From a virus: a stretch of DNA of 34,116 nucleotides. Positions within the stretch are counted from its first letter, which is position 1. Every line of letters starts with the position of its first letter. The notes beneath the pieces were generated by a model. That model was not told where the DNA came from. It saw only the letters and a list, made by a program, of their open reading frames with translations, and made no database searches. The stretch is from the IMG/VR virus record IMGVR_UViG_3300037502_002931, positions 1 through 34,116 of that record; one strand, written 5' to 3'. Shown piece after piece: positions 1 through 34,116 of this stretch. Both the position numbers and the translations under genes were made by a program.

Positions 1-172
1 TGCCCGCGCCAACAACGATGATGCCGTAGGGCAGGTCGCTTGCCGCGTTGGCAAGCTCGATGCGGCCCTGCGTCGCGGTGAGCGTCACGCCGCAGCCCTC
101 AGAGCCGCTGAAGTCGGTCTGAATCTGAGTAATCTGAGCGGGGGTCTTGTAAGTAAGAGGTCCGAGAGCCAT
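1..172 (-). CDS. Decoration/head protein, 5' part only (cut by window edge)
   Basis: This is the first 57 codons of the same gene that is complete at 33661-34095; it begins MALGPLTYKT and runs off the left edge. The start ATG is the complement of 170-172 and has an AGGAGA ribosome site about 6 bases upstream on the minus strand. It differs from the complete copy only by the silent change at base 128. It is not a second gene but the other side of the circle junction. On the circle it follows the protease/scaffold gene and precedes a paralogue and the capsid gene. Confidence 0.85.
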   Translation of the reverse strand, partial: MALGPLTYKTPAQITQIQTDFSGSEGCGVTLTATQGRIELANAASDLPYGIIVVGAG

Positions 173-193
173 GGTCTGTCTCCTTGCCCGCGA
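1..193. repeat. Terminal direct repeat, left copy (circular/permuted genome ends)
   Basis: Bases 1-193 match 33924-34116 with one difference (A at 128, G at 34051). The difference is in the third position of Thr15 of the decoration protein (ACT versus ACC) and is silent. The simplest reading is a circular or circularly permuted genome whose assembled ends overlap, giving a unique length of about 33,923 bases. A true short terminal repeat is less likely because the overlap ends inside coding and leader sequence rather than at an intergenic end. Confidence 0.9.
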
Positions 194-208
194 AGGGCGG
201 TTGGTTGC

Positions 209-904
209 TTAGTTGGTGCCGCGCGTGGACTTGAGCTCGAGCACCGCGTCAGGGGTCCGGCCCATCGAGAGCCAGGACGCCGCGAGGCCAACCGAGATGC
301 TCTCCTTGCTCGCGAGCTGCGTGATGAGCTTCCACTGGTCGTCATCCGACAGGTCAGCGAAGTGCTTGCTGCCCGGCTTGAGAGCCTCCGAGAGCGAAGC
401 CTCGCGCGAGCCAACGCCAACCGGCGCAACCGTGCGGGGGGCAGGTGCCGACTTCACTGCAGCTGCAGGAGCGAGGTCAGAAAGAAGAGCCTCGAACTTG
501 CCCTTGCCAGCCATGAAGGCGTCGGCAAGCATCGTCTCGGTGGCCGAGCTGACCTTGCGGTTGCCGAGAGCCGAGCGAACGTGAGCGAGCGCAGCCGTGC
601 GCTTGGCAACAGCCAGCTCACGCTTGAGCTTGATGACCTCCGAAAGCAGAGCCTCATCGTCCTTGGGCTCCTCCTCCTCGGCCTCTTCCTTCACCTCTTC
701 AACCGCCTCCTCGATGCCCTTGGCCTTCTCGAGCTCAGCGATAGCCGCAGCCTCGATGGCCTCCGCCTCGTCGTTGAGGTCGGGGTTGGCAGCGTGAGCC
801 TCGGTGTGAAGAGCCGGGAACAGCTTGGCAATAAGGGCCTCGGTCGCCGCAGCATCAAAGCCAAGCTCGGCACAGTAGGCAGCGCAATCTTCCTTGGTCA
901 TCAT
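209..904 (-). CDS. Nested scaffold protein from internal start
   Basis: Inside the protease gene two consecutive ATG codons (residues 188 and 189) follow GAGGGTGAG on the minus strand (complement of 908-916), a good ribosome site about 8 bases from its GAGG core. Starting there gives a 231-residue protein holding only the acidic coiled-coil half. Protease genes with an in-frame 3' scaffold gene are established for lambda C/Nu3 and Mu I/Z, so this arrangement is expected. The start itself is inferred from the ribosome site and from the domain boundary falling just before it. Confidence 0.5.
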   Translation of the reverse strand: MMTKEDCAAYCAELGFDAAATEALIAKLFPALHTEAHAANPDLNDEAEAIEAAAIAELEKAKGIEEAVEEVKEEAEEEEPKDDEALLSEVIKLKRELAVAKRTAALAHVRSALGNRKVSSATETMLADAFMAGKGKFEALLSDLAPAAAVKSAPAPRTVAPVGVGSREASLSEALKPGSKHFADLSDDDQWKLITQLASKESISVGLAASWLSMGRTPDAVLELKSTRGTN

Positions 905-1465
905 GTACTCACCCTCAGATAGAGATACCCCGCGCATGTCTGCGACTGGCACCTGTTGTGACTTGATTTGCGGGATGGTCACAAACGACACCTCGCCAAT
1001 GGCGAACGGGTAGCTCGGTGACTCATCAAGCTCAGTGCCTGCCCACGCCCGGATGTTGGGCGAGACGTAGGGCACCTCACCGGCATCGAACTTCTCGGCC
1101 CACTTCGGGCTCGTGATGTCGAGGCCGCCATAGACCATCCGGCGGCTCGGCTGCTTGATGCCGTGACGCGCTGCCTCTTCCTTGGTCAACACCACGATGC
1201 GGCGCAGGTAGCCCGCGGCCGTGCCGTCCTTGGTGTGCTCAACCGCAATCGGAGGCGCGAAGTCGGAGAGCCAGCGCTCGAGCGAGGCCACCGCATCATC
1301 GAAGTTGAAGCGCAGGTTATCGGCATCAGTCTCTGATGCATCGAAACGCCAGGTAGTGCCGTGTGCATTGATTGCACCTTCAGGCAACAGCGAGACCCAG
1401 CGAAGCCCGGTGTCGTCACCGAGGTTCACGGTCTGCGTGCGAAGTTTGAGGCGACTAGTGCGCAT
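209..1465 (-). CDS. Mu I-like prohead protease fused to scaffold
   Basis: A 418-residue protein in two parts. Residues about 1-180 resemble the Mu gpI-type head protease: VEHTKDGTAAGYL (75-87, with His77), YVSPNIRAW (133-141, Ser135 as nucleophile candidate) and a conserved end EVSFVTIPQI (158-167). Residues about 188-418 look like scaffold: acidic Glu-rich helix (about 230-275), a coiled coil and Ala/Pro linkers. In this family the protease matures the head and the C-terminal part directs capsid assembly before being degraded. It lies between portal-MuF and the decoration/capsid genes, the expected place. A nested start gives the scaffold alone (separate entry). The fold assignment rests on motifs and position; the exact catalytic residues are inferred. 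Confidence 0.8.
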   Translation of the reverse strand: MRTSRLKLRTQTVNLGDDTGLRWVSLLPEGAINAHGTTWRFDASETDADNLRFNFDDAVASLERWLSDFAPPIAVEHTKDGTAAGYLRRIVVLTKEEAARHGIKQPSRRMVYGGLDITSPKWAEKFDAGEVPYVSPNIRAWAGTELDESPSYPFAIGEVSFVTIPQIKSQQVPVADMRGVSLSEGEYMMTKEDCAAYCAELGFDAAATEALIAKLFPALHTEAHAANPDLNDEAEAIEAAAIAELEKAKGIEEAVEEVKEEAEEEEPKDDEALLSEVIKLKRELAVAKRTAALAHVRSALGNRKVSSATETMLADAFMAGKGKFEALLSDLAPAAAVKSAPAPRTVAPVGVGSREASLSEALKPGSKHFADLSDDDQWKLITQLASKESISVGLAASWLSMGRTPDAVLELKSTRGTN

Positions 1466-1539
1466 GCACCCCTCTTTGCACCGTACTGCACGCCACTTCT
1501 AGCCCCTTGCGGTGCGTTGCTGCTGTGCTAATGCAGCGA

Positions 1540-1559
1540 GCGCCGCACTAGCGCGGCGC
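1540..1559. other. GC-rich inverted repeat between divergent genes
   Basis: GCGCCGC (1540-1546) and GCGGCGC (1553-1559) form a perfect 7-bp stem with a 6-base loop. It lies in the 116-base gap (1466-1581) between the divergent protease and winged-helix genes. It could be an operator for the neighbouring regulator or a weak terminator; no T-run follows on either strand. Confidence 0.4.
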
Positions 1560-1581
1560 CATCGAACGGGGCGGTATTCTT

Positions 1582-1836
1582 TTGGCTACTCTCACACGTC
1601 GACAGCGCATGGTCCTTGATGCTCTGCTCATATGCCACCGGAAGCCGAGCATGCACCCCTCCCCTCGGTGGATTGCCAACCACATCGAGCACTGGGGAGA
1701 GAAGGCCGTCAGAGCCGACATTGCCAACCTTATCGCCCTCGGCCTCATCGAAGATGTCGAGGTCGGCACAGGTTCAGCACCTAGCAAGTACCGACTTTAC
1801 CAGTGCGACTGCACCTACTGTAAGAGGCCCTCATGA
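1582..1836 (+). CDS. Small winged-helix DNA-binding protein (putative regulator)
   Basis: An 84-residue protein read from a TTG start. Its layout is that of a winged-helix domain: helix RRQRMVLDALLICH (6-19), helix SPRWIANHIE (27-36), recognition-type helix EKAVRADIANLIALG (40-54), then a two-strand wing ending SKYRLY (68-73). A short Cys cluster (C75, C77, C80) follows. It is on the strand opposite to the surrounding head genes and overlaps the next gene by ATGA, so the two form a small unit of their own. No good ribosome site precedes the TTG; an internal ATG at 1609 would cut into the first helix. It may regulate phage transcription; the target is unknown. Confidence 0.65.
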   Translation: MATLTRRQRMVLDALLICHRKPSMHPSPRWIANHIEHWGEKAVRADIANLIALGLIEDVEVGTGSAPSKYRLYQCDCTYCKRPS

Positions 1837-2042
1837 GTGATTCGTTCAAGTCCTGGCACATCCCCCTCTCAGCCGAAGCCAAGGCCGAGGCTCTCAAGCG
1901 CATCACCGAGAGGCACCAGCTCCTCCTCGAGGTCGGCCCCGTCGCCTTCGCTGCCCTCGGCAGGTCAGACTTCAACCGCGTCAAGGAGGTCGCTGTGCTG
2001 CATCGGGGGCAGTTCGTGCCCTCGAGAGACTACCTGGAGTAG
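1833..2042 (+). CDS. Small protein of unknown function paired with the winged-helix gene
   Basis: A 69-residue protein beginning MSDSFKSWHIPLSAEAKAEA, with its ATG overlapping the TGA of the preceding gene (ATGA), which suggests translational coupling. It is mostly helical and charged in the first half (residues 12-33) and has no recognised motif. Its last 13 bases overlap the 3' end of the portal-MuF gene tail to tail. Third-position G/C bias (ATC, GAG, CTC) matches the rest of the phage, which supports real coding. Function is not recognised. Confidence 0.55.
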   Translation: MSDSFKSWHIPLSAEAKAEALKRITERHQLLLEVGPVAFAALGRSDFNRVKEVAVLHRGQFVPSRDYLE

Positions 2043-4930
2043 ATAGCGAACCAGCCGCACCGGCACCGGCCCGCACCGCCTAGACAGTTGGGGTCAGGCA
2101 GCGGGGGCAGGTTCAATGACGACTTGTCTGCGCTGATGTAGTCAGACACCCGAACACGCTCGCCCGTGTCGGCAGCTGCACAGATGCTGCAGCGGTTGCC
2201 GTCAGGGATGCTCGACCGAACCACGAACGTCGGCACCGCACCAACCGCCGCAGGGGCCTGTGCGTACGCTGCCGTGCGTGATGCCGCCTCCACCATGTTG
2301 CGGCTGTCGGTAGCCGAGCTGAGCAGACCCAGTGGCGTGATGCGGCTCACCCATGTGGCAGCGTCGGCACCAGCGAGCAGCGCATTCTCCACCTCGGTCT
2401 GCACTCGGTTGGCAATCGTCTCGGCCGCCGTCTGCGTCATAGCCGCCGCCTGTGCGAACTGCTGAGACGCCGCACCCGCGAGCGCTGCCGTGCCTGCATC
2501 GACACCTGCCGCAGTCATCGTGTTCACCGGCGCATCAGGCAGCGAGCGCTTGGCCTCATCGAACACATCGGACTGCACCGACGCGCGAAGCAAAGCCGCG
2601 TTGTTTGACAGGCTCTTGCTGTAGAGGTCCAGGTACAAAAAGTAGATGCGGTCACGCTCGCCCGCCTGCCAGCCGTCCTTCAGAGCCTCCTTGATTGCGC
2701 CTCTGTGAGCCGAGGCAATCGCCTCGATGCTCATCATCAGCTTCTCATCGAGGTCCTGCCGCTGGTCAGCCAGGTCAACCCAGCCGACTACCTGCTCCTC
2801 TGGCCGCAGCTCACGAGGGGCCAAGAACTCCTTGCCGTTCGCATCGACTACAAGGACCCCTTCCCCTTCCCCGTCTGCGAGGTCGCCGTGGCTCTCACCG
2901 CAGCCGCAGCCGTCATTGAGCCGGGCAGCGCGGTGGTGAGCAGCCGAGGCATAGGCCATCATCAGGCCACGCACCCACTGCTTGCATGCCTCCCCGCCTC
3001 GCAACTGGTACGAGTGCCAGGACGCGCCCTTGTCGGCAAACGACTTGGTGCCAGAGAGACGGGGCAGCGTGCTGCTGAACCACTCGGCCAGCTTGACCAC
3101 GCGGCTCCATGCCAGGCGCTTGCCGGCAGCGAGGTCACGAGCCATGAGCAGCGCCTCGGTGTCCGATGTCTTGCCCTTGCTCACAGACCGGTGCGCATCG
3201 AGCGCCTCGGCCGCTGCCTTCCTTACCGAGTCAGGCACGACAACATCGGGGCGCTCTGCAAGAGAGGCCGACAGGATGGTGGCTGCCTCGGCCATCAGAG
3301 CGTCGGCAGGCTGCGTCGAGGCAGGCGCAAAAGCAGGGCTCTCCCCGATGACCGCAGGTACCTCGATGTTCTCGCTGACCTTGACCTGTGGCACCGCGTC
3401 GGCTGCCGTCTGAGGCGAGGCAGGAGCAACCACCGAGGATTGCTCGGCAGTTGGGCCAGTAGGTGCAACATTTGCACTAACTGCCGCCTCCGGCTTCACC
3501 GCCGTCTGCGCTGCCACCATGGCCTCAGCCGTCGAGCGCGTCATGCCTGCCGACACCAGCAGCAGGATGGCCGCCTCCGGTGCGATAGGCGCAGGGTTGG
3601 TTGGGCTAGGCACCAGAGCCGCAAGCACCTGCTGTGCAATCTGAAGCGAGCCGACAAGCAACGGCGCAGGGGTATCCTCGGTGACCTCGACCACCTTCTC
3701 GGCAGGCAGCTCAGGCGCGCCGATGACCTTGCGGGCCCATGCCTCGTCATCAGGACCGCGCGTGATGAGGCCGGCCTGCACGCCCTGGACATAGGCAGCC
3801 CAGCCCTCCATGCCCGTCGTCATCTCGGCCGACTGAATCTGCACGCGAGGCAACTTGCCCGTGTAGCCTACGTCCTTGGCCAGCCACGCGAACATGCCGC
3901 GCGAGGCACGGTCGAAGACGTTGTTGAGCCATGCCTTAGCCTTGCGACCCGCTGCACCGTCGAGCGTCTCGGCCATGGCACGAGAGCCGAACTGTGCAAT
4001 ACCGGCAAGGGGCGCGTTGAGCTTCTTCTCAATCTGACGGTCCCAGTACTCAAGCTGCTCGATGACAGCCGGTGCCGTGCCAGAGGGGTAGCGCATCTCG
4101 ATGTCGACCTGCTTAGGCCGCAGCAGGTACTTGCGCTGGCCGTCTTGGAACTGCTGGCCGAACGTGTTGAACGCTTCGATGTCATCCTCGGTGACCGACG
4201 GCTCGTAGGCAATGTCGAGGAAGCCCCAGCTCAGCTGATTGTAGATACCCGCGTTGATGGCAATCTGCTTCCAAAGCTCGAACGGCTGCAGGCAGTCACG
4301 CAGCATCGACCGGCCCTCGAACTCCATCGAGCCAGCCGTGCCGTGAACCACATGCACGAGCTGGTCCGCGTCGAGGTCGTCATAGCCGTTAGGGGTCGAG
4401 AACCGAGCGCCGCCGAAGAGGTGCCCGTTCGGACGCCACAGCATGACCGCATTGTGTGCGACTGGGTACCACTCAATCTGGGTGTCGTTGAGCCGGCGCG
4501 GGAACATGAGGCCGAAGCCCATGAAGGCATCAAGCAGCGGGTAGGCCCACAAGGCAGAGCCGCCTTCAATCATGCCCTCGTAGACAACCGCATCCTCGAT
4601 GGTGGCCGCCCGGCACAGGTCCATGAAGGCAAGCTCCTCTGCGCCTGGCTGCCGGTGGTGCGTCCAAACCACCTCCTTGGGCAGAGCCGAGCCCTCGTTG
4701 ATTGCCCAGTAGACCGCAGCCGCAATGCCAACGTGCGTCTGCATCATCTCCTGGTACTTGCCCGGCAGACCACCGACGCCGCGGCGGTCCATGGGCAGGA
4801 ATGTCAGATTCGGGTCGGCATCAGGCAGGCCGCCTCGAGCGTTACGCGCACCGGACATGTTCACGCGGGCTGCCGCCTGCGCTGCCGTCATCGGAATCGT
4901 GCCGTTGTTGCCCACTACCGGCCTCACCAT
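2030..4930 (-). CDS. Portal protein fused to a MuF-type head protein
   Basis: A 966-residue protein with several parts. Residues about 40-400 are portal-like, closest in feel to Mu gp29/DUF935 portals (GRSMLRDCLQPFELWKQI at 206-223; IEKKLNAPLAGIAQFG at 300-315). A Pro/Ala-rich linker covers about 420-565. Residues about 568-653 carry a small module (VRKAAAEAL, MARDLAAGKRL, YQLRGGEACKQW) that resembles a domain often fused to phage structural proteins. The C-terminus (about 780-966) is MuF-like with C914-x2-C917 and C949...C956-x-C958 before GW. Portals form the DNA channel at the head vertex; MuF domains act in head assembly or are ejected. The start overlaps the large terminase stop by 7 bases. 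Confidence 0.85.
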   Translation of the reverse strand: MVRPVVGNNGTIPMTAAQAAARVNMSGARNARGGLPDADPNLTFLPMDRRGVGGLPGKYQEMMQTHVGIAAAVYWAINEGSALPKEVVWTHHRQPGAEELAFMDLCRAATIEDAVVYEGMIEGGSALWAYPLLDAFMGFGLMFPRRLNDTQIEWYPVAHNAVMLWRPNGHLFGGARFSTPNGYDDLDADQLVHVVHGTAGSMEFEGRSMLRDCLQPFELWKQIAINAGIYNQLSWGFLDIAYEPSVTEDDIEAFNTFGQQFQDGQRKYLLRPKQVDIEMRYPSGTAPAVIEQLEYWDRQIEKKLNAPLAGIAQFGSRAMAETLDGAAGRKAKAWLNNVFDRASRGMFAWLAKDVGYTGKLPRVQIQSAEMTTGMEGWAAYVQGVQAGLITRGPDDEAWARKVIGAPELPAEKVVEVTEDTPAPLLVGSLQIAQQVLAALVPSPTNPAPIAPEAAILLLVSAGMTRSTAEAMVAAQTAVKPEAAVSANVAPTGPTAEQSSVVAPASPQTAADAVPQVKVSENIEVPAVIGESPAFAPASTQPADALMAEAATILSASLAERPDVVVPDSVRKAAAEALDAHRSVSKGKTSDTEALLMARDLAAGKRLAWSRVVKLAEWFSSTLPRLSGTKSFADKGASWHSYQLRGGEACKQWVRGLMMAYASAAHHRAARLNDGCGCGESHGDLADGEGEGVLVVDANGKEFLAPRELRPEEQVVGWVDLADQRQDLDEKLMMSIEAIASAHRGAIKEALKDGWQAGERDRIYFLYLDLYSKSLSNNAALLRASVQSDVFDEAKRSLPDAPVNTMTAAGVDAGTAALAGAASQQFAQAAAMTQTAAETIANRVQTEVENALLAGADAATWVSRITPLGLLSSATDSRNMVEAASRTAAYAQAPAAVGAVPTFVVRSSIPDGNRCSICAAADTGERVRVSDYISADKSSLNLPPLPDPNCLGGAGRCRCGWFAIYSR

Positions 4931-6189
4931 GTGCTACCTCTGCTGGCTTGCTGCACGCTGCTGCCGATGTAGGCCCGCCGCGTCTGTGCTGTTACACCTA
5001 GTTTCTCGGCCCCATACCATGCCAGCGCGTGTGCGCACACAGTATCGTCATGCATCCCCGATGGTGCACCATACACGACTCGGCCCTGCTTCACATCGTA
5101 CTCGAACGCTTCGAGCTCAGCACGGTGCGGGCCGTCGAGCACGCTCGTCCTACCTTGTTGCAGCGCCAGTGCAAGCCCCTCCATCAATCCCTGCTTGCTG
5201 GCCGAGCTGAAGATGTAGGGCTCGCACCACAGCCGAGCCGCAGCCAGCTGCTCGCCTACCGCGTCACCCACGCCCGTCGCATCGTAGAAGAGGCAGGCCT
5301 TGCTGCCGGCACCCACGATGCGCGAGACCTCTGCCACGAGAGCCGAGTAGGACAGCCCGTGCCAGCGGTGCATGACCGCCACGTGCCGGTTGCTGTCGAG
5401 GCCGACCAACACAGCCCAGTCTCGCTTGCGGGCGATGTCGAGGCCCCACACCCGCACCTGCCCGCCTGTCGCCTGCCCGTTGTTGAGCTCAGCGCAGGCC
5501 CGCACCGCGTCGATGCCAAACGGGTTGCCACCATCGTCAGCAGGCTCGCAGTAGTAGAGCTCCCTGAACACGGCCACCGGCAAGGACCGTCTGGCCATCT
5601 CGAGGTCGGCAGCCGAGAACAGACCGCCCGCAATGGCATCGTCGGCCGTGAGACGGTGATAGGCAAAGCCCGGCTCGCCGCTCTCGCCCTTGCGTGACCA
5701 CTGGTAGTGTCGGTTGGCCCTGCCCCGCACGTTGCCGCACAGCCGCAGCTTGCCGCGCGTCGCCGTGGTCGTGGAGTAGACCGCGTCAACAGCGTCATCC
5801 TTCATGCGGCTCGCCTCGTCCAGGACAGCCGAGGTCACTGCCGAGCCATAGAGGTTATCGGGCTTGTCGGCCGACCGAAAGGACCAACGGCGGTCACCAG
5901 GCGCAATGATGGCCTTGTCGGCCAGAGCCTGCCTGAAGCCAGGTTGGTTGCGCAGGAGCGACCACGCCACCCGATAGGCCATCATGCTCTGCTCGTAGAC
6001 TGGTGCCACCCACCAATGCTCAGCGTCGGTCGGCCCCTCGAGCAGCTGCTTGATTTGCCACACGATAGCCGAGGTGGTCTTGCCGGACTTGGTCGTGCTC
6101 TCGATGCAGACGATGCGTGCCGGGTCGTTGATGGCATCCCACTGCTTCTCATACAGCGCAGGCAGGGTGACCTCAGCGGTCGGCATCAC
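4924..6189 (-). CDS. terL: Terminase large subunit
   Basis: The 421-residue DNA-packaging motor. The ATPase half has a Walker A-type loop ESTTKSGKTTSA (30-41) and Walker B AVLDEAS (121-127, D124/E125). The nuclease half has the three acidic positions of the RNase H-like fold: GLDIARKRDWAV (D251), FYDATGVGD (D303) and MHDDTV (D381/D382). The length is near the lower end for the family, but all key residues are present. Its ATG overlaps the small terminase stop by four bases (ATGA) and its stop overlaps the portal start, so the three are translated as a coupled set. Confidence 0.95.
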   Translation of the reverse strand: MMPTAEVTLPALYEKQWDAINDPARIVCIESTTKSGKTTSAIVWQIKQLLEGPTDAEHWWVAPVYEQSMMAYRVAWSLLRNQPGFRQALADKAIIAPGDRRWSFRSADKPDNLYGSAVTSAVLDEASRMKDDAVDAVYSTTTATRGKLRLCGNVRGRANRHYQWSRKGESGEPGFAYHRLTADDAIAGGLFSAADLEMARRSLPVAVFRELYYCEPADDGGNPFGIDAVRACAELNNGQATGGQVRVWGLDIARKRDWAVLVGLDSNRHVAVMHRWHGLSYSALVAEVSRIVGAGSKACLFYDATGVGDAVGEQLAAARLWCEPYIFSSASKQGLMEGLALALQQGRTSVLDGPHRAELEAFEYDVKQGRVVYGAPSGMHDDTVCAHALAWYGAEKLGVTAQTRRAYIGSSVQQASRGSTW

Positions 6190-6599
6190 TCACCCTCATC
6201 AACGCGCGTCACGCGGGGGATGGTCACCGTGAACTTGAGAGGCTCCCCGCCACTGGTGAGGTCGAGGGCCGACTTACTGACCGCATCGAGGCCGTTGAGC
6301 TTGGCACGCCGCTCCTCGATGCTGAGCACCGTGGTAACAGCCTTGAGGTCGCCCTCCTTGGCCTGCGTCCACACCGAGCGCAGGAGTTGGTCAAGCCGCT
6401 CGGCAGCCTCCTTGCGCTCCTCGGCCGCGCTCGCAACCGCATGCTCCTGGACTTCCTTGCGCGCCTGCGTCAGCAGCTCGGTGACATACTTGCAGCTAAT
6501 GCCGAGCTTGAGGGCGATGTCGTTGTGCGACCACCCACCCAGCCGCAGCTCCCACGCCTGCCTCGTGTACTCGGCTCGCTGTTCGTTGCTCCATGCCAT
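6186..6599 (-). CDS. terS: Terminase small subunit
   Basis: A DNA-recognition subunit of 137 residues from this start (MAWSNEQRAEYTRQAW). It has an N-terminal helix-turn-helix (GWSHNDIALKLGISCKYVTELL, roughly residues 21-42), a charged helical middle for oligomerisation and a C-terminal tail. The frame stays open to an ATG at 6704, which would add 35 residues, but that extension (MPSVTVLPLTPTLL...) is mostly translated CGGTAACA repeat sequence and has no ribosome site, so I prefer 6599. It is the first gene of the late block, as is usual for terS-terL pairs. Confidence 0.85.
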   Translation of the reverse strand: MAWSNEQRAEYTRQAWELRLGGWSHNDIALKLGISCKYVTELLTQARKEVQEHAVASAAEERKEAAERLDQLLRSVWTQAKEGDLKAVTTVLSIEERRAKLNGLDAVSKSALDLTSGGEPLKFTVTIPRVTRVDEGE

Positions 6600-6680
6600 G
6601 AGCCAAGTGTGCCACCGGTGTCTTGGCAGGTCAAGTCCGGCTCTCGCGCACACGCGAGGCTTGAGGAGGGTTGGTGTGAG

Positions 6681-6974
6681 CGGTAACACGGTAACAGAGG
6701 GCATGTTACCGTCAAAACCGACTTATGTTGTTGAACTGCCTAGACAATCGGGCTGCGGTAACAGAGTAACAGGGTTTTTGCATATACCATGTGTAAGACG
6801 AGGGAGGTTCCTTGGGCGGGTGCGCGTAGGTGCGCGCGCGCGTACATATACATGTTTTTGCTGTTACTCCTGTTACTCTTACTCAAAACAGTCATTATCA
6901 TCAATCATCATAGGGGTTTAGTCGGTAACAGCAGCGGTAACAGAGCAGTAACAGGATTTGACAGTCTGTTACCG
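6681..6974. repeat. Array of CGGTAACA octamers (iterons/operators)
   Basis: Exact CGGTAACA: 6681-6688, 6689-6696, 6756-6763, 6923-6930, 6935-6942. Exact inverted copies TGTTACCG: 6704-6711, 6967-6974. Variants: GAGTAACA 6764-6771, CAGTAACA 6946-6953, and TGTTACTC 6862-6869 and 6871-6878. The first two are in tandem without spacing and face the inverted copy 7 bases on. This is far above chance for an 8-mer in under 300 bases and marks binding sites for a repeated-site DNA-binding protein. Confidence 0.85.
6830..6855. other. Alternating purine-pyrimidine tract (Z-DNA prone)
   Basis: Twenty-six bases alternate purine and pyrimidine without a break: GTGCGCGCGCGCG followed by TACATATACATGT. Alternating GC/GT runs are established Z-DNA formers under negative supercoiling. 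The second half is AT-rich and leads directly into the melted-looking patch and the TGTTACTC pair. Confidence 0.6.
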
Positions 6975-6986
6975 CTCTTCGGCTAA
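6958..6986 (+). promoter_or_regulatory. Possible early promoter with octamer in its spacer
   Basis: A consensus -35 box TTGACA sits at 6958-6963 upstream of the early operon. At the usual 17-base spacing the sequence is GGCTAA, a poor -10, so the call is weak. What makes it notable is that the inverted octamer TGTTACCG (6967-6974) lies in the spacer, where a bound protein would block polymerase. Confidence 0.3.
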
Positions 6987-7187
6987 GTGCCTGATACCTC
7001 GTTGCAGGCCTGCCGGCTCGGAGGTCGCGTGCGTACGCGGGCACGGCGCGGGTGTGCGCGCGTGTGCGTACGCGCCGTGCGTGTGCGTGTGCGCGCGCGC
7101 TACGCGAGGCTGCGGGTCAGCGCAAGCCAAAAGCGCATCGAGGCCCTCGAGCTGGTGCCACGACACACGCTCAAGGACCTCGACTAG
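6987..7187 (+). CDS. Doubtful small Arg-rich ORF upstream of the primase
   Basis: A 66-codon frame from a GTG start, ending in TAG 23 bases before the primase ATG. The middle is Arg/Val/Ala-rich because it crosses the alternating GC tract, but the last 20 codons (KRIEALELVPRHTLKDLD) use ATC, GAG, CTC and CTG as real genes here do. There is no ribosome site at the GTG. It could be a small basic nucleic-acid-binding protein, a relic, or chance. No family is recognised. Confidence 0.22.
   Translation: MPDTSLQACRLGGRVRTRARRGCARVCVRAVRVRVRARYARLRVSASQKRIEALELVPRHTLKDLD
7041..7100. other. Inverted repeat and long alternating GC/GT tract in the primase leader
   Basis: GCACGGCGCG (7041-7050) and CGCGCCGTGC (7071-7080) are perfect 10-bp reverse complements around a 20-base loop. 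Overlapping this, 7052-7075 and 7076-7100 alternate purine and pyrimidine, 49 bases with one phase slip. The region could form a strong hairpin in the leader RNA, a cruciform, or Z-DNA in the duplex. Confidence 0.55.
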
Positions 7188-7210
7188 ACGCGCTTGACAG
7201 GAGGTAGCCA

Positions 7211-10105
7211 ATGCGTCATAAGAGGTCATCGGCAGCGACAACTGCCAACAACCTGATGGGCCTCGGTATAGCCGAGGTGTCTAGTTTTTGCAAGCCCCCA
7301 CGAGGTCCGATGCAAGATGTTCTGCGCGCGTTTGCTCTGTATGCGGAGGCCGAGAGGGGCCTCCAGTTCCCTGATGGCGTGATAGCCGATGGCGAGCACC
7401 ACCGGGTGCCGACCTTGTCGAAACCAGACAAGAAGAACGGCTGGTATGTGGTGCACCTCAATGACGGTCCTGGCCAGAGCGGTGTGGTGGTGGCTGTGTT
7501 CAATGACCTCGCGGCAGGTGCGCCGGAGGTGAAGTGGATGAGCACGGCCAACAAGCGGCCGGAGGTGAACCTCGAGGAGGCGACGGCTGCCATGAAGAAG
7601 AAGATAGCGGAGGCCAAGAAGGCCAAGGTGGACAAGGCCGAGGCAGCGGTCAACGATGTGACGGCCGAGATAGCGCGGTCAAAGCCGGTGCAGGCCGCGT
7701 TTGGCTACCTCGAGCACAAGGGCGTTGGTGTGGTGCCTGGACTGTACCGGTCTGGTGCGGTGCTGATGATACCGCTGAAGGATGAGAACCAGCGCATCGT
7801 GAACCTGCAGCGCATCTGGCAGGATGCGGAGGGCAAGTGGCAGAAGCGGTACCAGAAGCATGCGACTCGGGTGGGCACCTACTTTGCCATCAAGGGCAGC
7901 AGCAAGGTGGTGGCCGTGTGCGAGGGGGTAGCGACGGGCATCAGCATCTTCGAGGCGACTGGGTGGACGGTGCTAGCAGCTGGCGACACAACGCAGCTCA
8001 TGGCGGTTGCGAAGATGGTGAGAGCCAAGATGGGTTGGGCTCGCCTCATCATCTGCGCTGACGATGACCGTCACACGGCGGGCAACCCGGGACTGACGAA
8101 GGCTCGGGAGGTAGCAGCTGCCTTGAGGGCCGAGGTACGGGTGCCGATGTTCTCTGACCTCGACAGCCAGGGCACGGACTTTAATGACCTGCATCAGCAG
8201 GAGGGGTTGCCGACGGTGCAACTGCAGCTCGAGGAGGAGATTGCGCCTCTCGATGACGTGCCGCCTCCGGAGGATGAGCCGTATCAGGAGCCGCTCGAGG
8301 AGGAGAGGCCTGCAGGTGAAGAGGCATGGGTGCCAGAGGGCTACCGCTTCATGGAGTCGGGTGCTGTGGTGCGTCTGCCGCCCCCTGACAGCGAGAAGCC
8401 GCCGATGCTGGTGTCACCGCAGCCATTGTGGGTGGCAGGTGTGCGCGTTGACGCGGTAGAGGGCACGCGCTCGATGGTGGTGCGTTGGTGCACGCCGCGA
8501 GCTGGTGAGTTCGGAAGGTTCGATAAGCCGCACCAGATGATAGTGGACCGAGGCACGCTGCTGAATGCCCGCAGCATCGTCGGTCTGGCAAGCAGTGGCT
8601 TCCCGGTGGACTCGACCTGCGCGAGCGAGGTGGTGCTCTACCTTCGGAAGGCCGAGACGCAGTACCTCGCCACGACCGTGCGAGCGGCGCAGGAGACGGT
8701 GGCGAGCGTGACGGGGTGGCATGGGGCCAAGGACTGGACCGCCCCTGCCTTCTTGGTGGGTGAGACGCAGGTAGGAGCGGGCTGCCCTACCTTCGAGAAC
8801 CACAACCCTGAGATAGCGCGTCACATCGGAGCGTTTAGCGTGAGCGGCTCGGCCTCGGCCCAGCTCGCGGTGCTATCGGACATCGTGCAGCACCATGCCG
8901 ACATGGCGACGGTGGTGGCCGTGGCGTTGGCGTCACCGCTGCTGCGAGTGGTTGGCGCGCCTGTGTTTGTCCTGGACATTGCGTGCGAGTCGAGCCGAGG
9001 CAAGACCAAGGCCCTGCAGGTAGCCGCGTCGGTGTATGGGTCGCCGCTGACGATGCGGTCGTGGGATACCACGAAGTTCGCGCTCGAGATGATAGCGAAT
9101 GCGCAGCGCGGTCTGCCGCTCCTGCTCGATGAGACGCAGCGAGCCAGCAAGCCGGAGATGATTCAGCCGACGGTGTATGACCTGTGCAATGCCGAGGGCA
9201 AGATGCGCGGCAAGGCTGACGGTGGTGTGCGGTCGGTGTCTCGGTACGAGTCGCTGGTCATCAGCACAGGCGAGCAGAGCATCAGTGCGTTCGGTGACGC
9301 GGGCGGTGCTCGAGCGCGTATCGTGACGATACAGGGTAGCCCGTGGACGCTGCCCTACCGCGAGAAGCTGGCCGACGCGGTGCGTGAGCTCACGCAGTAC
9401 CAGGTGAGCAGCCTCGACACCTTGGCCGACCACTACGGGCACGCGGGCCGGATGTTTGCCGAGGCTGTGTGCCGCATGAGCGAGGATGAGCGACGTGGCC
9501 TGCGTGCTCGCTACCGTGAGCTGGTGATGGCGCGGTCGGTGTCGGTGGAGGAGATAAGCCCGGGTCACCCCATCGGGTCTCGTTTGGCGGGCTATGTGGC
9601 TCTCATCGACTTGTGTGGCGAGGTAGCCGAGCGCGTGCTGGGGTTGCCGTCGGTGAAGTGGCTGAGCGAAGAGCGGTGGAGGATGATGCTGGGTGCCGCT
9701 CGTCCTGCAGACGTGGCCACGCAAGCCATGGAGCGGTTGATTGCATGGGCATGGGCACGGACCTCGCAGCTGCACGGCCACGCTGACGCTGTGAAGACGA
9801 CGGGCCGTGACTGCATCGGTACCTACTCGGTGGATGCGGTGACGCAGCGGCCGAAGCTGCAGTTCAATCTGGCCGCAGCCAACGACATGCTACGGCAGGC
9901 GGGCTTCCAACCGGGTGCTGTAGCGTCAACATGGGCGGCTCGCGGGTGGCTTGTGGGTGACAAGTCGTCAACTAATTCCAAGGTGGTTAGTGTGGGTGGG
10001 TTCAAGGTGCGCATGTACGAGTTGACCACGAGTGCGCTGTCGCTGCATGTGTGGTCTAGCGACATTGACGCAGCGAACATCTTCGACCCTGACGTTCCGT
10101 TCTAA
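7211..10105 (+). CDS. Primase-helicase: Toprim domain plus DUF927-type ATPase
   Basis: A 964-residue replication protein. The Toprim domain at about 232-330 has the catalytic Glu in VCEGVATG (E238) and the acidic cluster ICADDDRH (D284-D286), followed by DFNDLHQ (323-329). A Pro/Glu linker (about 340-375) leads to a DUF927-like helicase: Walker A-like ESSRGKTK (593-600), Walker B-like LPLLLDE (635-641) and an Arg-rich finger region GGARARIV (698-705). It should prime and unwind at the phage origin just upstream. The start has a strong AGGAGGT site (7199-7205). The extreme C-terminus is FDPDVPF, resembling the tip of bacterial SSB. It is the first confident gene of the early operon. Confidence 0.85.
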   Translation: MRHKRSSAATTANNLMGLGIAEVSSFCKPPRGPMQDVLRAFALYAEAERGLQFPDGVIADGEHHRVPTLSKPDKKNGWYVVHLNDGPGQSGVVVAVFNDLAAGAPEVKWMSTANKRPEVNLEEATAAMKKKIAEAKKAKVDKAEAAVNDVTAEIARSKPVQAAFGYLEHKGVGVVPGLYRSGAVLMIPLKDENQRIVNLQRIWQDAEGKWQKRYQKHATRVGTYFAIKGSSKVVAVCEGVATGISIFEATGWTVLAAGDTTQLMAVAKMVRAKMGWARLIICADDDRHTAGNPGLTKAREVAAALRAEVRVPMFSDLDSQGTDFNDLHQQEGLPTVQLQLEEEIAPLDDVPPPEDEPYQEPLEEERPAGEEAWVPEGYRFMESGAVVRLPPPDSEKPPMLVSPQPLWVAGVRVDAVEGTRSMVVRWCTPRAGEFGRFDKPHQMIVDRGTLLNARSIVGLASSGFPVDSTCASEVVLYLRKAETQYLATTVRAAQETVASVTGWHGAKDWTAPAFLVGETQVGAGCPTFENHNPEIARHIGAFSVSGSASAQLAVLSDIVQHHADMATVVAVALASPLLRVVGAPVFVLDIACESSRGKTKALQVAASVYGSPLTMRSWDTTKFALEMIANAQRGLPLLLDETQRASKPEMIQPTVYDLCNAEGKMRGKADGGVRSVSRYESLVISTGEQSISAFGDAGGARARIVTIQGSPWTLPYREKLADAVRELTQYQVSSLDTLADHYGHAGRMFAEAVCRMSEDERRGLRARYRELVMARSVSVEEISPGHPIGSRLAGYVALIDLCGEVAERVLGLPSVKWLSEERWRMMLGAARPADVATQAMERLIAWAWARTSQLHGHADAVKTTGRDCIGTYSVDAVTQRPKLQFNLAAANDMLRQAGFQPGAVASTWAARGWLVGDKSSTNSKVVSVGGFKVRMYELTTSALSLHVWSSDIDAANIFDPDVPF

Positions 10106-10147
10106 CCAGAAATCGACATCGGGGGGTGAAAAAGTGCTTGCATGAGT

Positions 10148-10176
10148 TTGACAGGTGGTCGAACCCATGTTAGGAC
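10148..10176 (+). promoter_or_regulatory. Possible internal promoter in the 10106-10255 gap
   Basis: The 150 bases between the primase and the next gene hold a consensus TTGACA (10148-10153) with a poor -10 (TAGGAC) at 17-base spacing. The same context, TTGACAGG(A/T)GGT, also occurs at the primase ribosome site (7194-7205), so this copy may instead be a ribosome site for a 21-codon frame starting MLGPFLVG (10167-10232). Confidence 0.25.
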
Positions 10177-10184
10177 CCTTCCTC

Positions 10185-10206
10185 GTTGGCAGCGACAACT
10201 GCCGAC
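10185..10206 (+). other. Hairpin in the leader of the recombination genes
   Basis: GTTGGCAG (10185-10192) pairs with CTGCCGAC (10199-10206), an 8-bp stem with one G-U pair and a 6-base loop, 50 bases ahead of the next start. No T-run follows, so it is more likely a leader or processing structure than a terminator. Confidence 0.35.
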
Positions 10207-10255
10207 CCAACACTGTCACCCGCTCCGCTTGAGGAGCACACCCAGGAGAGAAGCC

Positions 10256-10669
10256 ATGAGGCTTACTGTCGACAATGCCCCTTCCCACTTCCTCAACCTT
10301 GTCTGCACGCTGACCGGTGCAGAGTTCACCGACTGCAAGACGCGCGTCATCGGTGACACCCGCGTTGACCGCATCGTGAGCGACATGACCACCGGCATTC
10401 AGGTTAGCCAGGCGTTCACGCTGCACCTCATCGAGCAGGGCAAGGATGCCGAGGGCGAGCCCATCCACGACATGCGGGTTACCTTCAACCGCACGGTGCG
10501 TCTGCCGTGGCAGCAGGGCAACCGCACTGAGATTGTCAGCACGACCATCTCTGGCCCTGCCACGCTCGACCTCGACCAGCTGGGCCTGCTCATCGAGTTC
10601 TGCATCGACCGCATGCTCGAGCAGGCTGACGCGCTGCGCACCGCTGTGACCGAGGTGGCCTATGTCTAA
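10256..10669 (+). CDS. Conserved-looking early protein, function unknown
   Basis: A 137-residue protein. The start at 10256 is chosen for its AGGAGAG site 5-10 bases upstream; an upstream ATG in frame (10142) would add translated leader. The sequence looks like a mixed alpha/beta protein ending in a helix (LDLDQLGLLIEFCIDRMLEQ, about 103-122). No catalytic motif is visible. Its last 8 bases overlap the exonuclease start (ATGTCTAA), so it is coupled to recombination and may assist it. I do not recognise the family. Confidence 0.7.
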   Translation: MRLTVDNAPSHFLNLVCTLTGAEFTDCKTRVIGDTRVDRIVSDMTTGIQVSQAFTLHLIEQGKDAEGEPIHDMRVTFNRTVRLPWQQGNRTEIVSTTISGPATLDLDQLGLLIEFCIDRMLEQADALRTAVTEVAYV

Positions 10670-11711
10670 CATCATCTTCCCCAACAAGGTCGAGGTCATT
10701 CACACATGGCGGCACGGCAGCAAGGAGTGGCTCATCGAGCGCGGCTTCACGCTCGGTGCGTCCGAGATTGGCAAAGCCCTCGGTGTCTCGCCCTACGGCG
10801 GTCTGCTCTCTCTGGTCATCGACAAGCGCAAGGCTCACATGGGCAACCCCGATGTGGTGAGCAGCGGAGCGATGCAGGATGGTCAGGATGCGGAGGCCAC
10901 GGTGCTGCGCATGGCATGGCGTCGCCTGCAAGCCATCGAGGGCGGTGTGTGCGAGGCTACGGCCACGCCAGAGATGGTGCCGGGCTACCCCGTTGCGCTC
11001 GGTGAGGTGTCTGCCACGCCTGATGCGGTCATCATCGATGCCGAGACGAACCGCGCGGTGGCGGTCATCGAGGCCAAGCTCGACCGCAGCCGTGGCACCG
11101 ACTGGACAGAGGTGCTCGAGAACGGCTTCGGCCACCTGTCAGGAGCGGACCTGCGGCTCAACTACTGGTGGCAGGTGCAGACCCAGCTCTATGTCACTGG
11201 GGTCTCGGTCGGTTACCTGGCTGTGTGGACGGTGTTCGACTTCTACCTCATCGAGATTGAAGCCGACGCTGCAGCAGCCGAGGTGATTGCCTCGGTAGGC
11301 ACGACGGTGATGGCGTGGGTGCGCGACCCTGCCGAACGGTTGCCCGCCCCTACCGACGCTGACGGCCTGCGTACGATTGCCGGCACGGTCAAGCCGGCGA
11401 GCGAGGGCCCCATTGAGGTGGGTGGAGAGGTGGCCGAGGCCCTTGCTGCCTATGTGTCGCTCGGCAAGCGCATTGACGCGCTCGAGGAGGAGCGAGACGC
11501 AGCCAAGCGCGTCATCCTCGAGGCCCACAACCTCGGAGCCAAGATTGCGACGGTGGACGGCATCAAGAGCAGTTTCATTGCCGCGTCGGAGCGCGTGAGC
11601 CTCGACACGAAGAAGCTTGAGAGCGAGCACCCTGAGCTGGTGTCTCAGTACCGCAAGGTGTCGCAGGTGTTGGCCTCGTGCCGGGTGACCGCGCCCCGCA
11701 GCAAGGGCTAA
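10662..11711 (+). CDS. YqaJ-type viral recombinase/exonuclease
   Basis: A 349-residue PD-(D/E)XK nuclease of the lambda Exo/YqaJ kind. Visible motifs are GASEIGKALGVSPY (32-45), the catalytic set ATPDAVI (D121) and VIEAKL (E137, K139), and YWWQVQTQLYVTGV (168-181, Q171), the glutamine helix typical of the family. These enzymes chew 5' ends to leave single strands for the annealase. Residues after about 230 form a coiled coil (EEERDAAKRVILEAH) not needed for catalysis and found in several phage versions. RecT lies one gene downstream, the expected partner. Confidence 0.9.
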   Translation: MSNIIFPNKVEVIHTWRHGSKEWLIERGFTLGASEIGKALGVSPYGGLLSLVIDKRKAHMGNPDVVSSGAMQDGQDAEATVLRMAWRRLQAIEGGVCEATATPEMVPGYPVALGEVSATPDAVIIDAETNRAVAVIEAKLDRSRGTDWTEVLENGFGHLSGADLRLNYWWQVQTQLYVTGVSVGYLAVWTVFDFYLIEIEADAAAAEVIASVGTTVMAWVRDPAERLPAPTDADGLRTIAGTVKPASEGPIEVGGEVAEALAAYVSLGKRIDALEEERDAAKRVILEAHNLGAKIATVDGIKSSFIAASERVSLDTKKLESEHPELVSQYRKVSQVLASCRVTAPRSKG

Positions 11712-11717
11712 GCCCGG

Positions 11718-11748
11718 AGGCAGGTGCAACCCCTGCCGCGCTGCCTCA
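11718..11748 (+). other. Two mutually exclusive hairpins between exonuclease and zinc protein
   Basis: GAGGCAG (11718-11724) can pair with CTGCCTC (11742-11748), or GGCAGG (11720-11725) with CCTGCC (11733-11738). They share bases, so only one can form at a time. The position, in one of the few real gaps of the operon (11712-11785), suggests control of the downstream genes; this is inference. Confidence 0.3.
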
Positions 11749-11785
11749 CCCGCCCCGCCTAGGGGCATTCGAGAAGGAGGATGAG

Positions 11786-12286
11786 ATGAGTGAGAGACGC
11801 AACGAAGAGATGGCCGAGCAGCTCGACCGAATCGAGCACAAGGTGGACTGCCTCAACCGAAAGCTGGACGCGCTCCTAGCAGTCGAGGCCAATGACACCG
11901 AGGCCCTGCGCGAGATGGTGGCTACCGCTCCTGCGGTGGTGCCGAACGAGGACGAGGCCATGCCTGTGCTGACCAACGAGCAGTACGCTGCCATGAGCTG
12001 GCCTAACCGCCTGGACAGACTGGCCGAGGCCAAGTGCCCGCAGTGCGAGCGTCGTGCCTACTCGGCAGCCGCCGTTGAGGAGCAGTTCGGCTACCGCACC
12101 ATGTATGACGGCACGGTGCGCGTGCAGTCGTGGTGCCGTGAGTGCCGCAAGACCGCGCCGACGAAGGCCCCTCTAGTCCCGGTGTGGATTGCGATGAACG
12201 ACGCGCAGCCAGGTGAGGAGTTGTGGGTAAAACATACTTGGAAGAGAGCAGAAGACGAGACCGAGACCGAGCCTAACAACAAGTAG
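11786..12286 (+). CDS. Zinc-ribbon protein with N-terminal coiled coil
   Basis: A 166-residue protein starting at ATG 11786, five bases after AAGGAGG. The first 35 residues form a charged coiled coil (EMAEQLDRIEHKVDCLNRKL). C84-x2-C87 and C117-x2-C120 make a four-cysteine zinc-ribbon pattern (CPQCERR ... CRECRK). The C-terminus is acidic and disordered. It lies between exonuclease and RecT. Zinc-ribbon proteins of this sort usually bind nucleic acid or protein partners, so an accessory role in recombination is plausible, but no family is recognised. Confidence 0.75.
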   Translation: MSERRNEEMAEQLDRIEHKVDCLNRKLDALLAVEANDTEALREMVATAPAVVPNEDEAMPVLTNEQYAAMSWPNRLDRLAEAKCPQCERRAYSAAAVEEQFGYRTMYDGTVRVQSWCRECRKTAPTKAPLVPVWIAMNDAQPGEELWVKHTWKRAEDETETEPNNK

Positions 12287-12313
12287 CCAACCCCCCGCAG
12301 TAAGGAAGAAGCC

Positions 12314-13150
12314 ATGAGCATGCAGATTGCCAAGAACCAGCACCCCGTCGAGGGGTGGCTCTCCAACCCCGACAACTTCAGCAAGGTGGTCAACGCCCTG
12401 CCGACCCACCTCAATGCCGAGCGCATGCGCCGTCTTTACCTGACGGTCTTCAACAACAGCCCGGCTCTCAAGGCCTGCAACCCCGCGTCGGTCATCGGCT
12501 GCCTGCTGAAGTCTGCGCAGCTCGGCCTCGAGCCGGACGGTGGCAAGCTCTACCTCATCCCCCGCGGTGGTGAGTGCACGGTGCAGATTGGTTACCAGGG
12601 CTACATCGAGCTGGCGCGTCGGTCGGGTCAGATTGCCGCCATCGAGGCCAACATCGTGTACGAGAGCGACGACTTCTCGATTGCCTACCACCTGGACAGC
12701 AAGTTCGAGCACCGTCCTAACCTGCGCCGCGCTGCCGATGACAAGGTGCTCGGTGTGTACTGCTATGCCAAGCTGACCTCTGGCGAGCGTCTGTTCACAT
12801 GGATGAGCCATGCCGATGTGGAGCATGTGCGTCGCACGAGCAGCGGCAACAGCTCTACCTGGACGAAGCACTGGGGCGAGATGGCGAAGAAGACGGTGCT
12901 GAAGCGCGCCGCGAAGATGCTGCCCTCTTCGATTGAGATGGCGGCTGCTATCGAGACCGAGGCCGAGCACGAGGGTTACCAGCAGGAGGCCCCTGTGGTG
13001 CAGCACACGGTGGTGACCACGCCAACGGCGGTCGGTGGTGCCCGTCTGCCCGCGCCGCCCCCGCCTGTCGAGGTCTCGGCCGAGGAGGTCGAGGTTGCCG
13101 AGCCAGAAGATTCTGGTGAGCCCGTCAACTTCGATGAGGTGCCGTTTTGA
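12314..13150 (+). CDS. recT: RecT-family single-strand annealing protein
   Basis: A 278-residue annealase. The core (about 20-215) has the family run SVIGCLLKSAQLGLEPDG (59-76), the strand-turn GKLYLIPRGGECTVQIGYQGY (77-97, in parts) and KKTVLKRAAKMLP (192-204). It coats single strands made by the YqaJ exonuclease and pairs them with complementary DNA. The start has AAGGAAG 6 bases upstream. The tail (about 235-278) is a Pro-rich then acidic linker ending NFDEVPF, very like the tip of bacterial SSB, an unusual addition to RecT. The stop overlaps the next gene's TTG start. Confidence 0.92.
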   Translation: MSMQIAKNQHPVEGWLSNPDNFSKVVNALPTHLNAERMRRLYLTVFNNSPALKACNPASVIGCLLKSAQLGLEPDGGKLYLIPRGGECTVQIGYQGYIELARRSGQIAAIEANIVYESDDFSIAYHLDSKFEHRPNLRRAADDKVLGVYCYAKLTSGERLFTWMSHADVEHVRRTSSGNSSTWTKHWGEMAKKTVLKRAAKMLPSSIEMAAAIETEAEHEGYQQEAPVVQHTVVTTPTAVGGARLPAPPPPVEVSAEEVEVAEPEDSGEPVNFDEVPF

Positions 13151-13464
13151 GTAAGTACCCTCACGCTAAGGCGGTCCTGACCGCTCGCATCGTGCAGCTG
13201 CATGGCACCCAGCACCGACTGGCTCAGCTCCTCGGTGAGAGCCGGCAGGTTCTGCTGCAACGTCAGCAGGCAGCCTGCGAGCACTCCAACAACCACCCAT
13301 GGTGGTGCAACCTGCTCATCATGGAGTCTACCTGGCTCCTCGAGGAGGTTCGGGAGCGTCCGAGCCCTAACCCGACGCTGGTGGCTGCGGCCGTCGAGCT
13401 CAACGAGAACACCTACAACCAGTACCGCCGTGTTGGCGGTCGCCCCCGCAAGGTGAAGCCATGA
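13147..13464 (+). CDS. Small early protein with a possible helix-turn-helix
   Basis: A 105-residue protein read from a TTG that overlaps the RecT stop (TTGA), a coupling arrangement that supports the unusual start. Residues 20-36 (TQHRLAQLLGESRQVLL) look like a helix-turn-helix, and the C-terminus is basic (RVGGRPRKVKP). A second helical stretch with NENTYNQYRR (about 89-98) precedes the basic tail. It may bind DNA; no family is recognised. The end overlaps the next ATG as ATGA. Confidence 0.65.
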   Translation: MSKYPHAKAVLTARIVQLHGTQHRLAQLLGESRQVLLQRQQAACEHSNNHPWWCNLLIMESTWLLEEVRERPSPNPTLVAAAVELNENTYNQYRRVGGRPRKVKP

Positions 13465-13859
13465 GCAACGAACAGTTAGAGAAACTCGAACAGTTGGCCC
13501 GCCGCGCCGTGGCGTGCAAGCGGTGGCGGTGGATGCCGGGGATGATGACCTGCGGCGGGTGGCGAGTTATCGCCATTTCTGAGGGCAGGTCTGTCTGTGC
13601 AAAGTACGATTTCGTTGTAATCTCGCCAGAGCATGATGCCATCCCCGACCTGACCGACCCCGCCACCATTGGTTGCCTCTTTGCCCTTGTGCGGGAGGCA
13701 TACGGTCAACCCACGATGTCGTGCTTGTTTGACCATGCGGATGCAACGTGGTCTGAATACCCGTGGGATGTCAAACTAGTTGGCGTGCGAGTTGTCATCG
13801 GAGGATGCGGCCCCACCGAAGCCGCCGCCCTCGTTGCCGCACTGGAGGCCGCACCATGA
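13461..13859 (+). CDS. Small protein with repeated C-terminal tail, unknown
   Basis: A 132-residue protein of a type common in phage early regions (short N-terminal helix, GGWRVIAISEGRSV, domain with Trp/Cys, ending in a helix). It resembles the widespread class of small phage proteins that share an N-helix and a C-terminal helix ending in leucines, but I cannot assign a function. Its last 11 residues, AALVAALEAAP, and the gene junction are repeated exactly in the following gene (41-bp direct repeat). Codons are less GC-rich at the third position than in neighbours (TTA, AAA, GAA, GTT), a sign of separate origin. Confidence 0.65.
   Translation: MSNEQLEKLEQLARRAVACKRWRWMPGMMTCGGWRVIAISEGRSVCAKYDFVVISPEHDAIPDLTDPATIGCLFALVREAYGQPTMSCLFDHADATWSEYPWDVKLVGVRVVIGGCGPTEAAALVAALEAAP
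13819..13859. repeat. 41-bp direct repeat, copy 1 (gene-junction repeat)
   Basis: Bases 13819-13859 and 14193-14233 are identical over 41 bases. Each copy encodes the C-terminal AALVAALEAAP, the stop, and the overlapping ATG of the next gene. Recombination between them would remove exactly one gene and leave the coupling intact. Confidence 0.9.
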
Positions 13860-14233
13860 GTAACATTCCTAGACTGACTAATCCCGAAGCAATCGAACAA
13901 CTGCGAAAGTTTGTTGACGATGCGTACCGAGCGTCGAAACAGGCGCAGGATGCCGCGCAAGAGGCTTCGCGTGTCGCGCTTGATGCGAACCGCCCTTCGG
14001 CAAAAGAGGTCAATGAGGCTTTGGATGCTGCCTACGCTGCAAGAACGGCTGCGTCAGAGGCGCAGCGTTACGCGAACAGGCTGATTGCCGAGTTGGATAA
14101 CCTATTCTTCGCTGTGAGAATGGGCCATTTGGCGGCTGAAGATGCAGTGAAGAAGATGGAGGCGGCGCTTTCGGCTGCTACTGCTGCTGAACAAGCCGCC
14201 GCCCTCGTTGCCGCACTGGAGGCCGCACCATGA
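13856..14233 (+). CDS. Ala-rich helical protein in a repeat-bounded cassette
   Basis: A 125-residue protein from the ATG at 13856 (overlaps the previous TGA). It is almost wholly helical and Ala-rich, with heptad-like runs (ASKQAQDAAQEASRVALDA; AAYAARTAASEAQRYANRL), so a coiled-coil or bundle is likely. The last 11 residues copy those of the preceding protein through the 41-bp repeat. Third-position use (GAT, GCG, AAA, TTT, GTT) differs from the GAC/AAG/GTC-rich neighbours, suggesting arrival from another genome. Function unknown. Confidence 0.65.
   Translation: MSNIPRLTNPEAIEQLRKFVDDAYRASKQAQDAAQEASRVALDANRPSAKEVNEALDAAYAARTAASEAQRYANRLIAELDNLFFAVRMGHLAAEDAVKKMEAALSAATAAEQAAALVAALEAAP
14193..14233. 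repeat. 41-bp direct repeat, copy 2
   Basis: Second copy of the junction repeat, identical to 13819-13859. It ends at the stop of the Ala-rich gene and contains the ATG of the coiled-coil gene at 14230. The bases on either side differ between copies, so the repeat limits are sharp. Confidence 0.9.
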
Positions 14234-14895
14234 CCAAAGCGCACGACAAGCGGCTCGAGGCCATCGAGCGCATCAGCAAGGTGCGCGCGGAGGTCGAGGC
14301 GAAGGAGGCCGAGGCGGCTGCCAAGGTGGAGGCTGATAAGCAGCGCAAGCGCGAGGCGCAGAGGCGGTGGGCCGAGAAGTACCCAGAGAAGGCCAAGGCC
14401 AAGCAAGCCAAGAAGAACGCTAAGACCAAAGAGCGTCACAAGGCCCGCATGGAGGCCGACCCGGTCTATCGAGCCGAGGTAAAGGCCGAGCGCGCTGCCA
14501 AGTACCAGGCGAAGAAGCACGAGGTGGCAGCGAAGCGGCTAGCCCGCCTCGAGGAGGTGAAAGCCATGAGAGACAAGCTGACCCAGTTGACGACCCCTTA
14601 CCAGTTCGTGGAGAACCCGATGAGCATGATTCAGACGATGACGGATGAGACTTTGTTGCAGACCCTGCAGCTGGCGGTGGAGGAGCGCGAGAAAGCGCGC
14701 AAGGCGTTGCAGGTGCTTGATGCCGAACTGGCTGACTTTGTGCAGCATGCCGAGAAGGACATGCCTGGCATTGAGTATCAGGCGATTGGCGCAGACATTC
14801 AGGGTCGCGTGAACAAGGCAGTGGAGCAGCTGCAGTACGCCGCCAAGAAGTGGTATCACTTCTCGAGCGAGGCAAAGCGCAGGGGGTTGGCATGA
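14230..14895 (+). CDS. Highly charged coiled-coil protein, unknown role
   Basis: A 221-residue protein with ATGA overlap at its start. Residues about 5-115 are a nearly continuous Lys/Arg/Glu/Ala helix with repeated elements such as RRWAEKYPEKAKAKQAKK and ERAAKYQAKKHEVAAKR. Residues 116-221 form a second helical region with Leu/Gln runs (ETLLQTLQLAVEEREKARKAL). Its first part is like the charged middle of the protein at 17337-18578, so the two may be distant relatives or simply share composition. Such helices may bind nucleic acid. No family is recognised. Confidence 0.65.
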   Translation: MTKAHDKRLEAIERISKVRAEVEAKEAEAAAKVEADKQRKREAQRRWAEKYPEKAKAKQAKKNAKTKERHKARMEADPVYRAEVKAERAAKYQAKKHEVAAKRLARLEEVKAMRDKLTQLTTPYQFVENPMSMIQTMTDETLLQTLQLAVEEREKARKALQVLDAELADFVQHAEKDMPGIEYQAIGADIQGRVNKAVEQLQYAAKKWYHFSSEAKRRGLA

Positions 14896-15185
14896 GCACC
14901 GACCTCAAGGACCTGACCGACGATGAAGTCATGGCCAAATGGAAGTTGCACAAGGCTTTGAGTGATGCAGCCTACCGCAGGCTGCGTGAGATTGCCGCGG
15001 AGGAGGCCGACTACAACCGCCGCAGATACCTTGAGCTGGCTCGCACGCCAGAGGGCAAAGCCGAGTACCATGCACAGATTGCATCGTTCCGTACAGCCGA
15101 GGTCACTCCTCGACAGGCTCATCATGACGCATGCGAGGTCTGCCGTGAGTGCATCGAAGAGATGCAGCGCAGGAGGCCGCTGTGA
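14892..15185 (+). CDS. Small helical protein with C-terminal cysteines
   Basis: A 97-residue protein from the ATG at 14892, which overlaps the preceding TGA (ATGA). It is helical (LTDDEVMAKWKLHKALSDAAYRRLREIAAEEADYNRRR) and ends with CEVCRECIEEMQRRR. With the preceding HH in QAHHDACEVC this could bind a metal. The frame is open further upstream, but the overlap start fits the operon pattern. It is followed by a GTGA overlap into the HNH gene. Function unknown. Confidence 0.6.
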   Translation: MSTDLKDLTDDEVMAKWKLHKALSDAAYRRLREIAAEEADYNRRRYLELARTPEGKAEYHAQIASFRTAEVTPRQAHHDACEVCRECIEEMQRRRPL

Positions 15186-16183
15186 CGCCCGCAATCATAG
15201 CGCGACTGGACCGCATTGAGGCAATCTTTGGCTCGCAGGCTGCTGCTGCTGAACGCTTCGGAATGTCTCGAACTAAGCTCTACAGCCGAGTCATAAAGCC
15301 GCATTACAAGCCGTTTCTCTCGCTTGTGCTTCATGCACCTTGGGCGACCATTGAAAGTGGCGACTACTCAAACACACCCCTTCCCAACGCCAGCGCGATT
15401 GATGCAATCATTGCTAATCACGAGAAGGTGTATCAAGATTGCGTTGGAAGCCGCCGACGCGCAAACTTCGACGCATTCAAGGCAGCCTATCCAGACTCAC
15501 CGATAGCGTCGTGGGTAGAGACTAACCGTCTGTCCAAACTGCACCGCGCAGTTGATGGGATGCATCGTCCAGGACGGCCAGAGCTGAGTATTGAGAAAGC
15601 GGATTCGTCGAGGTTCCCTGAGAGCCCATGCGGTCACTGTCAGACAATCGCGTGGGAGGCAGCAGCAAAGACAACGGAAGGGCGAATCGTCGCGTACTTT
15701 GCCGTCTGCAGCAACTGCAAGAGGCGATGCGGCGCACCCAATCGCTACTGGCCTCTCAACCCTGCATTTGCAACTACGCAGAACCCAACGCTCGCCCGCG
15801 TGGCTCACCAGTATGGAAGATGCTCTTACTACGGCTGTCGGAACCGAGCCGATGACAAGCACCACTATGCTCCGAGGTCCGTCTTCGGCACCGAAGCCGA
15901 CTCATACGGCACCGTTGACCTCTGCAAGTTTCATCATGCCCGGTGGCATCGAACCATGAACGACTGGAAGCGCACCACCATGATTGATGGCTTGGTGTAT
16001 GTCATTCGCACATGGACGATGGACGGCGGCTCAAGCATCGTTTCAATTCACACTACCATGCGCGAGGCTCAAGATGCGGTTGCGGCTCTAGTGTCTCAAC
16101 ACACGGCTCAAACGGTCGAGATTCAAGAGGTTCCGGTACTTGCAATCAGTCGCGCAACAGCAATGAAGGAGACCTCACGATGA
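15182..16183 (+). CDS. HTH / zinc finger / HNH-type endonuclease-like protein
   Basis: A 333-residue protein read from a GTG overlapping the previous stop (GTGA). Residues about 5-40 hold a helix-turn-helix (AAAAERFGMSRTKLYSRV). A first metal site is C150-x2-C153 with C176-x2-C179. A second, HNH-like region has C214-x4-C219, the paired HH227-228 in KHHYAPRSVF, and LCKFHHARWH (C248, H251, H252, H256), matching the beta-beta-alpha-metal nuclease pattern. Codon use (more AT at third positions) differs from the operon, consistent with an acquired gene. It could be a homing-type nuclease or a phage DNA-processing enzyme; the target is unknown. Confidence 0.7.
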   Translation: MTPAIIARLDRIEAIFGSQAAAAERFGMSRTKLYSRVIKPHYKPFLSLVLHAPWATIESGDYSNTPLPNASAIDAIIANHEKVYQDCVGSRRRANFDAFKAAYPDSPIASWVETNRLSKLHRAVDGMHRPGRPELSIEKADSSRFPESPCGHCQTIAWEAAAKTTEGRIVAYFAVCSNCKRRCGAPNRYWPLNPAFATTQNPTLARVAHQYGRCSYYGCRNRADDKHHYAPRSVFGTEADSYGTVDLCKFHHARWHRTMNDWKRTTMIDGLVYVIRTWTMDGGSSIVSIHTTMREAQDAVAALVSQHTAQTVEIQEVPVLAISRATAMKETSR

Positions 16184-16674
16184 GCACCATCATCTACTCC
16201 GGCGTTGACCCCGGCAAGAGCGGTGCCATTGCGAGCATCAGCCAGGACGGCACCGTGCTCAAGGTGTCTCGCTTCATTCATGCCGAGACCGAGGGCCGTA
16301 TCGCCCTCATCATTGCCGACCACTTCGCTGAGCTCGATGAGGATGCCATCCACGCAGCCACCATCGAGCGAGTCGGTGCCATGCCTCGGCAGGGTGTCTC
16401 GAGCATGTTCACCTTCGGCCGCGTCTATGGCGAAGCATGGGCCGGCCTCGTGCTCAGCAAGGCCCGCGTGATGTCGGTCACCCCATCGACCTGGCAGCGC
16501 GACCTGCTGCTGCCCAAGCGAGACTGCGTCACCAACCACAAGAAGACCCTCAAGGCAGAAGCCGAGACGCGCTGGGGCATGAAGATGACCCTCGACATGG
16601 CCGACGCGCTGTGGCTTTCTGAGTGGTCTCGTCTCAAGGGGCCGTGGTCGCGCGGCATGCACGCAGGAGGGTAA
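16180..16674 (+). CDS. RuvC-like Holliday junction resolvase
   Basis: A 164-residue RNase H-fold nuclease. The four acidic positions are visible: GVDPGKSGAIA (D10), ATIERV (E63), and LDMADALWLSEW (D139, D142). TPSTWQRDLLLPK (101-113) is a family-typical loop seen in phage RuvC-like proteins. It would resolve branched DNA made during recombination-dependent replication, before packaging. The ATG at 16180 overlaps the HNH gene stop (ATGA). The longer upstream frame is a shadow of the HNH gene. Confidence 0.88.
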   Translation: MSTIIYSGVDPGKSGAIASISQDGTVLKVSRFIHAETEGRIALIIADHFAELDEDAIHAATIERVGAMPRQGVSSMFTFGRVYGEAWAGLVLSKARVMSVTPSTWQRDLLLPKRDCVTNHKKTLKAEAETRWGMKMTLDMADALWLSEWSRLKGPWSRGMHAGG

Positions 16675-16675
16675 G

Positions 16676-17074
16676 ATGGGCGAGGACTGGACCAGACCAC
16701 TGATGCCGACGGCTCACATGCTCGAGCTCTACTTCGGCGGCAAATGGGGCGCTCTGCATCAAGGCAGGGTCCTGCCCCTCGGCCCTCACACGGCTATCCC
16801 CCACGGCATGGCAGTGACCTCCACCTACGGCATGCTGCGCCTCACCCTGCGTCTCAATGAGGGCGGCCTCTTCATTGCGAGCCTGACCTTTGACGAGCTC
16901 GAGGGTGCGCTCGTGCAGTCTGCCGGTGCCACGTTCACCGAGGCCATCAGCAGTACGCTGCGGGCCTACACCAACACGGTGAAGAGCCTGCCCCAGCCGA
17001 CCACCAACCTGCCCGATGAGCGCGGCGCCTACTATCGCCAACACCTCACCCTCAAGCGGAGGCAAGCCAAATGA
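16676..17074 (+). CDS. Early protein of unknown function
   Basis: A 132-residue protein starting 2 bases after the RuvC stop. Its first half is beta-rich (MAVTSTYGMLRLTLRLNEGGLFIASLTF), then a helix (ELEGALVQSAGATFTEAISSTLRAY) and a basic tail (LTLKRRQAK). No motif is recognised. It ends with an ATGA overlap into a tiny membrane-protein gene. Codon use matches the operon, which supports it as a real gene. Confidence 0.65.
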   Translation: MGEDWTRPLMPTAHMLELYFGGKWGALHQGRVLPLGPHTAIPHGMAVTSTYGMLRLTLRLNEGGLFIASLTFDELEGALVQSAGATFTEAISSTLRAYTNTVKSLPQPTTNLPDERGAYYRQHLTLKRRQAK

Positions 17075-17220
17075 ACACAGCCTTTTCTCTTATGGCTGCC
17101 GGCGTGCAGCTCGTGCCGGCCGCTCGCAAGGTGCCGGCCGACCCGCTCCTGGTTGCCTTCATGCTCCTCTTCTTCACCTATGTGACATGGCTGCTGTGGC
17201 AGTCTAGCAAGGAGCCATGA
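17071..17220 (+). CDS. 49-residue single-pass membrane protein
   Basis: A short gene with ATGA overlaps at both ends. After a short N-terminus with VPAARKVPADP comes one clear membrane helix, LLVAFMLLFFTYVTWLLW (about 27-44), then a short polar tail. Basic residues precede the helix, suggesting the N-terminus stays inside, though this is only a charge-based guess. It could be a membrane anchor, a superinfection-exclusion peptide or a holin-like protein. The real holin candidate is elsewhere (20004-20252). Confidence 0.6.
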   Translation: MNTAFSLMAAGVQLVPAARKVPADPLLVAFMLLFFTYVTWLLWQSSKEP

Positions 17221-17330
17221 CGCAGGCATACAACACCGTCATCGAGCTGGTGATGCGAGACCCGGTCATCGTGGTTCTCGGCATCATCGTCCTCATCTCC
17301 TACTTCGCAGACCATATCGACCGATGGTAA
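17217..17330 (+). CDS. 37-residue single-pass membrane protein
   Basis: A tiny gene coupled by ATGA to the preceding membrane-protein gene. After MTQAYNTVIELVMRD there is one membrane helix, PVIVVLGIIVLISYFA (about 16-31), and a short tail DHIDRW. The two small membrane proteins sit together in the replication operon rather than the lysis block. Function unknown; they may act as a pair. Confidence 0.55.
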   Translation: MTQAYNTVIELVMRDPVIVVLGIIVLISYFADHIDRW

Positions 17331-17336
17331 CCCCGC

Positions 17337-18578
17337 ATGGACCCACGACAAATCCGGCGCAAGCCACACCACAACGAAGATGACATAGCGCGTCCTGACC
17401 GTCTCGAGGCGATAGCCATGCGGCGCATCGTGGTCGAGATGGGCTACTGGCTCTCTCCCCTACTCAAGGACCACCCGCTGCCTGTGCTTAGCGAGTGGGA
17501 GCGCACCGTTGACCTGACCGCGCTGCACAATCGCCCGGCATGGCACCCAACGAAGCTCGAGCAGGGCAAGTCGGTGCTCGACCGCCTGGACACCCACATG
17601 CCTCGCAAGACGGTGGCCTCGATGGCACCCCCGCCTAACCACGTCGGCTCGTACAGCAGCCGGCACGACCACAACGCCAACCGCCGCGCACTGATGTCAT
17701 ACGAGCGCATGACCGATGCGGAGCGCGAGGCGCTTGAGCGCCGGAAGGAGGAGAACCGCAAGCAGGAGGTGGCTGAGAAGCAGGCCCGCATGAAGCAGAC
17801 GGAGGCCGAGCTGCGCGAGGTGATGACGGAGGAGGAGCAGGCTGAGCGTCAGGCCAAGCGCGAGAAGGCTATGGCTGCGGTGCGTGCCGAGCGAGCTAGA
17901 GAGGCAGAGCTGGCTGAGGCAGAGGCAGAGCGACGCCGGCAGCGCGCTGAGAAGGAGAGGCAGCGCAAGCGCGAGGCTCGTGCCTTCAAGAGTGCTCAAA
18001 AGGCTAAGACCGAGATGACGGAGGAGGAGAAGGCCGAGCACAAGGCCGAACTTGCCCGGCAGCGTAAGCGAGCCCAGCGCGAGCGCGTCAAGGCATCGAA
18101 GCCGGTGGTTGAGCTGGTAACTGGCAAGGAGCGGCCGCCCGTTGACCTCAGCCACGCGAGCGGCATCACAGCGCTTGAGGCGGCTCGGCAGATACCGCTG
18201 CATGACCTCATGGAGAAGTACCTCGGCCGCAAGATGGGCCTTGCTCGAAACAAGGCAGCTCGCAATGGCGTGACCATTGACGAGGCCGCCGCCTATGCCG
18301 TCGAGGTCGAGCGGCTCGATGGTCACATCAACAAGAACCCCGACTTCCTGTACGAGGACCGCGCGCGGGTGATAGCCCACGACCGCGCCAACGGCATCAT
18401 CGAGCGCGAGCTGCGCCGTGGCAGCATCTTGCCAGAGGAGGCCGCAGCCTACCGCTTGAAGCTCAGCCCGTTCGGTGAGCGTCGTGAGCAGTTGGCCTCG
18501 ATGACCGAAGAGGACCGCAGGCAGGAGAGACTAGCCAAGAAGCGCGAGCGTCGCGCCGCAGCCAAGGGGAGAGCATGA
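17337..18578 (+). CDS. Long charged coiled-coil protein, unknown role
   Basis: A 413-residue protein. The first 115 residues are a mixed domain. About 120-255 is an extended Arg/Lys/Glu/Ala helix with repeats such as MTEEEQAERQAKREKAM and MTEEEKAEHKAELARQRKR. About 270-390 is a folded-looking region (ITALEAARQIPLHDLMEKYLG; DEAAAYAVEVERLDGHINK). It ends in another basic helix (EDRRQERLAKKRERRAAAK). No enzyme motif is visible. It starts 7 bases after the small membrane gene and ends in an ATGA overlap. It may be structural or nucleic-acid binding, like the smaller protein at 14230-14895. Confidence 0.68.
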   Translation: MDPRQIRRKPHHNEDDIARPDRLEAIAMRRIVVEMGYWLSPLLKDHPLPVLSEWERTVDLTALHNRPAWHPTKLEQGKSVLDRLDTHMPRKTVASMAPPPNHVGSYSSRHDHNANRRALMSYERMTDAEREALERRKEENRKQEVAEKQARMKQTEAELREVMTEEEQAERQAKREKAMAAVRAERAREAELAEAEAERRRQRAEKERQRKREARAFKSAQKAKTEMTEEEKAEHKAELARQRKRAQRERVKASKPVVELVTGKERPPVDLSHASGITALEAARQIPLHDLMEKYLGRKMGLARNKAARNGVTIDEAAAYAVEVERLDGHINKNPDFLYEDRARVIAHDRANGIIERELRRGSILPEEAAAYRLKLSPFGERREQLASMTEEDRRQERLAKKRERRAAAKGRA

Positions 18579-19021
18579 GCCAGCCATCGTACAAGAGAGA
18601 CCCGTTGACCTACCGCCGTGAGGTCATGGCCCGCACGCTAGCGGCCGACCTAGGCTACACATGGGGAGAGAGCGAGCACCCATGGGCAGACTACCTGCTC
18701 ACGAAGCCGGGGCATCGTGTGACCTGCATCCTGCTCAAGGTCTACGAGTGCATGGCACCCGGCACAGGCGACCTCTGCATTGACGGCTCCGACTGGGTTG
18801 CCGGCAGGGCAGCAGCGCAGGCCCTCGGCTGCCAGTTCGCAGTAGCCAGGCGCACGCCAGACGGAGTGCAGATGATGATTGACGGCCTCGACAACTCAGC
18901 CGAGCACATCGACATTGAGGTCAGAGGCGGCAACCTCGAGGTGCGCATCCTGTCTCAGTGGTTCCGGCCGAACGTGCAGCTACCGAACGGGCAGACATGG
19001 CAGCACCTCAAGGCAGACTAG
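18575..19021 (+). CDS. Last early-operon protein, function unknown
   Basis: A 148-residue protein coupled by ATGA to the coiled-coil gene. It looks like one alpha/beta domain: helix (YRREVMARTLAADLGY), then strand-like stretches including RVTCILLKVYEC and HIDIEVRGGNLEVRIL, and the tail RPNVQLPNGQTWQHL. The layout could fit a small nuclease or an unrelated fold; no catalytic set is clear. It ends 5 bases before the converging-operon hairpin. Confidence 0.65.
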   Translation: MSQPSYKRDPLTYRREVMARTLAADLGYTWGESEHPWADYLLTKPGHRVTCILLKVYECMAPGTGDLCIDGSDWVAGRAAAQALGCQFAVARRTPDGVQMMIDGLDNSAEHIDIEVRGGNLEVRILSQWFRPNVQLPNGQTWQHLKAD

Positions 19022-19025
19022 GGGT

Positions 19026-19074
19026 GGCGTGACCGGCCCTCGTGTGGGCCCCGCAGCCTGCAGCCGGCCACGCC
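19026..19074. terminator. Bidirectional terminator-like hairpin between converging operons
   Basis: GGCGTGACCGGC (19026-19037) and GCCGGCCACGCC (19063-19074) pair over 12 bp with one A-C mismatch on the plus strand, which becomes a U-G pair in minus-strand RNA. An inner GGCCC/GGGCC stem can form in the loop. It fills the 59-base gap where the early and late operons meet. There is no strong T-run, so it may act with a termination factor. Confidence 0.6.
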
Positions 19075-19080
19075 ATAATC

Positions 19081-19713
19081 CTACTTGGGCTTGGCCTTGA
19101 TAGCGCGCTCAATCTTGGTGAGCCGCTTCTTGAGGTCGCCCGGGTCGAAGTCCATGTCGAGGCCAGAGGTGGCCTCCTGGACAGCAACAATCTTGGTTTC
19201 GAGGGCAGCGATACGCGCCTCGAGCTGTCCGTGGACAGCGGTGCACTGTGACGGGCTCTTGTCGGCCTGCCCTGCACCCATCTCGAGCTGCTTCATCTTG
19301 AGCTCGTGATGCTGCTCACTGATGCGAGACCAGAACTTCCAACCTGCCGCACCGAAGAGCACGGCAATGAGAGCCAGCACGACAGCGATACCGCCGTTGC
19401 CTCCGGCCATCTGCGTGAGCGCGGTCACGTCGATAGGCGCTGCCTGCTCGGTAGAAGCCGTGAGGGGTGCTGCAGGAGCAGGCTCGGCAGGAGGTACGAT
19501 AGGCTGCTGGCCTGATGCTTCTAACTCTTCCATGGGTGCCTCCTTGCGTTGCGGCTGTACGATGACGCCGCTGCCGAAGTCTTCTGCCTTCACCGTCTCA
19601 TCGTAGAAGAGCACGATGCTTGCGCCGGGCTCGATGATGCAATCCTCGCTGAGCAGACGCGGTAGGTCCTGCTCGTAGATGGTCGAGCCGGAGCCGAATC
19701 GACACTCACTCAT
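19081..19713 (-). CDS. Lysis-region membrane protein with C-terminal coiled coil (two possible starts)
   Basis: A 210-residue protein, last in the late operon. Residues 1-60 are a small soluble region, 61-100 a Pro/Ala linker, about 107-127 one membrane helix (GGIAVVLALIAVLFGAAGW), and about 130-210 a coiled coil (QLEARIAALETKIVAVQEA; LKKRLTKIERAIKAK). An internal ATG at residue 61 (19533) follows a perfect AAGGAGG at 5-base spacing (19539-19545), while the first ATG has no clear site, so a 150-residue form may be the main or a second product. It could be a spanin-like or holin-partner protein; no lipobox is seen. Confidence 0.6.
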   Translation of the reverse strand: MSECRFGSGSTIYEQDLPRLLSEDCIIEPGASIVLFYDETVKAEDFGSGVIVQPQRKEAPMEELEASGQQPIVPPAEPAPAAPLTASTEQAAPIDVTALTQMAGGNGGIAVVLALIAVLFGAAGWKFWSRISEQHHELKMKQLEMGAGQADKSPSQCTAVHGQLEARIAALETKIVAVQEATSGLDMDFDPGDLKKRLTKIERAIKAKPK

Positions 19714-20014
19714 CCCAGTTGTTCACTTGGTTCTCGAGGCGACCAACGCGCCTGCTGAGGTCCTGGACATCGTCAGCGAGCCGGTTGAGGGTGGCCGCGT
19801 CAGGCATCTCCTCGAGGCGGTGCCGCATCTCCTTGACCTCGGCCCGCAGCTCAGTCCACTCCTCGCGCACCAGGTTGATGGCGAAGAGGCCGAGAGAGAG
19901 GATGATGGTCGAGGCAATGGAGCCGATGACGGTGATGATGCGCCACATGGTAGGCAAGCCCACCACAGCCTTGGCAGCAAGCGACTCAACCGAGCCTGTA
20001 GGGTTAGTCGCCAT
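19706..20014 (-). CDS. Small membrane protein with coiled coil, lysis region
   Basis: A 102-residue protein from MATNPTGSVES (ATG at 20014), overlapping the holin stop by 11 bases and the next gene's start by 8. One membrane helix (IITVIGSIASTIILSLGLFAI, about 25-45) is followed by a coiled coil (LRAEVKEMRHRLEEM; ADDVQDLSRRVGRLENQV). Short proteins of one membrane helix plus coiled coil near endolysin genes often help lysis, as inner-membrane spanins or holin partners. No outer-membrane spanin is evident. A longer frame start (20059) would overlap the holin deeply and is not preferred. Confidence 0.62.
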   Translation of the reverse strand: MATNPTGSVESLAAKAVVGLPTMWRIITVIGSIASTIILSLGLFAINLVREEWTELRAEVKEMRHRLEEMPDAATLNRLADDVQDLSRRVGRLENQVNNWDE

Positions 20015-20252
20015 CGGTGTCGGCCGACTTCTTAGCGTCCTTGTCGAGCGAGCGCTCAACCTTGGTCTTCACCTCGACATTGCCGGCGAGGAGGCCAGAT
20101 ACCACTGAGCCGAGAGCGACCCACATGGCGATTGGCACGGCGGCAACGCCACCTGTGGCAGCGGTCACGATGATGGGGATAGCCGCACCGAGTACGGCGC
20201 TGCTGGCGAGGCCAGCGTTGACCTTGCCCTTGCTGTTGGTGAACTTGACCAT
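20004..20252 (-). CDS. Putative holin
   Basis: An 82-residue protein with two close hydrophobic segments, about 13-33 (NAGLASSAVLGAAIPIIVTA) and 38-57 (AVPIAMWVALGSVVSGLLAG), a short turn between them, and a charged acidic C-terminus (VERSLDKDAKKSADTDGD). Size, two segments and charged tail fit a small holin that permeabilises the inner membrane. It is 8 bases from the endolysin stop with TAGGAG as ribosome site. The call rests on form and position. Confidence 0.65.
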   Translation of the reverse strand: MVKFTNSKGKVNAGLASSAVLGAAIPIIVTAATGGVAAVPIAMWVALGSVVSGLLAGNVEVKTKVERSLDKDAKKSADTDGD

Positions 20253-20260
20253 GGTTTCTC

Positions 20261-21031
20261 CTAAACGGTCTCGGGGTCGAACCAGCCGACGGTCTTGCCG
20301 ACAATCTCGGCATCAGACCACTTGTGCGTCTTGCGGTACACGCCGTCACCCTCACGAGAGCCGGCCGCGTTAGTGTTACCCTCGATGGTGTGCCAGCCGA
20401 TGCCGTCGACGGCCACGACGATGCCGGTGTGGCCTTGGCACCATGCACCCTTGCGGGCTGCAGCTGCCGCCGCCGAGTCCTGAGCTCGTGACCAAATCAT
20501 GCCCGGCTTCACCTTGGCTTGATAGTCGGCATCGACAGGGGTGACCTTCACGCAGGTCTTGCTGTTGCTCGATACCTGGTAGAGCGAGACGGCCGAGCCA
20601 GAGCACCACTTAGGCGGCTTAGGCAGGCCCTTGCTGGTCATGACGCACCAGCTCACGAAGGCCGCGCACCATGGGGAGCCCTTGGCCATGCCGAGGCACT
20701 TGAGGTACTTCTCGACATCGGGACCGGCATTCTTGCCCACCTCTCGCACGCCCTTGTTGGCCTCGGCCGTGGCGGTTGCAATGAGAGCCAGAGCAGCCTC
20801 GGTAACGTTCTTGACGGAGGGTGCCGCGGTGGTCTTAGCGGTGATAGCAGCGAAAGTAGCCGGACCGAGCTTGCCGTCGGCAGCGAGTCCGTGCTGGGCC
20901 TGCAGTGTGGCCACGGCAGACGCGAAAACAGGGGTCTTAGGGTCGAGCGTGCGAAGCGGTAGGGGTAGGTCGGCAACCTGCCAGAGCACCCCTGCCTTGC
21001 CGCTGTTGTAAGCCACTGCTGCGTCAGTCAT
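20261..21031 (-). CDS. Endolysin: peptidoglycan-binding domain plus CHAP amidase/peptidase
   Basis: A 256-residue lysin. The N-terminal region has a peptidoglycan-binding repeat (VATLQAQHGLAADGKLGPATFAAI, about 40-63). The C-terminal part is a CHAP-type cysteine hydrolase: GSPWCAAFVSWC (C122 nucleophile), GHTGIVVAV (H201) and TIEGNTN (E217/N219). An N-terminal binding domain with C-terminal catalytic domain is more usual in phages of Gram-negative hosts, a mild hint only. AAGGA precedes the ATG. The holin follows 8 bases later, as in a standard lysis pair. Confidence 0.88.
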   Translation of the reverse strand: MTDAAVAYNSGKAGVLWQVADLPLPLRTLDPKTPVFASAVATLQAQHGLAADGKLGPATFAAITAKTTAAPSVKNVTEAALALIATATAEANKGVREVGKNAGPDVEKYLKCLGMAKGSPWCAAFVSWCVMTSKGLPKPPKWCSGSAVSLYQVSSNSKTCVKVTPVDADYQAKVKPGMIWSRAQDSAAAAAARKGAWCQGHTGIVVAVDGIGWHTIEGNTNAAGSREGDGVYRKTHKWSDAEIVGKTVGWFDPETV

Positions 21032-21034
21032 GGT

Positions 21035-21466
21035 TCAATCCTTCTTGCGTCGGCCCCGCTTGGCAGGTGCCTCGGTGTTGTCGCTTGAAAGTGCCTTCAC
21101 ATCCTTCTGCACGGCCATCTTGATGGCGGCTGCGTCCTGCTTGGCCTTGACCCACGCAGGCTGGTCGAGGTTGACCACCTTGCCGATGAGCACGTCCTTT
21201 GGCTGCTCTTCCTTGAACTCCCACTGAATGCCTGCCGAGGTAGGCGCCTGGACAACCTTGAGGGGCTGCCCGGCATTCTCCACCCGCTCACGCAGGGCTG
21301 CAGTGATACTCTCGAGCGCTGCCAGAACAAGAGGCTCGTCAAAGTACTTAGTCACAACCTCGATGTGCATGTTGCCGGGGGTGACCACGGTGACGCCGTC
21401 TCGGGTGGAGTAAGCCGTGCAGTGCTTGAGCTCGCTAAAGATGCTGTTGAGAAGGTGAAGGCTCAT
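21035..21466 (-). CDS. Protein of unknown function between tail fibre and lysis genes
   Basis: A 143-residue protein. The first 100 residues look like an alpha/beta domain (GVTVVTPGNMHIEVVTKYF; ALESITAALRERVENAG), then helix AWVKAKQDAAAIKMAV and a basic tail (KRGRRKKD). The leader is C-rich and has no Shine-Dalgarno site; the 24-base gap holds a G-quadruplex motif on the plus strand. It may be a small late virion or tail-tip accessory protein; no family is recognised. Confidence 0.6.
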   Translation of the reverse strand: MSLHLLNSIFSELKHCTAYSTRDGVTVVTPGNMHIEVVTKYFDEPLVLAALESITAALRERVENAGQPLKVVQAPTSAGIQWEFKEEQPKDVLIGKVVNLDQPAWVKAKQDAAAIKMAVQKDVKALSSDNTEAPAKRGRRKKD

Positions 21467-21496
21467 GGGTGGCTGCGGGGGTTGCGGGGGTTAGGG
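21467..21496 (+). other. G-quadruplex motif on the non-coding strand
   Basis: The plus strand reads GGG, 7 bases, GGGGG, TTGC, GGGGG, TTA, GGG, which fits a four-run G-quadruplex with loops of 7, 4 and 3. The coding RNA is the C-rich complement and has no ribosome site before the ATG at 21466. It covers the whole gap between two late genes and the stop of the upstream one. Confidence 0.6.
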
Positions 21497-21949
21497 AAGG
21501 TCTGAGGCCGTGAGTATCTGCTCGGCAATGTAGATGCCGTAAATGGTCACTGCGCCGCCGGTGTTGCTCAGTACTTCTACAGTTACACCAAACCAAGTGG
21601 AAGTTGGAATGCCTGTGATTTGGTCGATGTAACATCCTGTTCCACCCGTGACTATACTAACAGTACCGTATGAGGTGGTGACGTCCACCCGCACATCGTC
21701 AGAGGCCACCACACCAATGAGCATCGTGCCGTTAGAAGTAGCCAGCAACTTGGCTTGAAAGCCGTAGACTACCTCAGGCGCTGCCGCTGACGTGATGATT
21801 TTGGGCAGACTGGCGAGGAGCCTGCGCCGGGTGGCAAAGAGGAAGCGGTCACGCAGGAGCACATCCTCCATGCTCGCTGCCTCGATGGTGTCACCAGCCG
21901 CCAAACCTGTAGCTGCGGCGGGCTCGATGTCTGGTACAGTGAATGCCAT
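21491..21949 (-). CDS. Small tail-tip/fibre-associated protein
   Basis: A 152-residue protein. The first 50 residues are helical (LLRDRFLFATRRRLLASLPK), and the rest is Gly/Thr/Val-rich beta (SIVTGGTGCYIDQITGIP; VTIYGIYIAEQIL), which is common in tail-fibre and capsid-like appendages. Its start overlaps the upstream stop by one base (TGATG) in a junction that nearly repeats the preceding one (23370-23386). It is likely a late virion component; exact role unknown. Confidence 0.6.
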   Translation of the reverse strand: MAFTVPDIEPAAATGLAAGDTIEAASMEDVLLRDRFLFATRRRLLASLPKIITSAAAPEVVYGFQAKLLATSNGTMLIGVVASDDVRVDVTTSYGTVSIVTGGTGCYIDQITGIPTSTWFGVTVEVLSNTGGAVTIYGIYIAEQILTASDLP

Positions 21950-23376
21950 CAGAGCACCCTGCAGTTGAAGCCGTAGATGTAGAGGTCAGAGGTGGCGGTG
22001 ATGGTGCCGTAGTAGACTGCGTCAGCGGTGCCTGACTGACCCCAATTTATGTCGCCTGCCGCGTTGGGCCCCCATGTAAAGGTGACAGGAGTACCCTTGC
22101 GGCCGTCCATGTAAGTCATGCCGTCGCGCATGCCCCACTTCTCGTCACCCGCAAGCACGCCATTCATGGCAATCATGGTGTCGCTGCTGAGCCCGCGTGT
22201 GGTCTGCGCTGAGTAGCGCGGCACTGACACGGCTGTCTTAGTGATGTCGGTGCCGATGGTATTGCCTAGGTAGTCGCGCACGCCAAAGGTGATGTCAACG
22301 CTACTGTCTTGAGCCGCGTTGTAGGTCACAGCCTGAAAGCTTGTGATGAGCTGCTGCACAGACTGTTTGGTCTGAATGAAGAAGGCAAAGGTGGCCTCGG
22401 TGCCGGCAGGCAGCACGCAGCCGAGAAAGCCATCTGTGCTTTGCAGGGTGGCAGCGTTTGGCTGCAGGACCATCATGGAGCTGTTGATGCGATTGTTCAG
22501 CTCGTTGATAGGAGTGACCTGCTGGTAAGCATAGGGCGGCAGGACCGTGGCAGGGTTGGCCTCGTAGACCTCGACCGAGATGCTGTAGAGCTCGATGCGG
22601 CCCAGCTCGTAGAGACTGCCATCAAGCTTGTTACTGCCACCTGGAGCCGAGGAGTCCGTCGGTATGATTGCCGGTTGAATCTCGAGCTCTGGCCAGATGA
22701 GCAGCACGCCCTCTGGTGGGTGGTCGACGTTGAGGTTGTGCTTGAAAGCACAGATTTGGTAGTCGAGCAGCGAGTTAGCCGAGGGTGCCGGCCGTGTGAT
22801 TGCAGGGTCGATGCGCAGCAGGTGATACATCTCGGCATAGGTGCCTGCCGCATAGGTGAACGGGAATGGGTTGCCCGCTGCTGCCTCGACAAAGACCTGA
22901 TTGCCGACCGAGCCGACAGGCTGCACTCGGCCGACATCGGTGCCACCTACATCACTAATCCACGCAATGTAGAAGCCTTGCAAGCCATGCAGCGGGCTAG
23001 AGGTGGTGAACGGAACCTCAAGCGTCACCGGAGTGCCAGAGCCCGGCGCGGCAACCTGCACCTGCGCACCGCTGTCTGCATGACGTACATAGATTTGCCC
23101 ACCCAGCGAGGCGTTGGTGGTGCGGTAGAAGACCTTGATGATGAAGTTGAGGGCAGCCACACCAACATCAACCGTGAAAAAGGTGCCGCGCGGCCGCTCG
23201 TAGGCAGCCCACTTGACCTTGGCAGCGCCAGCGGCCGTGGTCGGATAGGCAAAGGTGGTCAGCCGCGTCAGGTCGGTGGGGTAGCTGTTGGTGTTGTCGG
23301 TGAGCCGCTTGCCCACGAAGGCCGATAGCGGCTGGTCACTCGTTACCGTGGTATCGTCTAGCTTTGACCATGCCAT
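21949..23376 (-). CDS. Putative tail fibre / receptor-binding protein
   Basis: A 475-residue protein from the ATG at 23376 (MAWSKLDDTTV); a GTG 12 bases upstream is possible but the TGATG overlap with the previous stop is preferred. It is Gly/Thr/Ser-rich and beta-patterned throughout, with a central region PINELNNRINSSMMVLQ and a jelly-roll-like end (PVTFTWGPNAAGDINWGQSG). Its place after the tail-tip protein and its composition suggest a fibre or host-binding protein. No named domain is recognised. Confidence 0.55.
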   Translation of the reverse strand: MAWSKLDDTTVTSDQPLSAFVGKRLTDNTNSYPTDLTRLTTFAYPTTAAGAAKVKWAAYERPRGTFFTVDVGVAALNFIIKVFYRTTNASLGGQIYVRHADSGAQVQVAAPGSGTPVTLEVPFTTSSPLHGLQGFYIAWISDVGGTDVGRVQPVGSVGNQVFVEAAAGNPFPFTYAAGTYAEMYHLLRIDPAITRPAPSANSLLDYQICAFKHNLNVDHPPEGVLLIWPELEIQPAIIPTDSSAPGGSNKLDGSLYELGRIELYSISVEVYEANPATVLPPYAYQQVTPINELNNRINSSMMVLQPNAATLQSTDGFLGCVLPAGTEATFAFFIQTKQSVQQLITSFQAVTYNAAQDSSVDITFGVRDYLGNTIGTDITKTAVSVPRYSAQTTRGLSSDTMIAMNGVLAGDEKWGMRDGMTYMDGRKGTPVTFTWGPNAAGDINWGQSGTADAVYYGTITATSDLYIYGFNCRVL

Positions 23377-25826
23377 CAGGGCACCCACTTACGCGCGTTG
23401 TCGCTTGACCCATTCACCTGCGCTGAGGTGTCGGCTTGAAACACATCCCAAATCAAGCCGAGCTCGTTGTTAGTGAAGCTCGTAGCAGGAGCCAAGACGA
23501 TGATGTCACCCTGCACGGCATAGGCATCGAAGCCGGGCAATTCGAGGTAGTTACCAGTGACGCCAGTGAGCGCACCCTGATACTTGAGCGTGCCGTACTG
23601 GTCGAGCAACTGCACGTCATACCAACCGCCAATGAGGTCATACGTCGCCTTGAATGCGTCCGCGTCGGTGGCCGGTGCGCCAGGTGATGCAATAGCAGGC
23701 ACTGCTGTGAATGCGTTAGCCTCCATCTGGATAAAGTCACCGCCTGGCACATCATCGACTCGAGCCGAGCAAGACCAGACTGACACCTTATTCATGGGTG
23801 ACAGGTAGCCAGGCAGGATGATGGTGTAGGCAGTAGTCGGTGTCTTCCATGACCGTCCTGCCTTGAGCACATAGCCGGTGAGGCCCTGCACACCCATTGT
23901 GCCCTCGCTGTTGACGAGGTACTGCGAGGTGAGGGCGACCTCCTGCCCGACCTGCAGGTCAACCACCGAGTCACGCAGCGAGAGGTCCACGCGGGCTGCG
24001 CTCTGGCTGTACCGCATGACCAAGCCGAAGGCGTTGGCCACCATGCGTGAGAGGCCCCAGTCAGCATCGTCTGGCGACCAGAACGGAATCTGCCAGTGGC
24101 TCACCGCCATCTCCTTGCCGAGGCCGGAGGTGGACAGGTCGATGTTGTTGTAGGGCACATCGTACTTGATGAAGTCAGAGAGGTAGTCGGCATACGATGC
24201 CGTTACCCGCTGAAGGCACATGCCTCGGTCGAAAGTCAGCTTGATGCTGGGGTCCGATAGCGCCGAGTCCGTCACCGAGGCCGGCACCTGCCGCTTGCCT
24301 GCCCATGAGCCAAAGTAGAACTTGCCCTGGTCATAGACCATGTAGGCACCGAGCCGCTTGAGGATGGTCTCAAGCACATCACCCACGGTCTTGGCGTTGG
24401 CCGGCTCGTATGGCAGCAGGTAACCGACCGATTGAGCCTGTGTGAGGTCTGCAACCCATACGATGTCAGGCATGTCGAGCCCGGCAAACACCGCAAACAG
24501 ACTCGGGATGTCGATGAGGTCATCAAGCGCAGTAGAGGGGAAGGGCAGCCATGCCGACTCATTGACCGACCGAGCACCAGTGGCAAAGGTGAGGTCTGAG
24601 TTGTAGGTGCCAATCAGCAGGTCGAAAATCAGCAGCGCCGTCGAGCCGCCTGCAAAGCAGTTCTCGCCACGCAGGCCCGGCTTCTGCTCCATGTAGCGCG
24701 AGCTCCACCGCCGCACCCTGCGCCTCGTGCCCTCGGCACCTACAGTGATGTCAAAGTCTACCTCGACCTCTGGCCCGTAGTCGCCCTTGAGGTAGTATCC
24801 GCTCATGAAGCTCATGCGGTAGCCGTTGTCGGTTACCGTGGCACCGCCGCCAAAGGTGACATTGTACTCGCTTGAGATGCCGACCGTGCCATCCGGGAAG
24901 GTTACCCGCTCGGCAATGCCGCCCTTGTCGCCCTCGCGCACCTGCCACAAGGTAGAGACCGTCGCTGCAGTGACAGGAGCCAGCGGGTCGTAGATTTGCC
25001 CGTAGAGCCGAGGGTTCCAATAGGTGGACTGCTGCACGATGGCCGTGAAGCTGCTCTCTGACCGCGTGAAGATGCCGCTCTGCGAGCCTGCTGCTGGGTT
25101 GGTGGCAACGTTGCCCCATGCCGGCACGAACGGCGCCTGCTTGAGGTAGGCCATCATGCTCGAGCAATCCACCTTGATGAGGTTGGTCTGCCCGCTCGAG
25201 GTATCGTTGGCCACCTTGCTGACGTAGCCACGGAAGATGACCTCAGGTGTCATGCTGTCGAGGTCCACCGTCTCGATGATGACCGGCAGTTGCTCGCACC
25301 CACCAAGCGGGTTGCCGTTGCTCACGTTGTAGATTTTGGAGCCGATGACGCTGTCCTCTGACTGCTGCACCATGGCAATCGGCACAGGTGCGCAGCCCCA
25401 GGTGCGCTCGAAGATGACAGGCGACACCGAGAGGCACTTGAATGCCGTGTTCTGAATGCGGTACCGGTCACCAGCCACTAGGTTGGTGGCCGTCACATTC
25501 AGCGTCACAGGCCCGGGGTCGGGTGGAATGTAGTCGGTGAGACGCAGCGGCTCGTTGCGGTAGGGGTCGAGCACCTCCACCTTGCCTCTGCTCATCAGGA
25601 TAGACCGCGTCGCAGCCGTCGACAGGATGGTGAAGCTGGTCGTGCTGTCGCTGCCCATCGTGCCGAACACCGCTATCTCGCTGCTGAGCTGGTCAGTCAG
25701 AGACACCACCGTGCCATCGAGTGCGCTAGAGTAGAGCGGGTGAGCACGAGTCGTGAACGTGGCTGGTGCGTCTATGCCGTCCTGACCGACACCCAGTATC
25801 TTGATGGCTACAACGCGGTTGCTCAT
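23376..25826 (-). CDS. Large tail-tip / baseplate hub-like protein
   Basis: An 816-residue protein, the largest of the tail-tip group. It begins with a beta-rich domain (about 1-110), has a Cys-containing segment (FKCLSVSPVIFERTWGCAP, about 129-147), a long middle with hub-like features (VGDVLETILKRLGAYMVYDQGKFYFGSW) and a beta C-terminus. The central motif, a helix then YMVYDQGKFYFG, resembles tail-hub proteins that bind the tail end and start DNA delivery. It is third in order after the tape measure gene, the usual hub (Tal) position. Family is not certain. Confidence 0.6.
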   Translation of the reverse strand: MSNRVVAIKILGVGQDGIDAPATFTTRAHPLYSSALDGTVVSLTDQLSSEIAVFGTMGSDSTTSFTILSTAATRSILMSRGKVEVLDPYRNEPLRLTDYIPPDPGPVTLNVTATNLVAGDRYRIQNTAFKCLSVSPVIFERTWGCAPVPIAMVQQSEDSVIGSKIYNVSNGNPLGGCEQLPVIIETVDLDSMTPEVIFRGYVSKVANDTSSGQTNLIKVDCSSMMAYLKQAPFVPAWGNVATNPAAGSQSGIFTRSESSFTAIVQQSTYWNPRLYGQIYDPLAPVTAATVSTLWQVREGDKGGIAERVTFPDGTVGISSEYNVTFGGGATVTDNGYRMSFMSGYYLKGDYGPEVEVDFDITVGAEGTRRRVRRWSSRYMEQKPGLRGENCFAGGSTALLIFDLLIGTYNSDLTFATGARSVNESAWLPFPSTALDDLIDIPSLFAVFAGLDMPDIVWVADLTQAQSVGYLLPYEPANAKTVGDVLETILKRLGAYMVYDQGKFYFGSWAGKRQVPASVTDSALSDPSIKLTFDRGMCLQRVTASYADYLSDFIKYDVPYNNIDLSTSGLGKEMAVSHWQIPFWSPDDADWGLSRMVANAFGLVMRYSQSAARVDLSLRDSVVDLQVGQEVALTSQYLVNSEGTMGVQGLTGYVLKAGRSWKTPTTAYTIILPGYLSPMNKVSVWSCSARVDDVPGGDFIQMEANAFTAVPAIASPGAPATDADAFKATYDLIGGWYDVQLLDQYGTLKYQGALTGVTGNYLELPGFDAYAVQGDIIVLAPATSFTNNELGLIWDVFQADTSAQVNGSSDNARKWVP

Positions 25827-26656
25827 TAGGTCTCACCACGGAAGATGAGGCCAGCCGTGGACCATAGACGAGGCTCATCGGCCGCCGTCACGAAGTCCTC
25901 GGCAGAGCCCTTGTTGCTTACGCCAGGCATACGGCACACCTGATAGGTGCCAGGTATCGTGCCGCTAGCCGTCGCTGGCTCGCGGTAGAGCCGGAAGGTG
26001 ACACCCTCGGCCGCTGCCTCGATGAGGCCCTCAAGCGTGTTGTTGGGGTCACCCACCACACGGTTGGCTGCGTTGGCATAGATGGTGATTCCTGCCCACC
26101 ACCGCGTGTAGTTAGCCGCCGGGAAGATGGTGCTAAGCATCTCGAGGTCAGCGACCGCGCCCCAGTTGACCACATCGGTGGTCAGGCCGCTCATGTCGCT
26201 CGAGCTCGCGGCTGCCCGCTGCGTCAGCATGCGCCGCACATCACCGGCGAGACCGCCTGGACCCCAGTAGAGACCGGGGTTGATGGTCGTGGTCTTACTC
26301 GTAGCAAGGCTAGTCCAAACCACCGTCTGCGTGTCAAAGCCGAAGATGTTGGCCATGGCTACCGAGCCGAAGTCCACCGTAAAGTTACTGCCCGTAGTGT
26401 AGGCCCATGTGATGCTAAGCGGGCTGTTTGAGGGGCCGGGTCCGTCCGTGTAGTTGTAGGTGGTGGTGGTGACCGTGCCTGCACCAATCACGGCGTTGAT
26501 GGCATCTCGCAGGTAATCGGCTACCGAGTCGGCCGCTGCTGTCTTGAGCGTCGTGCTGACGATGCCAAAGCCGTAGCGCGTCTGTGCTGCATACGAGGTG
26601 CTGTTGATAGTGATGGGGCCAACCGTGTCTGCCCAGGTGATGAGGGGGAAGTTCAT
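25826..26656 (-). CDS. Tail protein in the distal-tail (Dit-like) position
   Basis: A 276-residue protein directly after the tape measure gene (2-base gap) and joined by a 1-base TAATG overlap to the hub gene. It is Thr/Ser/Gly-rich and beta-patterned (TTTTYNYTDGPGPSNSPL; TWAYTTGSNFTVDFGS), with a helix WGAVADLEMLSTIF in the middle and a C-terminal domain of strands. Position suggests a distal tail or tip component; sequence alone does not prove it. Confidence 0.58.
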   Translation of the reverse strand: MNFPLITWADTVGPITINSTSYAAQTRYGFGIVSTTLKTAAADSVADYLRDAINAVIGAGTVTTTTYNYTDGPGPSNSPLSITWAYTTGSNFTVDFGSVAMANIFGFDTQTVVWTSLATSKTTTINPGLYWGPGGLAGDVRRMLTQRAAASSSDMSGLTTDVVNWGAVADLEMLSTIFPAANYTRWWAGITIYANAANRVVGDPNNTLEGLIEAAAEGVTFRLYREPATASGTIPGTYQVCRMPGVSNKGSAEDFVTAADEPRLWSTAGLIFRGET

Positions 26657-26658
26657 GA

Positions 26659-28350
26659 TTAGGCACCTTGGGTGAGCAGGCCGCGCTGGCGTGCGCTCTC
26701 CTGCATCATAGCGAACTGACGCGCAACGCTCTCGCCATCGGCAAAGACCGAGTCGACACGCAGGTTGAATGCATAGTTGTTGCTCGCAGGTGCCGTAGCC
26801 TCAGCCTTCTCGGTGGCCGGCGTCGTGCCTGACCCCTTCTTATCGGCCGACAGCGAGCCACCAATGGCATAGGCCGCCACACCCGCCGCAGCCATCGGGA
26901 TGGCCAAGGGGTTGAGAGCAGCAGCCATGATGCCCGCCTCTGCCATGGCCTTGTCGCCTAGGCCCATGATGGTGTTACCGAGCTGCTTACGAGCCATGTC
27001 GGCCGCTTCCTTGGCCGAGAGCTTGCCGATTGACAGCATCTTGCCGCTGTTCTGCATGAAGATGCCCAGCTCCTGCCCGGCTCGGTCCTTGAATGCCTGC
27101 AGCCGCTCGGCATTCAGAGCCTCCTGCTCGGCCTCGGTGAGCTCGCCTCGAGCATGAATCTCGGCATCATGCTCCTCCTCCATCTTCTTGGCAAAGTCGT
27201 TGACCCGCTGAAGAGCCTCCATCTTTGCTTTCGTCTCTGCCTCCATCCGCGCGACCGCACGACTGAGAGCCTCGTCGGCCAGCTCGCGCTCGGACTTGTC
27301 GTTATCTTCCCTGAGACGCTGCAGCTCGTCACGCTCCGCAGTGGCCGCTTCTATCCGAGCGGTCGCCTCCTTGTTGAGCCGAGCAATCTTCTCGTCAAAC
27401 GTCTCTTCATCTCCACCGCCGCCGCCCGTGGCCGTCGCTGCTGGCTTGCCCTTCTTCTCACCCTCGGCCACAATCTGCTCACGCAGCTTGCCAAGCCGCT
27501 CGAGCTGCTCGAACTGTGCATCGGTCAGGCCACCGACATTGTCGCCGGACATGTTGTCAGCCATGTTCTGAAGCAGCGCCAGTGCCTCGACCTGCTTCAC
27601 CGTGTTGTCGATGTTAGCCAGAGCCTGCTTGCGCTGCTTCTCCTCGACATTCTCTGCCGACCCAGCGAGGCCAGCGTAGGACTTGGTCATCTCGTCAACG
27701 GTCTCGGTCAGCGTCTTGGCAGCCGCTACCGGCTTCTCAAACGACTTGTTGACCTTCTCCATGTTGGCGGTCAGCTCACGAGCGCGAGCCTCACCCTCTT
27801 GAGCCATGGCATCAAACGCCTCGAACAGCCCCATCTTCTCAAGTGAGTCTGCGAACGTGCCAGGTATCTTGCGCAGGATGTTGATTGCTATGACGAACGA
27901 GTCGACTGCCTGCGCTGACATGTCCTTGATGAGCTGAAGCGCAGCATAGAGCCGGCCGGCAGCAACATACATGTCGTCGGTTTGCAGCACTGCCTTGGCA
28001 AAGGCTCCCTGAATGTCGAACAGCTGCTTCTCGAGGTCATCCCAGACCGCTTGGCCCTCCTCGCCATAGGCCCGGAACAGCTTCTCGCTGCTGTCCAAGA
28101 ACATCTGCACGCCCTGCTGAGCGGCAGCAAAGGCGATGGTCGCGCCGCCGATTGCCTTGATAGCGTTAGGTCCACCCAGCTTGTTGACCAGGTTACCGGC
28201 CGCAATGTCGGCTTGGTCGCCAACCTCCTTGAGCTGGTCGCTGAGCTTCTTGCCTTGGGTGCCGAGGTCACCCATGGCCTTCTTCGCTTGGCCTAGTTCG
28301 CTGACTAGGCCGCTGCTGTCGCCATCAATCTCTGCAACCGTCTTAGCCAT
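26659..28350 (-). CDS. Tail tape measure protein
   Basis: A 563-residue protein, long helical and repetitive, with an N-terminal SGLVSELGQAKKAMGDLG, a hydrophobic stretch (AIKAIGGATIAFAAAQQGVQMFL, about 63-85), a charged coiled coil (about 320-420, EKIARLNKEATARIEAATAERD), and a second hydrophobic patch (GIMAAALNPLAIPMAAAGVAAYAIGG, about 475-500). Tape measure proteins set tail length at roughly 1.5 angstrom per residue, so 563 residues suggest a tail of about 85 nm. It follows the tail chaperone genes, the classic order. Confidence 0.88.
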   Translation of the reverse strand: MAKTVAEIDGDSSGLVSELGQAKKAMGDLGTQGKKLSDQLKEVGDQADIAAGNLVNKLGGPNAIKAIGGATIAFAAAQQGVQMFLDSSEKLFRAYGEEGQAVWDDLEKQLFDIQGAFAKAVLQTDDMYVAAGRLYAALQLIKDMSAQAVDSFVIAINILRKIPGTFADSLEKMGLFEAFDAMAQEGEARARELTANMEKVNKSFEKPVAAAKTLTETVDEMTKSYAGLAGSAENVEEKQRKQALANIDNTVKQVEALALLQNMADNMSGDNVGGLTDAQFEQLERLGKLREQIVAEGEKKGKPAATATGGGGGDEETFDEKIARLNKEATARIEAATAERDELQRLREDNDKSERELADEALSRAVARMEAETKAKMEALQRVNDFAKKMEEEHDAEIHARGELTEAEQEALNAERLQAFKDRAGQELGIFMQNSGKMLSIGKLSAKEAADMARKQLGNTIMGLGDKAMAEAGIMAAALNPLAIPMAAAGVAAYAIGGSLSADKKGSGTTPATEKAEATAPASNNYAFNLRVDSVFADGESVARQFAMMQESARQRGLLTQGA

Positions 28351-28354
28351 GAGG

Positions 28355-28735
28355 TCAGCCCTTACCGAACATCTGTGCTATCCGCTCGGCCGACTTGCGC
28401 TTGCGCTCCTCGTACCGTCTGCTCCCCTCCTGCAGCTCGTACTGCACGAAGGTTGCCAGCTCAAGTTGCGAGTGCGTCAAGTCGCGTACCGTCACCATCG
28501 GACTGCCGCGCTCTATCCACTTGCCCACGCGGTTGGCCTCCCAGAAGCCGCTAGGCTCGGTCGTGAGCACGAGGCAGGTGGTCGGCTTTGCCTCCATCTC
28601 CTCGTGACCTAGACCCTGCCTGTAGCCCATCGTGCAGCCTCGCTCGTGCCTCGTCGCGTCTGGGCACTCCCAGCAGCGGAAACTATGTGACGTGGTTAGC
28701 CGGGCAAAGTCGCGCCATTCTACCCGGCTGAAGTT
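28355..28735 (-). CDS. Tail assembly chaperone, frameshifted T part (ORF 28355-28630 if read alone)
   Basis: From AAC at 28735 this frame is open through 126 codons to the stop, with no stop between the slippery site and the ATG at 28630. It is reached by a -1 shift from the upstream chaperone (28720-29079), giving a fusion of 115 + 126 = 241 residues. The added part has EWRDFARLTTSHSFRC at its start, and helices WEANRVGKWIE and LELATFVQYELQEGSRRYEERKRKSAERI near its end. In lambda the GT fusion recruits the tape measure and tail tube. A separate start at 28630 is possible but has no strong site. Confidence 0.85.
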   Translation of the reverse strand, partial: NFSRVEWRDFARLTTSHSFRCWECPDATRHERGCTMGYRQGLGHEEMEAKPTTCLVLTTEPSGFWEANRVGKWIERGSPMVTVRDLTHSQLELATFVQYELQEGSRRYEERKRKSAERIAQMFGKG

Positions 28736-28741
28736 TTTGGG
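28698..28741 (-). promoter_or_regulatory. Programmed -1 ribosomal frameshift site with stimulatory stem
   Basis: On the minus strand the slippery heptamer C CCA AAA (28741-28735) is in the chaperone frame. After a 5-base spacer, AGCCGGG (28729-28723) pairs with CCCGGCT (28704-28698), a perfect 7-bp stem with an 18-base loop that contains the zero-frame stop TAG (28722-28720). Slip heptamer, spacer and stem all match known -1 frameshift elements of tail chaperone genes. Confidence 0.88.
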
Positions 28742-29079
28742 TAGCCCACCGTGGCCACTTCACCCGCAATCTTGGCGAGGTCCACCCAGGGGATGCGCAC
28801 CAGCCATGCCTCACGAGCCGCCGGCGTGGCCTCCTTGTCGAGCTCCTGACCGAAGCCCTCCGAGGCAAACACACAGGCCGTGAGCAAGGTGAGGTGCAGC
28901 TGCACGAGCGCCTCAAGCGCGGTGCCGTCGGCATCCTCGGCACGAAGCCGTGTGCGTGCCTTCTCGAGCGCACCGTAGTACCTGGCACCCTCAAGCGCGT
29001 TAGGCTCGCGCACCAGCAGCCGGCCCTTCTGGCCCTTGACCTCTACCTCTATCCACACATTCTCGCTGAACTCAATCAT
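28720..29079 (-). CDS. Tail assembly chaperone (G-like), zero frame
   Basis: A 119-residue protein between the tail tube and tape measure genes, the invariant place of the lambda G/GT pair in phages with long tails. It has an N-terminal strand pair (IEVEVKGQKGRLLVREP), helices (GARYYGALEKARTRLRAE; ALEALVQLHLTLLTACVFA) and ends VGYPKTSAG. The last codons contain the slippery site CCCAAAA, so a fraction of ribosomes continue in the -1 frame to make the 241-residue fusion. The leader has an AAGGGGG ribosome site. Confidence 0.88.
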   Translation of the reverse strand: MIEFSENVWIEVEVKGQKGRLLVREPNALEGARYYGALEKARTRLRAEDADGTALEALVQLHLTLLTACVFASEGFGQELDKEATPAAREAWLVRIPWVDLAKIAGEVATVGYPKTSAG

Positions 29080-29097
29080 CCCATCCCCCTTGGTGCC

Positions 29098-30144
29098 TTA
29101 CGGCGTGTTGTCGAAGTACACGTAGCCGATGTCAGTGTAGCTGTTGCCGTTGACGATGCCAGCGAACTTGAGCCCGATGTTGCGGTAACCGTTGCTCTCA
29201 CCCGGCGTCGGCCACTGCACGAGCTGCGGGCTGTTGAGGCCGAACTTCACAAAGTCACCACCGACATCAATGGCCACGATGAGCGCATCGGTATCGACCG
29301 TGTTGGCCTGTGCAGTACCCCAGTCCGGCTGGTCATTTTCGCTGAGGTCAGCAACCTCAATCTCAAGCGACGGCGAGCTGGTCAGCGACACCATGGCAAT
29401 ACCCATGCCATAGGTCTCCTTGGCATCAAGCACGTCGGAGAGCGCGAAGCCCGGGTCGTAGGTAACCTTGGAAAGAGCGCAGGTGGCCGAGCTCAGCGGA
29501 GCGACATTCGTCGAGAGCGTGCAGTTCGTTCCGATGATGGGGCTGAAGGTGCCCTCAACAATCGTCGCTGCAATGTTGTTGCTGCTGCCAACAGCAACCC
29601 ACTTGCCCTTGATGGACCACTCGATGCTCACCTTGCCGCCCGCTTCCCAGCTGAACTTGGGGATGCACACGCAGTCATAGGCCGAGTACTGCTTGCCGCC
29701 CGTCTCCTGATACACAATCGTGAACGGGCAGGTGGCGTAGGTCGTCGTGGTACGGTTCACGTCGAGCGTGTACAGCGCTTGGCTTGAGAACTTGGTGTCA
29801 CCAACCCCCGAGCCGGGATTGCTCACCTTGAAGGGGCAGCCGAGGAACAGAGCCGACAGCTTGGTCGGATAGGTGTTCGCGCTGTAGGCTCCACCGAACG
29901 TCCAGTAGAGCTCGGTCGTGATGCTCACATCCCAGCCGATGCCACCCGTCTTAGCCGAGACCTCACCACCGTACGGGGTCATGACATCAGCGCGACGGAT
30001 AATGCCCGGACCGCGAGGCGTGAACTTCGGAGTGCCGACCACCGGCACGAAGTCGGCAGCAGCCACCGACTCAGGCGTACCGATGAGGGCCTGCGTCTTG
30101 ATGAATACCCCGCTTGTGTTACTCGCATTCAATACTTGAGCCAT
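29098..30144 (-). CDS. Major tail tube protein
   Basis: A 348-residue protein directly upstream of the tail chaperones. It is beta-rich with few helices, typical of the tube fold: VGTPKFTPRGPGIIRR, GGIGWDVSITTELYW, CIPKFSWEAGGKVSIEWSIKG, and a second domain from about 225 (TLSTNVAPLSSATCALSKVTYD). The length is above a minimal tube protein (about 200), suggesting an extra surface domain in the last third. Tube subunits stack to form the DNA conduit around the tape measure. Confidence 0.72.
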   Translation of the reverse strand: MAQVLNASNTSGVFIKTQALIGTPESVAAADFVPVVGTPKFTPRGPGIIRRADVMTPYGGEVSAKTGGIGWDVSITTELYWTFGGAYSANTYPTKLSALFLGCPFKVSNPGSGVGDTKFSSQALYTLDVNRTTTTYATCPFTIVYQETGGKQYSAYDCVCIPKFSWEAGGKVSIEWSIKGKWVAVGSSNNIAATIVEGTFSPIIGTNCTLSTNVAPLSSATCALSKVTYDPGFALSDVLDAKETYGMGIAMVSLTSSPSLEIEVADLSENDQPDWGTAQANTVDTDALIVAIDVGGDFVKFGLNSPQLVQWPTPGESNGYRNIGLKFAGIVNGNSYTDIGYVYFDNTP

Positions 30145-30148
30145 GGTC

Positions 30149-30763
30149 TTACCTCGCTAGGCCCCGTCGCTGATGGACAAGGATGGTTGCTCGAATGGTC
30201 TGCTGTATGACCGTCTGCCCCGTGTCATCGAGGCCAACCGCAAAGTCGGTTGGGGTCACACCTGTGCCGGGCAGGCAGTTGAAGATGCCGGTGTAAACGA
30301 AGTTCGGGGTGTTCTGGTTGCGCGCATCGTAGTTCACGAAGCCGTACACAGGGCTCGTCAGGATAAGCAAGATGCCCTCGATGTAGGCACGCAGCGCGGT
30401 CTCGTAGGCCTCCTCCGTGAACGGGGTCACCGTCGACAGAGGCTGCGCCGTGCCGTTGCTATCGTAGTAGCCCCAATCCGCATTCACCGACACCTCAAGC
30501 TCGTGCACCTGGTCCATGAAGCCGAGCGCATCCACAATCTCGCTCGAGGTGCGCAGGACCGTTAGACCAAACGCAGGCTGCTGTTCGGCCGTCCACTGCT
30601 GCCGCTGGCTCGTGTAGATGTTGGCCGTCTTAGGCGCCGGAAGTCCAGGCGCACCCATGGCCGTCAGGAAGGTGCTGTTGCACACCGTCGGCCAGTTCGC
30701 CACCACAAGCGTGCGAGCCGTGTTGCTGACTACCTGCGGGCCCCATGACAGACCAACGCTCAT
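30149..30763 (-). CDS. Probable tail terminator / neck protein
   Basis: A 204-residue protein between the gpG-like gene (ATGA overlap) and the tail tube, the usual place of the tail terminator. It has a mixed sheet/helix layout: WPTVCNSTFLTAMGAP, then ELEVSVNADWGYY, helices TEEAYETALRAYIEGILLIL and strands QQTIRATILVHQRRG at the end. The closing strand with basic residues is seen in tail-end proteins. Assigned mainly by position. Confidence 0.55.
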   Translation of the reverse strand: MSVGLSWGPQVVSNTARTLVVANWPTVCNSTFLTAMGAPGLPAPKTANIYTSQRQQWTAEQQPAFGLTVLRTSSEIVDALGFMDQVHELEVSVNADWGYYDSNGTAQPLSTVTPFTEEAYETALRAYIEGILLILTSPVYGFVNYDARNQNTPNFVYTGIFNCLPGTGVTPTDFAVGLDDTGQTVIQQTIRATILVHQRRGLAR

Positions 30764-31557
30764 GGCGTGCCTCCTTGCCGACCCATCAGATAACGCACCG
30801 CGAACTCGTTGCTCGTGATACCCACCTTGGCGCCCGATGCCTGCATCATGGCGAGGCTCTTCATCTGGTCGCGCACCGCGTCAATGAAGCCGTCGCCAAA
30901 GCGCACCAGAGGCCGCTTAGGGGTAGGCACGCTGATGGTGCCGCGCTTGAAGTCTGCTTGCTTGTCTTGAAGCCGAGCAATCGCCCTGTCTGCTCGAGCG
31001 TTCGCGCGGTCAACCTCGCCGGCGCTCTTTGCCTTGTTGAGCTGCGCAACCGCCCTATTCGCCTTGGCTTGAGCACGAGACACGCTCGAGGCTCGCACCT
31101 TCATCTGCCACGAACCAGTGCCCTTGTCGTGGTTCTGCGCATAGGGGATAGACGTGCCACACTCCACCTTGTTGCCGGTTACGTCCCACACATAGCCAGG
31201 TGCACCGGGGATGCACATCGACGGCCACAGCACCTCTTTGCCCTGCGCTGCCGTCATCATCGGGTTAGCAGCCCAACGAAGGATGCCGCCCTTGTCTATC
31301 TTCTTCACACCGAGAGACCACTTCTTGATGGGCACCCAGTACTTGCTCTCGAGCTGCGTGTAGTTTGGCCACTTAGGACCCGTCGACGCACCCTGCGTGG
31401 CGAACATGAGCATGCGGCTGTTGGCCCATGCCTGACTCAGCTGGCCGTTGACAGGACCCCAGAAGTCCACCCACTCTTGGCAGTTACGGATAGCCGCCTC
31501 GAGCTGGTAGATGCCCTGATGGCTGTTGTCCTTCATGGTTATCTTGAAGCTCTGCAT
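30760..31557 (-). CDS. Mu gpG-like tail completion protein with a coiled-coil insertion
   Basis: A 265-residue protein resembling the phage virion-morphogenesis (Mu gpG / P2 S) family. Visible parts are the helix and GPKWPNYTQLESKYW (60-74), GGILRWAAN (90-98), IPYAQNHDKG (137-146) and the closing VPTPKRPLVRFGDGF (210-224), all in family order. Between HDKG and PTPKRP there is an extra Ala/Arg/Lys coiled coil (about 155-205: ANRAVAQLNKAK, RADRAIARLQDKQ), not usual in the family. Such proteins complete the head-tail joint. Confidence 0.72.
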   Translation of the reverse strand: MQSFKITMKDNSHQGIYQLEAAIRNCQEWVDFWGPVNGQLSQAWANSRMLMFATQGASTGPKWPNYTQLESKYWVPIKKWSLGVKKIDKGGILRWAANPMMTAAQGKEVLWPSMCIPGAPGYVWDVTGNKVECGTSIPYAQNHDKGTGSWQMKVRASSVSRAQAKANRAVAQLNKAKSAGEVDRANARADRAIARLQDKQADFKRGTISVPTPKRPLVRFGDGFIDAVRDQMKSLAMMQASGAKVGITSNEFAVRYLMGRQGGTP

Positions 31558-31559
31558 GC

Positions 31560-32039
31560 CTACATCTTATCGGTGTTGGCATTCACTGCAAGCCGAGAAC
31601 CGCTGAGGATGGTAGCTGCCGCAATCTGCGACGGATAGGTCGCATTGGTGTGCAGGATGTTCGGGCTGTTGATGCCCGTCGGCCGAGTGTTGCCCATGTC
31701 GCCAGGCAGCTTGCGCAGGCGGTCCATGAGGTCAGCAGCCTGGTTATCCCACTCATCGGCCGCCGTGTTGCTGTTCTGGTTACGCATGCGAACCACATCA
31801 GCAGCGAACTTGAGGATGATGTAGCGCTGGCACATCCGGTACATCGGTGCTGTCGGCTGAGCATCGAGCCCCTGGACATCAACACCCATACCCACGAGGA
31901 AGCCGTTGAGCTCAGCCGCGTGGTCCGTGATAATCTCATCGGCCTGCGTCGAGGTCGGGGTGCTGTCGTTGGCAAAGGCAACCTTAGGCAGCAGTCTGCC
32001 GATGTCGGTGCGCACTACGCCAAAGGTGAAGATTGCCAT
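31560..32039 (-). CDS. Head-tail connector (gp6/DUF1320-like)
   Basis: A 159-residue helical protein after the capsid gene, with TRADIG-type opening (FGVVRTDIGRLLP), then QADEIITDHAAELNGFLVGMG (33-53) and MYRMCQRYIILKFAADVVRMR (66-86). The helix with DH..ELNG followed by a second long helix matches small adaptor proteins that extend the portal ring. AAGGAGG lies 6-8 bases before the ATG. The last 60 residues are disordered-looking. Confidence 0.7.
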   Translation of the reverse strand: MAIFTFGVVRTDIGRLLPKVAFANDSTPTSTQADEIITDHAAELNGFLVGMGVDVQGLDAQPTAPMYRMCQRYIILKFAADVVRMRNQNSNTAADEWDNQAADLMDRLRKLPGDMGNTRPTGINSPNILHTNATYPSQIAAATILSGSRLAVNANTDKM

Positions 32040-32099
32040 GGTGCTTGCCTCCTTGAGTAGAACTGGGCGGGGGGACGGTCACCCAGCCCTACTCGAGAA

Positions 32100-32119
32100 G
32101 GGCGAGCCGAAGCCCGCCC
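32100..32119 (-). terminator. cUUCGg hairpin after the capsid gene (attenuator/processing)
   Basis: On the minus-strand RNA, GGGCGGGC-UUCG-GCUCGCCC forms an 8-bp stem with one G-U pair, capped by the very stable C(UUCG)G tetraloop. It begins 12 bases after the capsid stop (32132) in a 92-base gap. The following bases are UUCU, not a full U-run, so partial termination or RNA protection is more likely than a strict end. Confidence 0.7.
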
Positions 32120-32131
32120 CACCTCAGTGGC

Positions 32132-33151
32132 TTACGAGAGGCCGGTCGCGAGACGGGCCCACTTGTTCGCCGTGCCGCCGAGGACGGTGACACCGAAGTC
32201 GCTCTCGACGTACATGCCCACGCCGGCCGGGTTGTAGGCCGAGTAGGAGAAGAGCTGACCGAGGGCCGCGTTCGGCTCCGGGGTCATCGTCTGAAGGAAG
32301 CCGGAGTCGCCATAGGCCTCGGCAACCTTGAAGAGAGCGACGTTGCCCGTGGTCATGACGACCGAGCCAGTCTGCGTGGCGATGGTCGGCAGGTACTGGG
32401 GCATAATCTTGAGCTCGATGGGCACGATGAGCTTGCTGCCGAAGAAGGCAGAGAGCTGGCTCATGTCGGCAGCGCCGGTGCGGGTCTGACCCGAACCGTT
32501 GTAACCGAGCGCGTAGCCCATCTGGAAGACTTCGTTCTTCTGCATGAGGATGTTGGCAGTCGCGAGGTTGCAAGCCGCAACCCACTTGCCGCTCTCGAGG
32601 TCGCAGCCGTCGGCCGCAGACGCGAGGAGGAGGTTGTTGAACGTCTTCTGGAGCTCAGCGCCCGCAGTCGAACCGCTCGTGACCGCCGTGTTGGAGCCGT
32701 AGTTGGCCGTGTCGTTGAGGGCAGCGCCGACAACCGCAGCGTGGAGCTGCGCACCCTGCACCGCGAGCTTCTCAGCGTAGCGAGCCTGGATGTCCTCGCC
32801 ACGACGCGCGAACTCCTCAATCTGCTTGAGGGTCAGAATCTGGTGGCCCCAGCGGTAGAGGCTGCTGTTGTAAGCGGCCGAGGTCACGCGAAGACCGCCG
32901 GGCATGGCGGGGGTGTCGTAGTTGACAGCCTGCGGAACCTGGTTGCTCACCTGCGCGCCACCCGCCTGCAGAAGCGCATCGTTCTCAGCGAAGTAGTGGT
33001 AGTAGCCCTGACGGGTCTCGACCTTCACAACCGGAGAGAGCTCAGCCGCAACCTTCGAGGCAGAGCCCGTGCGGAAGAGCGAGATGCGCTGCAGAATGCC
33101 TGGGCGCAGACCACCGGTATTAACACCAACTGACGGGAAAGCATAAGCCAT
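32132..33151 (-). CDS. Major capsid protein
   Basis: A 339-residue head protein. Its features fit an HK97-fold capsid protein: N-terminal arm, VKVETRQGYYHYFAENDAL (about 42-60), long spine-type helix LTLKQIEEFARRGEDIQARYAEKLAVQGA (about 108-136), P-domain strands, and the end YSAYNPAGVGMYVESDFGVTVLG. It follows the decoration genes and precedes the connector, and it is bounded on both sides by hairpins. GAGG precedes the ATG. The length is common for such capsids without an attached protease. Confidence 0.8.
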   Translation of the reverse strand: MAYAFPSVGVNTGGLRPGILQRISLFRTGSASKVAAELSPVVKVETRQGYYHYFAENDALLQAGGAQVSNQVPQAVNYDTPAMPGGLRVTSAAYNSSLYRWGHQILTLKQIEEFARRGEDIQARYAEKLAVQGAQLHAAVVGAALNDTANYGSNTAVTSGSTAGAELQKTFNNLLLASAADGCDLESGKWVAACNLATANILMQKNEVFQMGYALGYNGSGQTRTGAADMSQLSAFFGSKLIVPIELKIMPQYLPTIATQTGSVVMTTGNVALFKVAEAYGDSGFLQTMTPEPNAALGQLFSYSAYNPAGVGMYVESDFGVTVLGGTANKWARLATGLS

Positions 33152-33170
33152 GACTGAACCTCAAGGTAGC

Positions 33171-33187
33171 GCACCCTCGATGGGTGC
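33171..33187 (-). other. Hairpin between decoration and capsid genes
   Basis: GCACCC (33171-33176) and GGGTGC (33182-33187) make a perfect 6-bp stem with a 5-base loop in the 47-base gap before the capsid gene. It may protect the capsid message at its 5' side; no T-run follows. Confidence 0.4.
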
Positions 33188-33198
33188 AGTGTGGTTAC

Positions 33199-33645
33199 TT
33201 AGACCTCAACAGCCTGCGGCTGAAAACGCATCAGGCATTGCTCACCAGATGCAGCGTCGGTCAGGGCAAGGCCCCAAACCCAATCGCCTGCAGCAGGCGC
33301 TTGAGTGCCAGAGCCGGCAAAGCTGCCGTCGCCATCGGTATTGTCAATGAGCAAGAACTCGCCCGCAACGACATTGCCAGTGGTGCCGATGATGACCTGC
33401 ACGCAGCAGCCAAGCTGGTCCACGAGCTCGAGAGCCGCATCACCAACGAGCGACGGGTAGGTGCCAGGAGTCAGGCTGTCGGTGCCCGTCACGATGACAC
33501 CATACGGCGTGTCGTTCGAAGCGGTGGCAATCTTGACCGTGTTTGCCGCGTAAATGTACACACCACAACCTTCCTTGCTCGTGAAGTCAGAGCCAATCTG
33601 GTTGATGATGTTGATGGTCTTGTATGTGGTCGGGCCGAGAGCCAT
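33199..33645 (-). CDS. Second decoration-protein paralogue
   Basis: A 148-residue protein clearly related to the next gene (33661-34095). Both begin MALGP(T/L)TYKT, share a GCGV box (residues 26-29), PYG(V/I)IV, GTYP, a LE(L/I)VD strand, DWVWG/SWVWG and end in RFQP. Small beta-rich proteins of this layout upstream of capsid genes are usually capsid decoration/cement proteins (DUF2190-like). The copies have diverged, so each may occupy different sites or the two may form a hetero-oligomer. It precedes the capsid gene by 47 bases. Confidence 0.65.
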   Translation of the reverse strand: MALGPTTYKTINIINQIGSDFTSKEGCGVYIYAANTVKIATASNDTPYGVIVTGTDSLTPGTYPSLVGDAALELVDQLGCCVQVIIGTTGNVVAGEFLLIDNTDGDGSFAGSGTQAPAAGDWVWGLALTDAASGEQCLMRFQPQAVEV

Positions 33646-33660
33646 GACAACCTCTGTCGC

Positions 33661-34095
33661 TTAGGTGAGCGAGAAGACCTTGAACGGCTGGAACCGAGCG
33701 AGGAACTGGCCACCGGCAGGAGCGGCCGTGAGCGCGTAGCCCCAGACCCAGCTGCCCGCCGCAACCGACGAGCCGTCAACGAACGCGCCGTTGGTGTCGA
33801 CCGTGAGCGGAAGGCCGAGCGTGATGGCACCAGCGCCAGCCTGCACCTGGACAACGCAGCCCGTCGCATCGACAATCTCGAGCGCGCCGGCAGCAATCGC
33901 TCCCGGGTAGGTGCCGTCGATGCTGCCCGCGCCAACAACGATGATGCCGTAGGGCAGGTCGCTTGCCGCGTTGGCAAGCTCGATGCGGCCCTGCGTCGCG
34001 GTGAGCGTCACGCCGCAGCCCTCAGAGCCGCTGAAGTCGGTCTGAATCTGGGTAATCTGAGCGGGGGTCTTGTAAGTAAGAGGTCCGAGAGCCAT
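33661..34095 (-). CDS. First decoration-protein paralogue (complete copy)
   Basis: A 144-residue protein and partner of the preceding paralogue; the 5' part recurs at the left window edge (1-172). It is beta-rich with GCGVTL, LPYGIIVVGAG, TYPGAIAAGALEIVD, WVWGYAL and RFQPFKV. It probably sits on the head surface and stabilises it. It lies between the protease/scaffold gene (across the circle junction) and its paralogue. Start has AGGAGA at good distance. Function assigned by layout and position. Confidence 0.68.
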   Translation of the reverse strand: MALGPLTYKTPAQITQIQTDFSGSEGCGVTLTATQGRIELANAASDLPYGIIVVGAGSIDGTYPGAIAAGALEIVDATGCVVQVQAGAGAITLGLPLTVDTNGAFVDGSSVAAGSWVWGYALTAAPAGGQFLARFQPFKVFSLT

Positions 34096-34116
34096 GGTCT
34101 GTCTCCTTGCCCGCGA
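33924..34116. repeat. Terminal direct repeat, right copy
   Basis: Same 193 bases as 1-193, with G at 34051 in place of A at 128. Marks the circle junction inside the decoration-protein gene. Confidence 0.9.

Follow-up and report, generated by a model that had tools for sequence, protein, structure and literature searches.

The window analyzed here, a 34,116-nucleotide stretch of viral DNA (IMG/VR record IMGVR_UViG_3300037502_002931), carries on its plus strand a replication and recombination module bounded by two proteins with similar C termini. The first is a primase-helicase (positions 7211–10105; match to a PHROG primase/helicase, 3.7e-66) whose membership of the Toprim_3 and DUF927 families is established by domains at residues 234 to 332 (PF13362, 2e-11) and 453 to 677 (PF06048, 3.6e-32), respectively, and which also has a weak HTH_56 match at residues 834 to 938 (PF18662, 2e-4, below the cut-off). 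Downstream on the same strand lie a 137-residue protein that matches nothing in Pfam or PHROG (10256–10669), a YqaJ/RecE-like exonuclease (10662–11711; PF09588, 3e-7; phrog_434, 3.4e-34) that ends PRSKG, and a 166-residue protein (11786–12286) that occupies a variable slot between the exonuclease and the next gene. That next gene encodes a RecT annealing protein (12314–13150; PF03837, 5.8e-51, with 173 bits vs a curated cut-off of 24; PDB 7ub2 RecT, 1.6e-16). It is followed by a 105-residue gene (13147–13464) that is kept in relatives and begins at a TTG overlapping the RecT stop codon.

A first-pass annotation had noted that the primase-helicase ends FDPDVPF and RecT ends NFDEVPF, and both ends can be read directly from the DNA. 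The primase-helicase tip, NIFDPDVPF, is encoded at 10076–10102 (plus strand), so that the protein closes with AANIFDPDVPF before the stop codon at 10105. The lower coordinate given in that annotation, 10085, falls inside this tip. The RecT tip, NFDEVPF, is encoded at 13127–13147 (plus strand), and the protein closes with GEPVNFDEVPF before the stop codon at 13150. Among all window ORFs of at least 30 residues in the six reading frames, these two are the only ones that end in Pro-Phe, and none of the three genes between them, including the exonuclease and the slot gene, carries a tip.

Both ends resemble the C-terminal tip of bacterial SSB (MDFDDDIPF in Escherichia coli), in which acidic residues precede an x-Pro-Phe-COOH end that closes a disordered linker. 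The E. coli tip is read by at least 17 proteins, its Pro-Phe is the most conserved part, and mutation of the Pro breaks partner binding (PMC10018359). The likeness is close for RecT, where Asp-Glu-Val-Pro-Phe follows an acidic tail, and weaker for the primase-helicase (Asp-Pro-Asp-Val-Pro-Phe), in which just two of the last seven residues are acidic. An AlphaFold2 model of RecT, built with 58 RecT sequences, is confident for the core to about residue 219; beyond this point it has no secondary structure, and 10-residue pLDDT means range from 38 to 57 from residue 221 on. The RecT tip is thus predicted to be the end of a disordered, acidic and proline-rich tail of about 59 residues (residues 220–278; positions 12971–13147, plus strand), which is the layout found in SSB. 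The tips of the window differ from those of bacterial SSB in residing on a RecT annealase and a DUF927 primase-helicase rather than on an OB-fold SSB.

A comparison of C termini among homologs, set beforehand, found the tip in six of six RecT relatives and in every complete primase end. In the RecT relatives (88–99% identity) the DEVPF end is invariant, and the stretch that precedes it varies and includes a three-residue indel. The primase relatives from loci L001, L003, L004, L005, and L006 all keep DVPF wherever the end is complete, within the variants FDPDVPF, FGGDVPF, FGDDVPF, FGPDVPF, and FAGDVPF; three of these (FGDDVPF, FAGDVPF, and FGGDVPF) come from relatives at 78% identity, and FGPDVPF comes from a partial one. 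The codons for the Asp and Val of the primase tip have undergone synonymous changes among these relatives, over which the gene in the slot between the exonuclease and RecT diverges strongly in both sequence and length. Scans for farther relatives of the primase and the exonuclease returned the same contigs only. These findings confirm that the SSB-like tips on the primase-helicase and RecT are a real and conserved feature.

The first-pass annotation had also recognized no SSB gene, and this statement holds in the records searched. A search for the SSB family PF00436 came up empty for the window and for six related records, phrog_44, with working controls, has no match in four records, and family A polymerase (PF00476) was not found in four records comprising the window and relatives, all of these being linear records that may be fragments. 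Profiles for the phage SSB families Enc34/DUF2815, DUF669, and PF24083 likewise gave no match, a result that carries little weight because their controls also gave none. The 137-residue protein, considered as a hidden SSB, gave no support for this assignment: neither Foldseek nor a PDB sequence search returned a significant match. Its AlphaFold2 model, of low confidence (mean pLDDT 53), consists of a helix, four strands, and a long helix. A search for the host found only distant terminase relatives (33% or less), among them those of Thermus and Tunturiibacter phages, no match for another large late gene, and no tRNAs in the window.

How widespread such tips are among RecT proteins had been left open in the earlier annotation, and the answer is twofold: they are rare in RecT, yet they occur on many unrelated families of phage replication proteins other than SSB. 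A set of 145 distinct RecT C termini, collected from phages as well as from viral contigs and bacterial genomes, has the tip in the seven members of the window clade and in two others, from Xenophilus (L151, ELPF) and Paenibacillus (L156, GELPF), that is, in 2 of about 138 outside the clade. Four more of the 145 are near-misses with Pro-Phe one or two residues ahead of the end, and a later tip scan added a divergent RecT (L299) that ends DDEVPF. An SSB-like tip is therefore not a family-wide feature of PF03837: the window protein has the RecT core represented by PDB 7ub2, but nearly all other RecT proteins examined lack the tip. It was probably acquired more than once among RecT proteins.

The chance background was estimated from 3,694 gene-like ORFs in RecT neighborhoods, a set that is the output of a crude gene caller. 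Pro-Phe ends were found on 36 of these ORFs, and in 28 of them two or more acidic residues come immediately ahead of it, vs 3 to 16 occurrences, at most four of them acidic, for each of twelve other two-residue endings. Outside the window clade, the acidic Pro-Phe ends belong mostly to SSBs (PF00436 or phrog_44) or to small SSB-like proteins; about five do not, examples being a DnaD-like helicase loader (L144, TDDSDLPF) and the Paenibacillus RecT mentioned above. Because there are about five such non-SSB ends among 3,694 ORFs, we estimate their frequency at about 0.1% per gene. By our own rough estimate, two of them, both on replication proteins, would then occur among approximately 38 genes about once in 1000 cases, before conservation is considered.

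Exact DNA patterns for two tips were scanned over 2.9 million viral contigs, with an in-frame ORF of at least 60 residues as the threshold. At least 120 stretches encode DEVPF followed by a stop codon, and 115 of the 120 matches listed are in-frame ORF ends; for DDIPF followed by a stop codon, this is true of 119 of the 120 matches listed. The permuted control DEPVF occurs before a stop codon 40 times in the whole collection, with 11 in-frame ends, several of which are mutually identical. The 234 tip-bearing ORFs among the matches listed fall into 68 single-linkage clusters. By Pfam assignment, the DEVPF carriers among the matches listed include 17 SF2 helicases, 11 SSBs, 11 AEP-TOTE primases, six DUF6511 proteins, three proteins of the PrimPol-D5 type, three DUF669 proteins, two RecT proteins, and one ERF protein, and the corresponding DDIPF carriers include 18 SSBs, five SF2 helicases, four DUF669 proteins, two AEP-TOTE primases, two Pam3_Gp34 proteins, one DnaB, and one ERF protein; both sets contain near-duplicates, and the counts indicate breadth rather than frequency. 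The tip is present on Cas4-domain exonucleases as well. SSB-type tips thus occur on non-SSB phage replication proteins from many unrelated protein families, more widely than the first-pass annotation had supposed.

Two arrangements in this survey bear on the placement of tips within a module. Where an AEP-TOTE primase (PF22548) adjoins a Pam3_Gp34-like protein (PF23977), both proteins bear a tip in every complete pair (12 of 12 distinct primase ends and 10 of 10 distinct gp34 ends), even though the search pattern usually selected just one of the two partners. The tips of the gp34-like partners vary in their letters (DENIPF, EQADVPF, SEDLPF, DNEIPF, VDDIPF, KDEVPF) and often differ from those of the adjacent primases. 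These pairs are a close parallel to the window in that two genes of one replication module each carry an SSB-like tip, but they differ in the type of primase and in having a partner of unknown function in place of RecT. In modules with an SF2 helicase, the helicase itself is tipped in 19 distinct cases and an ORF within 250 bp in 13, vs 3.7 expected for a random ORF of the locus; in six more the tip lies elsewhere. From this placement on the helicase or on an adjacent ORF, it seems important that some subunit of the module carries a tip, whichever one that is.

The only direct precedent for SSB-like tails that we found in the open-access literature is DdrB of Deinococcus (PMC3834827), a cellular protein with an unrelated fold whose SSB-like motif was reported to be dispensable for radioresistance, which is a caution for the interpretation offered below. 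The DdrB family gave no match in a Pfam scan of the primase-helicase and RecT. Our searches, which covered open-access papers, found no account in which phage helicases, primases, and annealases are said to have SSB-like tips in common, and we do not claim that such tips are undescribed. In phage HK620, the tail of the phage SSB (NDYPPF) is needed by the phage annealing protein Sak4 for binding to SSB-coated DNA (PMC5928155); in that phage the SSB bears the tip and the annealase reads it, whereas in the window phage the tip is on the annealase itself.

On balance, we think it probable, if only by a modest degree, that the primase-helicase and RecT each end in a functional mimic of the SSB C-terminal tip (SSB-Ct). 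SSB-tail mimicry, as proposed in the first-pass annotation, is a reasonable interpretation that now has comparative support. The best reading of the data is a portable mimic of the SSB tail, for which we infer docking to host (or phage) readers of such tails. The pocket with which partner proteins accept SSB-Ct would also accept the tip, and these partners are most likely to be host proteins because neither a phage SSB nor a family A polymerase turned up. Candidates for such readers, from established knowledge of SSB, are RecO, PriA, ExoI, RecQ, and parts of the polymerase. RecT coats single-stranded DNA and would replace SSB there, and a tip on each RecT subunit could keep the coated DNA readable to RecO, PriA, ExoI, and RecQ. 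The tip of the primase-helicase may bring the host polymerase assembly or the restart primosome to a new primer. Annealing proteins of the RecT type are themselves readers of SSB tails, and the RecT tip could therefore act in cis, a point that counts against this explanation. In a broader form of the proposal, to which we give even chances, the tips would be a portable address tag that is grafted on whichever member of a replication or recombination module is suitable, be it an annealase, a primase, a helicase, a loader, a nuclease, or a small accessory protein, moves between adjacent genes in the course of evolution, and draws host SSB partners to phage DNA without or besides a phage SSB; the window would then be one doubly tagged module.

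A reader encoded by the phage is the strongest of the competing explanations, though we judge it unlikely. The primase-helicase and RecT would in that case be held by a common partner with an SSB-Ct-like pocket, such as the YqaJ exonuclease or a small protein encoded between them. The two tipped genes do share a module, in which the exonuclease gene separates them, the tip elsewhere resides on either of two adjacent genes, as a local complex would predict, and Sak4 sets an example of a phage protein that reads the SSB tail of its own phage (PMC5928155). However, neither the exonuclease nor the 137-residue protein has a known SSB-Ct-binding fold, and the same tip occurs in phages with quite different gene neighbors, which favors a reader common to the hosts.

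It is more doubtful that the tips serve self-regulation, with the acidic tail folding back to compete with single-stranded DNA for the protein's own binding site or to block the site at which RecT binds SSB tails. The tips of E. coli SSB can compete with DNA for the DNA-binding domain (PMC10018359), and the acidic, predicted disordered tail of RecT would suit such a role. Nevertheless, self-regulation leaves unexplained why the end is exactly Pro-Phe-COOH and why helicases, primases, and nucleases with unrelated folds have the same end.

The RecT end might instead be a by-product of the start of the next gene, since the codons of the tip contain a Shine-Dalgarno-like GAGGTG (13136–13141, plus strand) and the RecT stop codon overlaps the TTG start; such a site may itself have constrained the codons of the tip. 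This coding overlap is real, and among the matches listed a possible start lies near the stop codon of 93 of 115 DEVPF ORFs vs 64 of 119 DDIPF ORFs, so the DEVPF scan carries some overlap bias. Among loci not chosen for tips, however, GAGGT is found at that place in 44 ORFs, only one of which ends in Pro-Phe; the primase-helicase reaches DVPF with other codons and no overlapping gene; and the DDIPF scan, whose pattern does not contain GAGGT, returns overlapping families. Together, these observations make a Shine-Dalgarno artifact very improbable as the origin of the RecT tip. We give equally little credence to a decoy function, by which tipped phage proteins would compete host SSB off its partners and shut down host replication or repair, because the tips belong to functioning replication enzymes and not to a small protein dedicated to the task and made in abundance, even though RecT is expected to be oligomeric and hence would present tips multivalently.

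Should the tips function as SSB tails, a rule of five residues would predict which phage proteins plug into the host SSB interaction hub, and its reach would extend to proteins of unknown function such as PF23977, PHROG_24909, and DUF6511. Such a rule would also offer a simple way to probe why the activity of some annealing proteins is confined to certain hosts. For the phage represented by the window, it would explain how a virus without a recognizable SSB or family A polymerase brings the host machinery to its DNA.

Among the loci recovered in scans for RecT, primase or tip patterns (L-numbers), the SSB-like tip, in which acidic residues precede a C-terminal x-Pro-Phe, was found on several small proteins. 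Uncharacterised PHROG_24909/36980 proteins of 96-106 aa are encoded near RecT genes (L036 12437-12754, L080 13807-14109, L090 14904-15191 and L143 2877-3164), and their C-termini are of the DDDIPF type. These are putative minimal SSBs. Also adjoining RecT, a DnaD-like helicase loader in Bhargavaea (L144 9839-10738) ends in TDDSDLPF. Where SF2 helicases lack the tip, it is carried by small adjoining DUF6511 proteins (L231, L241 and L256) or by small cysteine-containing ORFs beside them (L201, L213, L244, L264, L221 and L238).

In the window, the gene between the exonuclease and RecT (11786-12286) is hypervariable in sequence and length relative to the same slot in related phages (L003-L006), and its neighbours are 78-99% identical across these same phages. 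An exact 41-nt direct repeat (13819-13859 and 14193-14233) forms the 3' ends of two adjacent genes, which consequently share the C-terminal end AAALVAALEAAP and are each closed by an ATGA overlap. The 137-aa protein (10256-10669) is predicted, in a low-confidence model, to form a helix, four strands and a long helix. Several of the weak Foldseek matches to this model are coat proteins of leviviruses (AP205, PQ-465, ESE001 and Qbeta); no sequence support for coat likeness was found, and the matches may reflect chance.

In other phages, AEP-TOTE primases adjoin PF23977/phrog_2402 proteins of uncharacterised function (L199 9922-10701, L226 6352-7128, L290 1862-2605, L293 9798-10556, L372 4490-5332 and L429 7840-8637). 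Every complete PF23977/phrog_2402 protein seen beside these primases terminates in the SSB-like tip, and these proteins are candidate ssDNA-binding or loading partners of the AEP-TOTE primase.
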